A DNA stretch of 43,930 nt. Source: Peptococcaceae bacterium (lineage in GTDB: Bacteria; Bacillota; UBA994). Every line of letters begins with the position of its first letter. Within the stretch, counting starts at the first letter, position 1. The translations under genes were made by a program, and so were the position numbers. Shown here piece by piece: positions 1 to 43,930 of the stretch. The DNA lies in assembly GCA_018334055.1 (NCBI GenBank), contig JAGXSS010000096.1:1-43930 (forward strand), given 5' to 3'. The notes under the pieces are model-generated. The model was given only the letters and a program-made list of their open reading frames with translations, was not told where the DNA came from and did not search any database.

Positions 1-277
1 GAACACGAACCTCAAGTGAGGCTAGCGACAGATGGACGAGTCTGCGCCGTAAGACAAAGTCCTTGCTGCCAAAGTCTGTCGAGAGTACATGTGGCAAGTT
101 CGAGGAAAGCGCAAGGACAGCAGAAAACCCTTGAGAGCGCAGAGCTCTTACCCGGCACAAGCCAGGCGCTACACCTGCGGGACCAAGTGGCACCGTAGTG
201 TTTCATGAACCGCCGTATACCGAACGGTACGTACGGTGGTGTGAGAGGACGGGGGTTAATCACCCCCTCCTACTCGT
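1..277 (+). mobile_element. 3' part of an ORF-less group II intron
   Basis: Bases ~207-242 fold as a group II intron domain V: a CCGCCGTA/TACGGTGG stem capped by a GAA-type loop. Bases ~243-277 give a domain VI-like hairpin (GGGGGTTAATCACCCCC) ending in CTCCTACTCG, the usual 3' end of this intron class. Bases 1-200 resemble domains I-III of the same class; the segment AACACGAACCTCAAGTGAGG and the distant pairing of GTCCTTGC (59-66) with GCAAGGAC (111-118) support this. No reverse transcriptase/maturase reading frame lies between the domain I-III part and domain V, so the encoded protein is missing. If the RNA still splices it would need a maturase in trans. The 5' end is outside the window and the exact 3' boundary is uncertain by a few bases. 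Confidence 0.8.
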
Positions 278-286
278 TGGAACCTT

Positions 287-382
287 GGGTTACGGACATC
301 ATGGTTACGACCTGGGAGGGTCGGCGTGCCGTGTCACGCCGCTACCTATGGAAAACCGGCGCAGCTACCCGGGAGGTTGTAG
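287..382 (+). repeat. Structured ~95-nt repeat, copy 1
   Basis: This stretch shares a GGGTTACGGAC start, a 36-nt core (318-353) with a single mismatch, and a GCGCCGGCACA end with the copy at 4184-4276. The core holds the hairpin GGCGTG/CACGCC. The 3' part can form a second hairpin, CCGGCGC (356-362) with GCGCCGG (372-378). The 3' hairpin stem is kept in both copies although its inner sequence differs. The copy begins about ten bases after the group II intron ends. Function is unknown; it could be a small mobile repeat, a recombination target or a structured RNA. Confidence 0.7.
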
Positions 383-645
383 CGCCGGCACAAAAGCCGG
401 CAATTTCGACGTGGTTTCTCCGTCACACCTTAAGCTAACGAGGTCTTCCAGCCGTAGCAGGTCACTGCGAAAGACAGGCTCCGCCACGTCCTCGCGCGGG
501 TCTCGCCCCGGTTTTCGCAGTGCCTGATAGATATCTCGCAGCGTGGACAGACCCGCGCCCAGCTCTCGGGGTGAGCCGGCGCAACACGGGGGCGTATAGC
601 AAAAATCGCATCCTTTACAGATTCCTAGGCTTTGCTTAATAATAG
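383..645. other. Gene-free spacer with the tex remnant
   Basis: Apart from the tex fragment there is a small GCCGGC/GCCGGC hairpin at 375-392 touching the repeat end, and nothing else I can support. The stretch looks like accumulated fragments between mobile elements. Confidence 0.5.
437..570 (-). pseudogene. Fragment of a tex (S1 RNA-binding transcription accessory) gene
   Basis: On the minus strand a short open stretch reads LSTLRDIYQALRKPGRDPRE followed by PVFRSDLLRLEDL. This matches the Tex/YhgF family region joining the helix-hairpin-helix part to the S1 domain (family pattern: GLPTLxDI, KPGRDPR, P-FRSDVLxLEDL). The similarity stops abruptly on both sides: upstream sequence is Cys/Pro-rich and unrelated, and downstream the S1 domain never appears. 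I see about 45 residues of a protein that is usually over 700 long, so this is a remnant of rearrangement and not a working gene. The identification is from family memory and not from a search. Confidence 0.65.
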
Positions 646-674
646 TTGACATTGAAGGCGGTGACTGGTATATT
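646..674 (+). promoter_or_regulatory. Strong sigma-A type promoter of the bacteriocin-like unit
   Basis: A perfect -35 box TTGACA (646-651) is followed by a 17-nt spacer and the -10 box TATATT (669-674). A TG dinucleotide one base ahead of the -10 box adds an extended -10 element. Transcription would start near 681, giving a leader of about 90 nt before the first gene. It is the best consensus promoter I saw in the window. Confidence 0.8.
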
Positions 675-777
675 ATTTTTACAAAAATTGATCAGCTTAC
701 TAAATGCTATTTGACGTGAGGAAGATGAAGCCAAAAAATATATTCTGTTCCCACCAAAAAAGAAGGGGGGAATGTTT

Positions 778-1218
778 GTGTTTTATCGTGCTGGCAATAA
801 TGCTAAGAAATTTTGCGGTGTTGTTGTGTTGGTGTTGGCTACAATTAGCTTTTCTACATTATCGGGGATGGCTAGCTGGCCTAATTTTGGCAATTCTGTT
901 CATAACTGGTCTGGGCTCTTTTTTGATGGGTATGTGCAATGCCAGCCGGCATATATTGACAATGGGTTTCATGCCGCGCGTGGGTTTTTTGTGTATCGGA
1001 ATGGCAGGGATGGTGAACGGTGGGCGTTTACTAGCTCCGGCCAGAACTCACAAGACGGCGCCATCTACAGTGCGCAGATGAGATACTGGGACACCCTTAA
1101 TCCCCTGGCTCCAAGGGTGACGTTTAATTACGGGTTTGACTGGGTTCCCTTTGGTTCAGGTATGTGGATTAATGTAGTCATAGAGACCCCGGCAGAGGAG
1201 CTAGGGAGTGATGAATAG
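778..1218 (+). CDS. Small secreted protein, lactococcin-972-like bacteriocin precursor candidate
   Basis: About 146 residues. It has a basic N-terminus (RAGNNAKK), a hydrophobic core (FCGVVVLVLATISF) and a likely cleavage after SGMA, so a Sec-secreted mature protein of about 115 residues starting SWPNFG is expected. The mature part is rich in Gly, Trp, Tyr, Phe and Asn. Its C-terminal part (GAIYSAQMRYW, then APRVTFNYGF) resembles the end of lactococcin 972 (GVWAKATV, then KASFYYNFW); this is a weak match made by eye. I prefer the GTG at 778 because the GGGGGG ribosome site (765-770) lies only one base before the ATG at 772. The gene heads a tight unit with two FtsX-like permeases and an ABC ATPase whose closest remembered relatives serve lactococcin-972-type peptides. 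It could instead be an unrelated secreted protein handled or sensed by the transporter. Confidence 0.6.
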   Translation: MFYRAGNNAKKFCGVVVLVLATISFSTLSGMASWPNFGNSVHNWSGLFFDGYVQCQPAYIDNGFHAARGFFVYRNGRDGERWAFTSSGQNSQDGAIYSAQMRYWDTLNPLAPRVTFNYGFDWVPFGSGMWINVVIETPAEELGSDE

Positions 1219-1236
1219 ATCCGTTGAGGTGGATCT

Positions 1237-2265
1237 ATGAGGTCTAGGCATGCTTGGTTAATTGCGCTTCCGAACGTGTTTTTATCATGTGCCATTACGG
1301 TGTTCGTGAGCTTCACCGCCATTCAGTTTGCCCTTTTCCAGCAAGCCACCACTGTACCGTTTGGGATGCCAAATGAAACTTTCGCTGTCAGGGTGCGCAG
1401 GTCCGGTCCCCCTCTACAGGCTAGCGAGGGGGCAGGTATCCGCAGGGAGCTTGTGCGCTTGCTTGGGGCTACCGACGCAATCCTCGTTTGGGTCGGAGAG
1501 GATTTCGGGCTGGCAGTGCATGACCCCAATGGTTTTTTTGCCGCTCGGCCACTCCGCCAGGGAGGGTACTTTGACAGGGCAGACTTTGGCTCAGAGCTTC
1601 CCTCAGTGTTGGTTAAATATGGCTCCCCCCTCTATCGCATGATTGCTGATGGGTCCGTCCTCGTTGGCGGTGCTAAAGCCACAGTACGGGGCGTATATGA
1701 CCAAAATCACCCCCTATATACACGAGAGCAGTTTTACGTAGTAAGCTTCCTGAACACTACCAGTTTGCAGGCTACGTATTATCTGAGTAGTGACTTGCAC
1801 GTCGTTTCGGGAATAGTGGACCTATTGAGCCGTCACGGCTACACCGCTCAAGTCATCCCTGCGACACACTCTGTAGCGTCGGCGTTGCGTGGGCTGCTAA
1901 ACCCCATATACACGACGGCTGCGGCAGGGCTTGTTTTTCTGTGGTTTAACTGTTTTTTAGTGTACTTCGTTATGTTCACTCGATTTGGAAAGATGTTCTC
2001 TGTGCATATGCGCTTTGGCGCAACGAAAACGACACTCAGAAATAAATTGGTAGCGATGGCATGGCTTCCTATGGGCATGGGAACCTTACTTGGCATTGTC
2101 ACCTATGCCGTGATTTTTCGCCGGAGTGACGGTTTCAGCCTCGTATCGTTGCCTGCGTGGGTGGTGCCAACGGGATTTGCGCTTAGCCTAGCCATGAGTA
2201 CCATGCTTCTGGTCGGCGCATTCTCTTGCCAAAAAATCTGGGCTACAGAGGTCGGGAAACTATGA
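1237..2265 (+). CDS. FtsX-like ABC transporter permease 1 (bacteriocin-associated)
   Basis: 342 residues with MacB/FtsX topology. There is one N-terminal membrane helix (~7-33), an extracytoplasmic domain of about 190 residues, then three C-terminal helices (~225-248, 272-294, 305-329). A cytoplasmic loop with RFGATKTTL between helices 2 and 3 resembles the coupling helix that contacts the ATPase. The ribosome site GAGGTGG sits just ahead of the ATG. The stop codon overlaps the next start as ATGA, which implies translational coupling. In lactococcin-972 clusters the partner is usually one long integral membrane protein annotated as immunity; here two shorter FtsX-like chains take that place. 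The likely role is export of, or self-protection against, the upstream secreted protein. The substrate is inferred from position only. Confidence 0.7.
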   Translation: MRSRHAWLIALPNVFLSCAITVFVSFTAIQFALFQQATTVPFGMPNETFAVRVRRSGPPLQASEGAGIRRELVRLLGATDAILVWVGEDFGLAVHDPNGFFAARPLRQGGYFDRADFGSELPSVLVKYGSPLYRMIADGSVLVGGAKATVRGVYDQNHPLYTREQFYVVSFLNTTSLQATYYLSSDLHVVSGIVDLLSRHGYTAQVIPATHSVASALRGLLNPIYTTAAAGLVFLWFNCFLVYFVMFTRFGKMFSVHMRFGATKTTLRNKLVAMAWLPMGMGTLLGIVTYAVIFRRSDGFSLVSLPAWVVPTGFALSLAMSTMLLVGAFSCQKIWATEVGKL

Positions 2266-3377
2266 TAACCCAGTTAGTTTTTTCATTTAGAGATATTTGG
2301 CGAAAACCCGTAATCTTCGGTTTTTTCGCCATCCAGCTAGTTGTGGCGTTGTTTTTTGGATTCGTATCCCTTGATCAGGTGAGGACTTCTGTTCAGCACA
2401 CCACGGTTGCTCGCGGGTTAGCGGATTCCCGCTTAGTCTTTTTCTCTCCGAACATCGCGACGCTACCTCAACGGCGTTTAACTCCGACAGAACTGATGGT
2501 GACCACACTCGATGAGTCGCAAAGGGCTTACTCAGTGGTGACTTCTCTTAAGCTGCAGGACTATCCTGGCTTAAACGTAGTGGTTGGTTTGGGGGCATTT
2601 GCGGAGACCTTCCGACTAGCCGGGGATCTGAGTGCCATCCCTAAGCCCATTGCGTTTGTCGGGCACGACGTAGACGTGGTGCAAGTAGGGGGCGTCGTAG
2701 AATTTGGTGAGCGCAACACAGAAAACATCGCGGTTAGAAGTAGATTGCCTCGGGGTTCTAGTTACATATTGCGGGGAACTCCAACAAGCCTAGATGACTC
2801 GCTGCTCATTCTTGTTGATGCCAAGTCAGTGCTCGGTTATTTCTTTAACTCTTGGCAGCACTTTGACGAGATCATGGTTAACATGTGTCTTGTAGACCCG
2901 ACAGGAGCAGAGCTGGCTCAATTTGTATCGCGTATTTTGAACGACGCTGGGGTGGCCCTAAACCCCATAGATCTCAATGCCCATTCCCGTCAAGTTCACG
3001 ACGGTAATTTCTATGGCGCGCTCTTCTTTCTTGTCTTTTTCGGCATCACCATGGTCTATACCCTAGTCGGCATAGTGGTAAACATGCTCCAACTTATAGA
3101 TAGTCACTTGTCCGAATACGCAATCCATCTGCTTTCCGGCGCCAGAATGTGGCACTTGTATGCCAGGGTGTTTATTTATGTCTTCGTGTTGGTCAGCCCG
3201 CCAGTTATGCTGGTCTCTTGGCTCTTCCTATTAATGCATCAAATGCCTATGTATGGGTTAGTCGGAGTTGTGCCCCCACTGATATGCTTGATACTGCTCT
3301 TGGCTGGTTTCCCGATACTTAAGCTCTACAAGACTGATTTGTTCGCCCACTTAAGGAGTGATGACCAATGGCATTAA
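2262..3377 (+). CDS. FtsX-like ABC transporter permease 2 (bacteriocin-associated)
   Basis: 371 residues, started at the ATG inside the ATGA overlap (2262), with GAGGTCGGG as ribosome site. The topology repeats that of permease 1: a first helix (~17-37), a large outer domain of about 210 residues, and three helices at the C-terminus (~249-271, 299-322, 330-350). Between helices 2 and 3 the segment SEYAIHLLSGARMWHLY resembles the cytoplasmic coupling element of the bacteriocin-associated (putative immunity) membrane family. The two permeases are clearly different in sequence and probably form a heterodimer with one ATPase dimer. The gene ends ten bases inside the ATPase gene. Confidence 0.7.
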   Translation: MITQLVFSFRDIWRKPVIFGFFAIQLVVALFFGFVSLDQVRTSVQHTTVARGLADSRLVFFSPNIATLPQRRLTPTELMVTTLDESQRAYSVVTSLKLQDYPGLNVVVGLGAFAETFRLAGDLSAIPKPIAFVGHDVDVVQVGGVVEFGERNTENIAVRSRLPRGSSYILRGTPTSLDDSLLILVDAKSVLGYFFNSWQHFDEIMVNMCLVDPTGAELAQFVSRILNDAGVALNPIDLNAHSRQVHDGNFYGALFFLVFFGITMVYTLVGIVVNMLQLIDSHLSEYAIHLLSGARMWHLYARVFIYVFVLVSPPVMLVSWLFLLMHQMPMYGLVGVVPPLICLILLLAGFPILKLYKTDLFAHLRSDDQWH

Positions 3378-4039
3378 TTAGCATGATGTCCTTGCGCAAG
3401 GAGTATCGCCGCGGGCAACACACAACTCACGCCGTCAGGGGCGTATCGCTAGAGATTGAACGGGGGGAGAGCATCGCTGTCACAGGGCCTTCAGGGTGCG
3501 GGAAAACCACCTTGCTTAATATGGTTGGGCTCAACGCAGTGCCCACTTCCGGGGAGCTGCAGATCCAGGGGTTCAAAACAAAGTCTTTTTCTAGCAGCAA
3601 ACTTTCGGCCTTAAGAAGCAGCTTCTTCGGCTACATAGTGCAAGACTTCGCATTAATCGAAGACTACACGGCGTTAGAGAACGTCGAAATCCCGCTACTA
3701 TATGGGCCGGAGCGCTTGGGGCGACGTGAGCGCCATCAGCGCGTAAAAGCCGCTTTAGCACGAGTTGGCGTAGAGAACAAAGTGCACCAGGAAGCGCGTA
3801 ACCTCTCCGGTGGCCAACGCCAAAGAGTGGCTATCGCTAGGGCATTAGTGAGTGACCCCCAAGTGATTTTAGCCGATGAACCTACAGGCTCTTTAGATTC
3901 CGAAACTGGTCACGAGGTGTTTAGCCTGCTAATAGAGTTGGTGCAAGAAGGCAAAACGCTCATTTTGGTGACTCACAATCTAGATCTCGCGCATCAATGC
4001 GGGCGGAGAGTCCAAATGAAGGATGGTCTCATTGTCTGA
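3368..4039 (+). CDS. ABC transporter ATP-binding protein, lactococcin-972 exporter type
   Basis: 223 residues, a complete nucleotide-binding domain: Walker A GPSGCGKTT (40-48), Q-loop Gln92, signature LSGGQ (146-150), Walker B VILADE (166-171) and H-loop His203. The overall type is LolD/MacB, which pairs with FtsX-like permeases. The stretch after the Q-loop, QDFALIEDYTALENV, matches the hallmark of the putative bacteriocin export ABC family of the lactococcin-972 group (typically QNFALIEDxTVEENL), and this is the strongest clue to the cassette's role. The start overlaps the permease gene by ten bases and has AAGGAG nine bases ahead. It is the last gene of the unit; repeat copy 2 begins about 145 bases later. 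Confidence 0.85.
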   Translation: MALISMMSLRKEYRRGQHTTHAVRGVSLEIERGESIAVTGPSGCGKTTLLNMVGLNAVPTSGELQIQGFKTKSFSSSKLSALRSSFFGYIVQDFALIEDYTALENVEIPLLYGPERLGRRERHQRVKAALARVGVENKVHQEARNLSGGQRQRVAIARALVSDPQVILADEPTGSLDSETGHEVFSLLIELVQEGKTLILVTHNLDLAHQCGRRVQMKDGLIV

Positions 4040-4183
4040 TTTGTGCGCGCTGGCGACAAGCTCTAATGGAGCCCGACCTAAATGTGCCCCATCGACAGAC
4101 CGATGCGCTTGCGTTTTTGATCTACACTGAGAATCCTGACCTTTACGACCTGGGCGGTGAGCACTATGCCCTCGGCGGTTGTT

Positions 4184-4276
4184 GGGTTACGGACCGGGGG
4201 TGGGTCGGCGTGCCATGTCACGCCGCTACCTATGGAACTGCCGCGCCGGTAGATGGGACGCTGTGGCGCCGGCACA
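4184..4276 (+). repeat. Structured ~95-nt repeat, copy 2
   Basis: A direct repeat of 287-382. It shares GGGTTACGGAC, the 36-nt core (4202-4237, one mismatch) including the GGCGTG/CACGCC hairpin, and the end GCGCCGGCACA (4266-4276). Its second hairpin uses GCCG-CGCC against GGCG-C-CGGC, a different inner sequence but a similar fold. A phrase TTTACGACCTGGG at 4142-4154 also occurs, slightly altered, inside copy 1 (304-316), so the unit may once have been longer. There is no U-run after the hairpin, so it does not look like a normal terminator. The two copies bracket the whole bacteriocin-like unit. Confidence 0.7.
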
Positions 4277-4299
4277 TGAGGGCTAGTAGCTTTCTGCCT

Positions 4300-5060
4300 T
4301 CATTTTTTGACGGTTGCTAAAATATTTTTTACCTCGCCTAGACGAAGCCTTTTCTTGGTGAAGTCGATGCCGAGAGAATCCTCCAAGACGTCTGAAATCT
4401 CGCTGCGGTAATCAAACAGGTAGATGTTCTCCTGCTCGTTAGAACAGGAGATGCTGTTTAGGCACTCTAGGATCTTGCCCGCCGAGAATCGGTGGGCTGT
4501 TTTTTTCTGGATTAACCGCAGTATCACCAGAGCTAAAAAACAAGTTAGAAAATGGGCACCGATGCGGTCTTCTCGCGAAACGTATACTGGGCGCGCCTCG
4601 AGCGTGCTTTTTGTGATGCGAAAGGTCTCTTCAATCTCCCACAGTCCACGGTAGGTTTCGATGACCTCCGCATCAGACATGTCGAGTTCGCTAGTGACAA
4701 TGGCGTAGTAGCCATCATATTTTTCTTCTTCCGCCACCTTGTCTGAATCAAATTGCGGATCCGCCTCTAGTGCCTTCGCTTTCTTGAGGAGTTCTTCCCG
4801 CTGTGCCTGTCATCAGCCTCATCAATCTCGAAGCAAAAGTTCGTCACATCGTAGTAAATAGTCCTAGTGTCGCGTCCATACTTCGCCACTATCTGCTCGT
4901 GCAGGTACCTCTGGCACTCAGTAGCGACCTTGGCAAAGTGGGAAAGAGCACGGTACACATCCGCCAGAGCGAAGTCAAAGCGCTCAAAGTATCTACCCTT
5001 TTCCTCGAAAGCCTTCTTCTTAGAACCCGGAGACAGCAATCTTGAGACTGTAAGCAGCAT
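4300..5060 (-). pseudogene. Degenerate IS1634-like (IS4-related) transposase
   Basis: Two minus-strand pieces in different frames belong to one transposase. The upstream piece (4767-5060) contains SRLLSPGSKKKAFEEKGRYF and the catalytic-region phrase YYDVTNFCFEID. The downstream piece (4300-4737) contains EEEKYDGYYAIVTSELDMSD, YRGLWEIEETFRITKS and EARPVYVSREDRIGAHFLTC, typical of the IS1634 family C-terminal half. Between them the coding sequence shifts frame near 4765-4800, and the central catalytic part, roughly 150-250 residues, is deleted. The N-terminus is also cut off. No clear terminal inverted repeats were found. This is a dead insertion sequence and marks the end of the accessory region. 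Confidence 0.85.
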
Positions 5061-5220
5061 CCACTTAAAATTCGCTACTAAAAATGAAATAAATACGATA
5101 AAAAATAGGCATTAAAGCTTGGTGCTGCAAGGACATCTGGCTCCTCATATTAATAAGTAGCTGTCAAACTAACGTGGGCATTTGTTTGCCATTCATTGTG
5201 GTTTCGCGGTCGTCATAGTG

Positions 5221-5229
5221 TGATATAAT
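5221..5229 (+). promoter_or_regulatory. Extended -10 promoter of uppP-ftsK
   Basis: TGATATAAT is a perfect extended -10 element (TGn followed by TATAAT, 5224-5229). No good -35 box sits 17 bases upstream. Transcription would begin near 5236, about 20 nt before the TTG start. The rest of the gap 5061-5220 shows nothing I can support. Confidence 0.55.
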
Positions 5230-5255
5230 CCATTTAGCGAAAGGGGGATGGTATC

Positions 5256-6065
5256 TTGACCATTGGGGCCATCATATTACTGGCCATCGTGCAAGGACTG
5301 ACGGAGTTCTTGCCCATCTCTAGTTCCGGCCACTTGGTGCTCGCGCAACACCTGCTAGGTGTTACGTCCCCAGGAGTATCGCTAGAAGTCGCCCTCCATC
5401 TCGGAACCTTGCTTTCGGTAATTATAGTATTCTTTGCCGACATTATGGGTCTTGCCCGCGCCGCCATAAGCATGCTTCTTGATCCAAGCAATAGGCAAAG
5501 CAAGTCTCTTCTGCCATATCGCCGCCTGCTCCTTCTCCTGATAGTAGGCAGTGTGCCCACTGGTCTCATTGGTTTCTTTTTCGCGGATACATTTGAATTT
5601 CTATTCAGCTCACCGCGTTTCGTGGGGTATGCCCTGATTGGAACCGGCATAATTCTCAGCGTGAGTAGCAAAAAACAAGGGCGAAGGACGTTGCCCGAGG
5701 TAACATTTGTCGATGCATTATGGGTGGGTCTAGCCCAGGGGCTGGCTATCACCCCTGGAATTTCGCGTTCTGGGACGACAATTGCTGCCGGACTATGGCG
5801 AGATTTCGATAGGGATACGGCCACACGCTTCTCCTTTTTATTATCTCTTCCCGCAATTTTGGGGGCAGCGGCACTAAAAACCCCCGAGCTATTGACCGAT
5901 TATGCCGCTCACCCGCTGTGGCAGGTAATCGTCGGCATCGCTATATCTGCCCTTGTCGGGATCGTTGCTATTAAGTACTTGGTTGCCATGTTAAAGCGCG
6001 GCAAGCTGCGATACTTTGCTTATTACACTTTGCTCGTGGGGACACTGACCATTTTGTTCGTCTAA
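5256..6065 (+). CDS. uppP: Undecaprenyl-diphosphatase UppP (BacA)
   Basis: 269 residues, the normal family length. This membrane enzyme removes one phosphate from undecaprenyl diphosphate, recycling the lipid carrier for peptidoglycan and other wall polymers; overproduction in other bacteria gives bacitracin resistance. Both family motifs are present: QGLTEFLPISSSGH (13-26, with Glu17 and His26) and GISRSGTT (168-175, with Arg171). Several hydrophobic helices fill the rest. The start is TTG with AAAGGGGG upstream. ftsK follows 23 bases later on the same strand, so both probably share the extended -10 promoter at 5221. Confidence 0.95.
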   Translation: MTIGAIILLAIVQGLTEFLPISSSGHLVLAQHLLGVTSPGVSLEVALHLGTLLSVIIVFFADIMGLARAAISMLLDPSNRQSKSLLPYRRLLLLLIVGSVPTGLIGFFFADTFEFLFSSPRFVGYALIGTGIILSVSSKKQGRRTLPEVTFVDALWVGLAQGLAITPGISRSGTTIAAGLWRDFDRDTATRFSFLLSLPAILGAAALKTPELLTDYAAHPLWQVIVGIAISALVGIVAIKYLVAMLKRGKLRYFAYYTLLVGTLTILFV

Positions 6066-6088
6066 ACAATGAAGAGGGGGTAGACCTC

Positions 6089-8245
6089 TTGGCAATGCGC
6101 CGTCTGAAGAAAAAAGAGTCTCGTTCCGAGCGCGTACAGAGCGAAATTGCCGCCATGTTGATCGTGGTGGTTGTCGCCTTCCTCGGTTTGAGTGTGGTTG
6201 CAGTTGAACTCACGGGGCAGATGGGCAGGTTCTTTAGCACTCTGCTCCATGGTCTATTCGGGAAAATTGGGTCAATAGCAATTTTATCAACCGTGCTGAT
6301 AGCGGCTGTTCTTTGGTTATTTAAGAAGCACAAAGTGCATCGCAAGGCAAACATTTTCATGCTGGTTGTCTCAGTTGCGGTGCTCCTTGCCACGGAACTC
6401 AGTATCCCAGCTATTCGGCGTGAATTTCCTTTTCGTGCTGAGGAAAATGGTGGTGGCTTGGTAGGGTCATTCCTGGGCAGACTGTTGGTGAGCATGGTGG
6501 GGGAAGCAGGGGCCTTGGTGACAGTTGTCGCCACTTTGTTCTTGGCGGTGTTGTGGGTTACCGGGACGTCCTTTCCCGCTTTGGTCCATGGACTGGTCGC
6601 ATTCTGGCGGCGCAACCGGGAGCGGTGGCGTCAAGAGCGCCAACCAATGGTTCGCGTAACGGGGGAGAAACCCCTGCTCCTTCCGAATATAGAGCCTGTT
6701 TCTGCCCCGGTGGACAAGGAGCGCGAGATCCTTGCACCGTCAAAATCGCATGACCTGGAAAACGAATTATCAACGAAGGCGCATGTTGAACAATTACGGT
6801 TGCCGCTTACTGATTATCAATTGCCCGACATAAACCTTCTAAACCGGCCCTTGCGTGCCGGAGTAGTGCGCGGGAGTCGAGAAGAAAAAGATAATGTCAG
6901 AATTTTAGAAGAATCTCTGGCTAATTTTGGTGTGAAAGCCAAGGTCGTGGAGGTCACACGGGGACCCACCTGCACACGTTATGAAATGCATTTGTCACCA
7001 GGTACCAAGGTCAGCAAGGTGACGGGCTTGAGCAATGATTTAGCGATGAGTCTAGCTAGTGATGGCGTGAGGATAGAAGCCCCCATTCCGGGCAAAGCCG
7101 CCATCGGCATCGAAGTGCCCAACAAATCGCGCGGGTCGGTCTTCCTCCGCGATGTGGTCGAAACTGCCGAGTTTGCCGGCAGTGCCTCACCCTTGACGGT
7201 GGCCTTGGGAAAGGATATCGAAGGTAACGCCATCATCTCCGACCTAATACAGATGCCTCATTTACTTATTGCGGGAGCAACCGGGGCCGGCAAGAGTGTT
7301 TGCATCAACAATATTATCTGTAGTGTGCTCTATAAAGCTAAACCACATGAAGTGAAGATGATGCTTATTGACCCAAAAGTGGTCGAGTTATCGCAATACA
7401 ACGGCATTCCCCACCTCATCGCCCCTGTCCTAAACCACCCTAAGAAGGCTGCAGCGGCTCTCAAATGGGCTACGGCGGAAATGGAAAAGAGGTATGCCCA
7501 ATTTGCGCGGGCAGGAGCGAGAGATATCGCGGGCTTTAACGAAAGGGCGATGGAGAGAAACCTTGAGCATATGCCGTATCACCTCATCGTCATTGATGAA
7601 CTAGCGGATTTGATGATGGTGGCCAGAGCCGATGTGGAGGATGCCATTTGTCGGCTTGCCCAGATGGCCAGGGCCGCGGGCATGCACTTAGTCATTGGTA
7701 CCCAGCGCCCTTCAACCGATGTCATTACCGGTCTTATCAAGGCGAATATCCCTTCTCGGCTCTCGTTTACAGTATCTTCGGCCATAGATTCACGCGTCAT
7801 TCTTGATATGTCGGGGGCAGAGAAATTGCTCGGACAAGGGGACATGCTTTTTCTTCCGGTCGGCCAAAGTAAGGCTAGGCGCATTCAGGGTGCTTATGTT
7901 TCCAATCGGGAAATCGAGAAAATTGTAGACTATGTTTCTACTCAAGGGGAGGCAACATACGCTCCCGGGCTAGCATCCCTTGAGGAAGTAGATAACAGCC
8001 TGCCGGAAGGCAGTGCTGACCAGGACGAACGCTTTGAAGATGCGGTGCGCGTCATTGTGGAGACTGGCCAGGCCTCTGTTTCCATGCTGCAGAGGCGCAT
8101 GCGACTCGGATATACCAGGGCGGCTCGCATTGTAGACCAAATGGAAATTGCCGGCATTGTCGGTCCCAGTGAGGGCAGTCGACCGCGCCAAATAAACAAA
8201 AATCACCTATTGGTTAAAACTCTTCTTGACCAGAGCAAAAAGTGA
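6089..8245 (+). CDS. ftsK: DNA translocase FtsK/SpoIIIE
   Basis: 718 residues. This hexameric membrane-anchored motor pumps chromosomal DNA through the closing septum. Four membrane helices lie in the first ~160 residues. A linker and alpha domain follow, then the RecA-like motor with Walker A GATGAGKS (396-403), the phrase LIDPKVVELSQYNGIPHL (~426-443) and Walker B HLIVIDE (498-504). The C-terminal winged-helix gamma domain (~648-710) reads directional DNA motifs. Its short N-terminal linker is like SpoIIIE/SftA-type Firmicute proteins and unlike the long E. coli FtsK linker. The start is TTG (6089) after AGAGGGGG; an ATG two codons later is possible. Sequence alone does not separate a vegetative from a sporulation role. 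Confidence 0.95.
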   Translation: MAMRRLKKKESRSERVQSEIAAMLIVVVVAFLGLSVVAVELTGQMGRFFSTLLHGLFGKIGSIAILSTVLIAAVLWLFKKHKVHRKANIFMLVVSVAVLLATELSIPAIRREFPFRAEENGGGLVGSFLGRLLVSMVGEAGALVTVVATLFLAVLWVTGTSFPALVHGLVAFWRRNRERWRQERQPMVRVTGEKPLLLPNIEPVSAPVDKEREILAPSKSHDLENELSTKAHVEQLRLPLTDYQLPDINLLNRPLRAGVVRGSREEKDNVRILEESLANFGVKAKVVEVTRGPTCTRYEMHLSPGTKVSKVTGLSNDLAMSLASDGVRIEAPIPGKAAIGIEVPNKSRGSVFLRDVVETAEFAGSASPLTVALGKDIEGNAIISDLIQMPHLLIAGATGAGKSVCINNIICSVLYKAKPHEVKMMLIDPKVVELSQYNGIPHLIAPVLNHPKKAAAALKWATAEMEKRYAQFARAGARDIAGFNERAMERNLEHMPYHLIVIDELADLMMVARADVEDAICRLAQMARAAGMHLVIGTQRPSTDVITGLIKANIPSRLSFTVSSAIDSRVILDMSGAEKLLGQGDMLFLPVGQSKARRIQGAYVSNREIEKIVDYVSTQGEATYAPGLASLEEVDNSLPEGSADQDERFEDAVRVIVETGQASVSMLQRRMRLGYTRAARIVDQMEIAGIVGPSEGSRPRQINKNHLLVKTLLDQSKK

Positions 8246-8269
8246 CCAAAAACGCAGGGGGTGAAAGTT

Positions 8270-9025
8270 GTGACCGGCATAGGGAGAGTGCTGCGTGAGG
8301 AAAGAGAGGCCCAGGGTATCTCGGTCGCGGAAATGCACAGGCGGACGCATATTAGGGAATGGATTATCGAAGCCATTGAAGCGGAGAATTATCGCGCCAT
8401 TCCTGGCGGAACTACCTATTTAAAGGGCTTTGTGCGCCGTCTCTATGCCGAATTGAACTTAGATTGCGTAGCCTTGTCCAGTCGGGCGGAGCCCTTGGTA
8501 AAAGGCGACGTCCCGCCCGTCGCAAAAAAACGAGCATTGTGGCAGCCTAGTTTGATCTCTCTGGCGGGAATGGCACTGATGCTTATCGCTATATTCGCCT
8601 CTGCGGCATACTGGTTCCTATGGCTACCTAGACCGCAAATTCTCCCACCTGTGGTCACCCCGCCTGAAGCGTTGGAGCCACCCGCGGTACAACCACCACC
8701 ATCAGCTGTTCCGCCAGTGGAAAGACCTGCCTTTGTCCTGGTAAGTGAAGCGGGGGGGACGCTGGTCTACGCAATCGACAAATGGCCGATGGAGCTTGTT
8801 GTATCCGTGCGCGAGGAGCAATGCTGGGTCAGGGTCAATGTTGACGGCCAGGGCGAACGAGCGACCACAGTGCGGGCAGGACAGACCAAGACTGTTACGG
8901 CTAACACCTCCCTCCACATGCGGCTAGGGCGGGCTCGCGTGGTCGATATCTTAGTCAATGGCCGACCACTGCCGCGGCAAGAGGGCGACGTCATAGATTT
9001 TACTTTTAAGAAAGCGGGCCCTTAG
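8270..9025 (+). CDS. RodZ-like protein (HTH_25, membrane helix, DUF4115)
   Basis: About 251 residues. The N-terminus (~2-70) is a Cro/CI-like helix-turn-helix of the RodZ type (GRVLREEREAQGISVAEM, then YLKGFVRRYA-like text). One membrane helix follows (~95-118), a proline-rich linker (~122-152) and a beta-rich outer domain (~155-248) of the DUF4115 family. RodZ links MreB filaments to the wall synthesis machinery; in Bacillota the homologue (YmfM) lies in the same ftsK-pgsA-recA neighbourhood, as here. I chose the GTG at 8270 because AGGGGGTGA (8256-8264) sits at a proper distance; the in-frame GTG at 8261 lies inside that ribosome site. The stop codon falls in the loop of a terminator. Confidence 0.85.
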   Translation: MTGIGRVLREEREAQGISVAEMHRRTHIREWIIEAIEAENYRAIPGGTTYLKGFVRRLYAELNLDCVALSSRAEPLVKGDVPPVAKKRALWQPSLISLAGMALMLIAIFASAAYWFLWLPRPQILPPVVTPPEALEPPAVQPPPSAVPPVERPAFVLVSEAGGTLVYAIDKWPMELVVSVREEQCWVRVNVDGQGERATTVRAGQTKTVTANTSLHMRLGRARVVDILVNGRPLPRQEGDVIDFTFKKAGP

Positions 9026-9037
9026 GGCCTTTTTTTT
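9016..9037 (+). terminator. Terminator overlapping the rodZ-like stop codon
   Basis: GGCCC (9017-9021), loop TTA, GGGCC (9025-9029) and eight T (9030-9037) form a short intrinsic terminator. The TAG stop (9023-9025) lies across its loop. The ygiQ-like gene starts only 15 bases later with GGGGG as ribosome site, so termination may be partial or translation-dependent. Confidence 0.7.
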
Positions 9038-9051
9038 GGGGGTCATAGAAA

Positions 9052-10869
9052 GTGAAACTAGGAAAAACTTTTCTGCCGATGACTTTGCAAGAGATGGAAC
9101 AACGGGGCTGGACCGAAATAGACTTTCTCTTGATTACCGGGGACGCCTATGTTGACCATCCTAGTTTTGGTGCGGCACTCATTTCGCGGATGCTCGAAAG
9201 TGCGGGCTATCGCGTAGGAGTTCTTGCTCAACCTACATGGCGGGAATTGGATTCTTTCAAAGTCTTGGGACAGCCTAATCTAGCCATTCTTGTCACAGCC
9301 GGTAATTTAGATTCCATGGTCGCCAATTACACTGCGGCCGGCAAACCTCGACGCGAAGATGATTTTTCTCCCGGGGGTATAGGTGGTCAACGACCCGATA
9401 GGGCAGTGGTGGTGTATGCCAACCGCGCTCGGGAGGCCTACCCTGGCTCCTTGGTCATCATAGGTGGCATTGAAGCCTCGCTGCGGCGCCAGGCCCACTA
9501 TGATTACTGGTCGGATAAAGTCAGACGGTCGATTTTGCTCGACAGCAAAGCAGACCTGTTGCTCTATGGCATGAGTGAATTTTCTTTACTGGAAGTGGCC
9601 GAAAGATTGCGCTTTGGCCAGCATCATTTTGCCGACATTCCCGGTGTTTGCTATTTGCACTCCAAAGTAGCTCATAATGCCTTAATATTACCAAGTTATG
9701 AGGAAATATGTCAGGACAAGGTTATGTTTGCCGAGGCTTTTCGCCTGGCGCAACGTGAGCAAAATCCCTACACCGGGCGCAGTCTATGCCAAAAGCACGG
9801 TGATATTTATCTTTGTACTAACCCACCCCCGCGCCCTCTCTCTACCTCCCAGATGGATTTTGTTTATAGTCTGCCTTTTGTGCGACAAGTACACCCTTGC
9901 TACGCCAGGAAAGGCGGTGTCAGGTCGCTTGAGGAAGTAGAGTTTAGCATCACCAGTCAACGGGGTTGTTTCGGAGGTTGCTCCTTTTGTGCTCTCACCG
10001 CTCATCAGGGGCGTCAAGTGCAGCGACGTAGCAAGGAATCTATCTTAACAGAAGCCAGGCTGCTCACCACCCTTCCCAATTTCAAAGGCTACATTCACGA
10101 CATCGGGGGTCCTACGGCGAATTTTCATGCCGCGGCCTGCGAAAAACAACAAGACCTCGGAGCCTGCCAAGACAAAGAATGTCTTTCGCCCGAGCCATGC
10201 AAATTACTTAAGGCCGATCACAGTGAGTATTTAGGGCTGCTGCGGGAAGTACGTCGACTGCCTGGTGTGAAAAAAGTATTTGTGCGTTCAGGAGTGAGGT
10301 TTGACTACGTTGTCCTCGATGACGATGAAAGCTTTCTTAAGGAGCTTTGTGAGCATCATACCTCAGGGCAGTTAAAAATCGCGCCAGAGCACGTTTCCCC
10401 ACGCGTTCTCCGCCTCATGGGTAAGCCACCGCGGCGCGTTTACGAAGAATTTGTTGCTCGTTTTACCAAATTTAATAAAGCACTAGCCAAGGAGCAGTAC
10501 TTAGTGCCATACTTTATGTCAAGCCATCCTGGTAGCACCGTGGGAGATGCCGTGCTCCTTGCCGAGTATCTTCGCGACCATAATATTCGCCCCCAGCAGG
10601 TGCAAGACTTCATACCCACTCCGGGTTCTCTGTCTACCTGCATGTATTATACAGGGATGCATCCTTTGACCGGTGAGAAAGTGCATGTCCCTTCTACCGC
10701 AGCAGAGAAGAAAATGCAAAGGGCACTGCTACAGTACTTCTTGCCGCAGAACCATGTCTTGGTGCGTCAAGCCTTGCGCAGTGTCAACAGGGGGGACCTG
10801 GTTGGTTACGGCCCAAAATGCTTGGTCCCTCCGGAACAAACTAGGCCGCCGAAAAAAAGAAAAAGATGA
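9052..10869 (+). CDS. YgiQ family radical SAM protein (UPF0313)
   Basis: 605 residues, typical of YgiQ. The radical SAM motif CX3CX2C is Cys306, Cys310, Cys313 in RGCFGGCSFC, which would bind a 4Fe-4S cluster and S-adenosylmethionine. The N-terminal part (DFLLITGDAYVDHPSFGAAL) is the UPF0313 signature and resembles B12-binding Rossmann folds without an obvious B12 ligand motif. The C-terminal end is very basic (PPKKRKR). The reaction and substrate of the family are not established. The gene starts at GTG and is followed after 21 bases by rimO, another radical SAM enzyme, so the two are probably co-transcribed. Confidence 0.9.
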   Translation: MKLGKTFLPMTLQEMEQRGWTEIDFLLITGDAYVDHPSFGAALISRMLESAGYRVGVLAQPTWRELDSFKVLGQPNLAILVTAGNLDSMVANYTAAGKPRREDDFSPGGIGGQRPDRAVVVYANRAREAYPGSLVIIGGIEASLRRQAHYDYWSDKVRRSILLDSKADLLLYGMSEFSLLEVAERLRFGQHHFADIPGVCYLHSKVAHNALILPSYEEICQDKVMFAEAFRLAQREQNPYTGRSLCQKHGDIYLCTNPPPRPLSTSQMDFVYSLPFVRQVHPCYARKGGVRSLEEVEFSITSQRGCFGGCSFCALTAHQGRQVQRRSKESILTEARLLTTLPNFKGYIHDIGGPTANFHAAACEKQQDLGACQDKECLSPEPCKLLKADHSEYLGLLREVRRLPGVKKVFVRSGVRFDYVVLDDDESFLKELCEHHTSGQLKIAPEHVSPRVLRLMGKPPRRVYEEFVARFTKFNKALAKEQYLVPYFMSSHPGSTVGDAVLLAEYLRDHNIRPQQVQDFIPTPGSLSTCMYYTGMHPLTGEKVHVPSTAAEKKMQRALLQYFLPQNHVLVRQALRSVNRGDLVGYGPKCLVPPEQTRPPKKRKR

Positions 10870-10890
10870 TTTAGTTACGGGAGGACAAAC

Positions 10891-12219
10891 ATGCACATCG
10901 GGATAGTTACTTTAGGATGCACCAAGAACCAGGTGGACAGCGAACTGATGCAGGGATTGCTGAAGGCAGAAGGCAATAAAATCGTCCCCGACCTAGAGGA
11001 AGCGGACATTGTGCTTGTCAATACCTGTGGATTTATTCAAGCAGCCAAAGAGGAGTCCATTGCGGCTATATTATCCGCAGCCCAATATAAGAGCGGTCGT
11101 TGCCAAAAGCTATTAGTGGCAGGATGTTTATCGCAGCGGTATGCAGAGCAACTGATGACGGATATTCCGGAAATCGACGGCATGGTCGGTACGGGCAGTT
11201 TTACCTCCATCTGTTCGGTTCTGCAACAGGTGATGCTCGGGGAAAGGGTCCTCGCGGTAGGCGAAGCTAGTTATGACTACGAAGAATTCATTGAGAGGGA
11301 GAGTTCTGTCAGTTATTCTACTTATGTAAAAATAGCTGAAGGCTGTAGCAACTGGTGTTCTTACTGTGCTATTCCCCTGGTCAGGGGAGAATATCGCAGC
11401 CGTACTATCGAAAGTATTTTGCGCGAGAGCAGACATTTAGCAGATAACGGAGCTAGAGAAATTAACCTAATCGCCCAAGACACCACCCGCTATGGCTTAG
11501 ACCTCTATGGCCGGCCTCGTTTAGTAGACTTGCTAGAGAAACTCCAGACAATCGCGGGCATTGAATGGATTCGCTTATTGTACTGTTATCCGGACTTTAT
11601 TACAGAGGAATTAATCGAGGCACTGGCTTCGCTCTCTAAGGTCTGCCAGTACATGGACCTGCCCTTGCAGCATATCAGTCCGCGGATACTTAAAGCCATG
11701 AACCGCCGTGGCACTAAAGACGAGATTGTTTCCTTGCTGGTGAGACTGAGGGAACGCATGCCTAGAATTACCCTACGCACTACTTTCATTGTTGGGTTTC
11801 CGGGTGAGACCGATGAGGAATTTCGTGAGTTAGCGGATTTTATCAAAGAAGTCGAATTTGACCACGTGGGCGTTTTTAAATACTCGCGCGAGGAGGACAC
11901 TGCTGCTGATTCCCTCCCTGACCAGGTCAGCGAAAGAGTAAAGGAGGTAAGGTTCCGCGAACTGATGACCATTCAGCAAAAAATCAGCAGGAAGAAGAAT
12001 CAGAAGGCCATCGGCTCGGTTGTACAGGTCCTTGTCGAAGGACCCTGGATTGAAGGCGACGGCATTGTGGGCAGGGCCAGGAAAGACGCCCCCGAAGTAG
12101 ATGGGAAAGTCTACGTCACCGGGGCGCAAGCAGCTACAGGTCAGTTTGTAACAGCTTTGGTGCAAACGGCTGCCGAATACGATTTATTTGGGGTGTTAAC
12201 CAGTGAATCTAGCCAATAA
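10891..12219 (+). CDS. rimO: Ribosomal protein uS12 methylthiotransferase RimO
   Basis: 442 residues. RimO adds a methylthio group to a conserved aspartate of ribosomal protein S12. The N-terminal UPF0004 domain has the first cluster ligands (TLGCTKNQVDSE with Cys10, and NTCGF). The radical SAM cluster ligands are Cys152, Cys156 and Cys159 in EGCSNWCSYC. A TRAM domain closes the protein (~375-440). The TLGCxKNxVDSE start and the EGCxxxCSYCAIP motif favour RimO over MiaB, which is encoded separately at 35945. The ribosome site GGGAGG precedes the ATG. The last 17 bases overlap pgsA, so translation is probably coupled. Confidence 0.93.
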   Translation: MHIGIVTLGCTKNQVDSELMQGLLKAEGNKIVPDLEEADIVLVNTCGFIQAAKEESIAAILSAAQYKSGRCQKLLVAGCLSQRYAEQLMTDIPEIDGMVGTGSFTSICSVLQQVMLGERVLAVGEASYDYEEFIERESSVSYSTYVKIAEGCSNWCSYCAIPLVRGEYRSRTIESILRESRHLADNGAREINLIAQDTTRYGLDLYGRPRLVDLLEKLQTIAGIEWIRLLYCYPDFITEELIEALASLSKVCQYMDLPLQHISPRILKAMNRRGTKDEIVSLLVRLRERMPRITLRTTFIVGFPGETDEEFRELADFIKEVEFDHVGVFKYSREEDTAADSLPDQVSERVKEVRFRELMTIQQKISRKKNQKAIGSVVQVLVEGPWIEGDGIVGRARKDAPEVDGKVYVTGAQAATGQFVTALVQTAAEYDLFGVLTSESSQ

Positions 12220-12739
12220 AATTACGCTTAGTAGAATATTTCTTTTGCCGGTATTCCTTTTTTTTATTTCGCAACAACCACGGTTCGGTCCTTTCATCGC
12301 TGTTCTGGTTTTTGTAATAGCAGCTGCCACTGACGGCTTGGATGGGTACATTGCGCGCAAGAAAAAACAGGTGACCAAGCTTGGCCAACTGCTCGACCCA
12401 TTGGCCGATAAACTCCTCGTCATGTCAGCGCTAGTTTCCTTGGTGGAGCAAGCGGCCCTGCCGGCGTGGATTGCCATTATCATTCTGGCGCGGGAGTTTG
12501 CCGTGACTGGTCTCCGCGGGGTAGCGGCTGCGGAAGGCAAAGTGATTGCTGCCAGCAAGTTCGCCAAAGTCAAGACTGTGACCCAGATCGTGGCTATCGT
12601 CGCAGTCATGCTGAACAACTACCCGTTTTCCCTCATCGGGTTTCCCTTTACAACGATATCCTTGGCCATCGCCGTAATTTTTACCATTCTTTCTGCGCTT
12701 GAATATTTTCGCGATGCCGCTCCCTTGCTCGAATCGTAG
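12203..12739 (+). CDS. pgsA: CDP-diacylglycerol-glycerol-3-phosphate 3-phosphatidyltransferase
   Basis: 178 residues. This integral membrane enzyme makes phosphatidylglycerol phosphate, the first committed step to phosphatidylglycerol. The CDP-alcohol phosphotransferase motif is complete: Asp44, Asp47-Gly48, Ala51-Arg52, Gly61, Asp65 and Asp69 in DGLDGYIAR and GQLLDPLAD. Five or so hydrophobic helices surround it. The GTG start lies inside the end of rimO. The rimO/pgsA/cinA/recA order is standard for Bacillota, except for the inverted pirin gene that follows. Confidence 0.93.
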   Translation: MNLANKITLSRIFLLPVFLFFISQQPRFGPFIAVLVFVIAAATDGLDGYIARKKKQVTKLGQLLDPLADKLLVMSALVSLVEQAALPAWIAIIILAREFAVTGLRGVAAAEGKVIAASKFAKVKTVTQIVAIVAVMLNNYPFSLIGFPFTTISLAIAVIFTILSALEYFRDAAPLLES

Positions 12740-12746
12740 CAGAGCC

Positions 12747-13466
12747 TTAGGACTGCGCCAGATCGAACAACAGCACTTCGGCTTCCTCTCCTCGAGCCAA
12801 AACAAGGTGGGGGGAGGAGGTCTTGAGGGCATCTCCCGCTCTCAATAAATGGCCGTTGACCTCGATGTTCCCCTTAATTACATGCACATATGCCATGCGT
12901 GATTGGTCAAGATTATAAACAATTCCCTCCGGGCCGTGAATAGCGCCGAGATACATCTTGGCGTCTTGACGCATGGTCACCAGAGGGGCGTGCTCATCGG
13001 CTGAGGCAATAAGGCCTAAACGGCCCCGAGCAAAACCGGGCGGTAGCTTTTTTTGGGCATAGCTAGGGGCAACTCCGCGCACATTGGGCTCTATCCATAT
13101 CTGCAGAAGGTGCGTGCTGAGCGCTCCGTTGTTGAATTCACTGTGGCGCATGCCGGTACCGGCGGTAATGCGCTGTACTTCATACGGCCCAATCGTCGAG
13201 GAATGCCCCATAGAATCTTCATGATGCAACTGACCGCTGAGGACAAGGGTGATTATCTCCATGTCGCGATGGGCGTGCATGCCAAAGCCGTAACCAGGCT
13301 CCACAAAGTCCTCGTTGATGACGCGAAGAGCTCCGAAGCCCATGTGCAAGGCATCATAGTAATCGGCGAACGAAAAAGAATGAGAGGTCTTTAACCAACC
13401 GTGGTTCGCTTGCCCGCGGTCCTCACCTCTGCGAATTGTTTCAGCAAAGCTCGCTTTTCTTGACAT
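12747..13466 (-). CDS. Pirin family protein (bicupin, YhhW-like)
   Basis: 239 residues, a two-cupin pirin of the bacterial YhhW type. The metal ligands are visible in the N-terminal cupin: His64 and His66 (MHAHRDMEII), His108 and Glu110 (RHSEFN). Some homologues oxidise quercetin; others bind transcription or metabolic proteins, so the exact role here is open. AGGAGG lies seven bases ahead of the ATG. The gene is opposite to all its neighbours, and its end lies only seven bases from that of pgsA with no terminator between them, so it appears inserted into the pgsA-cinA interval. Confidence 0.9.
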   Translation of the reverse strand: MSRKASFAETIRRGEDRGQANHGWLKTSHSFSFADYYDALHMGFGALRVINEDFVEPGYGFGMHAHRDMEIITLVLSGQLHHEDSMGHSSTIGPYEVQRITAGTGMRHSEFNNGALSTHLLQIWIEPNVRGVAPSYAQKKLPPGFARGRLGLIASADEHAPLVTMRQDAKMYLGAIHGPEGIVYNLDQSRMAYVHVIKGNIEVNGHLLRAGDALKTSSPHLVLARGEEAEVLLFDLAQS

Positions 13467-13505
13467 CTTGATCCTCCTAAAGTGGTAATCTTCTACTACA
13501 ACTTA

Positions 13506-13514
13506 AGTATACCA
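13506..13514 (-). promoter_or_regulatory. Possible extended -10 promoter of the pirin gene
   Basis: Read on the minus strand, TGGTATACT has a TGn extension and a good -10 box TATACT (13506-13511). No clear -35 box is seen. It would give a leader of about 35 nt before the pirin start. Confidence 0.4.
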
Positions 13515-13626
13515 TAATATGACTTTCTGCGCAGAACATCAGAAACTCGGTGATTTTGGACAAGAAGAATTAGCCGCGCTAAGTCGATCAGCACATTTTG
13601 TTATAGTAAGGGAAGGGTGCTATGTG

Positions 13627-14868
13627 GTGAAAGCAGAAATAATTTCTGTGGGGACGGAGCTTTTGCTAGGTCAAATAGTCAACACCAACGCCCAATTTCT
13701 GGCGTTGCAGATGGCTGAACTGGGCATAGGTTTGTATTTTCAGACGGTGGTGGGCGACAACGAGATGCGTTTGATGGAAGCTGTGCATCAGGCATTAGCG
13801 CGGGCTGATGTGCTTATCATCACCGGTGGGCTGGGGCCGACTGAAGACGACATCACAAGGGAAACAGTGGCGAAAGCCTTCGATAAGGATCTCGTCTACG
13901 TTCCGGAAATTGGAGCAGAATTGCAACGTATTTTCGCCGGCAGGGAAATGCCCGCGAATAATCTTCGCCAAGCCTATCTTCCCAGGGGAGCGGTGGTCCT
14001 GCCAAACCCACACGGCACGGCTCCGGGTATGGCCTTGAAACACCATCTCGGTCAATTGATCTTTCTCTTACCTGGTCCCCCCAGGGAAATGCAACCGATG
14101 TTTCGAAACTTCGTCATACCCTACCTACAAGAGCAAGGCATGTTAAACGGACGGGTTATTTCGCGCACGTTGCACTTTGTGGGCATTGGGGAGTCAAAAG
14201 TGGCCGAGGTCCTCAGCGACTTAATATCAAACCAGACTGTCCCTACTATCGCGTTATACAGTAAGTTAGGAGAGGTCGATGTGCGTCTTACAGCGCACAC
14301 AACGCATGCCGCAGCAGCTGATAACTTGTTTGCGCCCTTGCGAGCTGTAATTTTGGCTAGACTCCAACCTTTTTTCTACGGCGAGGATGATTGCACCCTG
14401 GCTCGGGCGGTAGGAGAACTTTTGCGCCCCAAAAGACATCTGTTGGCAGTTGCCGAGTCCTGTACGGGAGGGTTGATCGGACATTTAGTTACCAATGAGT
14501 CTGGTTCATCTGCATACTTTCTCGGCAGTTTGGTCTGTTACGCGAATGAGTTTAAAACGGAGCTACTGGGGGTAAAGAAAGCTACCCTCGAGCAGTATGG
14601 GGCGGTATCGGAAGAGTGTGCCCGCGAGATGTTAAGTGGTGCCTTACGGCTTAATAATGCTACGGTTGGCCTAGCGGTCACCGGCATTGCCGGTCCACTA
14701 GGCGGTACAGCGGAAAAACCTGTGGGCACTGTCTGGTTGGCCGCCGGATGCCGTTCGGTCGTGAAGACTAAGCAGCTTAGCCTCACGGGTGATAGAGAAG
14801 CAATTAAGGAGCGTGCCGCACGACTAGCCTTAGCGCTTCTACTCAACCTTTTGCGAGAAGGAAAGTAG
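13627..14868 (+). CDS. cinA: CinA family protein (nicotinamide-nucleotide amidohydrolase type)
   Basis: 413 residues from the GTG at 13627, which gives the family start MKAEIISVGTELLLGQIVNTN; GGAAGGG lies eight bases ahead. An open frame continues 36 codons upstream but that part has no family similarity. The N-terminal domain is a MoaB/MogA-like fold (GGLGPTEDDITRET, LPGPPREM), proposed to act as an ADP-ribose pyrophosphatase in some homologues. The C-terminal domain (ESCTGGLIGHLVT, then TGIAGPLGG) is the CinA amidase that recycles nicotinamide mononucleotide. In Gram-positive bacteria cinA commonly precedes recA, as here, and is often linked to competence. The recA promoter lies between the two genes. 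Confidence 0.93.
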   Translation: MKAEIISVGTELLLGQIVNTNAQFLALQMAELGIGLYFQTVVGDNEMRLMEAVHQALARADVLIITGGLGPTEDDITRETVAKAFDKDLVYVPEIGAELQRIFAGREMPANNLRQAYLPRGAVVLPNPHGTAPGMALKHHLGQLIFLLPGPPREMQPMFRNFVIPYLQEQGMLNGRVISRTLHFVGIGESKVAEVLSDLISNQTVPTIALYSKLGEVDVRLTAHTTHAAAADNLFAPLRAVILARLQPFFYGEDDCTLARAVGELLRPKRHLLAVAESCTGGLIGHLVTNESGSSAYFLGSLVCYANEFKTELLGVKKATLEQYGAVSEECAREMLSGALRLNNATVGLAVTGIAGPLGGTAEKPVGTVWLAAGCRSVVKTKQLSLTGDREAIKERAARLALALLLNLLREGK

Positions 14869-14897
14869 TTGCGAACAACTGTTCGTTAGTATATAAT
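14869..14897 (+). promoter_or_regulatory. recA promoter with LexA (SOS) operator
   Basis: The -35 box TTGCGA (14869-14874) and the -10 box TATAAT (14892-14897) are 17 nt apart. CGAACAACTGTTCG (14872-14885) is an almost perfect palindrome matching the Gram-positive LexA box (CGAACrnryGTTYG) at all but one position. It overlaps the -35 box and spacer, so bound LexA would block RNA polymerase. Transcription would start near 14904. Confidence 0.9.
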
Positions 14898-14928
14898 CGT
14901 AGCAATGAGAGAGGCAGGGGGTTTAGTT

Positions 14929-15954
14929 ATGGAGAAGAAAAAGGCTCTAGAGATGGCGCTGCATCAGATAGAAAAGCAGTTTGGTAAAGGTTCCATTATG
15001 CGTCTAGGTGGCGAACAGTTGATGGCACTAGAGGTCATATCTACTGGGGCGCTCTCGCTTGACATCGCTCTTGGCATTGGTGGGGTTCCGCGAGGTCGGA
15101 TTATCGAGGTGTTTGGTCCTGAGTCTAGCGGTAAGACGACCGTGGCCCTGCACATTATTGCCGAGGCCCAAAAGAATAAGGGTGTGGCAGCCTTTATAGA
15201 TGCGGAGCACGCACTCGATGCTTCCTATGCGCGTAAACTAGGGGTCAATATAGAGGATCTGCTCGTTTCCCAGCCGGACACCGGTGAGCAAGCCTTGGAA
15301 ATTGCCGAAGCATTAGTCCGTAGCGGGGCCCTTGATGTGGTGGTAATTGATTCTGTTGCCGCTCTCGTCCCACGGGCTGAGATCGAAGGGGAAATGGGCG
15401 ATGCCCACGTCGGTCTACAGGCCCGGCTCATGTCCCAAGCCTTGCGCAAGTTAGCCGGTGCGATCAGCAAATCGAAAACTACCGCTGTCTTCATCAATCA
15501 GCTCCGCGAAAAGGTTGGTGTCATGTTTGGCAATCCTGAGACAACTCCAGGCGGCAGAGCACTGAAATTCTATGCCTCAGTGCGCCTTGAGGTCAGGCGC
15601 ATTGAGTCCATTAAGTCCGGACAAGAAGTTGTCGGCAACCGTACCCGTGTCAAGGTGGTCAAGAACAAGGTTGCTCCCCCCTTCCGTCAGGCGGACTTTG
15701 ATATTATTTATGGGGAGGGTATTTCGCGGGAAGGAAGCATCCTCGATACGGGTTCGGACATCAACGTAGTTGTCAAGAGTGGTGCCTGGTACTCCTTCGA
15801 GGAAGAACGTCTGGGGCAGGGCAGAGAGAACGCCAAACAGTACTTACGAGAGCATCCAGAGGTTTCTACCAAAATTGAGGCTCGCATCCGTGAGAGTCTC
15901 AAACTCGGTCAAGTGTCGCACAAGAGCGAGGGAGAAGTTTTTGAGGAGCAGTGA
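14929..15954 (+). CDS. recA: Recombinase RecA
   Basis: 341 residues, the usual length. RecA coats single-stranded DNA, drives strand exchange and triggers LexA self-cleavage. Walker A is GPESSGKT (63-70); the phrases [31 protein letters not shown] and loop L2 ([16 protein letters not shown]) are all canonical. I chose the ATG at 14929 because AGGGGG (14916-14921) is well spaced and the predicted transcription start lies at about 14904, which leaves no leader for the in-frame ATG at 14905. The LexA operator is immediately upstream. recX begins inside the last codons. Confidence 0.97.
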
Positions 15955-16402
15955 GGCCGAGACACTTGCTCTGCGCCTGTTAGCTCGGCGCGACTTTACC
16001 CGAGCCGAGCTAAACCAGAAACTGCGAGCGCGCAATTTTTCCTCCGATCTTGTGGCTGAAATTTGCGATTCTTTGGTTGAAAAGGGCTTTCTTGATGATC
16101 AGAGAGTAGCAACTAGACTGCTCTCTACTGCTCTGGAAGCAGATGACATGGGCAGTGCTCGTCTCGCTCAATTGTTGCACAAGAGGAAGCTCAGCCGCTC
16201 TATGGTCGAGGAAACAATGGCCAACTTCCATGCGCATGTTGATGAAGTGGAGCGAGCAACGGCGCTCGCCGAACGCTTCATTAACGCTGGCTTACAGAGA
16301 GCTGCCATCGAGAGAAGGCTCTGGCAAAGAGGGATGCCTGCCCATGCCGTGCGAGCTGCCGTAGCCAATGTCAATCTTGACAAGGAAGACGAAGAGGGCT
16401 AA
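15941..16402 (+). CDS. recX: Regulatory protein RecX
   Basis: 153 residues from a TTG at 15941, 14 bases inside recA, with GAGGGAG (15928-15934) as ribosome site. RecX binds RecA filaments and limits or tunes their activity. The family pattern is clear: [19 protein letters not shown] (three-helix repeat 1), then [18 protein letters not shown] and two further alpha-helical repeats ending in AVRAAVANV. An open frame extends upstream inside recA but has no family similarity. The non-ATG start and overlap suggest that RecX is made at a fixed low ratio to RecA by translational coupling. Confidence 0.9.
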
Positions 16403-16478
16403 AATGTTCCCAGAGAGTAGAAATTCTCTTTGCTAGTTGCAGTGGGCCTTGATGAGTACCGCGTGGGATCCCCTATGC

Positions 16479-16505
16479 TGGCCGAGGGTTCTCGGCCATT
16501 TTTTT
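16479..16505 (+). terminator. Intrinsic terminator between recX and rny
   Basis: TGGCCGAG (16479-16486), loop GGTT and CTCGGCCA (16491-16498) form an eight-pair stem followed by seven T (16499-16505). It would end the recA-recX transcript. Only about 20 bases separate it from the rny ribosome site, which leaves no room for an rny promoter after it, so it may also act as an attenuator for rny. Confidence 0.85.
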
Positions 16506-16537
16506 GTAGTAATTCTCAAAGAAAGGAGGAGAGGGAT

Positions 16538-18076
16538 ATCGAATATTTTCTATTGGTTCTGAGTTTGCTAGCATTACCTGCCGCGGCTTTCGGCGGCTAT
16601 CTATACCGAAAAAGAGTCAGTGAGAAAGTCATTGGTGAGGCGGAGATTGTTGCCACACAAAGACTTGAAGAGGCTAAAAAACAAGCCGAAGCAAAGAAGC
16701 GAGAGTCCGTACTTGAGGCTAAAGATGAAGTGTATAAATTGCGCCAAGAATTCGAACGTGAAATCAGGGAACGAAGGGCCGAGGTGCAACGCACTGAACG
16801 CCGTCTCGTGCAAAAAGATGAAACTCTTGATAAAAAAATCGAACAACTCGAGCGCAAAGAAGAGAGCCTCACACGGAAAGATGCCGAAGCACAAAAGTTA
16901 AAGGAACGGGCGGAACAATTGGTCGACAAGCAGCAGGCTGAATTAGAGAAGGTGGCTGCCTTGTCCAATGAGGAAGCGCGTCATTTACTTTTAGCCAACG
17001 TGGAACGAGAAATTCGCCATGATACTTCGGTTATGATCCGCGAAATTGAACAAGAAGCACGCGAAGAGGCGGACAAGCGCGCCCGCGAGATCGTCACAGT
17101 AGCCATACAGCGCTGTGCAGCCGATCACACTGCGGAGACTACGGTTTCTGTTGTGTCCCTGCCTAATGATGAAATGAAGGGTCGCATTATCGGTCGTGAA
17201 GGCCGCAATATTCGTGCTTTAGAAACGCTGACCGGTATAGACTTGATCATTGACGACACCCCTGAGGCGGTGATAATCTCAGGATTTGACCCGGTGCGCC
17301 GGGAAGTGGCACGTATTGCCCTAGAGCGTCTCATTGTCGACGGACGCATTCATCCAGCGCGCATTGAAGAAATGGTAGAGAAGGCTCAGAAAGACGTTGA
17401 GCAGCGCATTCGTGAAGAAGGTGAAAAGGCTGTCTTTGACGTCGGCATTCATAATATGAACCCTGAGATCATCAAACTGCTTGGTAGATTGAGATATCGC
17501 ACCAGCTATGGGCAGAACGTGCTCAAGCATTCTTTAGAAGTAGCTCACTTAGCTGGCGCTATGGCTGCGGAATTAGGTGTAGACATCCAACTGGCGAAAC
17601 GCGCCGGACTGCTGCACGACTTGGGTAAGGCTATTGATCACGAAACGGAAGGACCCCATGTGTCTATCGGGGCCGATTTTGCCAAAAAATTTCGTGAAAA
17701 TGCACAGGTGGTCAATGCCATCGCCTCGCACCACGGCGACATACCAGCGACGTCGATCGAGGCGGTTCTAGTGGCTGCTGCTGATGCAATCTCCGCGGCT
17801 CGGCCGGGGGCCCGCCGGGAGAGCCTCGAGAACTACATCAAACGACTACAAAAACTCGAGGAAATCGGTTCGTCTTTTGAAGGCGTAGACAAGGTATACG
17901 CTATACAGGCTGGCCGTGAAATCAGGATTATTGTTAAGCCAGACAAGATTGATGATCTGTCTGCGGTTAGGGTAGCGCGGGAAATTTCAAAGCGCATCGA
18001 GAATGAGCTTGAGTATCCTGGCCAAATCCGTGTGACCGTCATCAGGGAAACAAGGGCAGTCGAACTAGCAAAATAG
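16538..18076 (+). CDS. rny: Ribonuclease Y
   Basis: About 512 residues. RNase Y is a membrane-anchored endonuclease that starts decay of many mRNAs. The N-terminal helix ([21 protein letters not shown]) is followed by a long coiled coil rich in Lys, Glu and Arg (~25-195), a KH domain (~208-275, [15 protein letters not shown]) and an HD domain with His360-Asp361 ([12 protein letters not shown]). The start is odd: the AGGAGG-type site (16525-16529) points to the codon ATC at 16538, and the nearest standard candidate, TTG at 16553, is too far away. Upstream in-frame ATG/GTG codons would place the terminator hairpin inside the gene and have no ribosome site. I therefore propose an AUC start. Confidence 0.9.
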
Positions 18077-18080
18077 CAAT

Positions 18081-18109
18081 GTAAGAGCCGAGCTATGCTC
18101 GGCTCTTAC
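18081..18109 (+). other. Perfect 12-bp hairpin between rny and ymdB
   Basis: GTAAGAGCCGAG (18081-18092), loop CTATG and CTCGGCTCTTAC (18098-18109) form a flawless stem. No T-run follows; the ymdB ribosome site AGGGGG comes six bases after, so this is not a standard terminator. It may be a transcript stabiliser, a processing site or a weak attenuator in the rny-ymdB mRNA. Confidence 0.7.
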
Positions 18110-18123
18110 TACAGGGGGCGCTT

Positions 18124-18912
18124 ATGTTAAACATTCTTTTTCTCGGCGACATCGTCGGCCGTCCAGGGAGGGAAGCGGTGCAAAAATTGCTGCCGCAAAT
18201 CCGCCAGCAATACAGTATTAATTATTGCATCGCTAATGGGGAGAACGCCGCGCATGGCACTGGTCTCACGCGGGATGTGGCGGATGAACTTTTTTCTCTT
18301 GGAATTGACGTCATCACGGGTGGAAATCACATCTGGGATAAAAAAGAAATCCTTTCCTTTATTGACGATTACCCCCGCGTTGTCCGGCCATACAACTACC
18401 CCCCCGGTGCTCCGGGGAGGGGGGTTTTTGTGACCGAACTAGGTATGCCCCCGCGACCATTGGCGGTTATTAGTCTTATGGGTCGTGTTTTCATGCCTCC
18501 GGTGGACTGCCCCTTCCGTGCGGTCGATTGTGCCCTCGCCGAACTCCCCCGTGATACGACCGTGCTCATCGATTTTCACGCTGAAGCCACCTCAGAAAAA
18601 CTCGCTCTCGGGTTTTATTTAGATGGCAGGGTCACAGCAATAGTTGGGACGCACACCCATGTCCAAACGGCTGACGAACGTTTGTTGCCTAAGGGGACCG
18701 CTTACTTGTCTGATGTTGGCATGTGTGGTCCTCATTTTTCAGTTCTGGGGATTCAAGTTGATGCCGTAGTGCGTCGGTTTACGTCGGGCTTACCGACAAA
18801 ATTTGACGTAGCTGACGGCATAGGCATCCTGTCTGGTGTCGTGCTCCGTATTGACCCAGTGAGCCGACAAGTTGTTTCTGTTCCCGAGAGAATTCAGCGG
18901 TTGATCCCTTAA
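18124..18912 (+). CDS. ymdB: YmdB family metallophosphoesterase
   Basis: 262 residues, full family length. YmdB proteins are dinuclear metal phosphodiesterases that cleave 2',3'-cyclic nucleotides and, in Bacillus, influence biofilm and motility decisions. The metal ligands are visible: Asp9 (GDIVGRPGR), Glu40-Asn41 (NGENAAHGTG), Asn68-His69 (GGNHIWD), then FHAEATSEK and GTHTHVQTAD. It follows rny directly, as in many Bacillota. The start is ATG with AGGGGG ahead. Confidence 0.93.
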   Translation: MLNILFLGDIVGRPGREAVQKLLPQIRQQYSINYCIANGENAAHGTGLTRDVADELFSLGIDVITGGNHIWDKKEILSFIDDYPRVVRPYNYPPGAPGRGVFVTELGMPPRPLAVISLMGRVFMPPVDCPFRAVDCALAELPRDTTVLIDFHAEATSEKLALGFYLDGRVTAIVGTHTHVQTADERLLPKGTAYLSDVGMCGPHFSVLGIQVDAVVRRFTSGLPTKFDVADGIGILSGVVLRIDPVSRQVVSVPERIQRLIP

Positions 18913-18935
18913 ATTGCGACGAGGAGGACAGATTC

Positions 18936-19910
18936 GTGAATGGTAAAGACTTGCATTTGCGCACACTTGTCATTGATAGCCATTGTGACACCTTGATGAG
19001 GGTCATCGGCCAGCGGCCATTCAAGCTCTCTCAAGAACATAAAGACGGTCACGTAGACATTCCTCGCCTCCGTCAAGGTGGTATAGGGCTACAGTTTTTT
19101 GCGGCCTATATCGAGCCCGAGTATAAGCCCCTGAAGGCGACTAGGCGGGCGCTGCAATTTTTTGACGGGTTCTACCGTGAGCTCGATGCTAATCCGCATG
19201 ATTTACGACACGTTTTATCCCATACCGACATTGAACTGGCCCGTCGGGAAAATAAGATAGGCGTCCTCCTATCGGTGGAGGGCGGGGAAGCGCTCGAAGG
19301 AGATCTAGGCGTTTTACGAATGTTTTACCGCCTAGGGGTGCGCTCCATAGGGCTGACTTGGAATGAACGCAACCAAATCGCTGAAGGTGTAGGAGATTGT
19401 CGCAGCGGGGGTGGCCTTACCGACTTTGGAGTCAGTGTCATCGAAGAAATGAACCGCCTTGGCATGATCGTTGACGTTTCGCATCTGTCCGAACCTGGGT
19501 ACATGGATGTCCTCGCCGTAAGTAAACACCCCATAATTGCCTCCCACAGCAATGCTCGTTCTTGCTGTGACCATGTGCGCAACTTAGCCGATCATCAGAT
19601 TCTTGCCTTACAGAGAAATGGGGGAGTGATGGGCATAAATTTTGCCTCCCAATTTGTGAAACACGGCGAAAAGGCGACCATAGCGCACGTAGTCGACCAT
19701 ATGCTCCACATCGCCAGCCTAGTAGGGTGTGACCATATTGGTATCGGTGCGGATTACGATGGCATTAGTAGAACACCCATTGGCTTAGAAGATGTCGCTA
19801 AGTTGCCGTACTTGACCGAGGCCATGATGGCCCGTGGTTTCTCAGACGATGAGATTGTAGCGATACTTGGCGGCAATTATTTGCGCGTGCTATCGGTAGT
19901 ACTAAGCTAG
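18936..19910 (+). CDS. Membrane dipeptidase (peptidase family M19)
   Basis: 324 residues, a zinc dipeptidase related to renal dipeptidase. It hydrolyses dipeptides, often including D-amino acid ones. The metal-binding pattern is present: DSHCDT (His16, Asp18), a bridging glutamate in SVEGGEAL, and His residues in DVSHLSEPGY and ASHSNARS; GIGADYDG is the conserved C-terminal loop. No signal peptide is seen, so the enzyme is probably cytoplasmic. The GTG start follows GAGGAGG closely. The gene follows ymdB by 23 bases and may be in one operon with rny. Confidence 0.9.
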   Translation: MNGKDLHLRTLVIDSHCDTLMRVIGQRPFKLSQEHKDGHVDIPRLRQGGIGLQFFAAYIEPEYKPLKATRRALQFFDGFYRELDANPHDLRHVLSHTDIELARRENKIGVLLSVEGGEALEGDLGVLRMFYRLGVRSIGLTWNERNQIAEGVGDCRSGGGLTDFGVSVIEEMNRLGMIVDVSHLSEPGYMDVLAVSKHPIIASHSNARSCCDHVRNLADHQILALQRNGGVMGINFASQFVKHGEKATIAHVVDHMLHIASLVGCDHIGIGADYDGISRTPIGLEDVAKLPYLTEAMMARGFSDDEIVAILGGNYLRVLSVVLS

Positions 19911-19941
19911 CTTTTCGGCTCATACTCCCGCGAAAAAATTG

Positions 19942-19997
19942 TTGAATAATGCGGTGAGGTATGAGATACTGTAATGGATTAATGGACTAGTCCATTA
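19942..19997 (+). promoter_or_regulatory. gntR promoter with an 18-bp palindromic operator
   Basis: The -35 box TTGAAT (19942-19947) and the -10 box GATACT (19965-19970, with a TG extension) are 17 nt apart. TAATGGACTAGTCCATTA (19980-19997) is a perfect palindrome directly at and after the expected start of transcription. It is the natural operator for the GntR protein encoded 23 bases further on. A partial copy of one arm (TAATGGAT) lies at 19972-19979. Confidence 0.8.
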
Positions 19998-20020
19998 GGT
20001 ATGAAGGTGGGTTTACGCTG

Positions 20021-21004
20021 ATGGTGGCAATAGAACTGCGCAGAAAATCAGGAGTTCCCCTTTATGTTCAGCTGAAGGAGCGCATTAGGCAACAGGTGGT
20101 GACCGGGGCCTGGTCTCCGGGGTTTAAGCTACCTACGGAGCGCGAATTGTCGACGTTACTGTCTGTCAGCCGCAATACTGTCAGCCAAGCGTATCAGGAA
20201 TTAGAGACTGAGGGCATCCTAGTGTCACTCCAAGGTAAGGGTACCTACTTGGCAGAGGCGGACTTTAGTACCTTAAATGCCAGTCGGTTTCATCGCCTAA
20301 AGGCCATCGTTGATCAGGCACTGGCCTATTCTCTGCAAGAGGGTTTTGACTGTGATGAGTTTAGGGAAGTCGCCAATCATCAGGCTCTGGAAAAACAACG
20401 CTTGCTCAGTGAAGTCCGCATCGTTTTTGTCGAATGCAATAGGGAGCAAGTGGACTATTTCTCCACGCAGTTAGCCCTAGGGAGTGGCATTCGGATTGCG
20501 CCCCTCTTGCTAGAAGAATTGCTGTCGCCGACCCCTGTCGTCCATCGATTAATCGAGGAAGCCGAAATCGTTGTGACCACCTTTTTTCACGAGAAAGAGG
20601 TTAGGTTGGCGATTGGACAGGACAAGCAGTTAGTAGCCGTAGCGCTAGACCCTCAGCTGGAGACGGTAGTCCGCATCGCTAGGATTCCACGCAACAAAAA
20701 GCTCGCTCTGATCTGCATATCGCCGGTTTTTGCGGAAAAGGTGCAGGCTTCTTTAATCGCTGCAGGGGTAGAACACAGCTTAATCGTCGCGACACAGGCC
20801 GATGATGAGCACAGCCTACAAAAAAAACTCAATGAATCTGATATTTTGTTGGTCTCCCCAGGACGTAAGCGCGAGGTGGTCGCACTTTGCCCACTTGGTA
20901 AGGAGATTATTGAATTTGTCTATCGTCCTGATCTAGGCTCTAGCAACCTCTTACAAAACGCAATTTTACGGCTCCGAGAAGGAGGTTTAGAAAGCCGTTA
21001 TTAG
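20021..21004 (+). CDS. GntR family transcriptional regulator
   Basis: 327 residues. The first ~75 are a GntR winged helix-turn-helix (YVQLKERIRQQVVTGAWSPG, LPTERELSTLLSVSRNTVSQAYQELETEGI, GKGTYLAE). The C-terminal ~200 residues do not match an aminotransferase or the common FCD/UTRA effector domains as I know them; the alternating strand/helix pattern (RIVFVECN, EIVVTTFF, KLALICISPVF, DILLVSP) suggests a ligand-binding Rossmann-like or periplasmic-protein-like fold. The palindrome in its promoter implies autoregulation. It is followed after 34 bases by the CODH-beta-like gene and the oxidoreductase genes, which it probably controls. The effector is unknown. Confidence 0.88.
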   Translation: MVAIELRRKSGVPLYVQLKERIRQQVVTGAWSPGFKLPTERELSTLLSVSRNTVSQAYQELETEGILVSLQGKGTYLAEADFSTLNASRFHRLKAIVDQALAYSLQEGFDCDEFREVANHQALEKQRLLSEVRIVFVECNREQVDYFSTQLALGSGIRIAPLLLEELLSPTPVVHRLIEEAEIVVTTFFHEKEVRLAIGQDKQLVAVALDPQLETVVRIARIPRNKKLALICISPVFAEKVQASLIAAGVEHSLIVATQADDEHSLQKKLNESDILLVSPGRKREVVALCPLGKEIIEFVYRPDLGSSNLLQNAILRLREGGLESRY

Positions 21005-21038
21005 CACGAAAGTAATTACTGACAAAGGGGTGTGACAA

Positions 21039-21728
21039 TTGATTAATAGTAAACCCTACCGTGTAGTGCCCGGCCCCGAAGGCTTACTTCCCCCTGCAGC
21101 TGCAACTTGCGGCGTTGTTTTGCCCGAGAAGGGAGAGGGCCTTGTTCTAGGCTCACTGCAAAGTGAACAGGATACCTTGCTGGTGATGGCTCGTGAACTG
21201 TTGACCCGCAAAAATCCCACCATCTTCCCCGGTCCCTTGGTGCTTTGGGCCTGGAAAGAGGGAGTTGCCGAGAAGGCAGCGAGCGTGCTGGAGTTAGCAG
21301 ACGAAATACCTGGGGTGCGCATTATCCCCATGCCAGATTATCGGCCAATTTACCCAAAAATAGACCCGGAAGCAGTTATTAACCCCTGCCACCCCAATCT
21401 GACCATTTGGCACAATAAAATTGAGGTATGTGTCTTTGTTGGCGTCCACTGCCACTTTGCCAATATCACCTTGAAAATGATCAGAGCGGGCACCAATTGC
21501 TACACCATCACTCTCTGTCATGAGGCAGGTCACGAGGATTCTATGGCCTCACTGCCATTCTGTGGTTCGGACCAGGTGCGCGCACTAACCGAGGCCATTA
21601 GGCAACTGAAGCGCGAGGGCTTGCGCCCCAGGTATGCTGACACGCCCGGAATACAACTGACACCAACGCAACAGACAGTGTTAAGTGGTCTGGCCTGGCA
21701 ACACGGCGATGGCGCTCTGGCAGAGTAG
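21039..21728 (+). CDS. CODH-beta/ACS-epsilon-like protein, role unknown
   Basis: 229 residues from TTG, with AAAGGGG upstream. The N-terminal and middle parts (GPLVLWAWKE, then PGVRIIPMPDYRPIYPKID) suggest the DHS-like fold of the CO dehydrogenase beta / acetyl-CoA synthase epsilon family; this assignment is tentative. A notable segment rich in Cys and His follows (NPCHPNLTIWHN, CVFVGVHCHFAN, NCYTITLCHEAGHED, PFCG). No other CO dehydrogenase or acetyl-CoA synthase gene is in the window. It lies between a GntR regulator and a 2-oxoacid:ferredoxin oxidoreductase, 13 bases from the alpha subunit, so it is more likely an accessory, cofactor-binding or electron-transfer partner of that enzyme than part of a CO dehydrogenase. 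Confidence 0.55.
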   Translation: MINSKPYRVVPGPEGLLPPAAATCGVVLPEKGEGLVLGSLQSEQDTLLVMARELLTRKNPTIFPGPLVLWAWKEGVAEKAASVLELADEIPGVRIIPMPDYRPIYPKIDPEAVINPCHPNLTIWHNKIEVCVFVGVHCHFANITLKMIRAGTNCYTITLCHEAGHEDSMASLPFCGSDQVRALTEAIRQLKREGLRPRYADTPGIQLTPTQQTVLSGLAWQHGDGALAE

Positions 21729-21741
21729 AGAGGAGTACATG

Positions 21742-22908
21742 ATGGAAAAACATGAGAAACAACGTGTTGTTACACCGGAATACATGTTCTTTGAAGCACC
21801 GCGCACGCGCCATTTTATAACCGGTAGCGAAGCCGCCAGCGAGGCGGTGCGCAGAGCAAATCTAGATATTGCCATAGCTTATCCCATTACGCCCCAAAGC
21901 GAAACCATGCAGCGCGTTGGCGATCTCTTTGGCGAGGGCTTCCTCAAAGATTATTATCGGGCCGAAGATGAAATCGGGGCATTCTCGGCGATTTCCGGTG
22001 CCTCTCGGACAGGAGTCCGTTGCCTTACTGCTTCTTCCGGTCCCGGGCTCATGCGTGGTTTAGAGGTTATTGCGTCCTGGCCGGGTCATCGTCTCCCGCT
22101 GGTCTTCCTCATCATGTGTCGCGTAATCAATGCTCCGCTCTCCATTCAACCAGACAATCTAGAACTAGCCTACATGCTCAACACAGGTAGCGTCCTTTTT
22201 CATGCCGAAAACCAACAGGACTTTTTTGACTACACCTTGGCCGCATTTATCATATCCGAGAAATGCGAAGTCACACTGCCGGTTTCAGTAGCAGTAGACG
22301 GTTTTTTTGTTACTCATGCGCGAGGCTGGGTAGAGATGCCATCGGCTGAGCTCAAACTCCCGGGACGTGACTGTTACAACGAGGCCGTGCCAATGATCGA
22401 CAACGAGAATCCGCCAATTCGCATTGCCCGCGATGCACCAATACAAAAGAGTAATTTTATCAGTTACCAAATGCATGCCGCTTGGCAACAAGAGATTCAC
22501 GCCGCCCAAGAGCGCTCCCGTCGTTGGATAACTCGTTACATGGGAGGACTCTTAGAAATTACTAATCCCGATGCCGAAACCATAATTATTGCCTCCGGCA
22601 GCGCTGTGTCGCAATCTCGTGAGGCCATCCGCCAAGCCCAAGACATGGGACATAAAATCGGTCTCATCAAGATCAAGTCGTTGCGGCCGTTCCCGGTTCA
22701 GGAGCTACGGCAGGCCTGTCAACATGCTAAGCGCATCATTGTTCCGGAGTTTAACTGCACCGGGTGGCTGAATCGCGAAGTGAGAGCAACGCTTTATGGC
22801 CATACAGAAGCAGAGATTGCTGATGGCCCGCGCGTCTATGGCGGCATTACCATGCCTACGGAGATGATCCTCGAGTGGTTACTAGATGCCGAAAAGGGTG
22901 GGCAGTAG
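21742..22908 (+). CDS. 2-oxoacid:ferredoxin oxidoreductase, alpha subunit
   Basis: 388 residues. The alpha chain carries the pyrimidine-binding domain I (GSEAASEAVRRANLDIAIAYPITPQSE, then EDEIGAFSAISGASRTGVR) and domain II (ITNPDAETIIIASGS). With the next three genes it forms the enzyme that oxidises a 2-oxoacid to an acyl-CoA and reduces ferredoxin, using thiamine diphosphate. AGGAG (21731-21735) points to the second of two adjacent ATG codons. The substrate cannot be read from the sequence: pyruvate, 2-oxoglutarate and branched-chain 2-oxoacids are possible. The nearby glutamate dehydrogenase and methylmalonyl-CoA genes favour 2-oxoglutarate. Confidence 0.9.
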   Translation: MEKHEKQRVVTPEYMFFEAPRTRHFITGSEAASEAVRRANLDIAIAYPITPQSETMQRVGDLFGEGFLKDYYRAEDEIGAFSAISGASRTGVRCLTASSGPGLMRGLEVIASWPGHRLPLVFLIMCRVINAPLSIQPDNLELAYMLNTGSVLFHAENQQDFFDYTLAAFIISEKCEVTLPVSVAVDGFFVTHARGWVEMPSAELKLPGRDCYNEAVPMIDNENPPIRIARDAPIQKSNFISYQMHAAWQQEIHAAQERSRRWITRYMGGLLEITNPDAETIIIASGSAVSQSREAIRQAQDMGHKIGLIKIKSLRPFPVQELRQACQHAKRIIVPEFNCTGWLNREVRATLYGHTEAEIADGPRVYGGITMPTEMILEWLLDAEKGGQ

Positions 22909-22948
22909 CCATGACAAAGAGAAAGTCCATAAAGAGAGGCGTTTTGAT

Positions 22949-23806
22949 ATGGCATTAAGAACACTAAATGTTGCCCCTGGTTTCATGCGCTTTATGCCCA
23001 AGGAATATCAGGACTTGGTAGAAAAGGGCCCTTTCGGACGCCAGATCAAGGTGACAGACCTAGGTACGTTTAAGGAAGTTCTCGAAGAGCACCCGATGTG
23101 TGAGGGTTGCGCTATGGCCTTTTTTATCCGTCTATCGCTTGCTGCCTTACCCAACCCCGAGCATACGGTTATGGTTGGCACCGCAGGCTGTGGAAGGCTA
23201 GCTATATCGCAAGCCGCTATCCCCTTCGTCTACGGTAATTACTGTGATACGAATGGGGTGGCCACCGGCCTCAAGCGGGGGCTACAAATTCGTTTTCCCG
23301 ACCAACATAAGGATGTGGTGGTGATGGCGGGTGACGGAGGTCTCTCCGATATCGGCTTCTCCCAAGTCATGCACTCTTGGTTTCGCAAGGAGAAGTTCAC
23401 CACCATCATGCTCGACAATGAGGTCTATGGGAATACAGGCGGGCAGGAGAGTGGCATGACGCGTAAAGGCGAAGTAGTGAAAATGGCGCCGCTTGGCAAG
23501 CAGTTTGAAAAAATCGACATGCTTGGTCTCGCCCAGACATCAGGTGTCGCCTACATCGCACGTCTCACCCCCACTAACCCCAGTCGAGTTTTCAGCACCA
23601 TCCGCAAAGCAGTCTTGATCGCGCGGGAGGTCGGCCCCACCTACGTCCAGGCCTATACCTCCTGCAATATTGAATATTCCATAGCTCCAGAAAAAGTGCT
23701 CGACGATGCTCGTCAAGTAGAAAAAGAGCGCTATGGATTTGTGGAAATCATGAGTGATGAAGCCAAAGCATACCTAGAGAGAATAGACGCGGAAAGTAAG
23801 GCCTAG
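22949..23806 (+). CDS. 2-oxoacid:ferredoxin oxidoreductase, beta (TPP-binding) subunit
   Basis: 285 residues from the ATG at 22949 with AGAGAGG ahead; the longer frame starting inside the alpha gene has no family similarity at its beginning. The thiamine diphosphate motif is GDGGLSDIGFSQ followed by the Asn of LDNEVYGNTGGQES. Cysteines in HPMCEGCAMAFF and GTAGCGR, with a later CN in YTSCNIEYS, fit the cluster ligands of PorB-type subunits. The C-terminal part is of normal length. The gene is co-transcribed with the alpha and gamma genes. Confidence 0.9.
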   Translation: MALRTLNVAPGFMRFMPKEYQDLVEKGPFGRQIKVTDLGTFKEVLEEHPMCEGCAMAFFIRLSLAALPNPEHTVMVGTAGCGRLAISQAAIPFVYGNYCDTNGVATGLKRGLQIRFPDQHKDVVVMAGDGGLSDIGFSQVMHSWFRKEKFTTIMLDNEVYGNTGGQESGMTRKGEVVKMAPLGKQFEKIDMLGLAQTSGVAYIARLTPTNPSRVFSTIRKAVLIAREVGPTYVQAYTSCNIEYSIAPEKVLDDARQVEKERYGFVEIMSDEAKAYLERIDAESKA

Positions 23807-23855
23807 CTAGCAAGAGCTCGCCGCGTATCATGGGTAGCATATAGGAGGAGTGGGC

Positions 23856-24560
23856 ATGAGCAGATACAACATTCGCATGGCTGGTGTTGGTGGACAGGGC
23901 GTGGTGACAGCTTCCCATGTTCTCAGCAACGGAGTTATCCTGAGTGGGGGGGAGAGCACGATTGTTCCCTTTTTCGGCTCAGAAAAGCGCATGGCGCCGG
24001 TGGAGAGCTATGTCCGTATAGCTGAAGGCCAGCTATACGAAATAGGAGAGATCCTCTACCCTAATTTCATCGCAATTTTTCACAGCCAAGTAATAACCCA
24101 TGGCAAATCGTATACCATGCCGTTTTATTCAGGACTTAAGGACGATTCGGCAATTCTCATCAATGCACAGCACCCCTTGCCTCTAAGCGATGACGAAAAG
24201 AGGGAACTCTGCGAAAAACGGGCCAGGGTCTACTACTTGCCGGCCATGCAAATAGCACTAAAGCATGCCGGGACCGAGGTGGCGACCAACATGGCTATGC
24301 TAGGTGCATTATGTGCCATCATTGGTGTGCCTGACCTCGCATCTTTAGAGAAAGCTGTCGGCGAGCGCTTTCTTGGCAAAGGATTTGTGGCCTCAGGGGG
24401 CACTGCCTCGCTCGACAAAGCCATGGAAAAGCAGTTCACTCATAAGTTTGAGCTGGTACAAAAGAACATGGAAGCTATTCATGCGGCGTATGATTTTGCG
24501 GTACAGCATGGTTGGGCACAGGCCCATTCCAAGGAGAGTGACCTAGCATGTATAAAATAG
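23856..24560 (+). CDS. 2-oxoacid:ferredoxin oxidoreductase, gamma subunit
   Basis: 234 residues starting at the ATG at 23856; AGGAGG (23842-23847) is eight bases ahead, whereas the in-frame GTG at 23850 is too close. The start RYNIRMAGVGGQGVVTASHVL is the signature of the gamma (domain III) subunit that closes the active site and helps bind coenzyme A. Its last 13 bases overlap the ferredoxin-like delta gene, so the two are probably translated together. Confidence 0.9.
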   Translation: MSRYNIRMAGVGGQGVVTASHVLSNGVILSGGESTIVPFFGSEKRMAPVESYVRIAEGQLYEIGEILYPNFIAIFHSQVITHGKSYTMPFYSGLKDDSAILINAQHPLPLSDDEKRELCEKRARVYYLPAMQIALKHAGTEVATNMAMLGALCAIIGVPDLASLEKAVGERFLGKGFVASGGTASLDKAMEKQFTHKFELVQKNMEAIHAAYDFAVQHGWAQAHSKESDLACIK

Positions 24561-24814
24561 CCCAAGTTGATGCTGCAAAGTGCAGCGCGACCAATTGTCG
24601 CCTGTGCACCCTCTACTGCCCGGAACCGAATACCTTGTTGTATGATGAAAAGCGTAAGACCACCTTTGTCGCCATTGACCGCTGCAAGGGTTGCGGAGCA
24701 TGCGTCAGAATTTGTACAGATATTGCTAAGCGCAGTTGCATCAAGATGGTCCCCGTCGGGGATGTGCAGAACGGGTTCGAAATGTCCAAGTACGGTTTTC
24801 CAAATAAGGAATAG
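24548..24814 (+). CDS. 2-oxoacid:ferredoxin oxidoreductase, delta (2x 4Fe-4S) subunit
   Basis: 88 residues with two 4Fe-4S motifs. The second is standard (CKGCGACVRIC). The first reads CSATNCRLCTLYC, that is CX4CX2CX3C with two extra residues between the first two cysteines. The protein passes electrons from the thiamine site to external ferredoxin. It follows the gamma subunit with overlapping ends. About 30 bases later, after GGGAGG, comes glutamate dehydrogenase, so this operon and the next gene are probably read together. Confidence 0.9.
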   Translation: MYKIAQVDAAKCSATNCRLCTLYCPEPNTLLYDEKRKTTFVAIDRCKGCGACVRICTDIAKRSCIKMVPVGDVQNGFEMSKYGFPNKE

Positions 24815-24844
24815 GACTAAATTTTACAAGGGAGGTAATGATTA

Positions 24845-26095
24845 ATGTCGACAGAGAATCTGAACGTGTTTGAACAAGTGCAGGTGCAGATAAAAGAAGC
24901 CTGCGATCTCCTTGGGTTGGACAACAGCTACTACGAAATTCTTAAAACACCCCAAAGGGCCATGGAAGTATCTATCCCAGTGCGCATGGATGATGGCTCG
25001 GTGAAAACCTTTAGCGGCTATCGCTCCCAGCATAACACTGCCAATGGTCCTGCCAAGGGGGGAATCCGCTTTCACCAGGATGTCACATTCGATGAAGTAA
25101 AGACACTTTCCATGTGGATGACTTTTAAGTGTGCCGTTATCGGCTTGCCCTATGGTGGCGGCAAGGGCGGCATCACCGTTGATCCGACCAAATTGTCTAT
25201 GGGCGAAAAAGAGCGCTTGGCAAGGGGCTTCGTGCGGAAACTAGGGGATTTTATTGGTCCGGAAATCGATATTCCTGCCCCCGACGTCAACACCAATCCC
25301 CAGATCATGGCTTGGATGGTTGACGAGTATAATGCCATGCGCGGCTACAACAACCCCGGCGTCATCACCGGAAAACCCGTCCTCATCGGTGGGTCGCTCG
25401 GGCGCACCGAAGCGACTGGTCGCGGCGTAGTTATCACCACCCGTGAAGCGTGTGCCGCCTTGAAGATCGATCTAAAGGGTGCCAAAGTTGCAGTCCACGG
25501 CTACGGCAATGTCGGTAGCTTCGCTGGTCTATACCTCCATGAAATGGGCTCCAAAGTGGTGGCTGCCTTCGATCTTGGTGGCGGGGCTTATCATCCCGAT
25601 GGCATGGATGCCACCATGCTGCAGGACTATGTCACCAAGCATCGCACAGTTGCCGGATTCCCCGGTAGCAAGACCATCACGGCCGATGAACTATTCGCCC
25701 TTGATGTCGATATCTTGGTGCTTGCCGCCCTCGAAAACACTATAACCATGGAGAACCAACACCTAGTCAAGGCGAAGGTGGTCGCCGAAGGCGCTAATGG
25801 CCCGGTAACCACCGAGGCTGGCAAAAAAATGTTTGAGCGTGGCATTGCTATTTTGCCTGACATTCTGGCTAATGCCGGTGGCGTCACCGTTTCGTACTTT
25901 GAGTGGGTCCAGAACCTGCAAAACTACTACTGGCCGCTAGACGAGGTGAACGCCAAGCTCGAACGCAACATGGTCAACGCATTTGCCAATGTTTGGAAGA
26001 TGGCCAACGACAAGCATGTTGACATGCGCACCGCCGCCTATTTGGTAGGCATCCGTCGGGTTGCCGATGCGATGAAATTGTACGGTTGGGTATAG
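24845..26095 (+). CDS. Glutamate dehydrogenase (Glu/Leu/Phe/Val family)
   Basis: 416 residues, the hexameric bacterial/archaeal type. It interconverts glutamate and 2-oxoglutarate plus ammonia with NAD(P). The active-site motif KCAVIGLPYGGGKGGITVDP includes the catalytic lysine region; the substrate-side loop PAPDVNTNPQIMAWM and the nucleotide-binding GYGNVGSFAG are typical. The cofactor preference cannot be decided by eye. The position directly after the oxidoreductase genes suggests that 2-oxoglutarate made here is the next enzyme's substrate. A strong terminator follows, ending the unit. Confidence 0.92.
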   Translation: MSTENLNVFEQVQVQIKEACDLLGLDNSYYEILKTPQRAMEVSIPVRMDDGSVKTFSGYRSQHNTANGPAKGGIRFHQDVTFDEVKTLSMWMTFKCAVIGLPYGGGKGGITVDPTKLSMGEKERLARGFVRKLGDFIGPEIDIPAPDVNTNPQIMAWMVDEYNAMRGYNNPGVITGKPVLIGGSLGRTEATGRGVVITTREACAALKIDLKGAKVAVHGYGNVGSFAGLYLHEMGSKVVAAFDLGGGAYHPDGMDATMLQDYVTKHRTVAGFPGSKTITADELFALDVDILVLAALENTITMENQHLVKAKVVAEGANGPVTTEAGKKMFERGIAILPDILANAGGVTVSYFEWVQNLQNYYWPLDEVNAKLERNMVNAFANVWKMANDKHVDMRTAAYLVGIRRVADAMKLYGWV

Positions 26096-26109
26096 AGTAA
26101 CATTTTCAT

Positions 26110-26146
26110 GTGCCCTCCTAGTTCAGCTGGGAGGGCACAAATTTTT
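26110..26146 (+). terminator. Strong intrinsic terminator after glutamate dehydrogenase
   Basis: GTGCCCTCCTAG (26110-26121), loop TTCAG and CTGGGAGGGCAC (26127-26138) give a 12-pair stem with one G-U pair, followed by AAATTTTT. It separates the oxidoreductase/dehydrogenase unit from the methylmalonyl-CoA unit. Confidence 0.9.
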
Positions 26147-26175
26147 AAGAAAAGGTTCTCTAAGTGCGACAATAA

Positions 26176-26184
26176 TGCTAGAAT
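26176..26184 (+). promoter_or_regulatory. Likely promoter of the methylmalonyl-CoA operon
   Basis: TGCTAGAAT is an extended -10 element (TGn with TAGAAT, 26179-26184). A poor -35 box TTCTCT lies at 26156-26161 with a 17-nt spacer. It stands between the terminator and the mutase gene, where a promoter is needed. Confidence 0.5.
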
Positions 26185-26236
26185 GTATACAGTATTTTCG
26201 TCGGTTAGACAGAATTCCTCATGGGGAGGTTCTTTG

Positions 26237-27895
26237 ATGAACGAGCAACTACAAAATTTTTTTGTGAAATGGGACGAGAAAGCGCAGAAATCTGTGGCAA
26301 AAAATCCGGAACGGAAATTAATGTTTACTAATGCTTCTCGCCTATCTATCAAGCGCGTATACACCCCACTCGATGTTACCGGTGACTACCTAGATGATAT
26401 TAGTCTGCCTGGGGAGTACCCCTTCACTCGCGGAGTGCAGCCTACCATGTATCGGGGCCGATTTTGGACCATGCGGCAGTATGCGGGTATGGCCAGTGCC
26501 GAGGAGTCCAACGACCGTTACCTCTACCTGTTGGAGCAGGGTCAGACGGGACTCAGCGTGGCTTTCGACCTGCCTACTCAGATTGGCTACGATTCTGATC
26601 ATCCCCTTGCGGCGGGGGAAGTCGGCAAAGTCGGCGTGGCTATTGACTCTCTAGCCGATATGGAATTGTTGTTTAAGGGCATTCCTCTAGATAAAGTGAG
26701 CACCTCGATGACCATTAACGCGCCGGCGGCAGTGCTCCTAGCGATGTACATCGTTGTGGCCGAAAAGCAGGGCGTTAGTCAGGACAAGCTGGTGGGGACT
26801 ATTCAGAACGACATCCTCAAGGAATACGCAGCCCGAGGAACATACATTTTTCCACCTGGGCCCAGCATGCGTCTGATTACAGATATTTTCGCCTATTGCG
26901 CCCAGCATGTGCCAGAATGGAACACCATCAGCATCAGCGGCTATCATATTCGCGAGGCGGGGTCCACGGCAGTACAAGAAGTGGCCTTCACTTTAAGTGA
27001 CGGCATTGCCTATGTCGCGGCAGCCATCTTGGCTGGTCTTGATGTAGATGATTTTGCTCCGCGACTATCGTTCTTCTTTAACTCGCACGTGGACTTCTTC
27101 GAGGAAGTGGCTAAATTTCGAGCCGCACGCCGTCTGTGGGCCAAAATTATGAAGGAGCGCTTTAAAGCGAAGAATCCACGCTCCATGATGCTTCGGTTCC
27201 ATACGCAGACAGGTGGGTCGACGTTAACGGCTCAGCAGCCGGACAACAATGTCGTCAGGGTGACCCTGCAAGCGCTGGCAGCCGTCCTGGGCGGTACCCA
27301 ATCCCTGCATACCAACTCCCGCGATGAAGCCTTAGCCTTGCCAACGGAAGAATCGGTCCGCATAGCCCTAAGGACACAGCAAATCATCGCCTGCGAAAGC
27401 GGCGTGGCAGATACTGTGGATCCACTCGCCGGATCATACTACATCGAGAACCTCACTAATGAGATCGAAGTCGCTGCGTGGTCCCAAATTCAAAAAATAG
27501 ACGCCCTTGGTGGGGCCATTGCTGCCATCGAAAAAGGATATATGCAGCGTGAAATACAGGAATCTGCCTACGATTGGCAAATGCAAGTAGAGCGTAAAGA
27601 GCGCATTGTCGTGGGCGTCAATCAGTTTCACGTCAAGGAAGATGCACTGCGGGGATTGCTCAGAGTAGATGCCACGGTCGGCGAGAAACAAGTACAACGG
27701 TTGCAAGTCCTTCGGAGCCAAAGAGATAACCAACAGGTAAGAGTGGCTTTAGCGCAGCTTGAGACAGACGCCAAGAGCACCGCGAACATTATGCCGTCCT
27801 TGATAGAAGCGGTACGGGCATACGCTACGCTTGGCGAAATCTGCAATTGCCTGCGCAATATTTTCGGTGAATATCATGCGGACAATCTGTTGTAG
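26237..27895 (+). CDS. Methylmalonyl-CoA mutase, large (catalytic) chain
   Basis: 552 residues starting at the ATG at 26237, with GGGGAGG upstream. The upstream part of the open frame runs through the terminator and is not coding. This chain holds the TIM barrel that binds acyl-CoA and rearranges succinyl-CoA and methylmalonyl-CoA with adenosylcobalamin. The specificity positions fit methylmalonyl-CoA: the tyrosine in [16 protein letters not shown] and the arginine in [14 protein letters not shown]; isobutyryl-CoA mutases differ there. The B12-binding domain is not fused but encoded by the next gene, as in archaea and many anaerobes. No sequence damage is seen. Confidence 0.93.
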
Positions 27896-27906
27896 AGGGG
27901 GGTGCA

Positions 27907-28314
27907 ATGATGACCGAGGGAATGCAAATTCGTGTGCTAGTGGCCAAGCCGGGCCTTGATGGGCATGACCGGGGGGCCAAGGTCATAGCCAGGGCGCTCA
28001 GGGATGCGGGTATGGAAGTAATTTATACCGGGCTGAGACAGACTCCGGAACAGATTGTCGAAGCTGCGTTACAAGAAGACGTCGATGTCATCGGTTTGAG
28101 TTGTCTGTCGGGCGCACATAACCACCTATTTGCCCAAGTTATTGAGCTATTGAAAAAACACCATGCGGAAGACATCTTAGTGGTTGGTGGTGGAGTAATC
28201 CCTGAGGAAGACATTCCTTTGCTTAAAGCACAGGGAGTCAAGGAGATTTTTACACCGGGCACCGGCACTCTTGCTGTTGTGGAGTACATTAAGAAGCATG
28301 CTTTGCCTAGATAA
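27907..28314 (+). CDS. Methylmalonyl-CoA mutase, B12-binding small chain
   Basis: 135 residues, a lone cobalamin-binding domain. The base-off motif is Asp18-x-His20-x-x-Gly23 (GLDGHDRG), followed by [11 protein letters not shown] and [11 protein letters not shown], which complete the nucleotide-tail pocket. It joins the large chain encoded 11 bases upstream to make active mutase. The last 17 bases overlap the start of meaB. Confidence 0.93.
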
Positions 28315-29272
28315 TCTGCGCGAGAGGTTCTTGCAAGGGAACATGCGCGCCCTAGCACAAAGCATCTCGCTAGTGGAAGACAACCCCGAATTAGGCGCGA
28401 AGCTTTTCAGCCTTCTTGGTCAACCCCAGGGCAATCCGCGCATCATAGGTGTTACCGGGCCACCTGGAGCTGGCAAGAGTACCCTAACCGCCAAACTCGC
28501 GCTCGCGCTCTTAGCGCGCGGCGAGAGGGTTGCCTTGCTACTCATTGATCCATCCAGCCCGTTCTCTGGGGGAGCCATTCTCGGCGATCGCATCCGCATG
28601 CACGAATTAAGCGGCCTTTCAGATGTCTATATCCGCAGTTTGAGTACTCGCGGCAGTCTAGGCGGACTCTCGGCAGCCACAGCTCGTGTCTTGCGCCTAC
28701 TACAGCACGGTAATTTCTCGACCATCATCTTGGAGACTGTCGGCACGGGTCAGGCCGAAACTGATGTTGTCATGGCGGTGGATGCGGTGGTGGTGGTTGC
28801 TGTACCCGGGCTAGGCGACGATATCCAGGCGATGAAGGCTGGTATTATGGAAATTGCCGATGTGTTCGTGGTCAATAAAGCAGATAGAGATGGTGCCGAC
28901 CGCACAAAACTGCAAATTGAGGCTATGCTAGGCATGCAAGAGGGGCGGCGTGTCCACCCCATACAGGTGCTGCCGACAATCGCCACCACGGGATATGGCG
29001 TCGCCGAGCTCACGCAGGCACTTGATGACCATTTTGCTTACGTGGAACAGAGTGGTGAGCTAGCTCGGCGCCGAGAGAAGCGTTGGCACAAAGAGTTCTC
29101 CGCCTACGTAGCAAACATCTTGCTTGGGGATTTCTTCTCCTGGGCCAACAGGCAGGACATAGGGATAATGGCTAACGCAGAATGGGGCGAGATAGAAGTG
29201 TATGGACTGGCCAAGAAGGCCACCGCTCAATATTTTACCGAAAGGATGAAACGGCATGTTGAAGAAGATTGA
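28298..29272 (+). CDS. meaB: MeaB-type G-protein chaperone of methylmalonyl-CoA mutase
   Basis: 324 residues. This GTPase protects methylmalonyl-CoA mutase and gates cofactor loading and removal. Walker A is GPPGAGKS (54-61); [21 protein letters not shown] and [17 protein letters not shown] are the switch regions typical of the ArgK/MeaB family; VVNKAD is the base-recognition motif. The start at ATG 28298 lies inside the small mutase gene; its ribosome site (AAGAAG) is modest, which fits translational coupling. The gene position next to its client enzyme makes the assignment to MeaB, not to another G3E GTPase, firm. Confidence 0.93.
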
Positions 29273-29672
29273 CCACTTGGGGATTGCCGTCAAGGACCTC
29301 GACGCTGTGCGCAAATTCTATACGGAATTCCTCGAACTGCCTGATGCCGGGGAAGAGGAAGTCCCTGAACAAAAGGTGCGGGTTGCGTTTTTCCCCGTCG
29401 GAGAGACTAAGATAGAACTCCTCGAGCCCACCTCTCCCGAAAGCCCCATCGCTAAATTTCTCGAAAGCAAGGGTGAAGGGATACACCATGTGTCATTTGC
29501 GGTAGACAACATAACCGAAACGCTCCTTAAATTAAAGGAAAAAGGGATTCGCCTCATCGATGAAGTCCCGCGCAGAGGCGCTCATGGGGCGAAAATAGCC
29601 TTTATCCACCCCAAAGCCAGCAGTGGTGTGCTCATAGAGTTGTGTGAACACACGGAACATGAGGAGGCCTAA
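29256..29672 (+). CDS. mce: Methylmalonyl-CoA epimerase
   Basis: 138 residues of the glyoxalase/vicinal oxygen chelate fold. It interconverts the (R) and (S) forms of methylmalonyl-CoA, linking the mutase product to the decarboxylase. The start [14 protein letters not shown] carries the first metal-binding His; GIHHVSFAVDNI holds the second, and VLIELCEH the C-terminal Glu. It overlaps meaB by 17 bases, and mmdA follows six bases after its stop. Confidence 0.92.
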   Translation: MLKKIDHLGIAVKDLDAVRKFYTEFLELPDAGEEEVPEQKVRVAFFPVGETKIELLEPTSPESPIAKFLESKGEGIHHVSFAVDNITETLLKLKEKGIRLIDEVPRRGAHGAKIAFIHPKASSGVLIELCEHTEHEEA

Positions 29673-29678
29673 GCGCAG

Positions 29679-31223
29679 ATGTTAGAGAAGATCAGGGAAC
29701 TAGAACTACTAAGACAGACCATTTCCCTAGGCGGTGGGCAGAAACGCATCGATAAGCACAAGGAGAAAGGGAAGCTAACAGCGCGTGAGCGCATTTTGTT
29801 CCTGCTTGACCCCCAGAGTTTTGTCGAGCTTGACCTCTTTATGCGCCATCGTTGTACAGACTTTGGCATGGAAAGCGTCGAAGCCCCAGGGGAAGGGGTA
29901 GTCACCGGCTATGGAACGATTGACGGCAGATTAGTCTATGTTTCCTCACAAGACTTTACGGTGGTCGGTGGGTCACTAGGTGAAGCCCATGCCCAGAAGA
30001 TCTGTAAAGTGATGGATATGGCGGTGCGTAATGGGGCGCCCATGATTTCCATCAACGATTCCGGCGGCGCCCGCATTCAAGAAGGCGTCGATGCCTTAAA
30101 TGGTTACGGCAATATCTTCTACCGCAATACCCTAGCCTCCGGAGTCATCCCACAGATTTCGGTCATCATGGGCCCCTGTGCCGGGGGTGCGGTGTATTCT
30201 CCCGCTCTAACTGACTTTGTCTTTATGACCGCGACCCACAGCCAAATGTTCATCACCGGACCGCAGGTTATCAAGGCGGTGACCGGCGAGGACGTCACTA
30301 TGGAAGATCTCGGCGGGGCAAATGTGCATAACACTACCAGTGGGGTAGCGCACTTTATGGCGGCAACTGATGAAGATTGCCTCACCCAGGTGCGCCGCTT
30401 GGTAACCTTTCTGCCCAGCAATAATTTGTCCGAGTCACCCGCAAACTTTTCCGCTGACCCCGTCAGCCGGGTGGGAGAGCGCCTGCTAGACCTAATTCCT
30501 GCTGAGGCAAATCGCAGTTATGACGTGCGCGAGTTAGTCGCCGAGGTCATCGACGATGGAGATTTCATGGAAGTACAACCCTTTTACGCTGAGAACATGG
30601 TCGTAGGTTTCGGTAGATTAAATAGCCGGACCATAGGGATAATAGCCAACCAGCCCAAGGTGCTCGCGGGAAGTCTCGACATTAATGCCTCAGACAAAGC
30701 TGCTCGCTTTATCCGTTTCTGCGATAGCTTCAACATTCCCCTTCTCACCTTTGTCGATACCCCCGGCTACCTGCCAGGAGTAAACCAAGAGTATGGCGGC
30801 ATCATTCGCCACGGTGCTAAGCTACTCTATGCGTATTCCGAAGCCACCGTGCCCAAACTAACCGTCATCGTGCGCAAGGCCTACGGCGGAGCCTACCTCG
30901 CCATGTGTAGCCGAGCACTGGGCGCGGATACGGTTATCGCTTTTCCCACGGCGGAGGTTGCCGTGATGGGGCCGGAGGGCGCAGCGAACATTCTCTTTAA
31001 AGATATTATCTCTAACGCCGAAAGTCCCGCCGAAGCCCGCCGAGAAAAAATTTCTGAGTACCGGCAGAAATTTGCCAATCCCTACGTGGCGGCAGCCCGC
31101 GGCATGGTAGATGATATCATTGACCCTAGGGATACCCGTCGTGTTCTGTGTAACGCTTTAGAAGTCACCTCCACCAAACGCGAACAAAGGCCCCCAAGAA
31201 AACACGGCAACATGCCACTATAG
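29679..31223 (+). CDS. mmdA: Methylmalonyl-CoA decarboxylase, alpha (carboxyltransferase) subunit
   Basis: 514 residues of the acyl-CoA carboxyltransferase family. The two crotonase-like halves are seen: [21 protein letters not shown] and [16 protein letters not shown] in the first, [29 protein letters not shown] and [13 protein letters not shown] in the second. In the sodium-pumping enzyme it moves the carboxyl group from methylmalonyl-CoA to biotin on the carrier protein. The same chain type occurs in propionyl-CoA carboxylase, but the accompanying delta, carrier and membrane beta subunits settle the assignment. GAGGAGG lies upstream of the ATG. Confidence 0.9.
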
Positions 31224-31232
31224 GAGGACAAT

Positions 31233-31619
31233 ATGTCGAGTGAATTATTTTTCTATGGCCTAAAAATCACCGCCATTGGCATGGGTATTGTTTTCGTCAC
31301 CCTGTATGTTACCCAGCTCATACTCCTCGGTCTTGGCCAAATCGCCACCGCCCGAGCCAAAAACATGCCACAACCATCTTCTGCCGACACTCTCCCCATG
31401 GCTGAAGTCCTGTCCGAGACATTGACAGAAGAGAACCCGATGCCAAGTCCCACTGCGAATGAGCCGAGCTTCGGTGTTTTGGTAGCCATTTCGGCGGCCT
31501 TGGCGGCGATGCTCGGCAGTCGTCCGGTGAGCATCATTAGTATCCGGAAAGAGCAGAACAGTGGCAGTGCCTGGCAAGAAGCAGCCCGCCTGAGCAATGC
31601 CGAGCGCCATCACAACTAG
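31233..31619 (+). CDS. mmdD: Decarboxylase delta subunit (OadG-like)
   Basis: 128 residues. One N-terminal membrane helix (FYGLKITAIGMGIVFVTLYVTQLILLGL) followed by a polar, Ala/Pro/Glu-rich segment and a short C-terminal part (VLVAISAALAAMLGSRPVSIISIRK). This layout is that of the OadG / MmdD family, which ties the alpha subunit to the membrane. AGGAGG lies six bases ahead of the ATG. It is weakly conserved as a family, so the call rests largely on topology and position. Confidence 0.85.
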   Translation: MSSELFFYGLKITAIGMGIVFVTLYVTQLILLGLGQIATARAKNMPQPSSADTLPMAEVLSETLTEENPMPSPTANEPSFGVLVAISAALAAMLGSRPVSIISIRKEQNSGSAWQEAARLSNAERHHN

Positions 31620-31635
31620 GAAGGAGTCGATTTTA

Positions 31636-32058
31636 GTGCAGAAGAAATATCGCATCGTAGTAAATGGTGAAGTGTACGAGGTCGAAATTGAAGAAGTCAG
31701 TGGGGGCAGAAGTCCCGCTGTGTCCGCACCCCTGGCCGCTCCCGAGCGTGCGGCTGCCCCTATTCGCCCTCAGTCTGCCCCTGTGATAGCACCACCGAAG
31801 GAAAAAGCTGCGCCGATCAAGAGTGCCGCTCCTGTCCCTACGGGTGCAGCTGTCGTAACATCGCCCATGCCGGGGACTATCTTGCAGGTTAAGGTGAATG
31901 TGGGGGACGTCGTAAAATACGGCCAACCGGTGGTCATTCTCGAGGCTATGAAGATGGAGAACGAAATTGTTGCCACCACAAATGGCACTGTTAAAGAAAT
32001 AAGGGTTGGCAAGGGCGCCACTGTCAATTCCGGTGACGCGCTCGTGGTGATCGCCTAA
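31636..32058 (+). CDS. mmdC: Biotin carrier subunit of methylmalonyl-CoA decarboxylase
   Basis: 140 residues from GTG at 31636, with AAGGAG upstream. The N-terminus ([18 protein letters not shown]) is followed by a flexible Ala/Pro-rich linker (~35-75) and a C-terminal biotinyl domain with the biotinylation lysine in EAMKMENEI. It shuttles carboxybiotin between the alpha subunit and the membrane beta subunit. The linker length and domain order are typical for sodium-pump decarboxylases. Confidence 0.92.
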
Positions 32059-32078
32059 CCATAGAGGGAGGAAAAACT

Positions 32079-33221
32079 TTGCTACAAGAAATTATTGCGA
32101 TTCTTATTGACCTGTGGGGTACAACAGGTTTTGCTAACATGACACAGGGTCACCTCATCATGATCTTCATTGCCTGTTTTTTTCTCTACCTAGCCTTAGT
32201 GAAAGAATATGAACCCTTGCTTCTAGTTCCCATCAGTTTCGGTATGCTCATCACAAATTTACCTCTGGGTGGCTTGATGGCAGCACCTACCGGAGAAATG
32301 GCCGGCGGCTTAATGTACTACCTTTACCAGGGAGTTAAGCTCGGCATCTACCCACCCCTAATCTTCCTTGGCGTTGGAGCGATGACAGACTTTGGCCCTC
32401 TCATTGCCAATCCTAAGACCCTTCTACTCGGAGCCGCAGCCCAAATTGGCATCTTTGCTACCTTTATTGGGGCACTGGCCCTTGACTTCACCCCCCAGGA
32501 GGCTGGCTCCATCGCCATCATCGGTGGTGCCGACGGCCCGACAGCAATCTTCCTCGCCGCCCGCCTAGCACCTCATCTTTTAGGTTCCATCGCCTTGGCT
32601 GCGTATTCTTACATGGCTTTGGTTCCCGTCATCCAACCGCCCATTATGCGCCTCCTGACGACCAAGAAAGAGCGCGAGACCGTCATGCAGCAACTGCGTG
32701 AAGTTTCGAAATTAGAAAAGGTACTTTTCCCTATATTGGTCACCCTTCTCGTCAGCCTATTGTTGCCTCCGGCTACACCCTTGGTGGGCATGCTGATGTT
32801 AGGCAATCTCTTTAGAGAATCAGGAGTCGTCAACCGTCTGTCCGATACATCGCAAAATCATCTGATGAATATTATCGTGATATTCTTAGGTATTACGGTG
32901 GGAGCTTCCGCTCAGGCCGAGTACTTTCTTACCTGGGAGACGGTGGCGATCGTCGTCCTTGGCTTGGCTGCTTTCGCGGCGGGCACAGCCGGTGGCGTAC
33001 TATTTGGCAAATTGATGTACTATGCGACAGGTGGCAAAGTAAACCCTTTGATTGGTTCGGCAGGGGTTTCCGCAGTGCCCATGGCGGCGCGGGTGTCCCA
33101 GAGCGAAGGACGCCGTGCGAACCCCGCTAATTACTTGCTCATGCATGCCATGGGCCCTAATGTGGCCGGTGTCATCGGCTCAGCCATTGCTGCGGGCGTT
33201 CTGTTATCCATTTTGGGGTAA
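32079..33221 (+). CDS. mmdB: Methylmalonyl-CoA decarboxylase, beta (sodium pump) subunit
   Basis: 380 residues, a polytopic membrane protein. It releases CO2 from carboxybiotin and uses the energy to export sodium ions. The family regions are clear: [43 protein letters not shown] (with the key Asp of GGADGPT), and the C-terminal [20 protein letters not shown] and [21 protein letters not shown]. The start is TTG after GGGAGG. The length is the usual one for MmdB/OadB/GcdB. Substrate assignment to methylmalonyl-CoA comes from the mutase and epimerase next door. Confidence 0.92.
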
Positions 33222-33309
33222 AAGAAATGGAGGGGCATTTTGTCTCTCCGTTTTTCTTTCTCAGAAATATAATGGCTAAACACCATCTGTTCAGGAAGGA
33301 GTGGACAAC

Positions 33310-33873
33310 GTGAAAATTCCGGTAGGTATCTCTGGACGGCACCTGCATCTGTCAGCCGAGGACTTAGCACTGCTTTTCGGAGGGAATCGGGCGCTCCAAA
33401 AATCGAAAGAGCTAAGCCAGCATGGACAGTACGCGGCGATGGAGAGAGTGACCTTGGTAGGACCTAAAGGAGAGATTGCCAATACGCGAGTGCTAGGCCC
33501 AACTCGTCCACGCACTCAAGTAGAGGTCAGTATGACCGACGCCGTGAAACTTGGTCTTGTGCCCCCGGTAAGGGAATCCGGGGATATGGCCGGGGCCTGC
33601 AATGTCCGCATTCGCGGTCCCATGGGCGAGATTGAGGTGCTTGAGGCCGTCATCATAGCATGGCGACACATCCATATGTCCCCCCAAGACGCCATTGACC
33701 TTGGGCTGAGCGATAAGGATAGAGTAAGTGTATGTGTACCAGGGCAGCGCGGCGGGTCCCTAAACCAGGTGGTAGTCCGCGTGCGGCCGGACTTTAGGCT
33801 CGAACTGCATATTGACACCGATGAGGCCAATGCCTTTGGGCTGCAAAGCGGTGACTTAGTGGAGATTTGCTAG
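33310..33873 (+). CDS. pduL: Phosphate propanoyltransferase PduL
   Basis: 187 residues from GTG at 33310, eight bases after AGGAAGGAG; the in-frame GTG at 33301 is inside that site. PduL exchanges CoA for phosphate on propionyl-CoA, unrelated in fold to Pta. The metal-binding histidines are visible: His11 and His13 (SGRHLHLS), His120 and His122 (WRHIHMSP), and His167 (LELHIDTDEANA). No microcompartment shell genes are nearby and there is no obvious N-terminal encapsulation peptide, so it is probably a free cytosolic enzyme. It ends the methylmalonyl-CoA unit and would make propionyl-phosphate for ATP synthesis by a kinase not in the window. Confidence 0.9.
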   Translation: MKIPVGISGRHLHLSAEDLALLFGGNRALQKSKELSQHGQYAAMERVTLVGPKGEIANTRVLGPTRPRTQVEVSMTDAVKLGLVPPVRESGDMAGACNVRIRGPMGEIEVLEAVIIAWRHIHMSPQDAIDLGLSDKDRVSVCVPGQRGGSLNQVVVRVRPDFRLELHIDTDEANAFGLQSGDLVEIC

Positions 33874-33889
33874 GTACTGCTTCTGATGT

Positions 33890-34720
33890 TTACGGAGCAG
33901 CAAACCCTTCCCCGAGAACTTCGTGTGCTTCGGTTACGATAATAAAAGCGGACTTATCTAACTCTAAGACAATTTGCTTAGCTCGAGTCAGTTCTGTCCT
34001 GCCGACGACGCATAACAGCGTCGTCTTCTCACTTTTGCTGAAGCCTCCCCGGCTCGGGAACATGGTAACGCCGCGCTCTAGTTTGGTCATGAGCACAGCG
34101 GCAATCTTGTCGGCGTCGCCGGAGATGATAAAGAGGGCCCGCGCGGTGTAAAGACCATCTTGCACGACGTCAATAATCTTTGAACTAACGAATATCGCTA
34201 TGAGGGCATACATGGCATATTCAGCCGTAAACATAATGCCGGCGAAAAGGACTACTGCCGCGTCAATAAATAAGAGGGCCTGGCCTATGCTCAATCCAGT
34301 GTAATGGGTGACCAACTTGGCCAAAATATCCGTTCCCCCGGTCGACCCGCGAAAACGGAAGACGATTCCCATGCCTATGCCAGTGATTACCCCGCCGTAG
34401 ATAGACGCCAACAGGGGATCGGCCGTGAGCACACTTAGCCCCTGGCTGAATTCCACGGCGAGAGAAGTCGCTAACGAGCCAAGAATAGTGTAGAAACCAA
34501 ACCGAAAACCGAAAACGAGAAAACTGGCGAACAATAAAGGTATATTTATCGCCAGCAGTACGATGCCTGGCGACCATCCCCACAGATGGAATAGAATCGT
34601 CGCAATGCCGCTTGCCCCGCCGGCGGCAATGCGATTTGGGATAAGCAAGGCATTGAGCCCTACACCTACGACCAGCGAGCCTAGGATGATTCCTATATAT
34701 TCCATAAAACGTCTCCACAT
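33890..34720 (-). CDS. YitT family membrane protein (DUF161/DUF2179)
   Basis: 276 residues. The N-terminal two thirds has five or six membrane helices (GIILGSLVVGVGLNALLIPN, GIATILFHLWG, VITGIGMGIVFRFRGSTGGTD), the DUF161 part. The last ~80 residues form the cytoplasmic DUF2179 domain (RALFIISGDADKIAAVLM, GVTMFPSRGGFSK, LCVVGRTELTRAKQIV). No function is established for the family. I chose the ATG at 34720 because GAGGTG lies six bases ahead. The gene is convergent with pduL and divergent from the glycosyltransferase gene. Confidence 0.88.
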   Translation of the reverse strand: MWRRFMEYIGIILGSLVVGVGLNALLIPNRIAAGGASGIATILFHLWGWSPGIVLLAINIPLLFASFLVFGFRFGFYTILGSLATSLAVEFSQGLSVLTADPLLASIYGGVITGIGMGIVFRFRGSTGGTDILAKLVTHYTGLSIGQALLFIDAAVVLFAGIMFTAEYAMYALIAIFVSSKIIDVVQDGLYTARALFIISGDADKIAAVLMTKLERGVTMFPSRGGFSKSEKTTLLCVVGRTELTRAKQIVLELDKSAFIIVTEAHEVLGEGFAAP

Positions 34721-34737
34721 GACCATCACCTCAGCCC

Positions 34738-34746
34738 ATTATACCA
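34738..34746 (-). promoter_or_regulatory. Extended -10 promoter of the yitT-like gene
   Basis: On the minus strand TGGTATAAT has a TGn extension and a perfect TATAAT (34738-34743). No good -35 box is seen. The distance to the start codon is about 17 bases, so the leader is very short. Confidence 0.5.
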
Positions 34747-34793
34747 CGAGGTGCCGGGCGCATTATTAAGGCTACGCATTCGCTTCATCCATA

Positions 34794-34802
34794 TGTTAAA
34801 AT
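34794..34802 (+). promoter_or_regulatory. Possible extended -10 promoter of the glycosyltransferase gene
   Basis: TGTTAAAAT (TGn with TAAAAT, 34797-34802) lies 33 bases before the GTG start. No convincing -35 box is present. It would form a divergent pair with the yitT-like promoter. Confidence 0.4.
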
Positions 34803-34835
34803 GACATATCAGGCATCATCGCTAGGAGGATGGCA

Positions 34836-35927
34836 GTGAATATCATCATTTTTTCGGCAAACATTGGTCATGGCCACAATCAAGTTGCCCAGGCCGTTAG
34901 TGATGAACTCCGTCTGCATGGACACACCGTGCAACAGATTGATGCCTTGGAGTTTGTCAGCCCTTTCTTTTCTAAGGTCCTGCTAGAAAGCTATCTAAAG
35001 TTGCTTCGATACACCCCGAGCATCTACGGACACCTGTATCAGCTGACAGAGGAACCGCCATTTTTTGACTTCTCAGCGATTATCAACAACTTATTTTGCA
35101 CCATGTTTAATAAGTTGCTATCCCAGTTCAAGCCTGATGCTATCATTTGCACCCACAGTTTTCCAGCAGGATTTCTCTCTGCTCTAAAAGTTCGCCTTGA
35201 CATTAAGGTCCCGCTGTTTGTAGTGATCACAGATTACACCGTGCATTACACCTATGTGCATCCTGCGGTAGATACCTATGTAATTGCTTCTCCGAAGCTA
35301 TCCTATCTATTAAAGCACATCGGTGTGGAAGAACGCCAAATCGCTCCGCTCGGCATTCCCCTGCGCCGCAGGTTTGACAACCCGCCATGCAAAGCAAAAG
35401 CAAGGCAGTTGCTTTGCCTTGCTAATAAGCCCACATTGCTCCTCATGGGTGGCGGCTTGGGGATGGGTACTTCAGTAGAGATGGTGCGCCTGCTGGACCA
35501 TTACCTTGATGGTCTGCAGTTATTAGTCATTACCGGGAAGAACGATGCTTTGCATCGCGAACTGCTAGCATCGCGCTTTGGGACTGATGTGCATATCGCA
35601 GGGTATGTGGACAATGTCGAGTATTACATGGCGGCGGCGGATCTATTAGTCACCAAGCCTGGAGGCGTCACTTGTGCCGAGGCCTTGGCTATGGGCCTGC
35701 CTATGGCAGTCGTGTCCCCCATTCCTGGCCAAGAGTTTCGCAATGCCTCTTTTTTAGTCGAACAACAGGTTGCCATTCAGTTGGATGTCAATTTCCTTGC
35801 GCCAAAGCTTGTAGACCTAGTGGGGGATGAACTTCGCTTGTCCTGCATGAGCAACTTGGCTAGGCGCCTAGCCAAACCAAAAGCCACTGCCCACTTAGTG
35901 GAGCAGCTGCAAGGGTCGAAAAATTAA
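34836..35927 (+). CDS. UgtP/MGDG-synthase-like glycosyltransferase
   Basis: 363 residues from GTG at 34836; AGGAGG (34824-34829) abuts the in-frame ATG at 34830 and so favours the GTG. The N-terminal domain has the MGDG synthase pattern (IIIFSANIGHGHNQVAQAV, then VPLFVVITDYTVHYTYVHP). The C-terminal GT28 domain has LLLMGGGLGMG, the LLVITGKND and HIAGYVDNVEYYMAAADLLVTKPGGVTCAEALAMGLP type donor site. Such enzymes add glucose or galactose to diacylglycerol, making glycolipids and lipoteichoic acid anchors at the membrane. Which sugar is used cannot be read from the sequence. Confidence 0.88.
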   Translation: MNIIIFSANIGHGHNQVAQAVSDELRLHGHTVQQIDALEFVSPFFSKVLLESYLKLLRYTPSIYGHLYQLTEEPPFFDFSAIINNLFCTMFNKLLSQFKPDAIICTHSFPAGFLSALKVRLDIKVPLFVVITDYTVHYTYVHPAVDTYVIASPKLSYLLKHIGVEERQIAPLGIPLRRRFDNPPCKAKARQLLCLANKPTLLLMGGGLGMGTSVEMVRLLDHYLDGLQLLVITGKNDALHRELLASRFGTDVHIAGYVDNVEYYMAAADLLVTKPGGVTCAEALAMGLPMAVVSPIPGQEFRNASFLVEQQVAIQLDVNFLAPKLVDLVGDELRLSCMSNLARRLAKPKATAHLVEQLQGSKN

Positions 35928-35944
35928 CTCTCAGGGGGAAAGAC

Positions 35945-37270
35945 ATGCATTACATGTTGCATACTTTCGGCTGCCAAATGAATGTAGCCGATGCTGAAGT
36001 TTTAGCCGGTCACTTAGAGAACATGGGGTATTCGGAAACGACAACAGAGGAATTGGCTGATGTCATCTTGCTTATCACTTGCTGTGTGCGCGAGCATGCT
36101 GAAAGCAAGGTTTACGGTAAAATTGGTGAACTATATAGCCTAAAGCAAGAGCGTCCCGAGATTATCTTGGGCGTTGGTGGTTGTATGCCCCAGCAGGAAG
36201 ATGTAGCGAGCAAGCTGAAACAGCGTTTTCCCTACTTGGACCTTGTTTTTGGCACGCATAACCTCTCTTCTTTTCCGGAGTTATTTGACCAAGCCAGGAG
36301 TTCGGGGAGCACAGTGGTGGAAGTTCTCCATGGAGTGGGCGGAATCACCGAGAATATGCCGCGCGTGCGACGGGATAATCTCAAAGCTTGGGTTACGATT
36401 ATGTACGGATGTACAAATTTTTGTACATATTGCATTGTCCCCTATGTCAGGGGACAGGAGCGCAGTCGCGAGATGTCGGCCATACTAACCGAGATTTGCG
36501 ATCTAGCAGAGCGTGGCTATCGGGAGGTGACCCTCCTTGGTCAAAATGTTAACTCTTATGGTAAAGACCTCGTGACTCAACCCGATTTTGCCGATCTACT
36601 ACAAAACATCGAACAAATTTCGGGTATCGAGAGGGTGAGATTTATGACCTCGCACCCGAAAGACTTTTCTCGAAAATTGATTGCCGTGCTTGCGTCCAGC
36701 AAAAAAATCTGTCAACACTTGCACCTACCGGTGCAGAGCGGCAGCAATCGCATCTTACAGGCCATGAACAGAGGCTACAGCAGGGAGCACTACATCGCTT
36801 TAGTAGATGAGATTCGTCGTTCTAGCCCCGGTGCCGTACTCACCACCGACATCATAGTCGGTTTTCCCGGCGAAACAGCGGAGGACTTCGGGGAAACACT
36901 GAGCCTGGTCAGGGAAATTTGTTTTGATGCGGCCTTTACCTTTGCCTATTCTCCTCGTTCCGGGACGGTTGCCGCTACCTGGGCAGAGCAATTAAGCAAG
37001 GAAGAAAAAAAAGAGCGTCTTAAGCGACTTAACGACATGGTCAATGAGATTGCCTTAGAGCGAAATATGCTTCTCGTCGACCAAATTGTCGAAGTGCTGG
37101 TAGAGGGACCAAGCAAGACCGATGAAGCCATGCTTACCGGCCGCACATGTGGCAACAAGCTGGTTCATTTCCCTAGCGACCCGTCGGTAATCGGGAAAAT
37201 ACTTGATGTGCAAATCACAAAGGCGCAGACCTGGAGTTTATTTGCCCTACCGGTGGGCATTCCGAGATAA
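35945..37270 (+). CDS. miaB: tRNA-2-methylthio-N6-dimethylallyladenosine synthase MiaB
   Basis: 441 residues. MiaB adds the methylthio group to i6A37 of tRNAs reading UNN codons. Ligands of the auxiliary cluster are Cys10 (TFGCQMN), Cys46 (ITCCVRE) and Cys79 (GVGGC). The radical SAM cysteines are 156, 160 and 163 (YGCTNFCTYC). A TRAM domain ends the protein. The family's NTC motif here reads ITC, with the cysteine kept. MiaA, which makes the substrate modification, is encoded 4 kb downstream. The ribosome site is AGGGGG, and mutS follows after 25 bases. Confidence 0.93.
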   Translation: MHYMLHTFGCQMNVADAEVLAGHLENMGYSETTTEELADVILLITCCVREHAESKVYGKIGELYSLKQERPEIILGVGGCMPQQEDVASKLKQRFPYLDLVFGTHNLSSFPELFDQARSSGSTVVEVLHGVGGITENMPRVRRDNLKAWVTIMYGCTNFCTYCIVPYVRGQERSREMSAILTEICDLAERGYREVTLLGQNVNSYGKDLVTQPDFADLLQNIEQISGIERVRFMTSHPKDFSRKLIAVLASSKKICQHLHLPVQSGSNRILQAMNRGYSREHYIALVDEIRRSSPGAVLTTDIIVGFPGETAEDFGETLSLVREICFDAAFTFAYSPRSGTVAATWAEQLSKEEKKERLKRLNDMVNEIALERNMLLVDQIVEVLVEGPSKTDEAMLTGRTCGNKLVHFPSDPSVIGKILDVQITKAQTWSLFALPVGIPR

Positions 37271-37295
37271 AGCGATAAGAGCTCACTAAAGGGGT

Positions 37296-39893
37296 GTGGT
37301 TCTGCTGTCAAAATATACACCGATGCTCCAACAGTATCTCGATATCAAGGCTATGCACCGTGACTGCATCCTTTTTTTTCGCTTAGGAGATTTTTATGAA
37401 ATGTTTTTTGACGATGCAGAGGTTGCCTCTCGACTCCTAGGCATCACGCTCACTGCACGGGATGGCGGGACTGCGGGCAAGGTGCCCATGTGCGGAGTGC
37501 CGTTCCACGCAGCTGAGTCTTACCTAGCGCGCTTAATCAGTCTAGGGCATAAGGTAGCCATCTGTGAGCAGGTAGAAGACCCTCGGGATGCGAAGGGTCT
37601 GGTTAGGCGTGAGGTAGTTCGCACCATCACCCCCGCGACGGCCCACGATGCCCCGTCCGACACCAACAGCTACATACTTTGTTGGCTGGACAGTGATGAT
37701 GCATGCGCACTCGCTGCTGTGGACTACACTACGGGCTCCTCATTGGGACGAATATTCCAAGGCAAGCGCCGCCATGAACAGGCAGCTGACGAAATCTTGC
37801 GCCTTGCCCCGAAAGAGATAATTGTCTCTACTGCCGAATTGCCTGACGAAATCCGAGCAGCTTGCACCAGGCAACAAGCCCTTGTGCGGCAAACCTCTCT
37901 GTTGTCGTCCGACGAGGCCAGCGAAGTAGTTTATGCTACGTGGGGTGAAACAAACTTGGCGTCGCTGCTGCAGCAGGCCCTAGGAGAAATTATCTACTAC
38001 TTGAGGCAACTTAAAGTAGGAGGTTTCGGACACTTCACCCTGCCGGTGGTTGAATCCGTCCAGGGGGGCATGGCCCTTGATATCGCTACCCGGCGCAATC
38101 TGGAAATTACCGTTGCTCTGCGCAGTGGCGAACGCGAGGGGTCGCTGCTCTGGGTTTTGGACTATACAGTTACGGCCATGGGAGCGCGGTTAATCAAGCA
38201 GTGGCTAGAGCAACCGCTAGTAAATATTAGCCGGATTAGTGCCCGTCTCAATGCTGTGGAGGCTCTTCACGAGCAGAACATGTGGCGTACCGAGCTACGG
38301 GCGGCGCTCGGGCGAGTTTACGACCTTGAGCGCTTGCTATCTAAGGTGACTGGCAATACAGCCAACCCCCGCGATATGTTCGCTTTAGCTACATCAATGA
38401 CTGCGGTCGGCAAAGTAAAGAATTTGCTGCAAGGGACGGCAGTGGCATTGCTAGTGGAGATATACCAGGAGCTAAACCCGCATGAGGACTTCCAGCACTT
38501 ACTTTTGACCGCACTTGACCACAACGCGCCACTTAGTTATCGCGAGGGAGGAGTCATTAGGCCGGGGTTCAGTAGCGAGGTTGACCGTCTCCGCGCCATC
38601 AGTCAAGATACAAAGGTGCTTCTCGCCTCATTTGAGTCTCGAGAGAGAGAGGCCACGGGAATCAAATCCCTCAAGGTAGGTTATAACAGAGTATTCGGCT
38701 ACTACCTCGAAGCCACCAATAGCCACCTCGCCTCAATACCACCTCGGTATCATCGCAAGCAGACCTTAGCTAATGGGGAGCGCTACATTACTGAGGAGCT
38801 GAAAGAGCTAGAAAATGCCATATTAACGGCCGAAGACCGCCTAGTCACCTTGGAAGAAGAGCTCTTTCTTTCCCTACGCGAACAGGCAGCGGGACTATCC
38901 GGGAGCATGGTGCAAGTCGCGCGTCAACTTGCCATCCTTGACGTCTTGCAGTCCTTCGCGGAGGCTGCGGTTCGGCACCGATTTTATAGGCCGGAAGTAA
39001 CATTTGGGCAGACCATTACCATCAGTAATGGCCGCCACGCCGTAGTTGAACGAACACTCGGTAGCCATGCCTTTGTCCCCAATGACACCCACCTCCGGCA
39101 AGGCGAACTGGCGGTTCTGACCGGGCCAAATATGGCCGGAAAGTCAACGTACATGCGACAGGTAGCCTTAATTGTGCTCATGGCGCAGGTGGGTTGCTTT
39201 GTGCCAGCTGAAAAAGCAGTAATCGGATACGTTGACAGGATATTCACCAGGGTTGGCGCGGCAGATGACCTCTATAGCGGACATAGTACTTTTATGTTAG
39301 AGATGTTGGAGACAGGCACGGCGCTGACTGAAGCCACCAGTAGAAGCTTACTGCTATTTGATGAGGTCGGCCGGGGGACGAGCACCTATGATGGCATGGC
39401 CTTAGCCCAAGCCATTATGGAATTTGTTCATGACCACATCCAAGCACGCACCATCTTCTCCACCCATTATCACGAACTGACGGGCCTCTCCCAGAGCCTC
39501 ACGCGCTGTCACAACTACGTGGTGGCAGTTTTGGAGAGTGGCAAAGAGGTGGTCTTCTTGCATCGAGTACATCCGGGCAAGGCCAACAAGAGTTATGGTA
39601 TTCATGTCGCCCGCATGGCCGGTTTACCTCCCTCTGTTGTCAAAAGAGCCGTTGCCCTCCTTAAGGACCATGAGAGCAGCCAACGCCAGCCGTACCACCA
39701 GGGTAACTTCTTAGGGGATGTCGCTGAAGTAGCAAAAGCTGTAGAGATTGATGCCCGTACGACAGCTGCTCTCGACATGTATAATCAAGTAGCGAACATG
39801 GCTCCGGAAGCTTTGACCCCTCTACAGGCACTGAACTTGCTGCATGATCTAAAAGAAAAAACCCTAAAAGAGCGTGAAAACGATGAAAATTAA
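37296..39893 (+). CDS. mutS: DNA mismatch repair protein MutS
   Basis: 865 residues. MutS recognises mismatches and small loops; the Phe-x-Glu wedge is Phe33-Tyr34-Glu35 (GDFYEMFFDDAE). Walker A is GPNMAGKST (610-618), followed by DEVGRGTSTYDGMA and THYHELTGL. The C-terminal tail has the usual tetramer/MutL-contact region. The start is unclear: the GTG at 37296 lies only one base after AAAGGGG (37288-37294), while CTG codons at 37302 or 37305 are better spaced and would give the family start SKYTPMLQQY. I keep the GTG with that caveat. mutL overlaps the end. Confidence 0.95.
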   Translation: MVLLSKYTPMLQQYLDIKAMHRDCILFFRLGDFYEMFFDDAEVASRLLGITLTARDGGTAGKVPMCGVPFHAAESYLARLISLGHKVAICEQVEDPRDAKGLVRREVVRTITPATAHDAPSDTNSYILCWLDSDDACALAAVDYTTGSSLGRIFQGKRRHEQAADEILRLAPKEIIVSTAELPDEIRAACTRQQALVRQTSLLSSDEASEVVYATWGETNLASLLQQALGEIIYYLRQLKVGGFGHFTLPVVESVQGGMALDIATRRNLEITVALRSGEREGSLLWVLDYTVTAMGARLIKQWLEQPLVNISRISARLNAVEALHEQNMWRTELRAALGRVYDLERLLSKVTGNTANPRDMFALATSMTAVGKVKNLLQGTAVALLVEIYQELNPHEDFQHLLLTALDHNAPLSYREGGVIRPGFSSEVDRLRAISQDTKVLLASFESREREATGIKSLKVGYNRVFGYYLEATNSHLASIPPRYHRKQTLANGERYITEELKELENAILTAEDRLVTLEEELFLSLREQAAGLSGSMVQVARQLAILDVLQSFAEAAVRHRFYRPEVTFGQTITISNGRHAVVERTLGSHAFVPNDTHLRQGELAVLTGPNMAGKSTYMRQVALIVLMAQVGCFVPAEKAVIGYVDRIFTRVGAADDLYSGHSTFMLEMLETGTALTEATSRSLLLFDEVGRGTSTYDGMALAQAIMEFVHDHIQARTIFSTHYHELTGLSQSLTRCHNYVVAVLESGKEVVFLHRVHPGKANKSYGIHVARMAGLPPSVVKRAVALLKDHESSQRQPYHQGNFLGDVAEVAKAVEIDARTTAALDMYNQVANMAPEALTPLQALNLLHDLKEKTLKERENDEN

Positions 39894-41565
39894 CCTCCTG
39901 CCGACCGAACTGGCCAACCAAATTGCTGCGGGGGAGGTCATCGAGCGACCAAGCTCAGCCGTAAAAGAGTTAGTCGAGAACGCCATAGATGCCAAGGCGG
40001 AAAACATCGGCATTGACATTCGCGCGGGGGGTCTTGAACTCATCCGCGTTACTGATGATGGTTGCGGTATGGACGAAAATGATTTACGCATCTGCCTATT
40101 ACGCCATGCCACCAGCAAACTGCTTACCCTGACAGACCTCTTCGCCATAGAAACTTTGGGCTTTAGGGGTGAAGCCTTGCCTAGTATCGCTGCGGTCAGC
40201 GCGGTAACCATTCGCAGTCGAACCAAGGAGGCCGAAGAAGGGTACAAACTACATTGTCGTGGTGGAGAACAAGTTGAGTTTGTCCCTGTGGGCATGCCCC
40301 AAGGCACCATCATTGAAGTGGGCGACCTCTTTTTTAATACGCCGGCGCGACTCAAATTCATGAAGAGTCACAGCTCGGAGGGACAAAAGGTGCTCCAAGT
40401 GGTGGAAAGGCTTGCTTTATCCCACCCTAGCGTGCGATTCACCCTGCGGGTGGATGATCGAGTGGTTTTGCAGACGCCTGGGCATGATAAATTAATTGAC
40501 ACCGCTTTGTCAGTTTTCGGACGTGATGTTGCCGGTCAATTAAACTATTTTCCACCAACGCCTGCCAGGTCGCTGACACTCTCAGGTGTACTGGGGACCC
40601 CGTCATTGCATCGCCACAATCGAATGTGGCAGAGCTTCTTCCTCAATGGACGCTATATTGAGAATAGACGGTTGGCAGCCCTCCTCGAACAAAGCTACCG
40701 CACCCTTATCCCTGCAGGCCGATACCCGGTGGCGATACTCCACTTGACGGTTCCTGCACATGAGGTTGATGTCAATGTGCACCCGACCAAGATCGAAGTG
40801 AGATTTCGCGATGAGAAGGCTGTGTTTGGAGAATTCATGACTGTCTTGCGCAATCAACTGTATCTTATGGCCAACAAGCAAGCGGGACGCGTGGCACACC
40901 ACACCTCTGGCCCACAAAGTACAGTCAATCCAACATTCAGTTACGATTTTCGGGATGCTACTACTCCGCTGTCAATCCCTTTTATCAAGGAGCAACTGAC
41001 AATCATCCCCCCTACTTCGACGTACCGTTTGATTGGGCAAGTATGTTTGGGTTACATTCTCATTGAGAAACATGGGAAGTTGGTTATAGTCGATCAACAT
41101 GCCGCTCATGAACGGGTCTTGTGGGAGCAACTGATGGAGCAAGACGGAGGTATCCAAAACCTAGCACTGCCTTTGTCCATTGACTTTGGCACTTTAGCAC
41201 ACTTCTTACCGCGTTACTTGCCCTATTTTGCGAGTTTAGGATTCTCCCTTGAGCACTTTGGGGGCAGCTCCTACGTACTGCGTTCCCTGCCGGCTACTTA
41301 CATGGGCAACTTTGATGCCGATATATTACGTGACCTAGTCGCTGATATGGAGTCGGACAACTTGGCGCGAGGCAAGGAGGTTCTTGCCGCAAAAGTGGCC
41401 TGTAGAGCCGCCGTCAAAGCAGGAACTAAATTGTCACCGAGCGCAATGGTCGAACTCCTTGATAAACTTTTTGAAACTAAGTTGCCTTTCAGCTGCCCAC
41501 ACGGTCGCCCAATCGAAGTGGCCTTTACGGAGGCTGAACTTTATAAACTCTTTCACCCGAAGTGA
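39883..41565 (+). CDS. mutL: DNA mismatch repair endonuclease MutL
   Basis: 560 residues from the ATG at 39883, 11 bases inside mutS. The GHKL ATPase motifs are VENAIDA (Glu32, Asn33), DDGCGM (Asp59, Gly60) and GFRGEAL. The C-terminal domain contains DQHAAHERVLWE (404-415), that is DQHA(X)2E(X)4E, the metal-binding motif of nicking MutL proteins found in bacteria without MutH. ACRAAVKAG and the CPHGRP motif near the end complete that site. No mutH is seen. The weak ribosome site and overlap suggest coupling to mutS translation. Confidence 0.95.
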   Translation: MKINLLPTELANQIAAGEVIERPSSAVKELVENAIDAKAENIGIDIRAGGLELIRVTDDGCGMDENDLRICLLRHATSKLLTLTDLFAIETLGFRGEALPSIAAVSAVTIRSRTKEAEEGYKLHCRGGEQVEFVPVGMPQGTIIEVGDLFFNTPARLKFMKSHSSEGQKVLQVVERLALSHPSVRFTLRVDDRVVLQTPGHDKLIDTALSVFGRDVAGQLNYFPPTPARSLTLSGVLGTPSLHRHNRMWQSFFLNGRYIENRRLAALLEQSYRTLIPAGRYPVAILHLTVPAHEVDVNVHPTKIEVRFRDEKAVFGEFMTVLRNQLYLMANKQAGRVAHHTSGPQSTVNPTFSYDFRDATTPLSIPFIKEQLTIIPPTSTYRLIGQVCLGYILIEKHGKLVIVDQHAAHERVLWEQLMEQDGGIQNLALPLSIDFGTLAHFLPRYLPYFASLGFSLEHFGGSSYVLRSLPATYMGNFDADILRDLVADMESDNLARGKEVLAAKVACRAAVKAGTKLSPSAMVELLDKLFETKLPFSCPHGRPIEVAFTEAELYKLFHPK

Positions 41566-41573
41566 GGATTAAG

Positions 41574-42509
41574 ATGAAACCACGAGTTTTAGCGATTGTT
41601 GGCCCCACGGCGGTGGGGAAGAGTGAGCTGACTTTACATTTAGCCGCCAGACTAGACGGGGAAATTATCTCCGCGGATTCGATGCAAGTATATAGAGGCA
41701 TGGATATCGGCACAGCCAAACCATCCCCGGCTGAAAGATGCCTCCGTCCACACCATCTGATCGATGTGGTGGAACCTGGCGCAACCTTTAGCGCCGCCGA
41801 TTATCAGTTATTAGCAAGAGCGGCCGTCCGAGACATTCTTGGCCGCGGCAAACTGCCAATATTCTCTGGCGGTACGGGTCTCTACCTACGTGCCGCCATT
41901 GATGACTATAATTTTACGGCAACAGAGAGCAATGATCTCGTGCGCAACAAACTGCACCAAGAAGTACGGGAGGCCGGTTTGGCGGCTCTATACACGCGTC
42001 TGCGGCATGTTGATGCAAAGGTGGCGATGCGCCTTGATCCCAATGACCAGCGACGCATTCTGCGCGCGCTCGAAGTGTTTGAGACCACCGGCAGACCACT
42101 CAGTGCTTGGGAATCAGAAAAAGACATTAGGTCTTCAATATACGATGTTATCTTGATAGGTCTAATTCGTCCGCGGGATGAGTTGTACTCGCGCATTGAC
42201 GAGAGGGTGGAGCAAATGATTACGAGTGGCCTGCTAGAGGAGACCAGGCGACTCTATGAAGGCGGACTGAGTTTTGTTGCCGGACAAGCCCTCGGTTACA
42301 AGGAGTTGCAAGCCCATCTCGAGGGGCAGAGCACCTTGGAAGAAGCCAAAGAGCGGCTAAAAAGACAGACTAGACGTTTCGCCAAGCGCCAACTGACTTG
42401 GTTTCGTGCGGATCCGCGTATCCAATGGGTAGACGCAGGGGACCTGCGGCAGGCAGAAGGTACCATCTTGGAAATTCTTGCAAAGGAGTGGGGGATGCAT
42501 TACAATTAG
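41574..42509 (+). CDS. miaA: tRNA dimethylallyltransferase MiaA
   Basis: 311 residues from the ATG at 41574, with GAGG nearby ahead. MiaA transfers a dimethylallyl group to A37 of tRNAs reading UNN codons, giving MiaB its substrate. The P-loop is GPTAVGKS (10-17); ADSMQVYRGMDIGTAKP is the tRNA/substrate site and FSGGTGLYLRA the family signature. It lies eight bases after mutL and 26 bases before hfq, the standard order mutS-mutL-miaA-hfq. Confidence 0.95.
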   Translation: MKPRVLAIVGPTAVGKSELTLHLAARLDGEIISADSMQVYRGMDIGTAKPSPAERCLRPHHLIDVVEPGATFSAADYQLLARAAVRDILGRGKLPIFSGGTGLYLRAAIDDYNFTATESNDLVRNKLHQEVREAGLAALYTRLRHVDAKVAMRLDPNDQRRILRALEVFETTGRPLSAWESEKDIRSSIYDVILIGLIRPRDELYSRIDERVEQMITSGLLEETRRLYEGGLSFVAGQALGYKELQAHLEGQSTLEEAKERLKRQTRRFAKRQLTWFRADPRIQWVDAGDLRQAEGTILEILAKEWGMHYN

Positions 42510-42535
42510 GCTGACTAATAAGAGGGAGGCTAGAA

Positions 42536-42778
42536 ATGTCTAAACTTATACTCAATCTACAAGACCTATTCCTCAACCAGGTGCGCAAAGAGAATCTGCC
42601 GGTCACGATTTACCTCAACAATGGATATCAACTAAAAGGCATTATTAAGGGATTTGATAACTTTACCTTGGTCATGTTGGATGCTGAGGGTCGGCAGCAG
42701 CTTGTGTACAAGCACGCTATCTCTACGGTACAACCAGCCCGCTCTGTCAACCTCGGTTTGGCCGAAGGAGACAATTAG
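42536..42778 (+). CDS. hfq: RNA chaperone Hfq
   Basis: 80 residues, an Sm-like hexamer-forming protein that binds small RNAs and mRNAs. Sm1 is visible in [21 protein letters not shown] and Sm2 in VYKHAISTV, with the conserved YKHA contact. The C-terminal tail is short ([14 protein letters not shown]), as usual in Gram-positive bacteria. GGGAGG lies upstream of the ATG. It closes the miaB-mutS-mutL-miaA-hfq unit and is followed at once by a bidirectional terminator. Confidence 0.95.
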
Positions 42779-42782
42779 GAAC

Positions 42783-42822
42783 AAAAAAAAGGAGTCTCCC
42801 TCTTGGGGAGGCTCCTTTTTTT
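42783..42822. terminator. Bidirectional terminator between hfq and the symporter gene
   Basis: Eight A (42783-42790), GGAGTCTCCC, loop TCTT, GGGGAGGCTCC and seven T (42816-42822) form an intrinsic terminator usable from both strands. It serves hfq on the plus strand and the convergent symporter gene on the minus strand, whose stop lies at 42826. Confidence 0.9.
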
Positions 42823-42825
42823 GTT

Positions 42826-43930
42826 CTAGGCTGCTTTCTTAGCGAAAAACTCTTTGGTCAAGGCCACCACTGTACCACTCAGGGCCAGTAAACCGATTAG
42901 GTTGGGGAGGGCCATAAGCCCGTTCAGGGTGTCGGCTATGTCCCATACCAGAGTCAAACCACCGACGGCTCCGATAATGATAAATGGCAGGTAGACAAAG
43001 CGATAAATTCGTCCGGCAAAGCTACCGAAGAGAAATTCCACGCACTTCTCGCCGTACCAGGACCAGCCGATGACGGTGGAAAAAGCGAAGAGGGTGATAC
43101 CAATAGCCACGATAAAACCACCGAAGCCGGGGAGCCCTTCGTTGAAAGCTAGAGTGGTGAGGGCAGCGCCGGTCTTACCCGACTGCCAAACACCGGTCAC
43201 GAGGATGGTCAGAGCGGTAAGGGAGCAGATTACGATGGTGTCAAGAAAGACTTCTAAGATGCCCCAGAGACCTTGGCGCACGGGATGGTCCGTCTTGGCG
43301 GAGGCGTGGGCCATGGGAGCAGAACCAAGGCCGGCCTCATTCGAAAATACGCCGCGGGCGATGCCAAAGCGGATGGCATTACGCACTGCAGCACCGGCAA
43401 AGCCACCTACGGCAGCGGCAGGGGAAAAAGCATGGCCAAAGATGAGGGCGAAAGCCTCAGGCACCATCGTTATGCGGGAGAGGATAATCATGAGCGACCC
43501 AACGATATAGAAGACCGCCATAAAGGGGACAAGCTTTTCAGTGAAGGCAACGATGCGCTTCAGACCGCCGACAATCACAACTCCGGTAACAATGGTCAAT
43601 ATAATCCCCGTCACCAACTTGTCGATGCCAAAACTCGCGTAAAGGGCAGCCGCGACCGAGTTTGCCTGCACCATGTTGCCAATGCCAAAGCTGGCCAAGG
43701 CGCCAAATGCCGCAAAAGCGACCGCTAACCACTTCATGTTCAGTCCCTTGGCGAGGTAGTACATCGGGCCACCCGCCCATGTGCCATCAGTAGATTTTTC
43801 CCGGTACTTGACGGCAAGGACTATCTCAGAGTACTTAGTGACCATACCAAAGAAAGCGCTAACCCACATCCAGAAAATCGCGCCGGGTCCACCGAGGGCG
43901 ATCGCAGTGGCTACACCGGCGATGTTGCCG
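42826..43930 (-). CDS. AGCS-type sodium:alanine/amino-acid symporter (partial, start outside window)
   Basis: 368 residues of the C-terminal part; the frame stays open to the right edge, starting GNIAGVATAIALGGPGAIFWMW, so the N-terminus is missing. The ATG at 43869 is internal. Family motifs include the conserved AGGPMYYL region, VFSNEAGLGSAPMAHASAKTDHPVRQGLWG and the helix-rich C-terminus. The family takes up alanine or glycine with sodium. A sodium gradient made by the methylmalonyl-CoA decarboxylase would suit such a carrier. The exact amino acid is not certain. Confidence 0.92.
   Translation of the reverse strand, partial: GNIAGVATAIALGGPGAIFWMWVSAFFGMVTKYSEIVLAVKYREKSTDGTWAGGPMYYLAKGLNMKWLAVAFAAFGALASFGIGNMVQANSVAAALYASFGIDKLVTGIILTIVTGVVIVGGLKRIVAFTEKLVPFMAVFYIVGSLMIILSRITMVPEAFALIFGHAFSPAAAVGGFAGAAVRNAIRFGIARGVFSNEAGLGSAPMAHASAKTDHPVRQGLWGILEVFLDTIVICSLTALTILVTGVWQSGKTGAALTTLAFNEGLPGFGGFIVAIGITLFAFSTVIGWSWYGEKCVEFLFGSFAGRIYRFVYLPFIIIGAVGGLTLVWDIADTLNGLMALPNLIGLLALSGTVVALTKEFFAKKAA

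Follow-up and report, generated by a model that had tools for sequence, protein, structure and literature searches.

A four-gene operon of a Bacillota bacterium encoding a predicted secreted protein and a split FtsX-type ABC transporter

A four-gene unit behind a near-consensus promoter

The stretch of DNA analysed here (the window, 43,930 nt from a Peptococcaceae bacterium with a genome of 2.4 Mb) carries, between positions 646 and 4039, a real four-gene unit in which tightly packed genes follow a near-consensus promoter, all on the forward strand. The promoter, of sigma-A type, occupies positions 646 to 674 and reads TTGACA-17-TATATT with a TG-extended -10 element, agreeing with 11 of 12 consensus positions; an earlier note on this DNA had proposed a consensus promoter for the unit. 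When the 250 bp upstream were shuffled 200 times, none of the shuffles equalled its score, and a promoter of equal score precedes the orthologous gene in the relative G170.

The first gene, here called sec (778 to 1218), encodes a secreted protein of 146 aa when read from the GTG at 778, or of 148 aa from the ATG at 772. The GTG is the likelier start, because it lies at the usual spacing from AGAAGGGGGG and is in register with the ATG of the orthologue in the relative G008. Nucleotides ~778 to 873 are predicted to encode a signal peptide, with the mature part starting at about 874. There follow two genes for FtsX-type permeases, p1 (1237 to 2265; 342 aa) and p2 (2262 to 3377; 371 aa), and one for an ABC ATPase of the MacB/LolD/FtsE superfamily (3368 to 4039; 223 aa). 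The last three genes overlap, p1 and p2 by 4 nt and p2 and the ATPase gene by 10 nt. All four ORFs are thus present where they had been described, and the reading of the locus as a co-directional unit of a secreted protein, two FtsX-type permeases and an ABC ATPase is borne out by the conservation of this order in relatives.

At the contig end lies the 3′ portion of a group II intron (window positions 1 to 278, with RF02001 at 1 to 117 and RF00029 at 208 to 278), and a broken DDE transposase gene (PF01609; 4300 to 5060, reverse strand) directly follows the cassette. Two copies of a 79-nt repeat, 82% alike, flank the cassette at 314 to 392 and 4198 to 4276. The idea that this direct repeat is a scar of mobility was set aside, since the genome holds about 100 full or partial copies, several of them in tandem clusters (contigs C3, C8, C17, and C54). 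In G170, the cassette (locus L060) sits between direct repeats at 3578 to 3996 and 9011 to 9574 that are 97 to 99% identical (over 257 and 152 nt) and take in the first part of a gene, as though a circular form carrying the cassette had recombined into the site.

The secreted protein and its transporter

Hydropathy analysis of the sec product showed a single N-terminal hydrophobic stretch (residues 14 to 32) with positive charge at the N-terminus. By eye, the precursor carries a Sec signal peptide, and its homologues have a small-residue cleavage site. No lipobox or anchor was seen in it, and profile searches found no hydrolase domain. Compared with G008, the precursor is 63% identical, p1 46%, p2 52%, and the ATPase 70%, while the mature part of sec alone reaches 74%. 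Rough dN/dS values of ~0.15 to 0.19 against G008 and G014, with dS near saturation in both comparisons, together with the lack of any nonsynonymous change over the 55 codons shared with G009, point to purifying selection on sec.

Searches with the six-sequence alignment of the sec family (A6) gave no match in NCBIfam, none in Pfam beyond one at chance level (E = 0.12), and none in the PDB. Absent from all three, the family is undescribed as judged by these searches. Two AlphaFold2 runs on sec returned models that are all-beta after the signal helix, with pLDDT values of 49.8 and 44.9, too low for a claim about the fold. Foldseek with such a model gave no match under 0.001; its matches were Sm-like and other small beta proteins at E ≥ 0.9, which we ignored.

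Both permeases are predicted to have one plus three transmembrane segments around an extracellular span. Their Pfam matches to FtsX are weak, and even the G218 orthologue, at 24.9 bits, stays below the cut-off of 25.5. Profile comparison, on the other hand, matched p1 and p2 to other FtsX pairs, namely to the permease pair of genomes G107 and G098, with P values of 6e-11 and 3e-21. Topology and profile matches together place p1 and p2 in the FtsX superfamily, that is, among the type VII (MacB/FtsX/LolCDE) ABC transporters. Neither permease matched an NCBIfam model, including TIGR01654 (bact_immun_7tm), on which the permease of the lactococcin 972 plasmid pBL1 scores 706 bits. Against the pBL1 permease, p1 aligns weakly by profile with the N-terminal half (P = 1.4e-4), as distant FtsX kinship would predict.

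The ATPase matches ABC_tran at 1.6e-32. It reaches 211 bits on the LolD model (cut-off 307.75), 205 bits on L_ocin_972_ABC (TIGR03608; cut-off 254.85), and 205 of 966 bits on MacB, whose model extends over the fused permease as well. True lactococcin 972 ATPases show the opposite preference, with 253 to 290 bits for L_ocin_972_ABC and 144 to 167 bits for LolD. In an unrooted tree, which shows separate clades and not the nearest one, the lactococcin 972 ATPases formed one clade (support 97/99) and the cassette ATPases another (99/99), with those of G107 and G098 beside the latter (88/87). The cassette clade also stood apart from LolD, MacB, and YbbA of Escherichia coli, and the tree was repeated with a Paenibacillus ATPase, which found no resolved place. 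Scoring below both equivalog cut-offs, the cassette ATPase is by profile of MacB/LolD/FtsE type, yet not an ordinary LolD or MacB. Its phrase QDFALIEDYT, which had been taken for a hallmark of lactococcin 972 exporters, is instead a mark of its own clade; the lactococcin 972 ATPases read QN(F/Y)(G/A)L(I/V)(D/E)N at this place. By profile scores and by tree, the product of 3368 to 4039 is not an ATPase of that group.

Retention of the transporter and a putative role in self-protection

Homologues of sec were found in 4 of 15 genomes of the window's class, while a second class has them in 4 of 13, one of these four being a fragment; among 399 sampled genomes of the phylum, none outside these two classes was reliable. 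A near relative is present in record QLUC01000148.1, a Bacillota MAG. The order sec-p1-p2-ATPase is conserved in six other Bacillota genomes of the two classes (G008, G009, G014, G218, G170, and G311). In G311, p2 and the ATPase form a single reading frame, which however spans a run of N, and in G009 only the end of sec is seen, since the contig stops there. Wherever sec is intact (the window, G008, G218, G170, and G311), p1, p2, and the ATPase gene lie directly downstream, and an intact sec without the transporter was not found among the genomes examined. Several candidates were set aside: the matches in G386 and G135 (E ~0.003) fall within ORFs that are unrelated, and what may be a decayed small gene ahead of the permease in G107 shows no more than chance likeness to sec. 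Searches of plasmids, phages, and viral contigs found no relatives of sec or p2, a weak match on a Streptomyces plasmid being a chance alignment across stops.

The transporter, by comparison, is kept where sec has been lost. In G014, sec contains three in-frame stops; in G069, a C-terminal remnant (VKFNYGFTWV; E = 1.6e-4 in a 30-frame search) precedes p1; in G265 and in a second copy in G008, sec is absent. The transporter is intact at all four of these loci. In G023, a deletion joins pieces of sec and p2. This pattern, from a few draft genomes, fits a toxin with its self-protection, and it has a parallel in the lactococcin-972-like scb locus of pneumococcus, where strains without the bacteriocin keep the other genes (PMC11796350).

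Our preferred reading, to which we assign a probability of about 0.5, is that the cassette encodes a secreted bacteriocin-like protein together with a heteromeric MacB/FtsX-type transporter for self-protection; toxicity, target, and protection are all inferred. The single promoter would drive a strongly conserved, Sec-exported extracellular protein of ~11 to 13 kDa, probably beta-rich, whose mature form would attack the envelope of competitors. The Sec signal on sec makes self-protection or release a more likely role for the ABC transporter than export across the membrane. Together with an ATPase dimer, p1 and p2 would form a dedicated heteromeric machine that protects the producer by mechanotransmission, pulling sec off the outer face of the producer's membrane, or off its target there. 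An antibacterial sec is suggested by the layout, an overlapping four-gene operon behind one strong promoter, and by the survival of the transporter alone. The same layout recurs on Paenibacillus polymyxa plasmids beside an unrelated small secreted protein, and lactococcin 972 has a similar one with a one-piece permease. MacB-family ABC machines moreover handle substrates that already lie beyond the membrane; in Gram-positive bacteria these include extracellular peptides, YknXYZ acting against the SDP toxin and BceAB against bacitracin (PMC5985334). Counting against a bacteriocin, conservation of the mature part of sec exceeds that of either permease, which is unusual for a fast-evolving bacteriocin, and the loss pattern comprises four loci in draft genomes.

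That same activity of MacB-type machines on substrates outside the membrane (PMC5985334), and the strong purifying selection on sec, would also suit a MacB/Lol-like release system, in which the Sec-exported protein serves at the surface or in signalling, is no toxin, and is extracted or released by the ABC transporter. We regard this as improbable, though the best of the alternatives: a transporter whose sole role was the release of sec would not be expected to persist at four loci without a functional sec, and neither lipobox nor anchor marks sec as a substrate of this kind.

Relation to lactococcin 972 and to look-alike operons

The lactococcin 972 operon (lcn972/lclA, orf2-orf3; PF09683, TIGR01654, and TIGR03608) likewise combines a small protein with a Sec signal, an FtsX-type permease, and an ABC ATPase, and its transporter is thought to give immunity. 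For lactococcin-972-like loci, the functions of proteins B and C have not been verified (PMC11796350). The lactococcin 972 operon differs from the cassette in its precursor (91 aa against 146), in having one permease of 648 aa in place of two (342 and 371 aa), in the clade of its ATPase, and in a mature protein without detectable homology to sec.

The earlier note had tentatively assigned the cassette to the lactococcin 972 family, and this assignment was not supported. PF09683 has no match to the product of 778 to 1218, in the window's genome, or in the relatives that bear sec. For a more sensitive comparison we assembled eight true lactococcin-972-type proteins from plasmids and from one genome of the same phylum. 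Aligned with hhalign, mature sec and mature lactococcin 972 gave P = 0.67, a match equalled or bettered by 83 of 100 column-shuffled controls, and their mean pairwise scores were reached by 210 of 300 shuffles. As positive controls, the lactococcin 972 set was recovered when split (P values of 1e-4 to 1e-23), and so was the split sec set (1e-18 or better). The resemblance noted by eye at the C-terminus therefore stays at the level of chance, and profile comparison detects no relationship of sec to lactococcin 972. Nor does the argument for novelty from an anaerobic host and a long precursor carry much weight, since lactococcin-972-like genes in anaerobes, with precursors that include ones of 126, 135, and 148 aa, have already been reported (PMC4289311). 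A protein scoring above the PF09683 cut-off is encoded elsewhere in the phylum, beside large membrane proteins (locus L071, 1459 to 1911, reverse strand).

Could sec nevertheless be a true but highly diverged lactococcin 972 bacteriocin, with the same beta-sandwich, lipid II binding, and a one-piece permease that has been split in two? The gene order is of the same type, p1 weakly resembles half of the one-piece permease by profile, both models of sec are all-beta after the signal helix, if of low confidence, and to the eye the C-terminal FNYGFDW of sec recalls the YYNFW of lactococcin 972. The mature profiles, however, match no better than shuffled columns, sec has neither the opening GGxWxYG nor the SNYxHxxKxHSATV core of alignment A5, and the cassette ATPase falls outside the lactococcin 972 clade. 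Such an origin is unlikely in our estimation, more so than a release system.

Closer in layout are two plasmids of Paenibacillus polymyxa that encode, in the same order, a secreted protein of 134 aa, a pair of FtsX permeases, and an ATPase (WP_014600129 to WP_014600132), the second permease matching p2 of the window by profile (P = 1.3e-9). On the Terrisporobacter plasmid pTVTCOM3, a 111-aa secreted protein precedes one such permease, with no ATPase annotated alongside. Between the small secreted proteins of the two genera, about the last 50 residues are weakly alike (z 3.9); neither protein showed profile homology to sec or to lactococcin 972. pTVTCOM3 measures 5.6 kb and carries, at 3102 to 4776 of locus L125, the genes of the small secreted protein, the FtsX-like permease, and a VanZ protein; it is possibly a minimal bacteriocin plasmid.

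The type VII (mechanotransmission) architecture is shared with the Gram-positive MacB/FtsX family transporters YknXYZ, SpMacB, and BceAB, and each permease has one plus three transmembrane segments as in MacB. Unlike these systems, the cassette combines a heteromeric permease pair with a gene for a secreted protein, and neither an adaptor nor a two-component system is encoded adjacent to it. That sec is the extracellular partner of an FtsEX-like signalling pair, switched by the ABC transporter to control the producer's own wall enzymes, is very improbable: FtsEX belongs to the same superfamily (PMC5985334) and the permeases have FtsX-type topology, but the cassette is patchily distributed in both classes (4/15 and 4/13 genomes), its flanking genes appear to differ between genomes, and sec yielded no hydrolase domain.

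What is new here is the secreted family and its split transporter, both absent from the libraries searched, with a functional role that is putative. More tentatively than the bacteriocin-like reading itself, and with less than even odds, sec may found a new bacteriocin family exported by Sec, and transporters with a split FtsX pair may be a general self-protection platform serving at least two unrelated cargoes, sec and the Paenibacillus/Terrisporobacter kind, to which lactococcin 972 would add a third version with a fused permease. If sec is antibacterial, a family of protein-sized bacteriocins in uncultured Bacillota would have been missed by profile-based mining. The unverified roles of the lactococcin 972 B and C proteins would then become testable through comparison, and the shared layout would offer a family-independent way to find such systems, by searching for FtsX-pair ABC operons headed by a small secreted protein.
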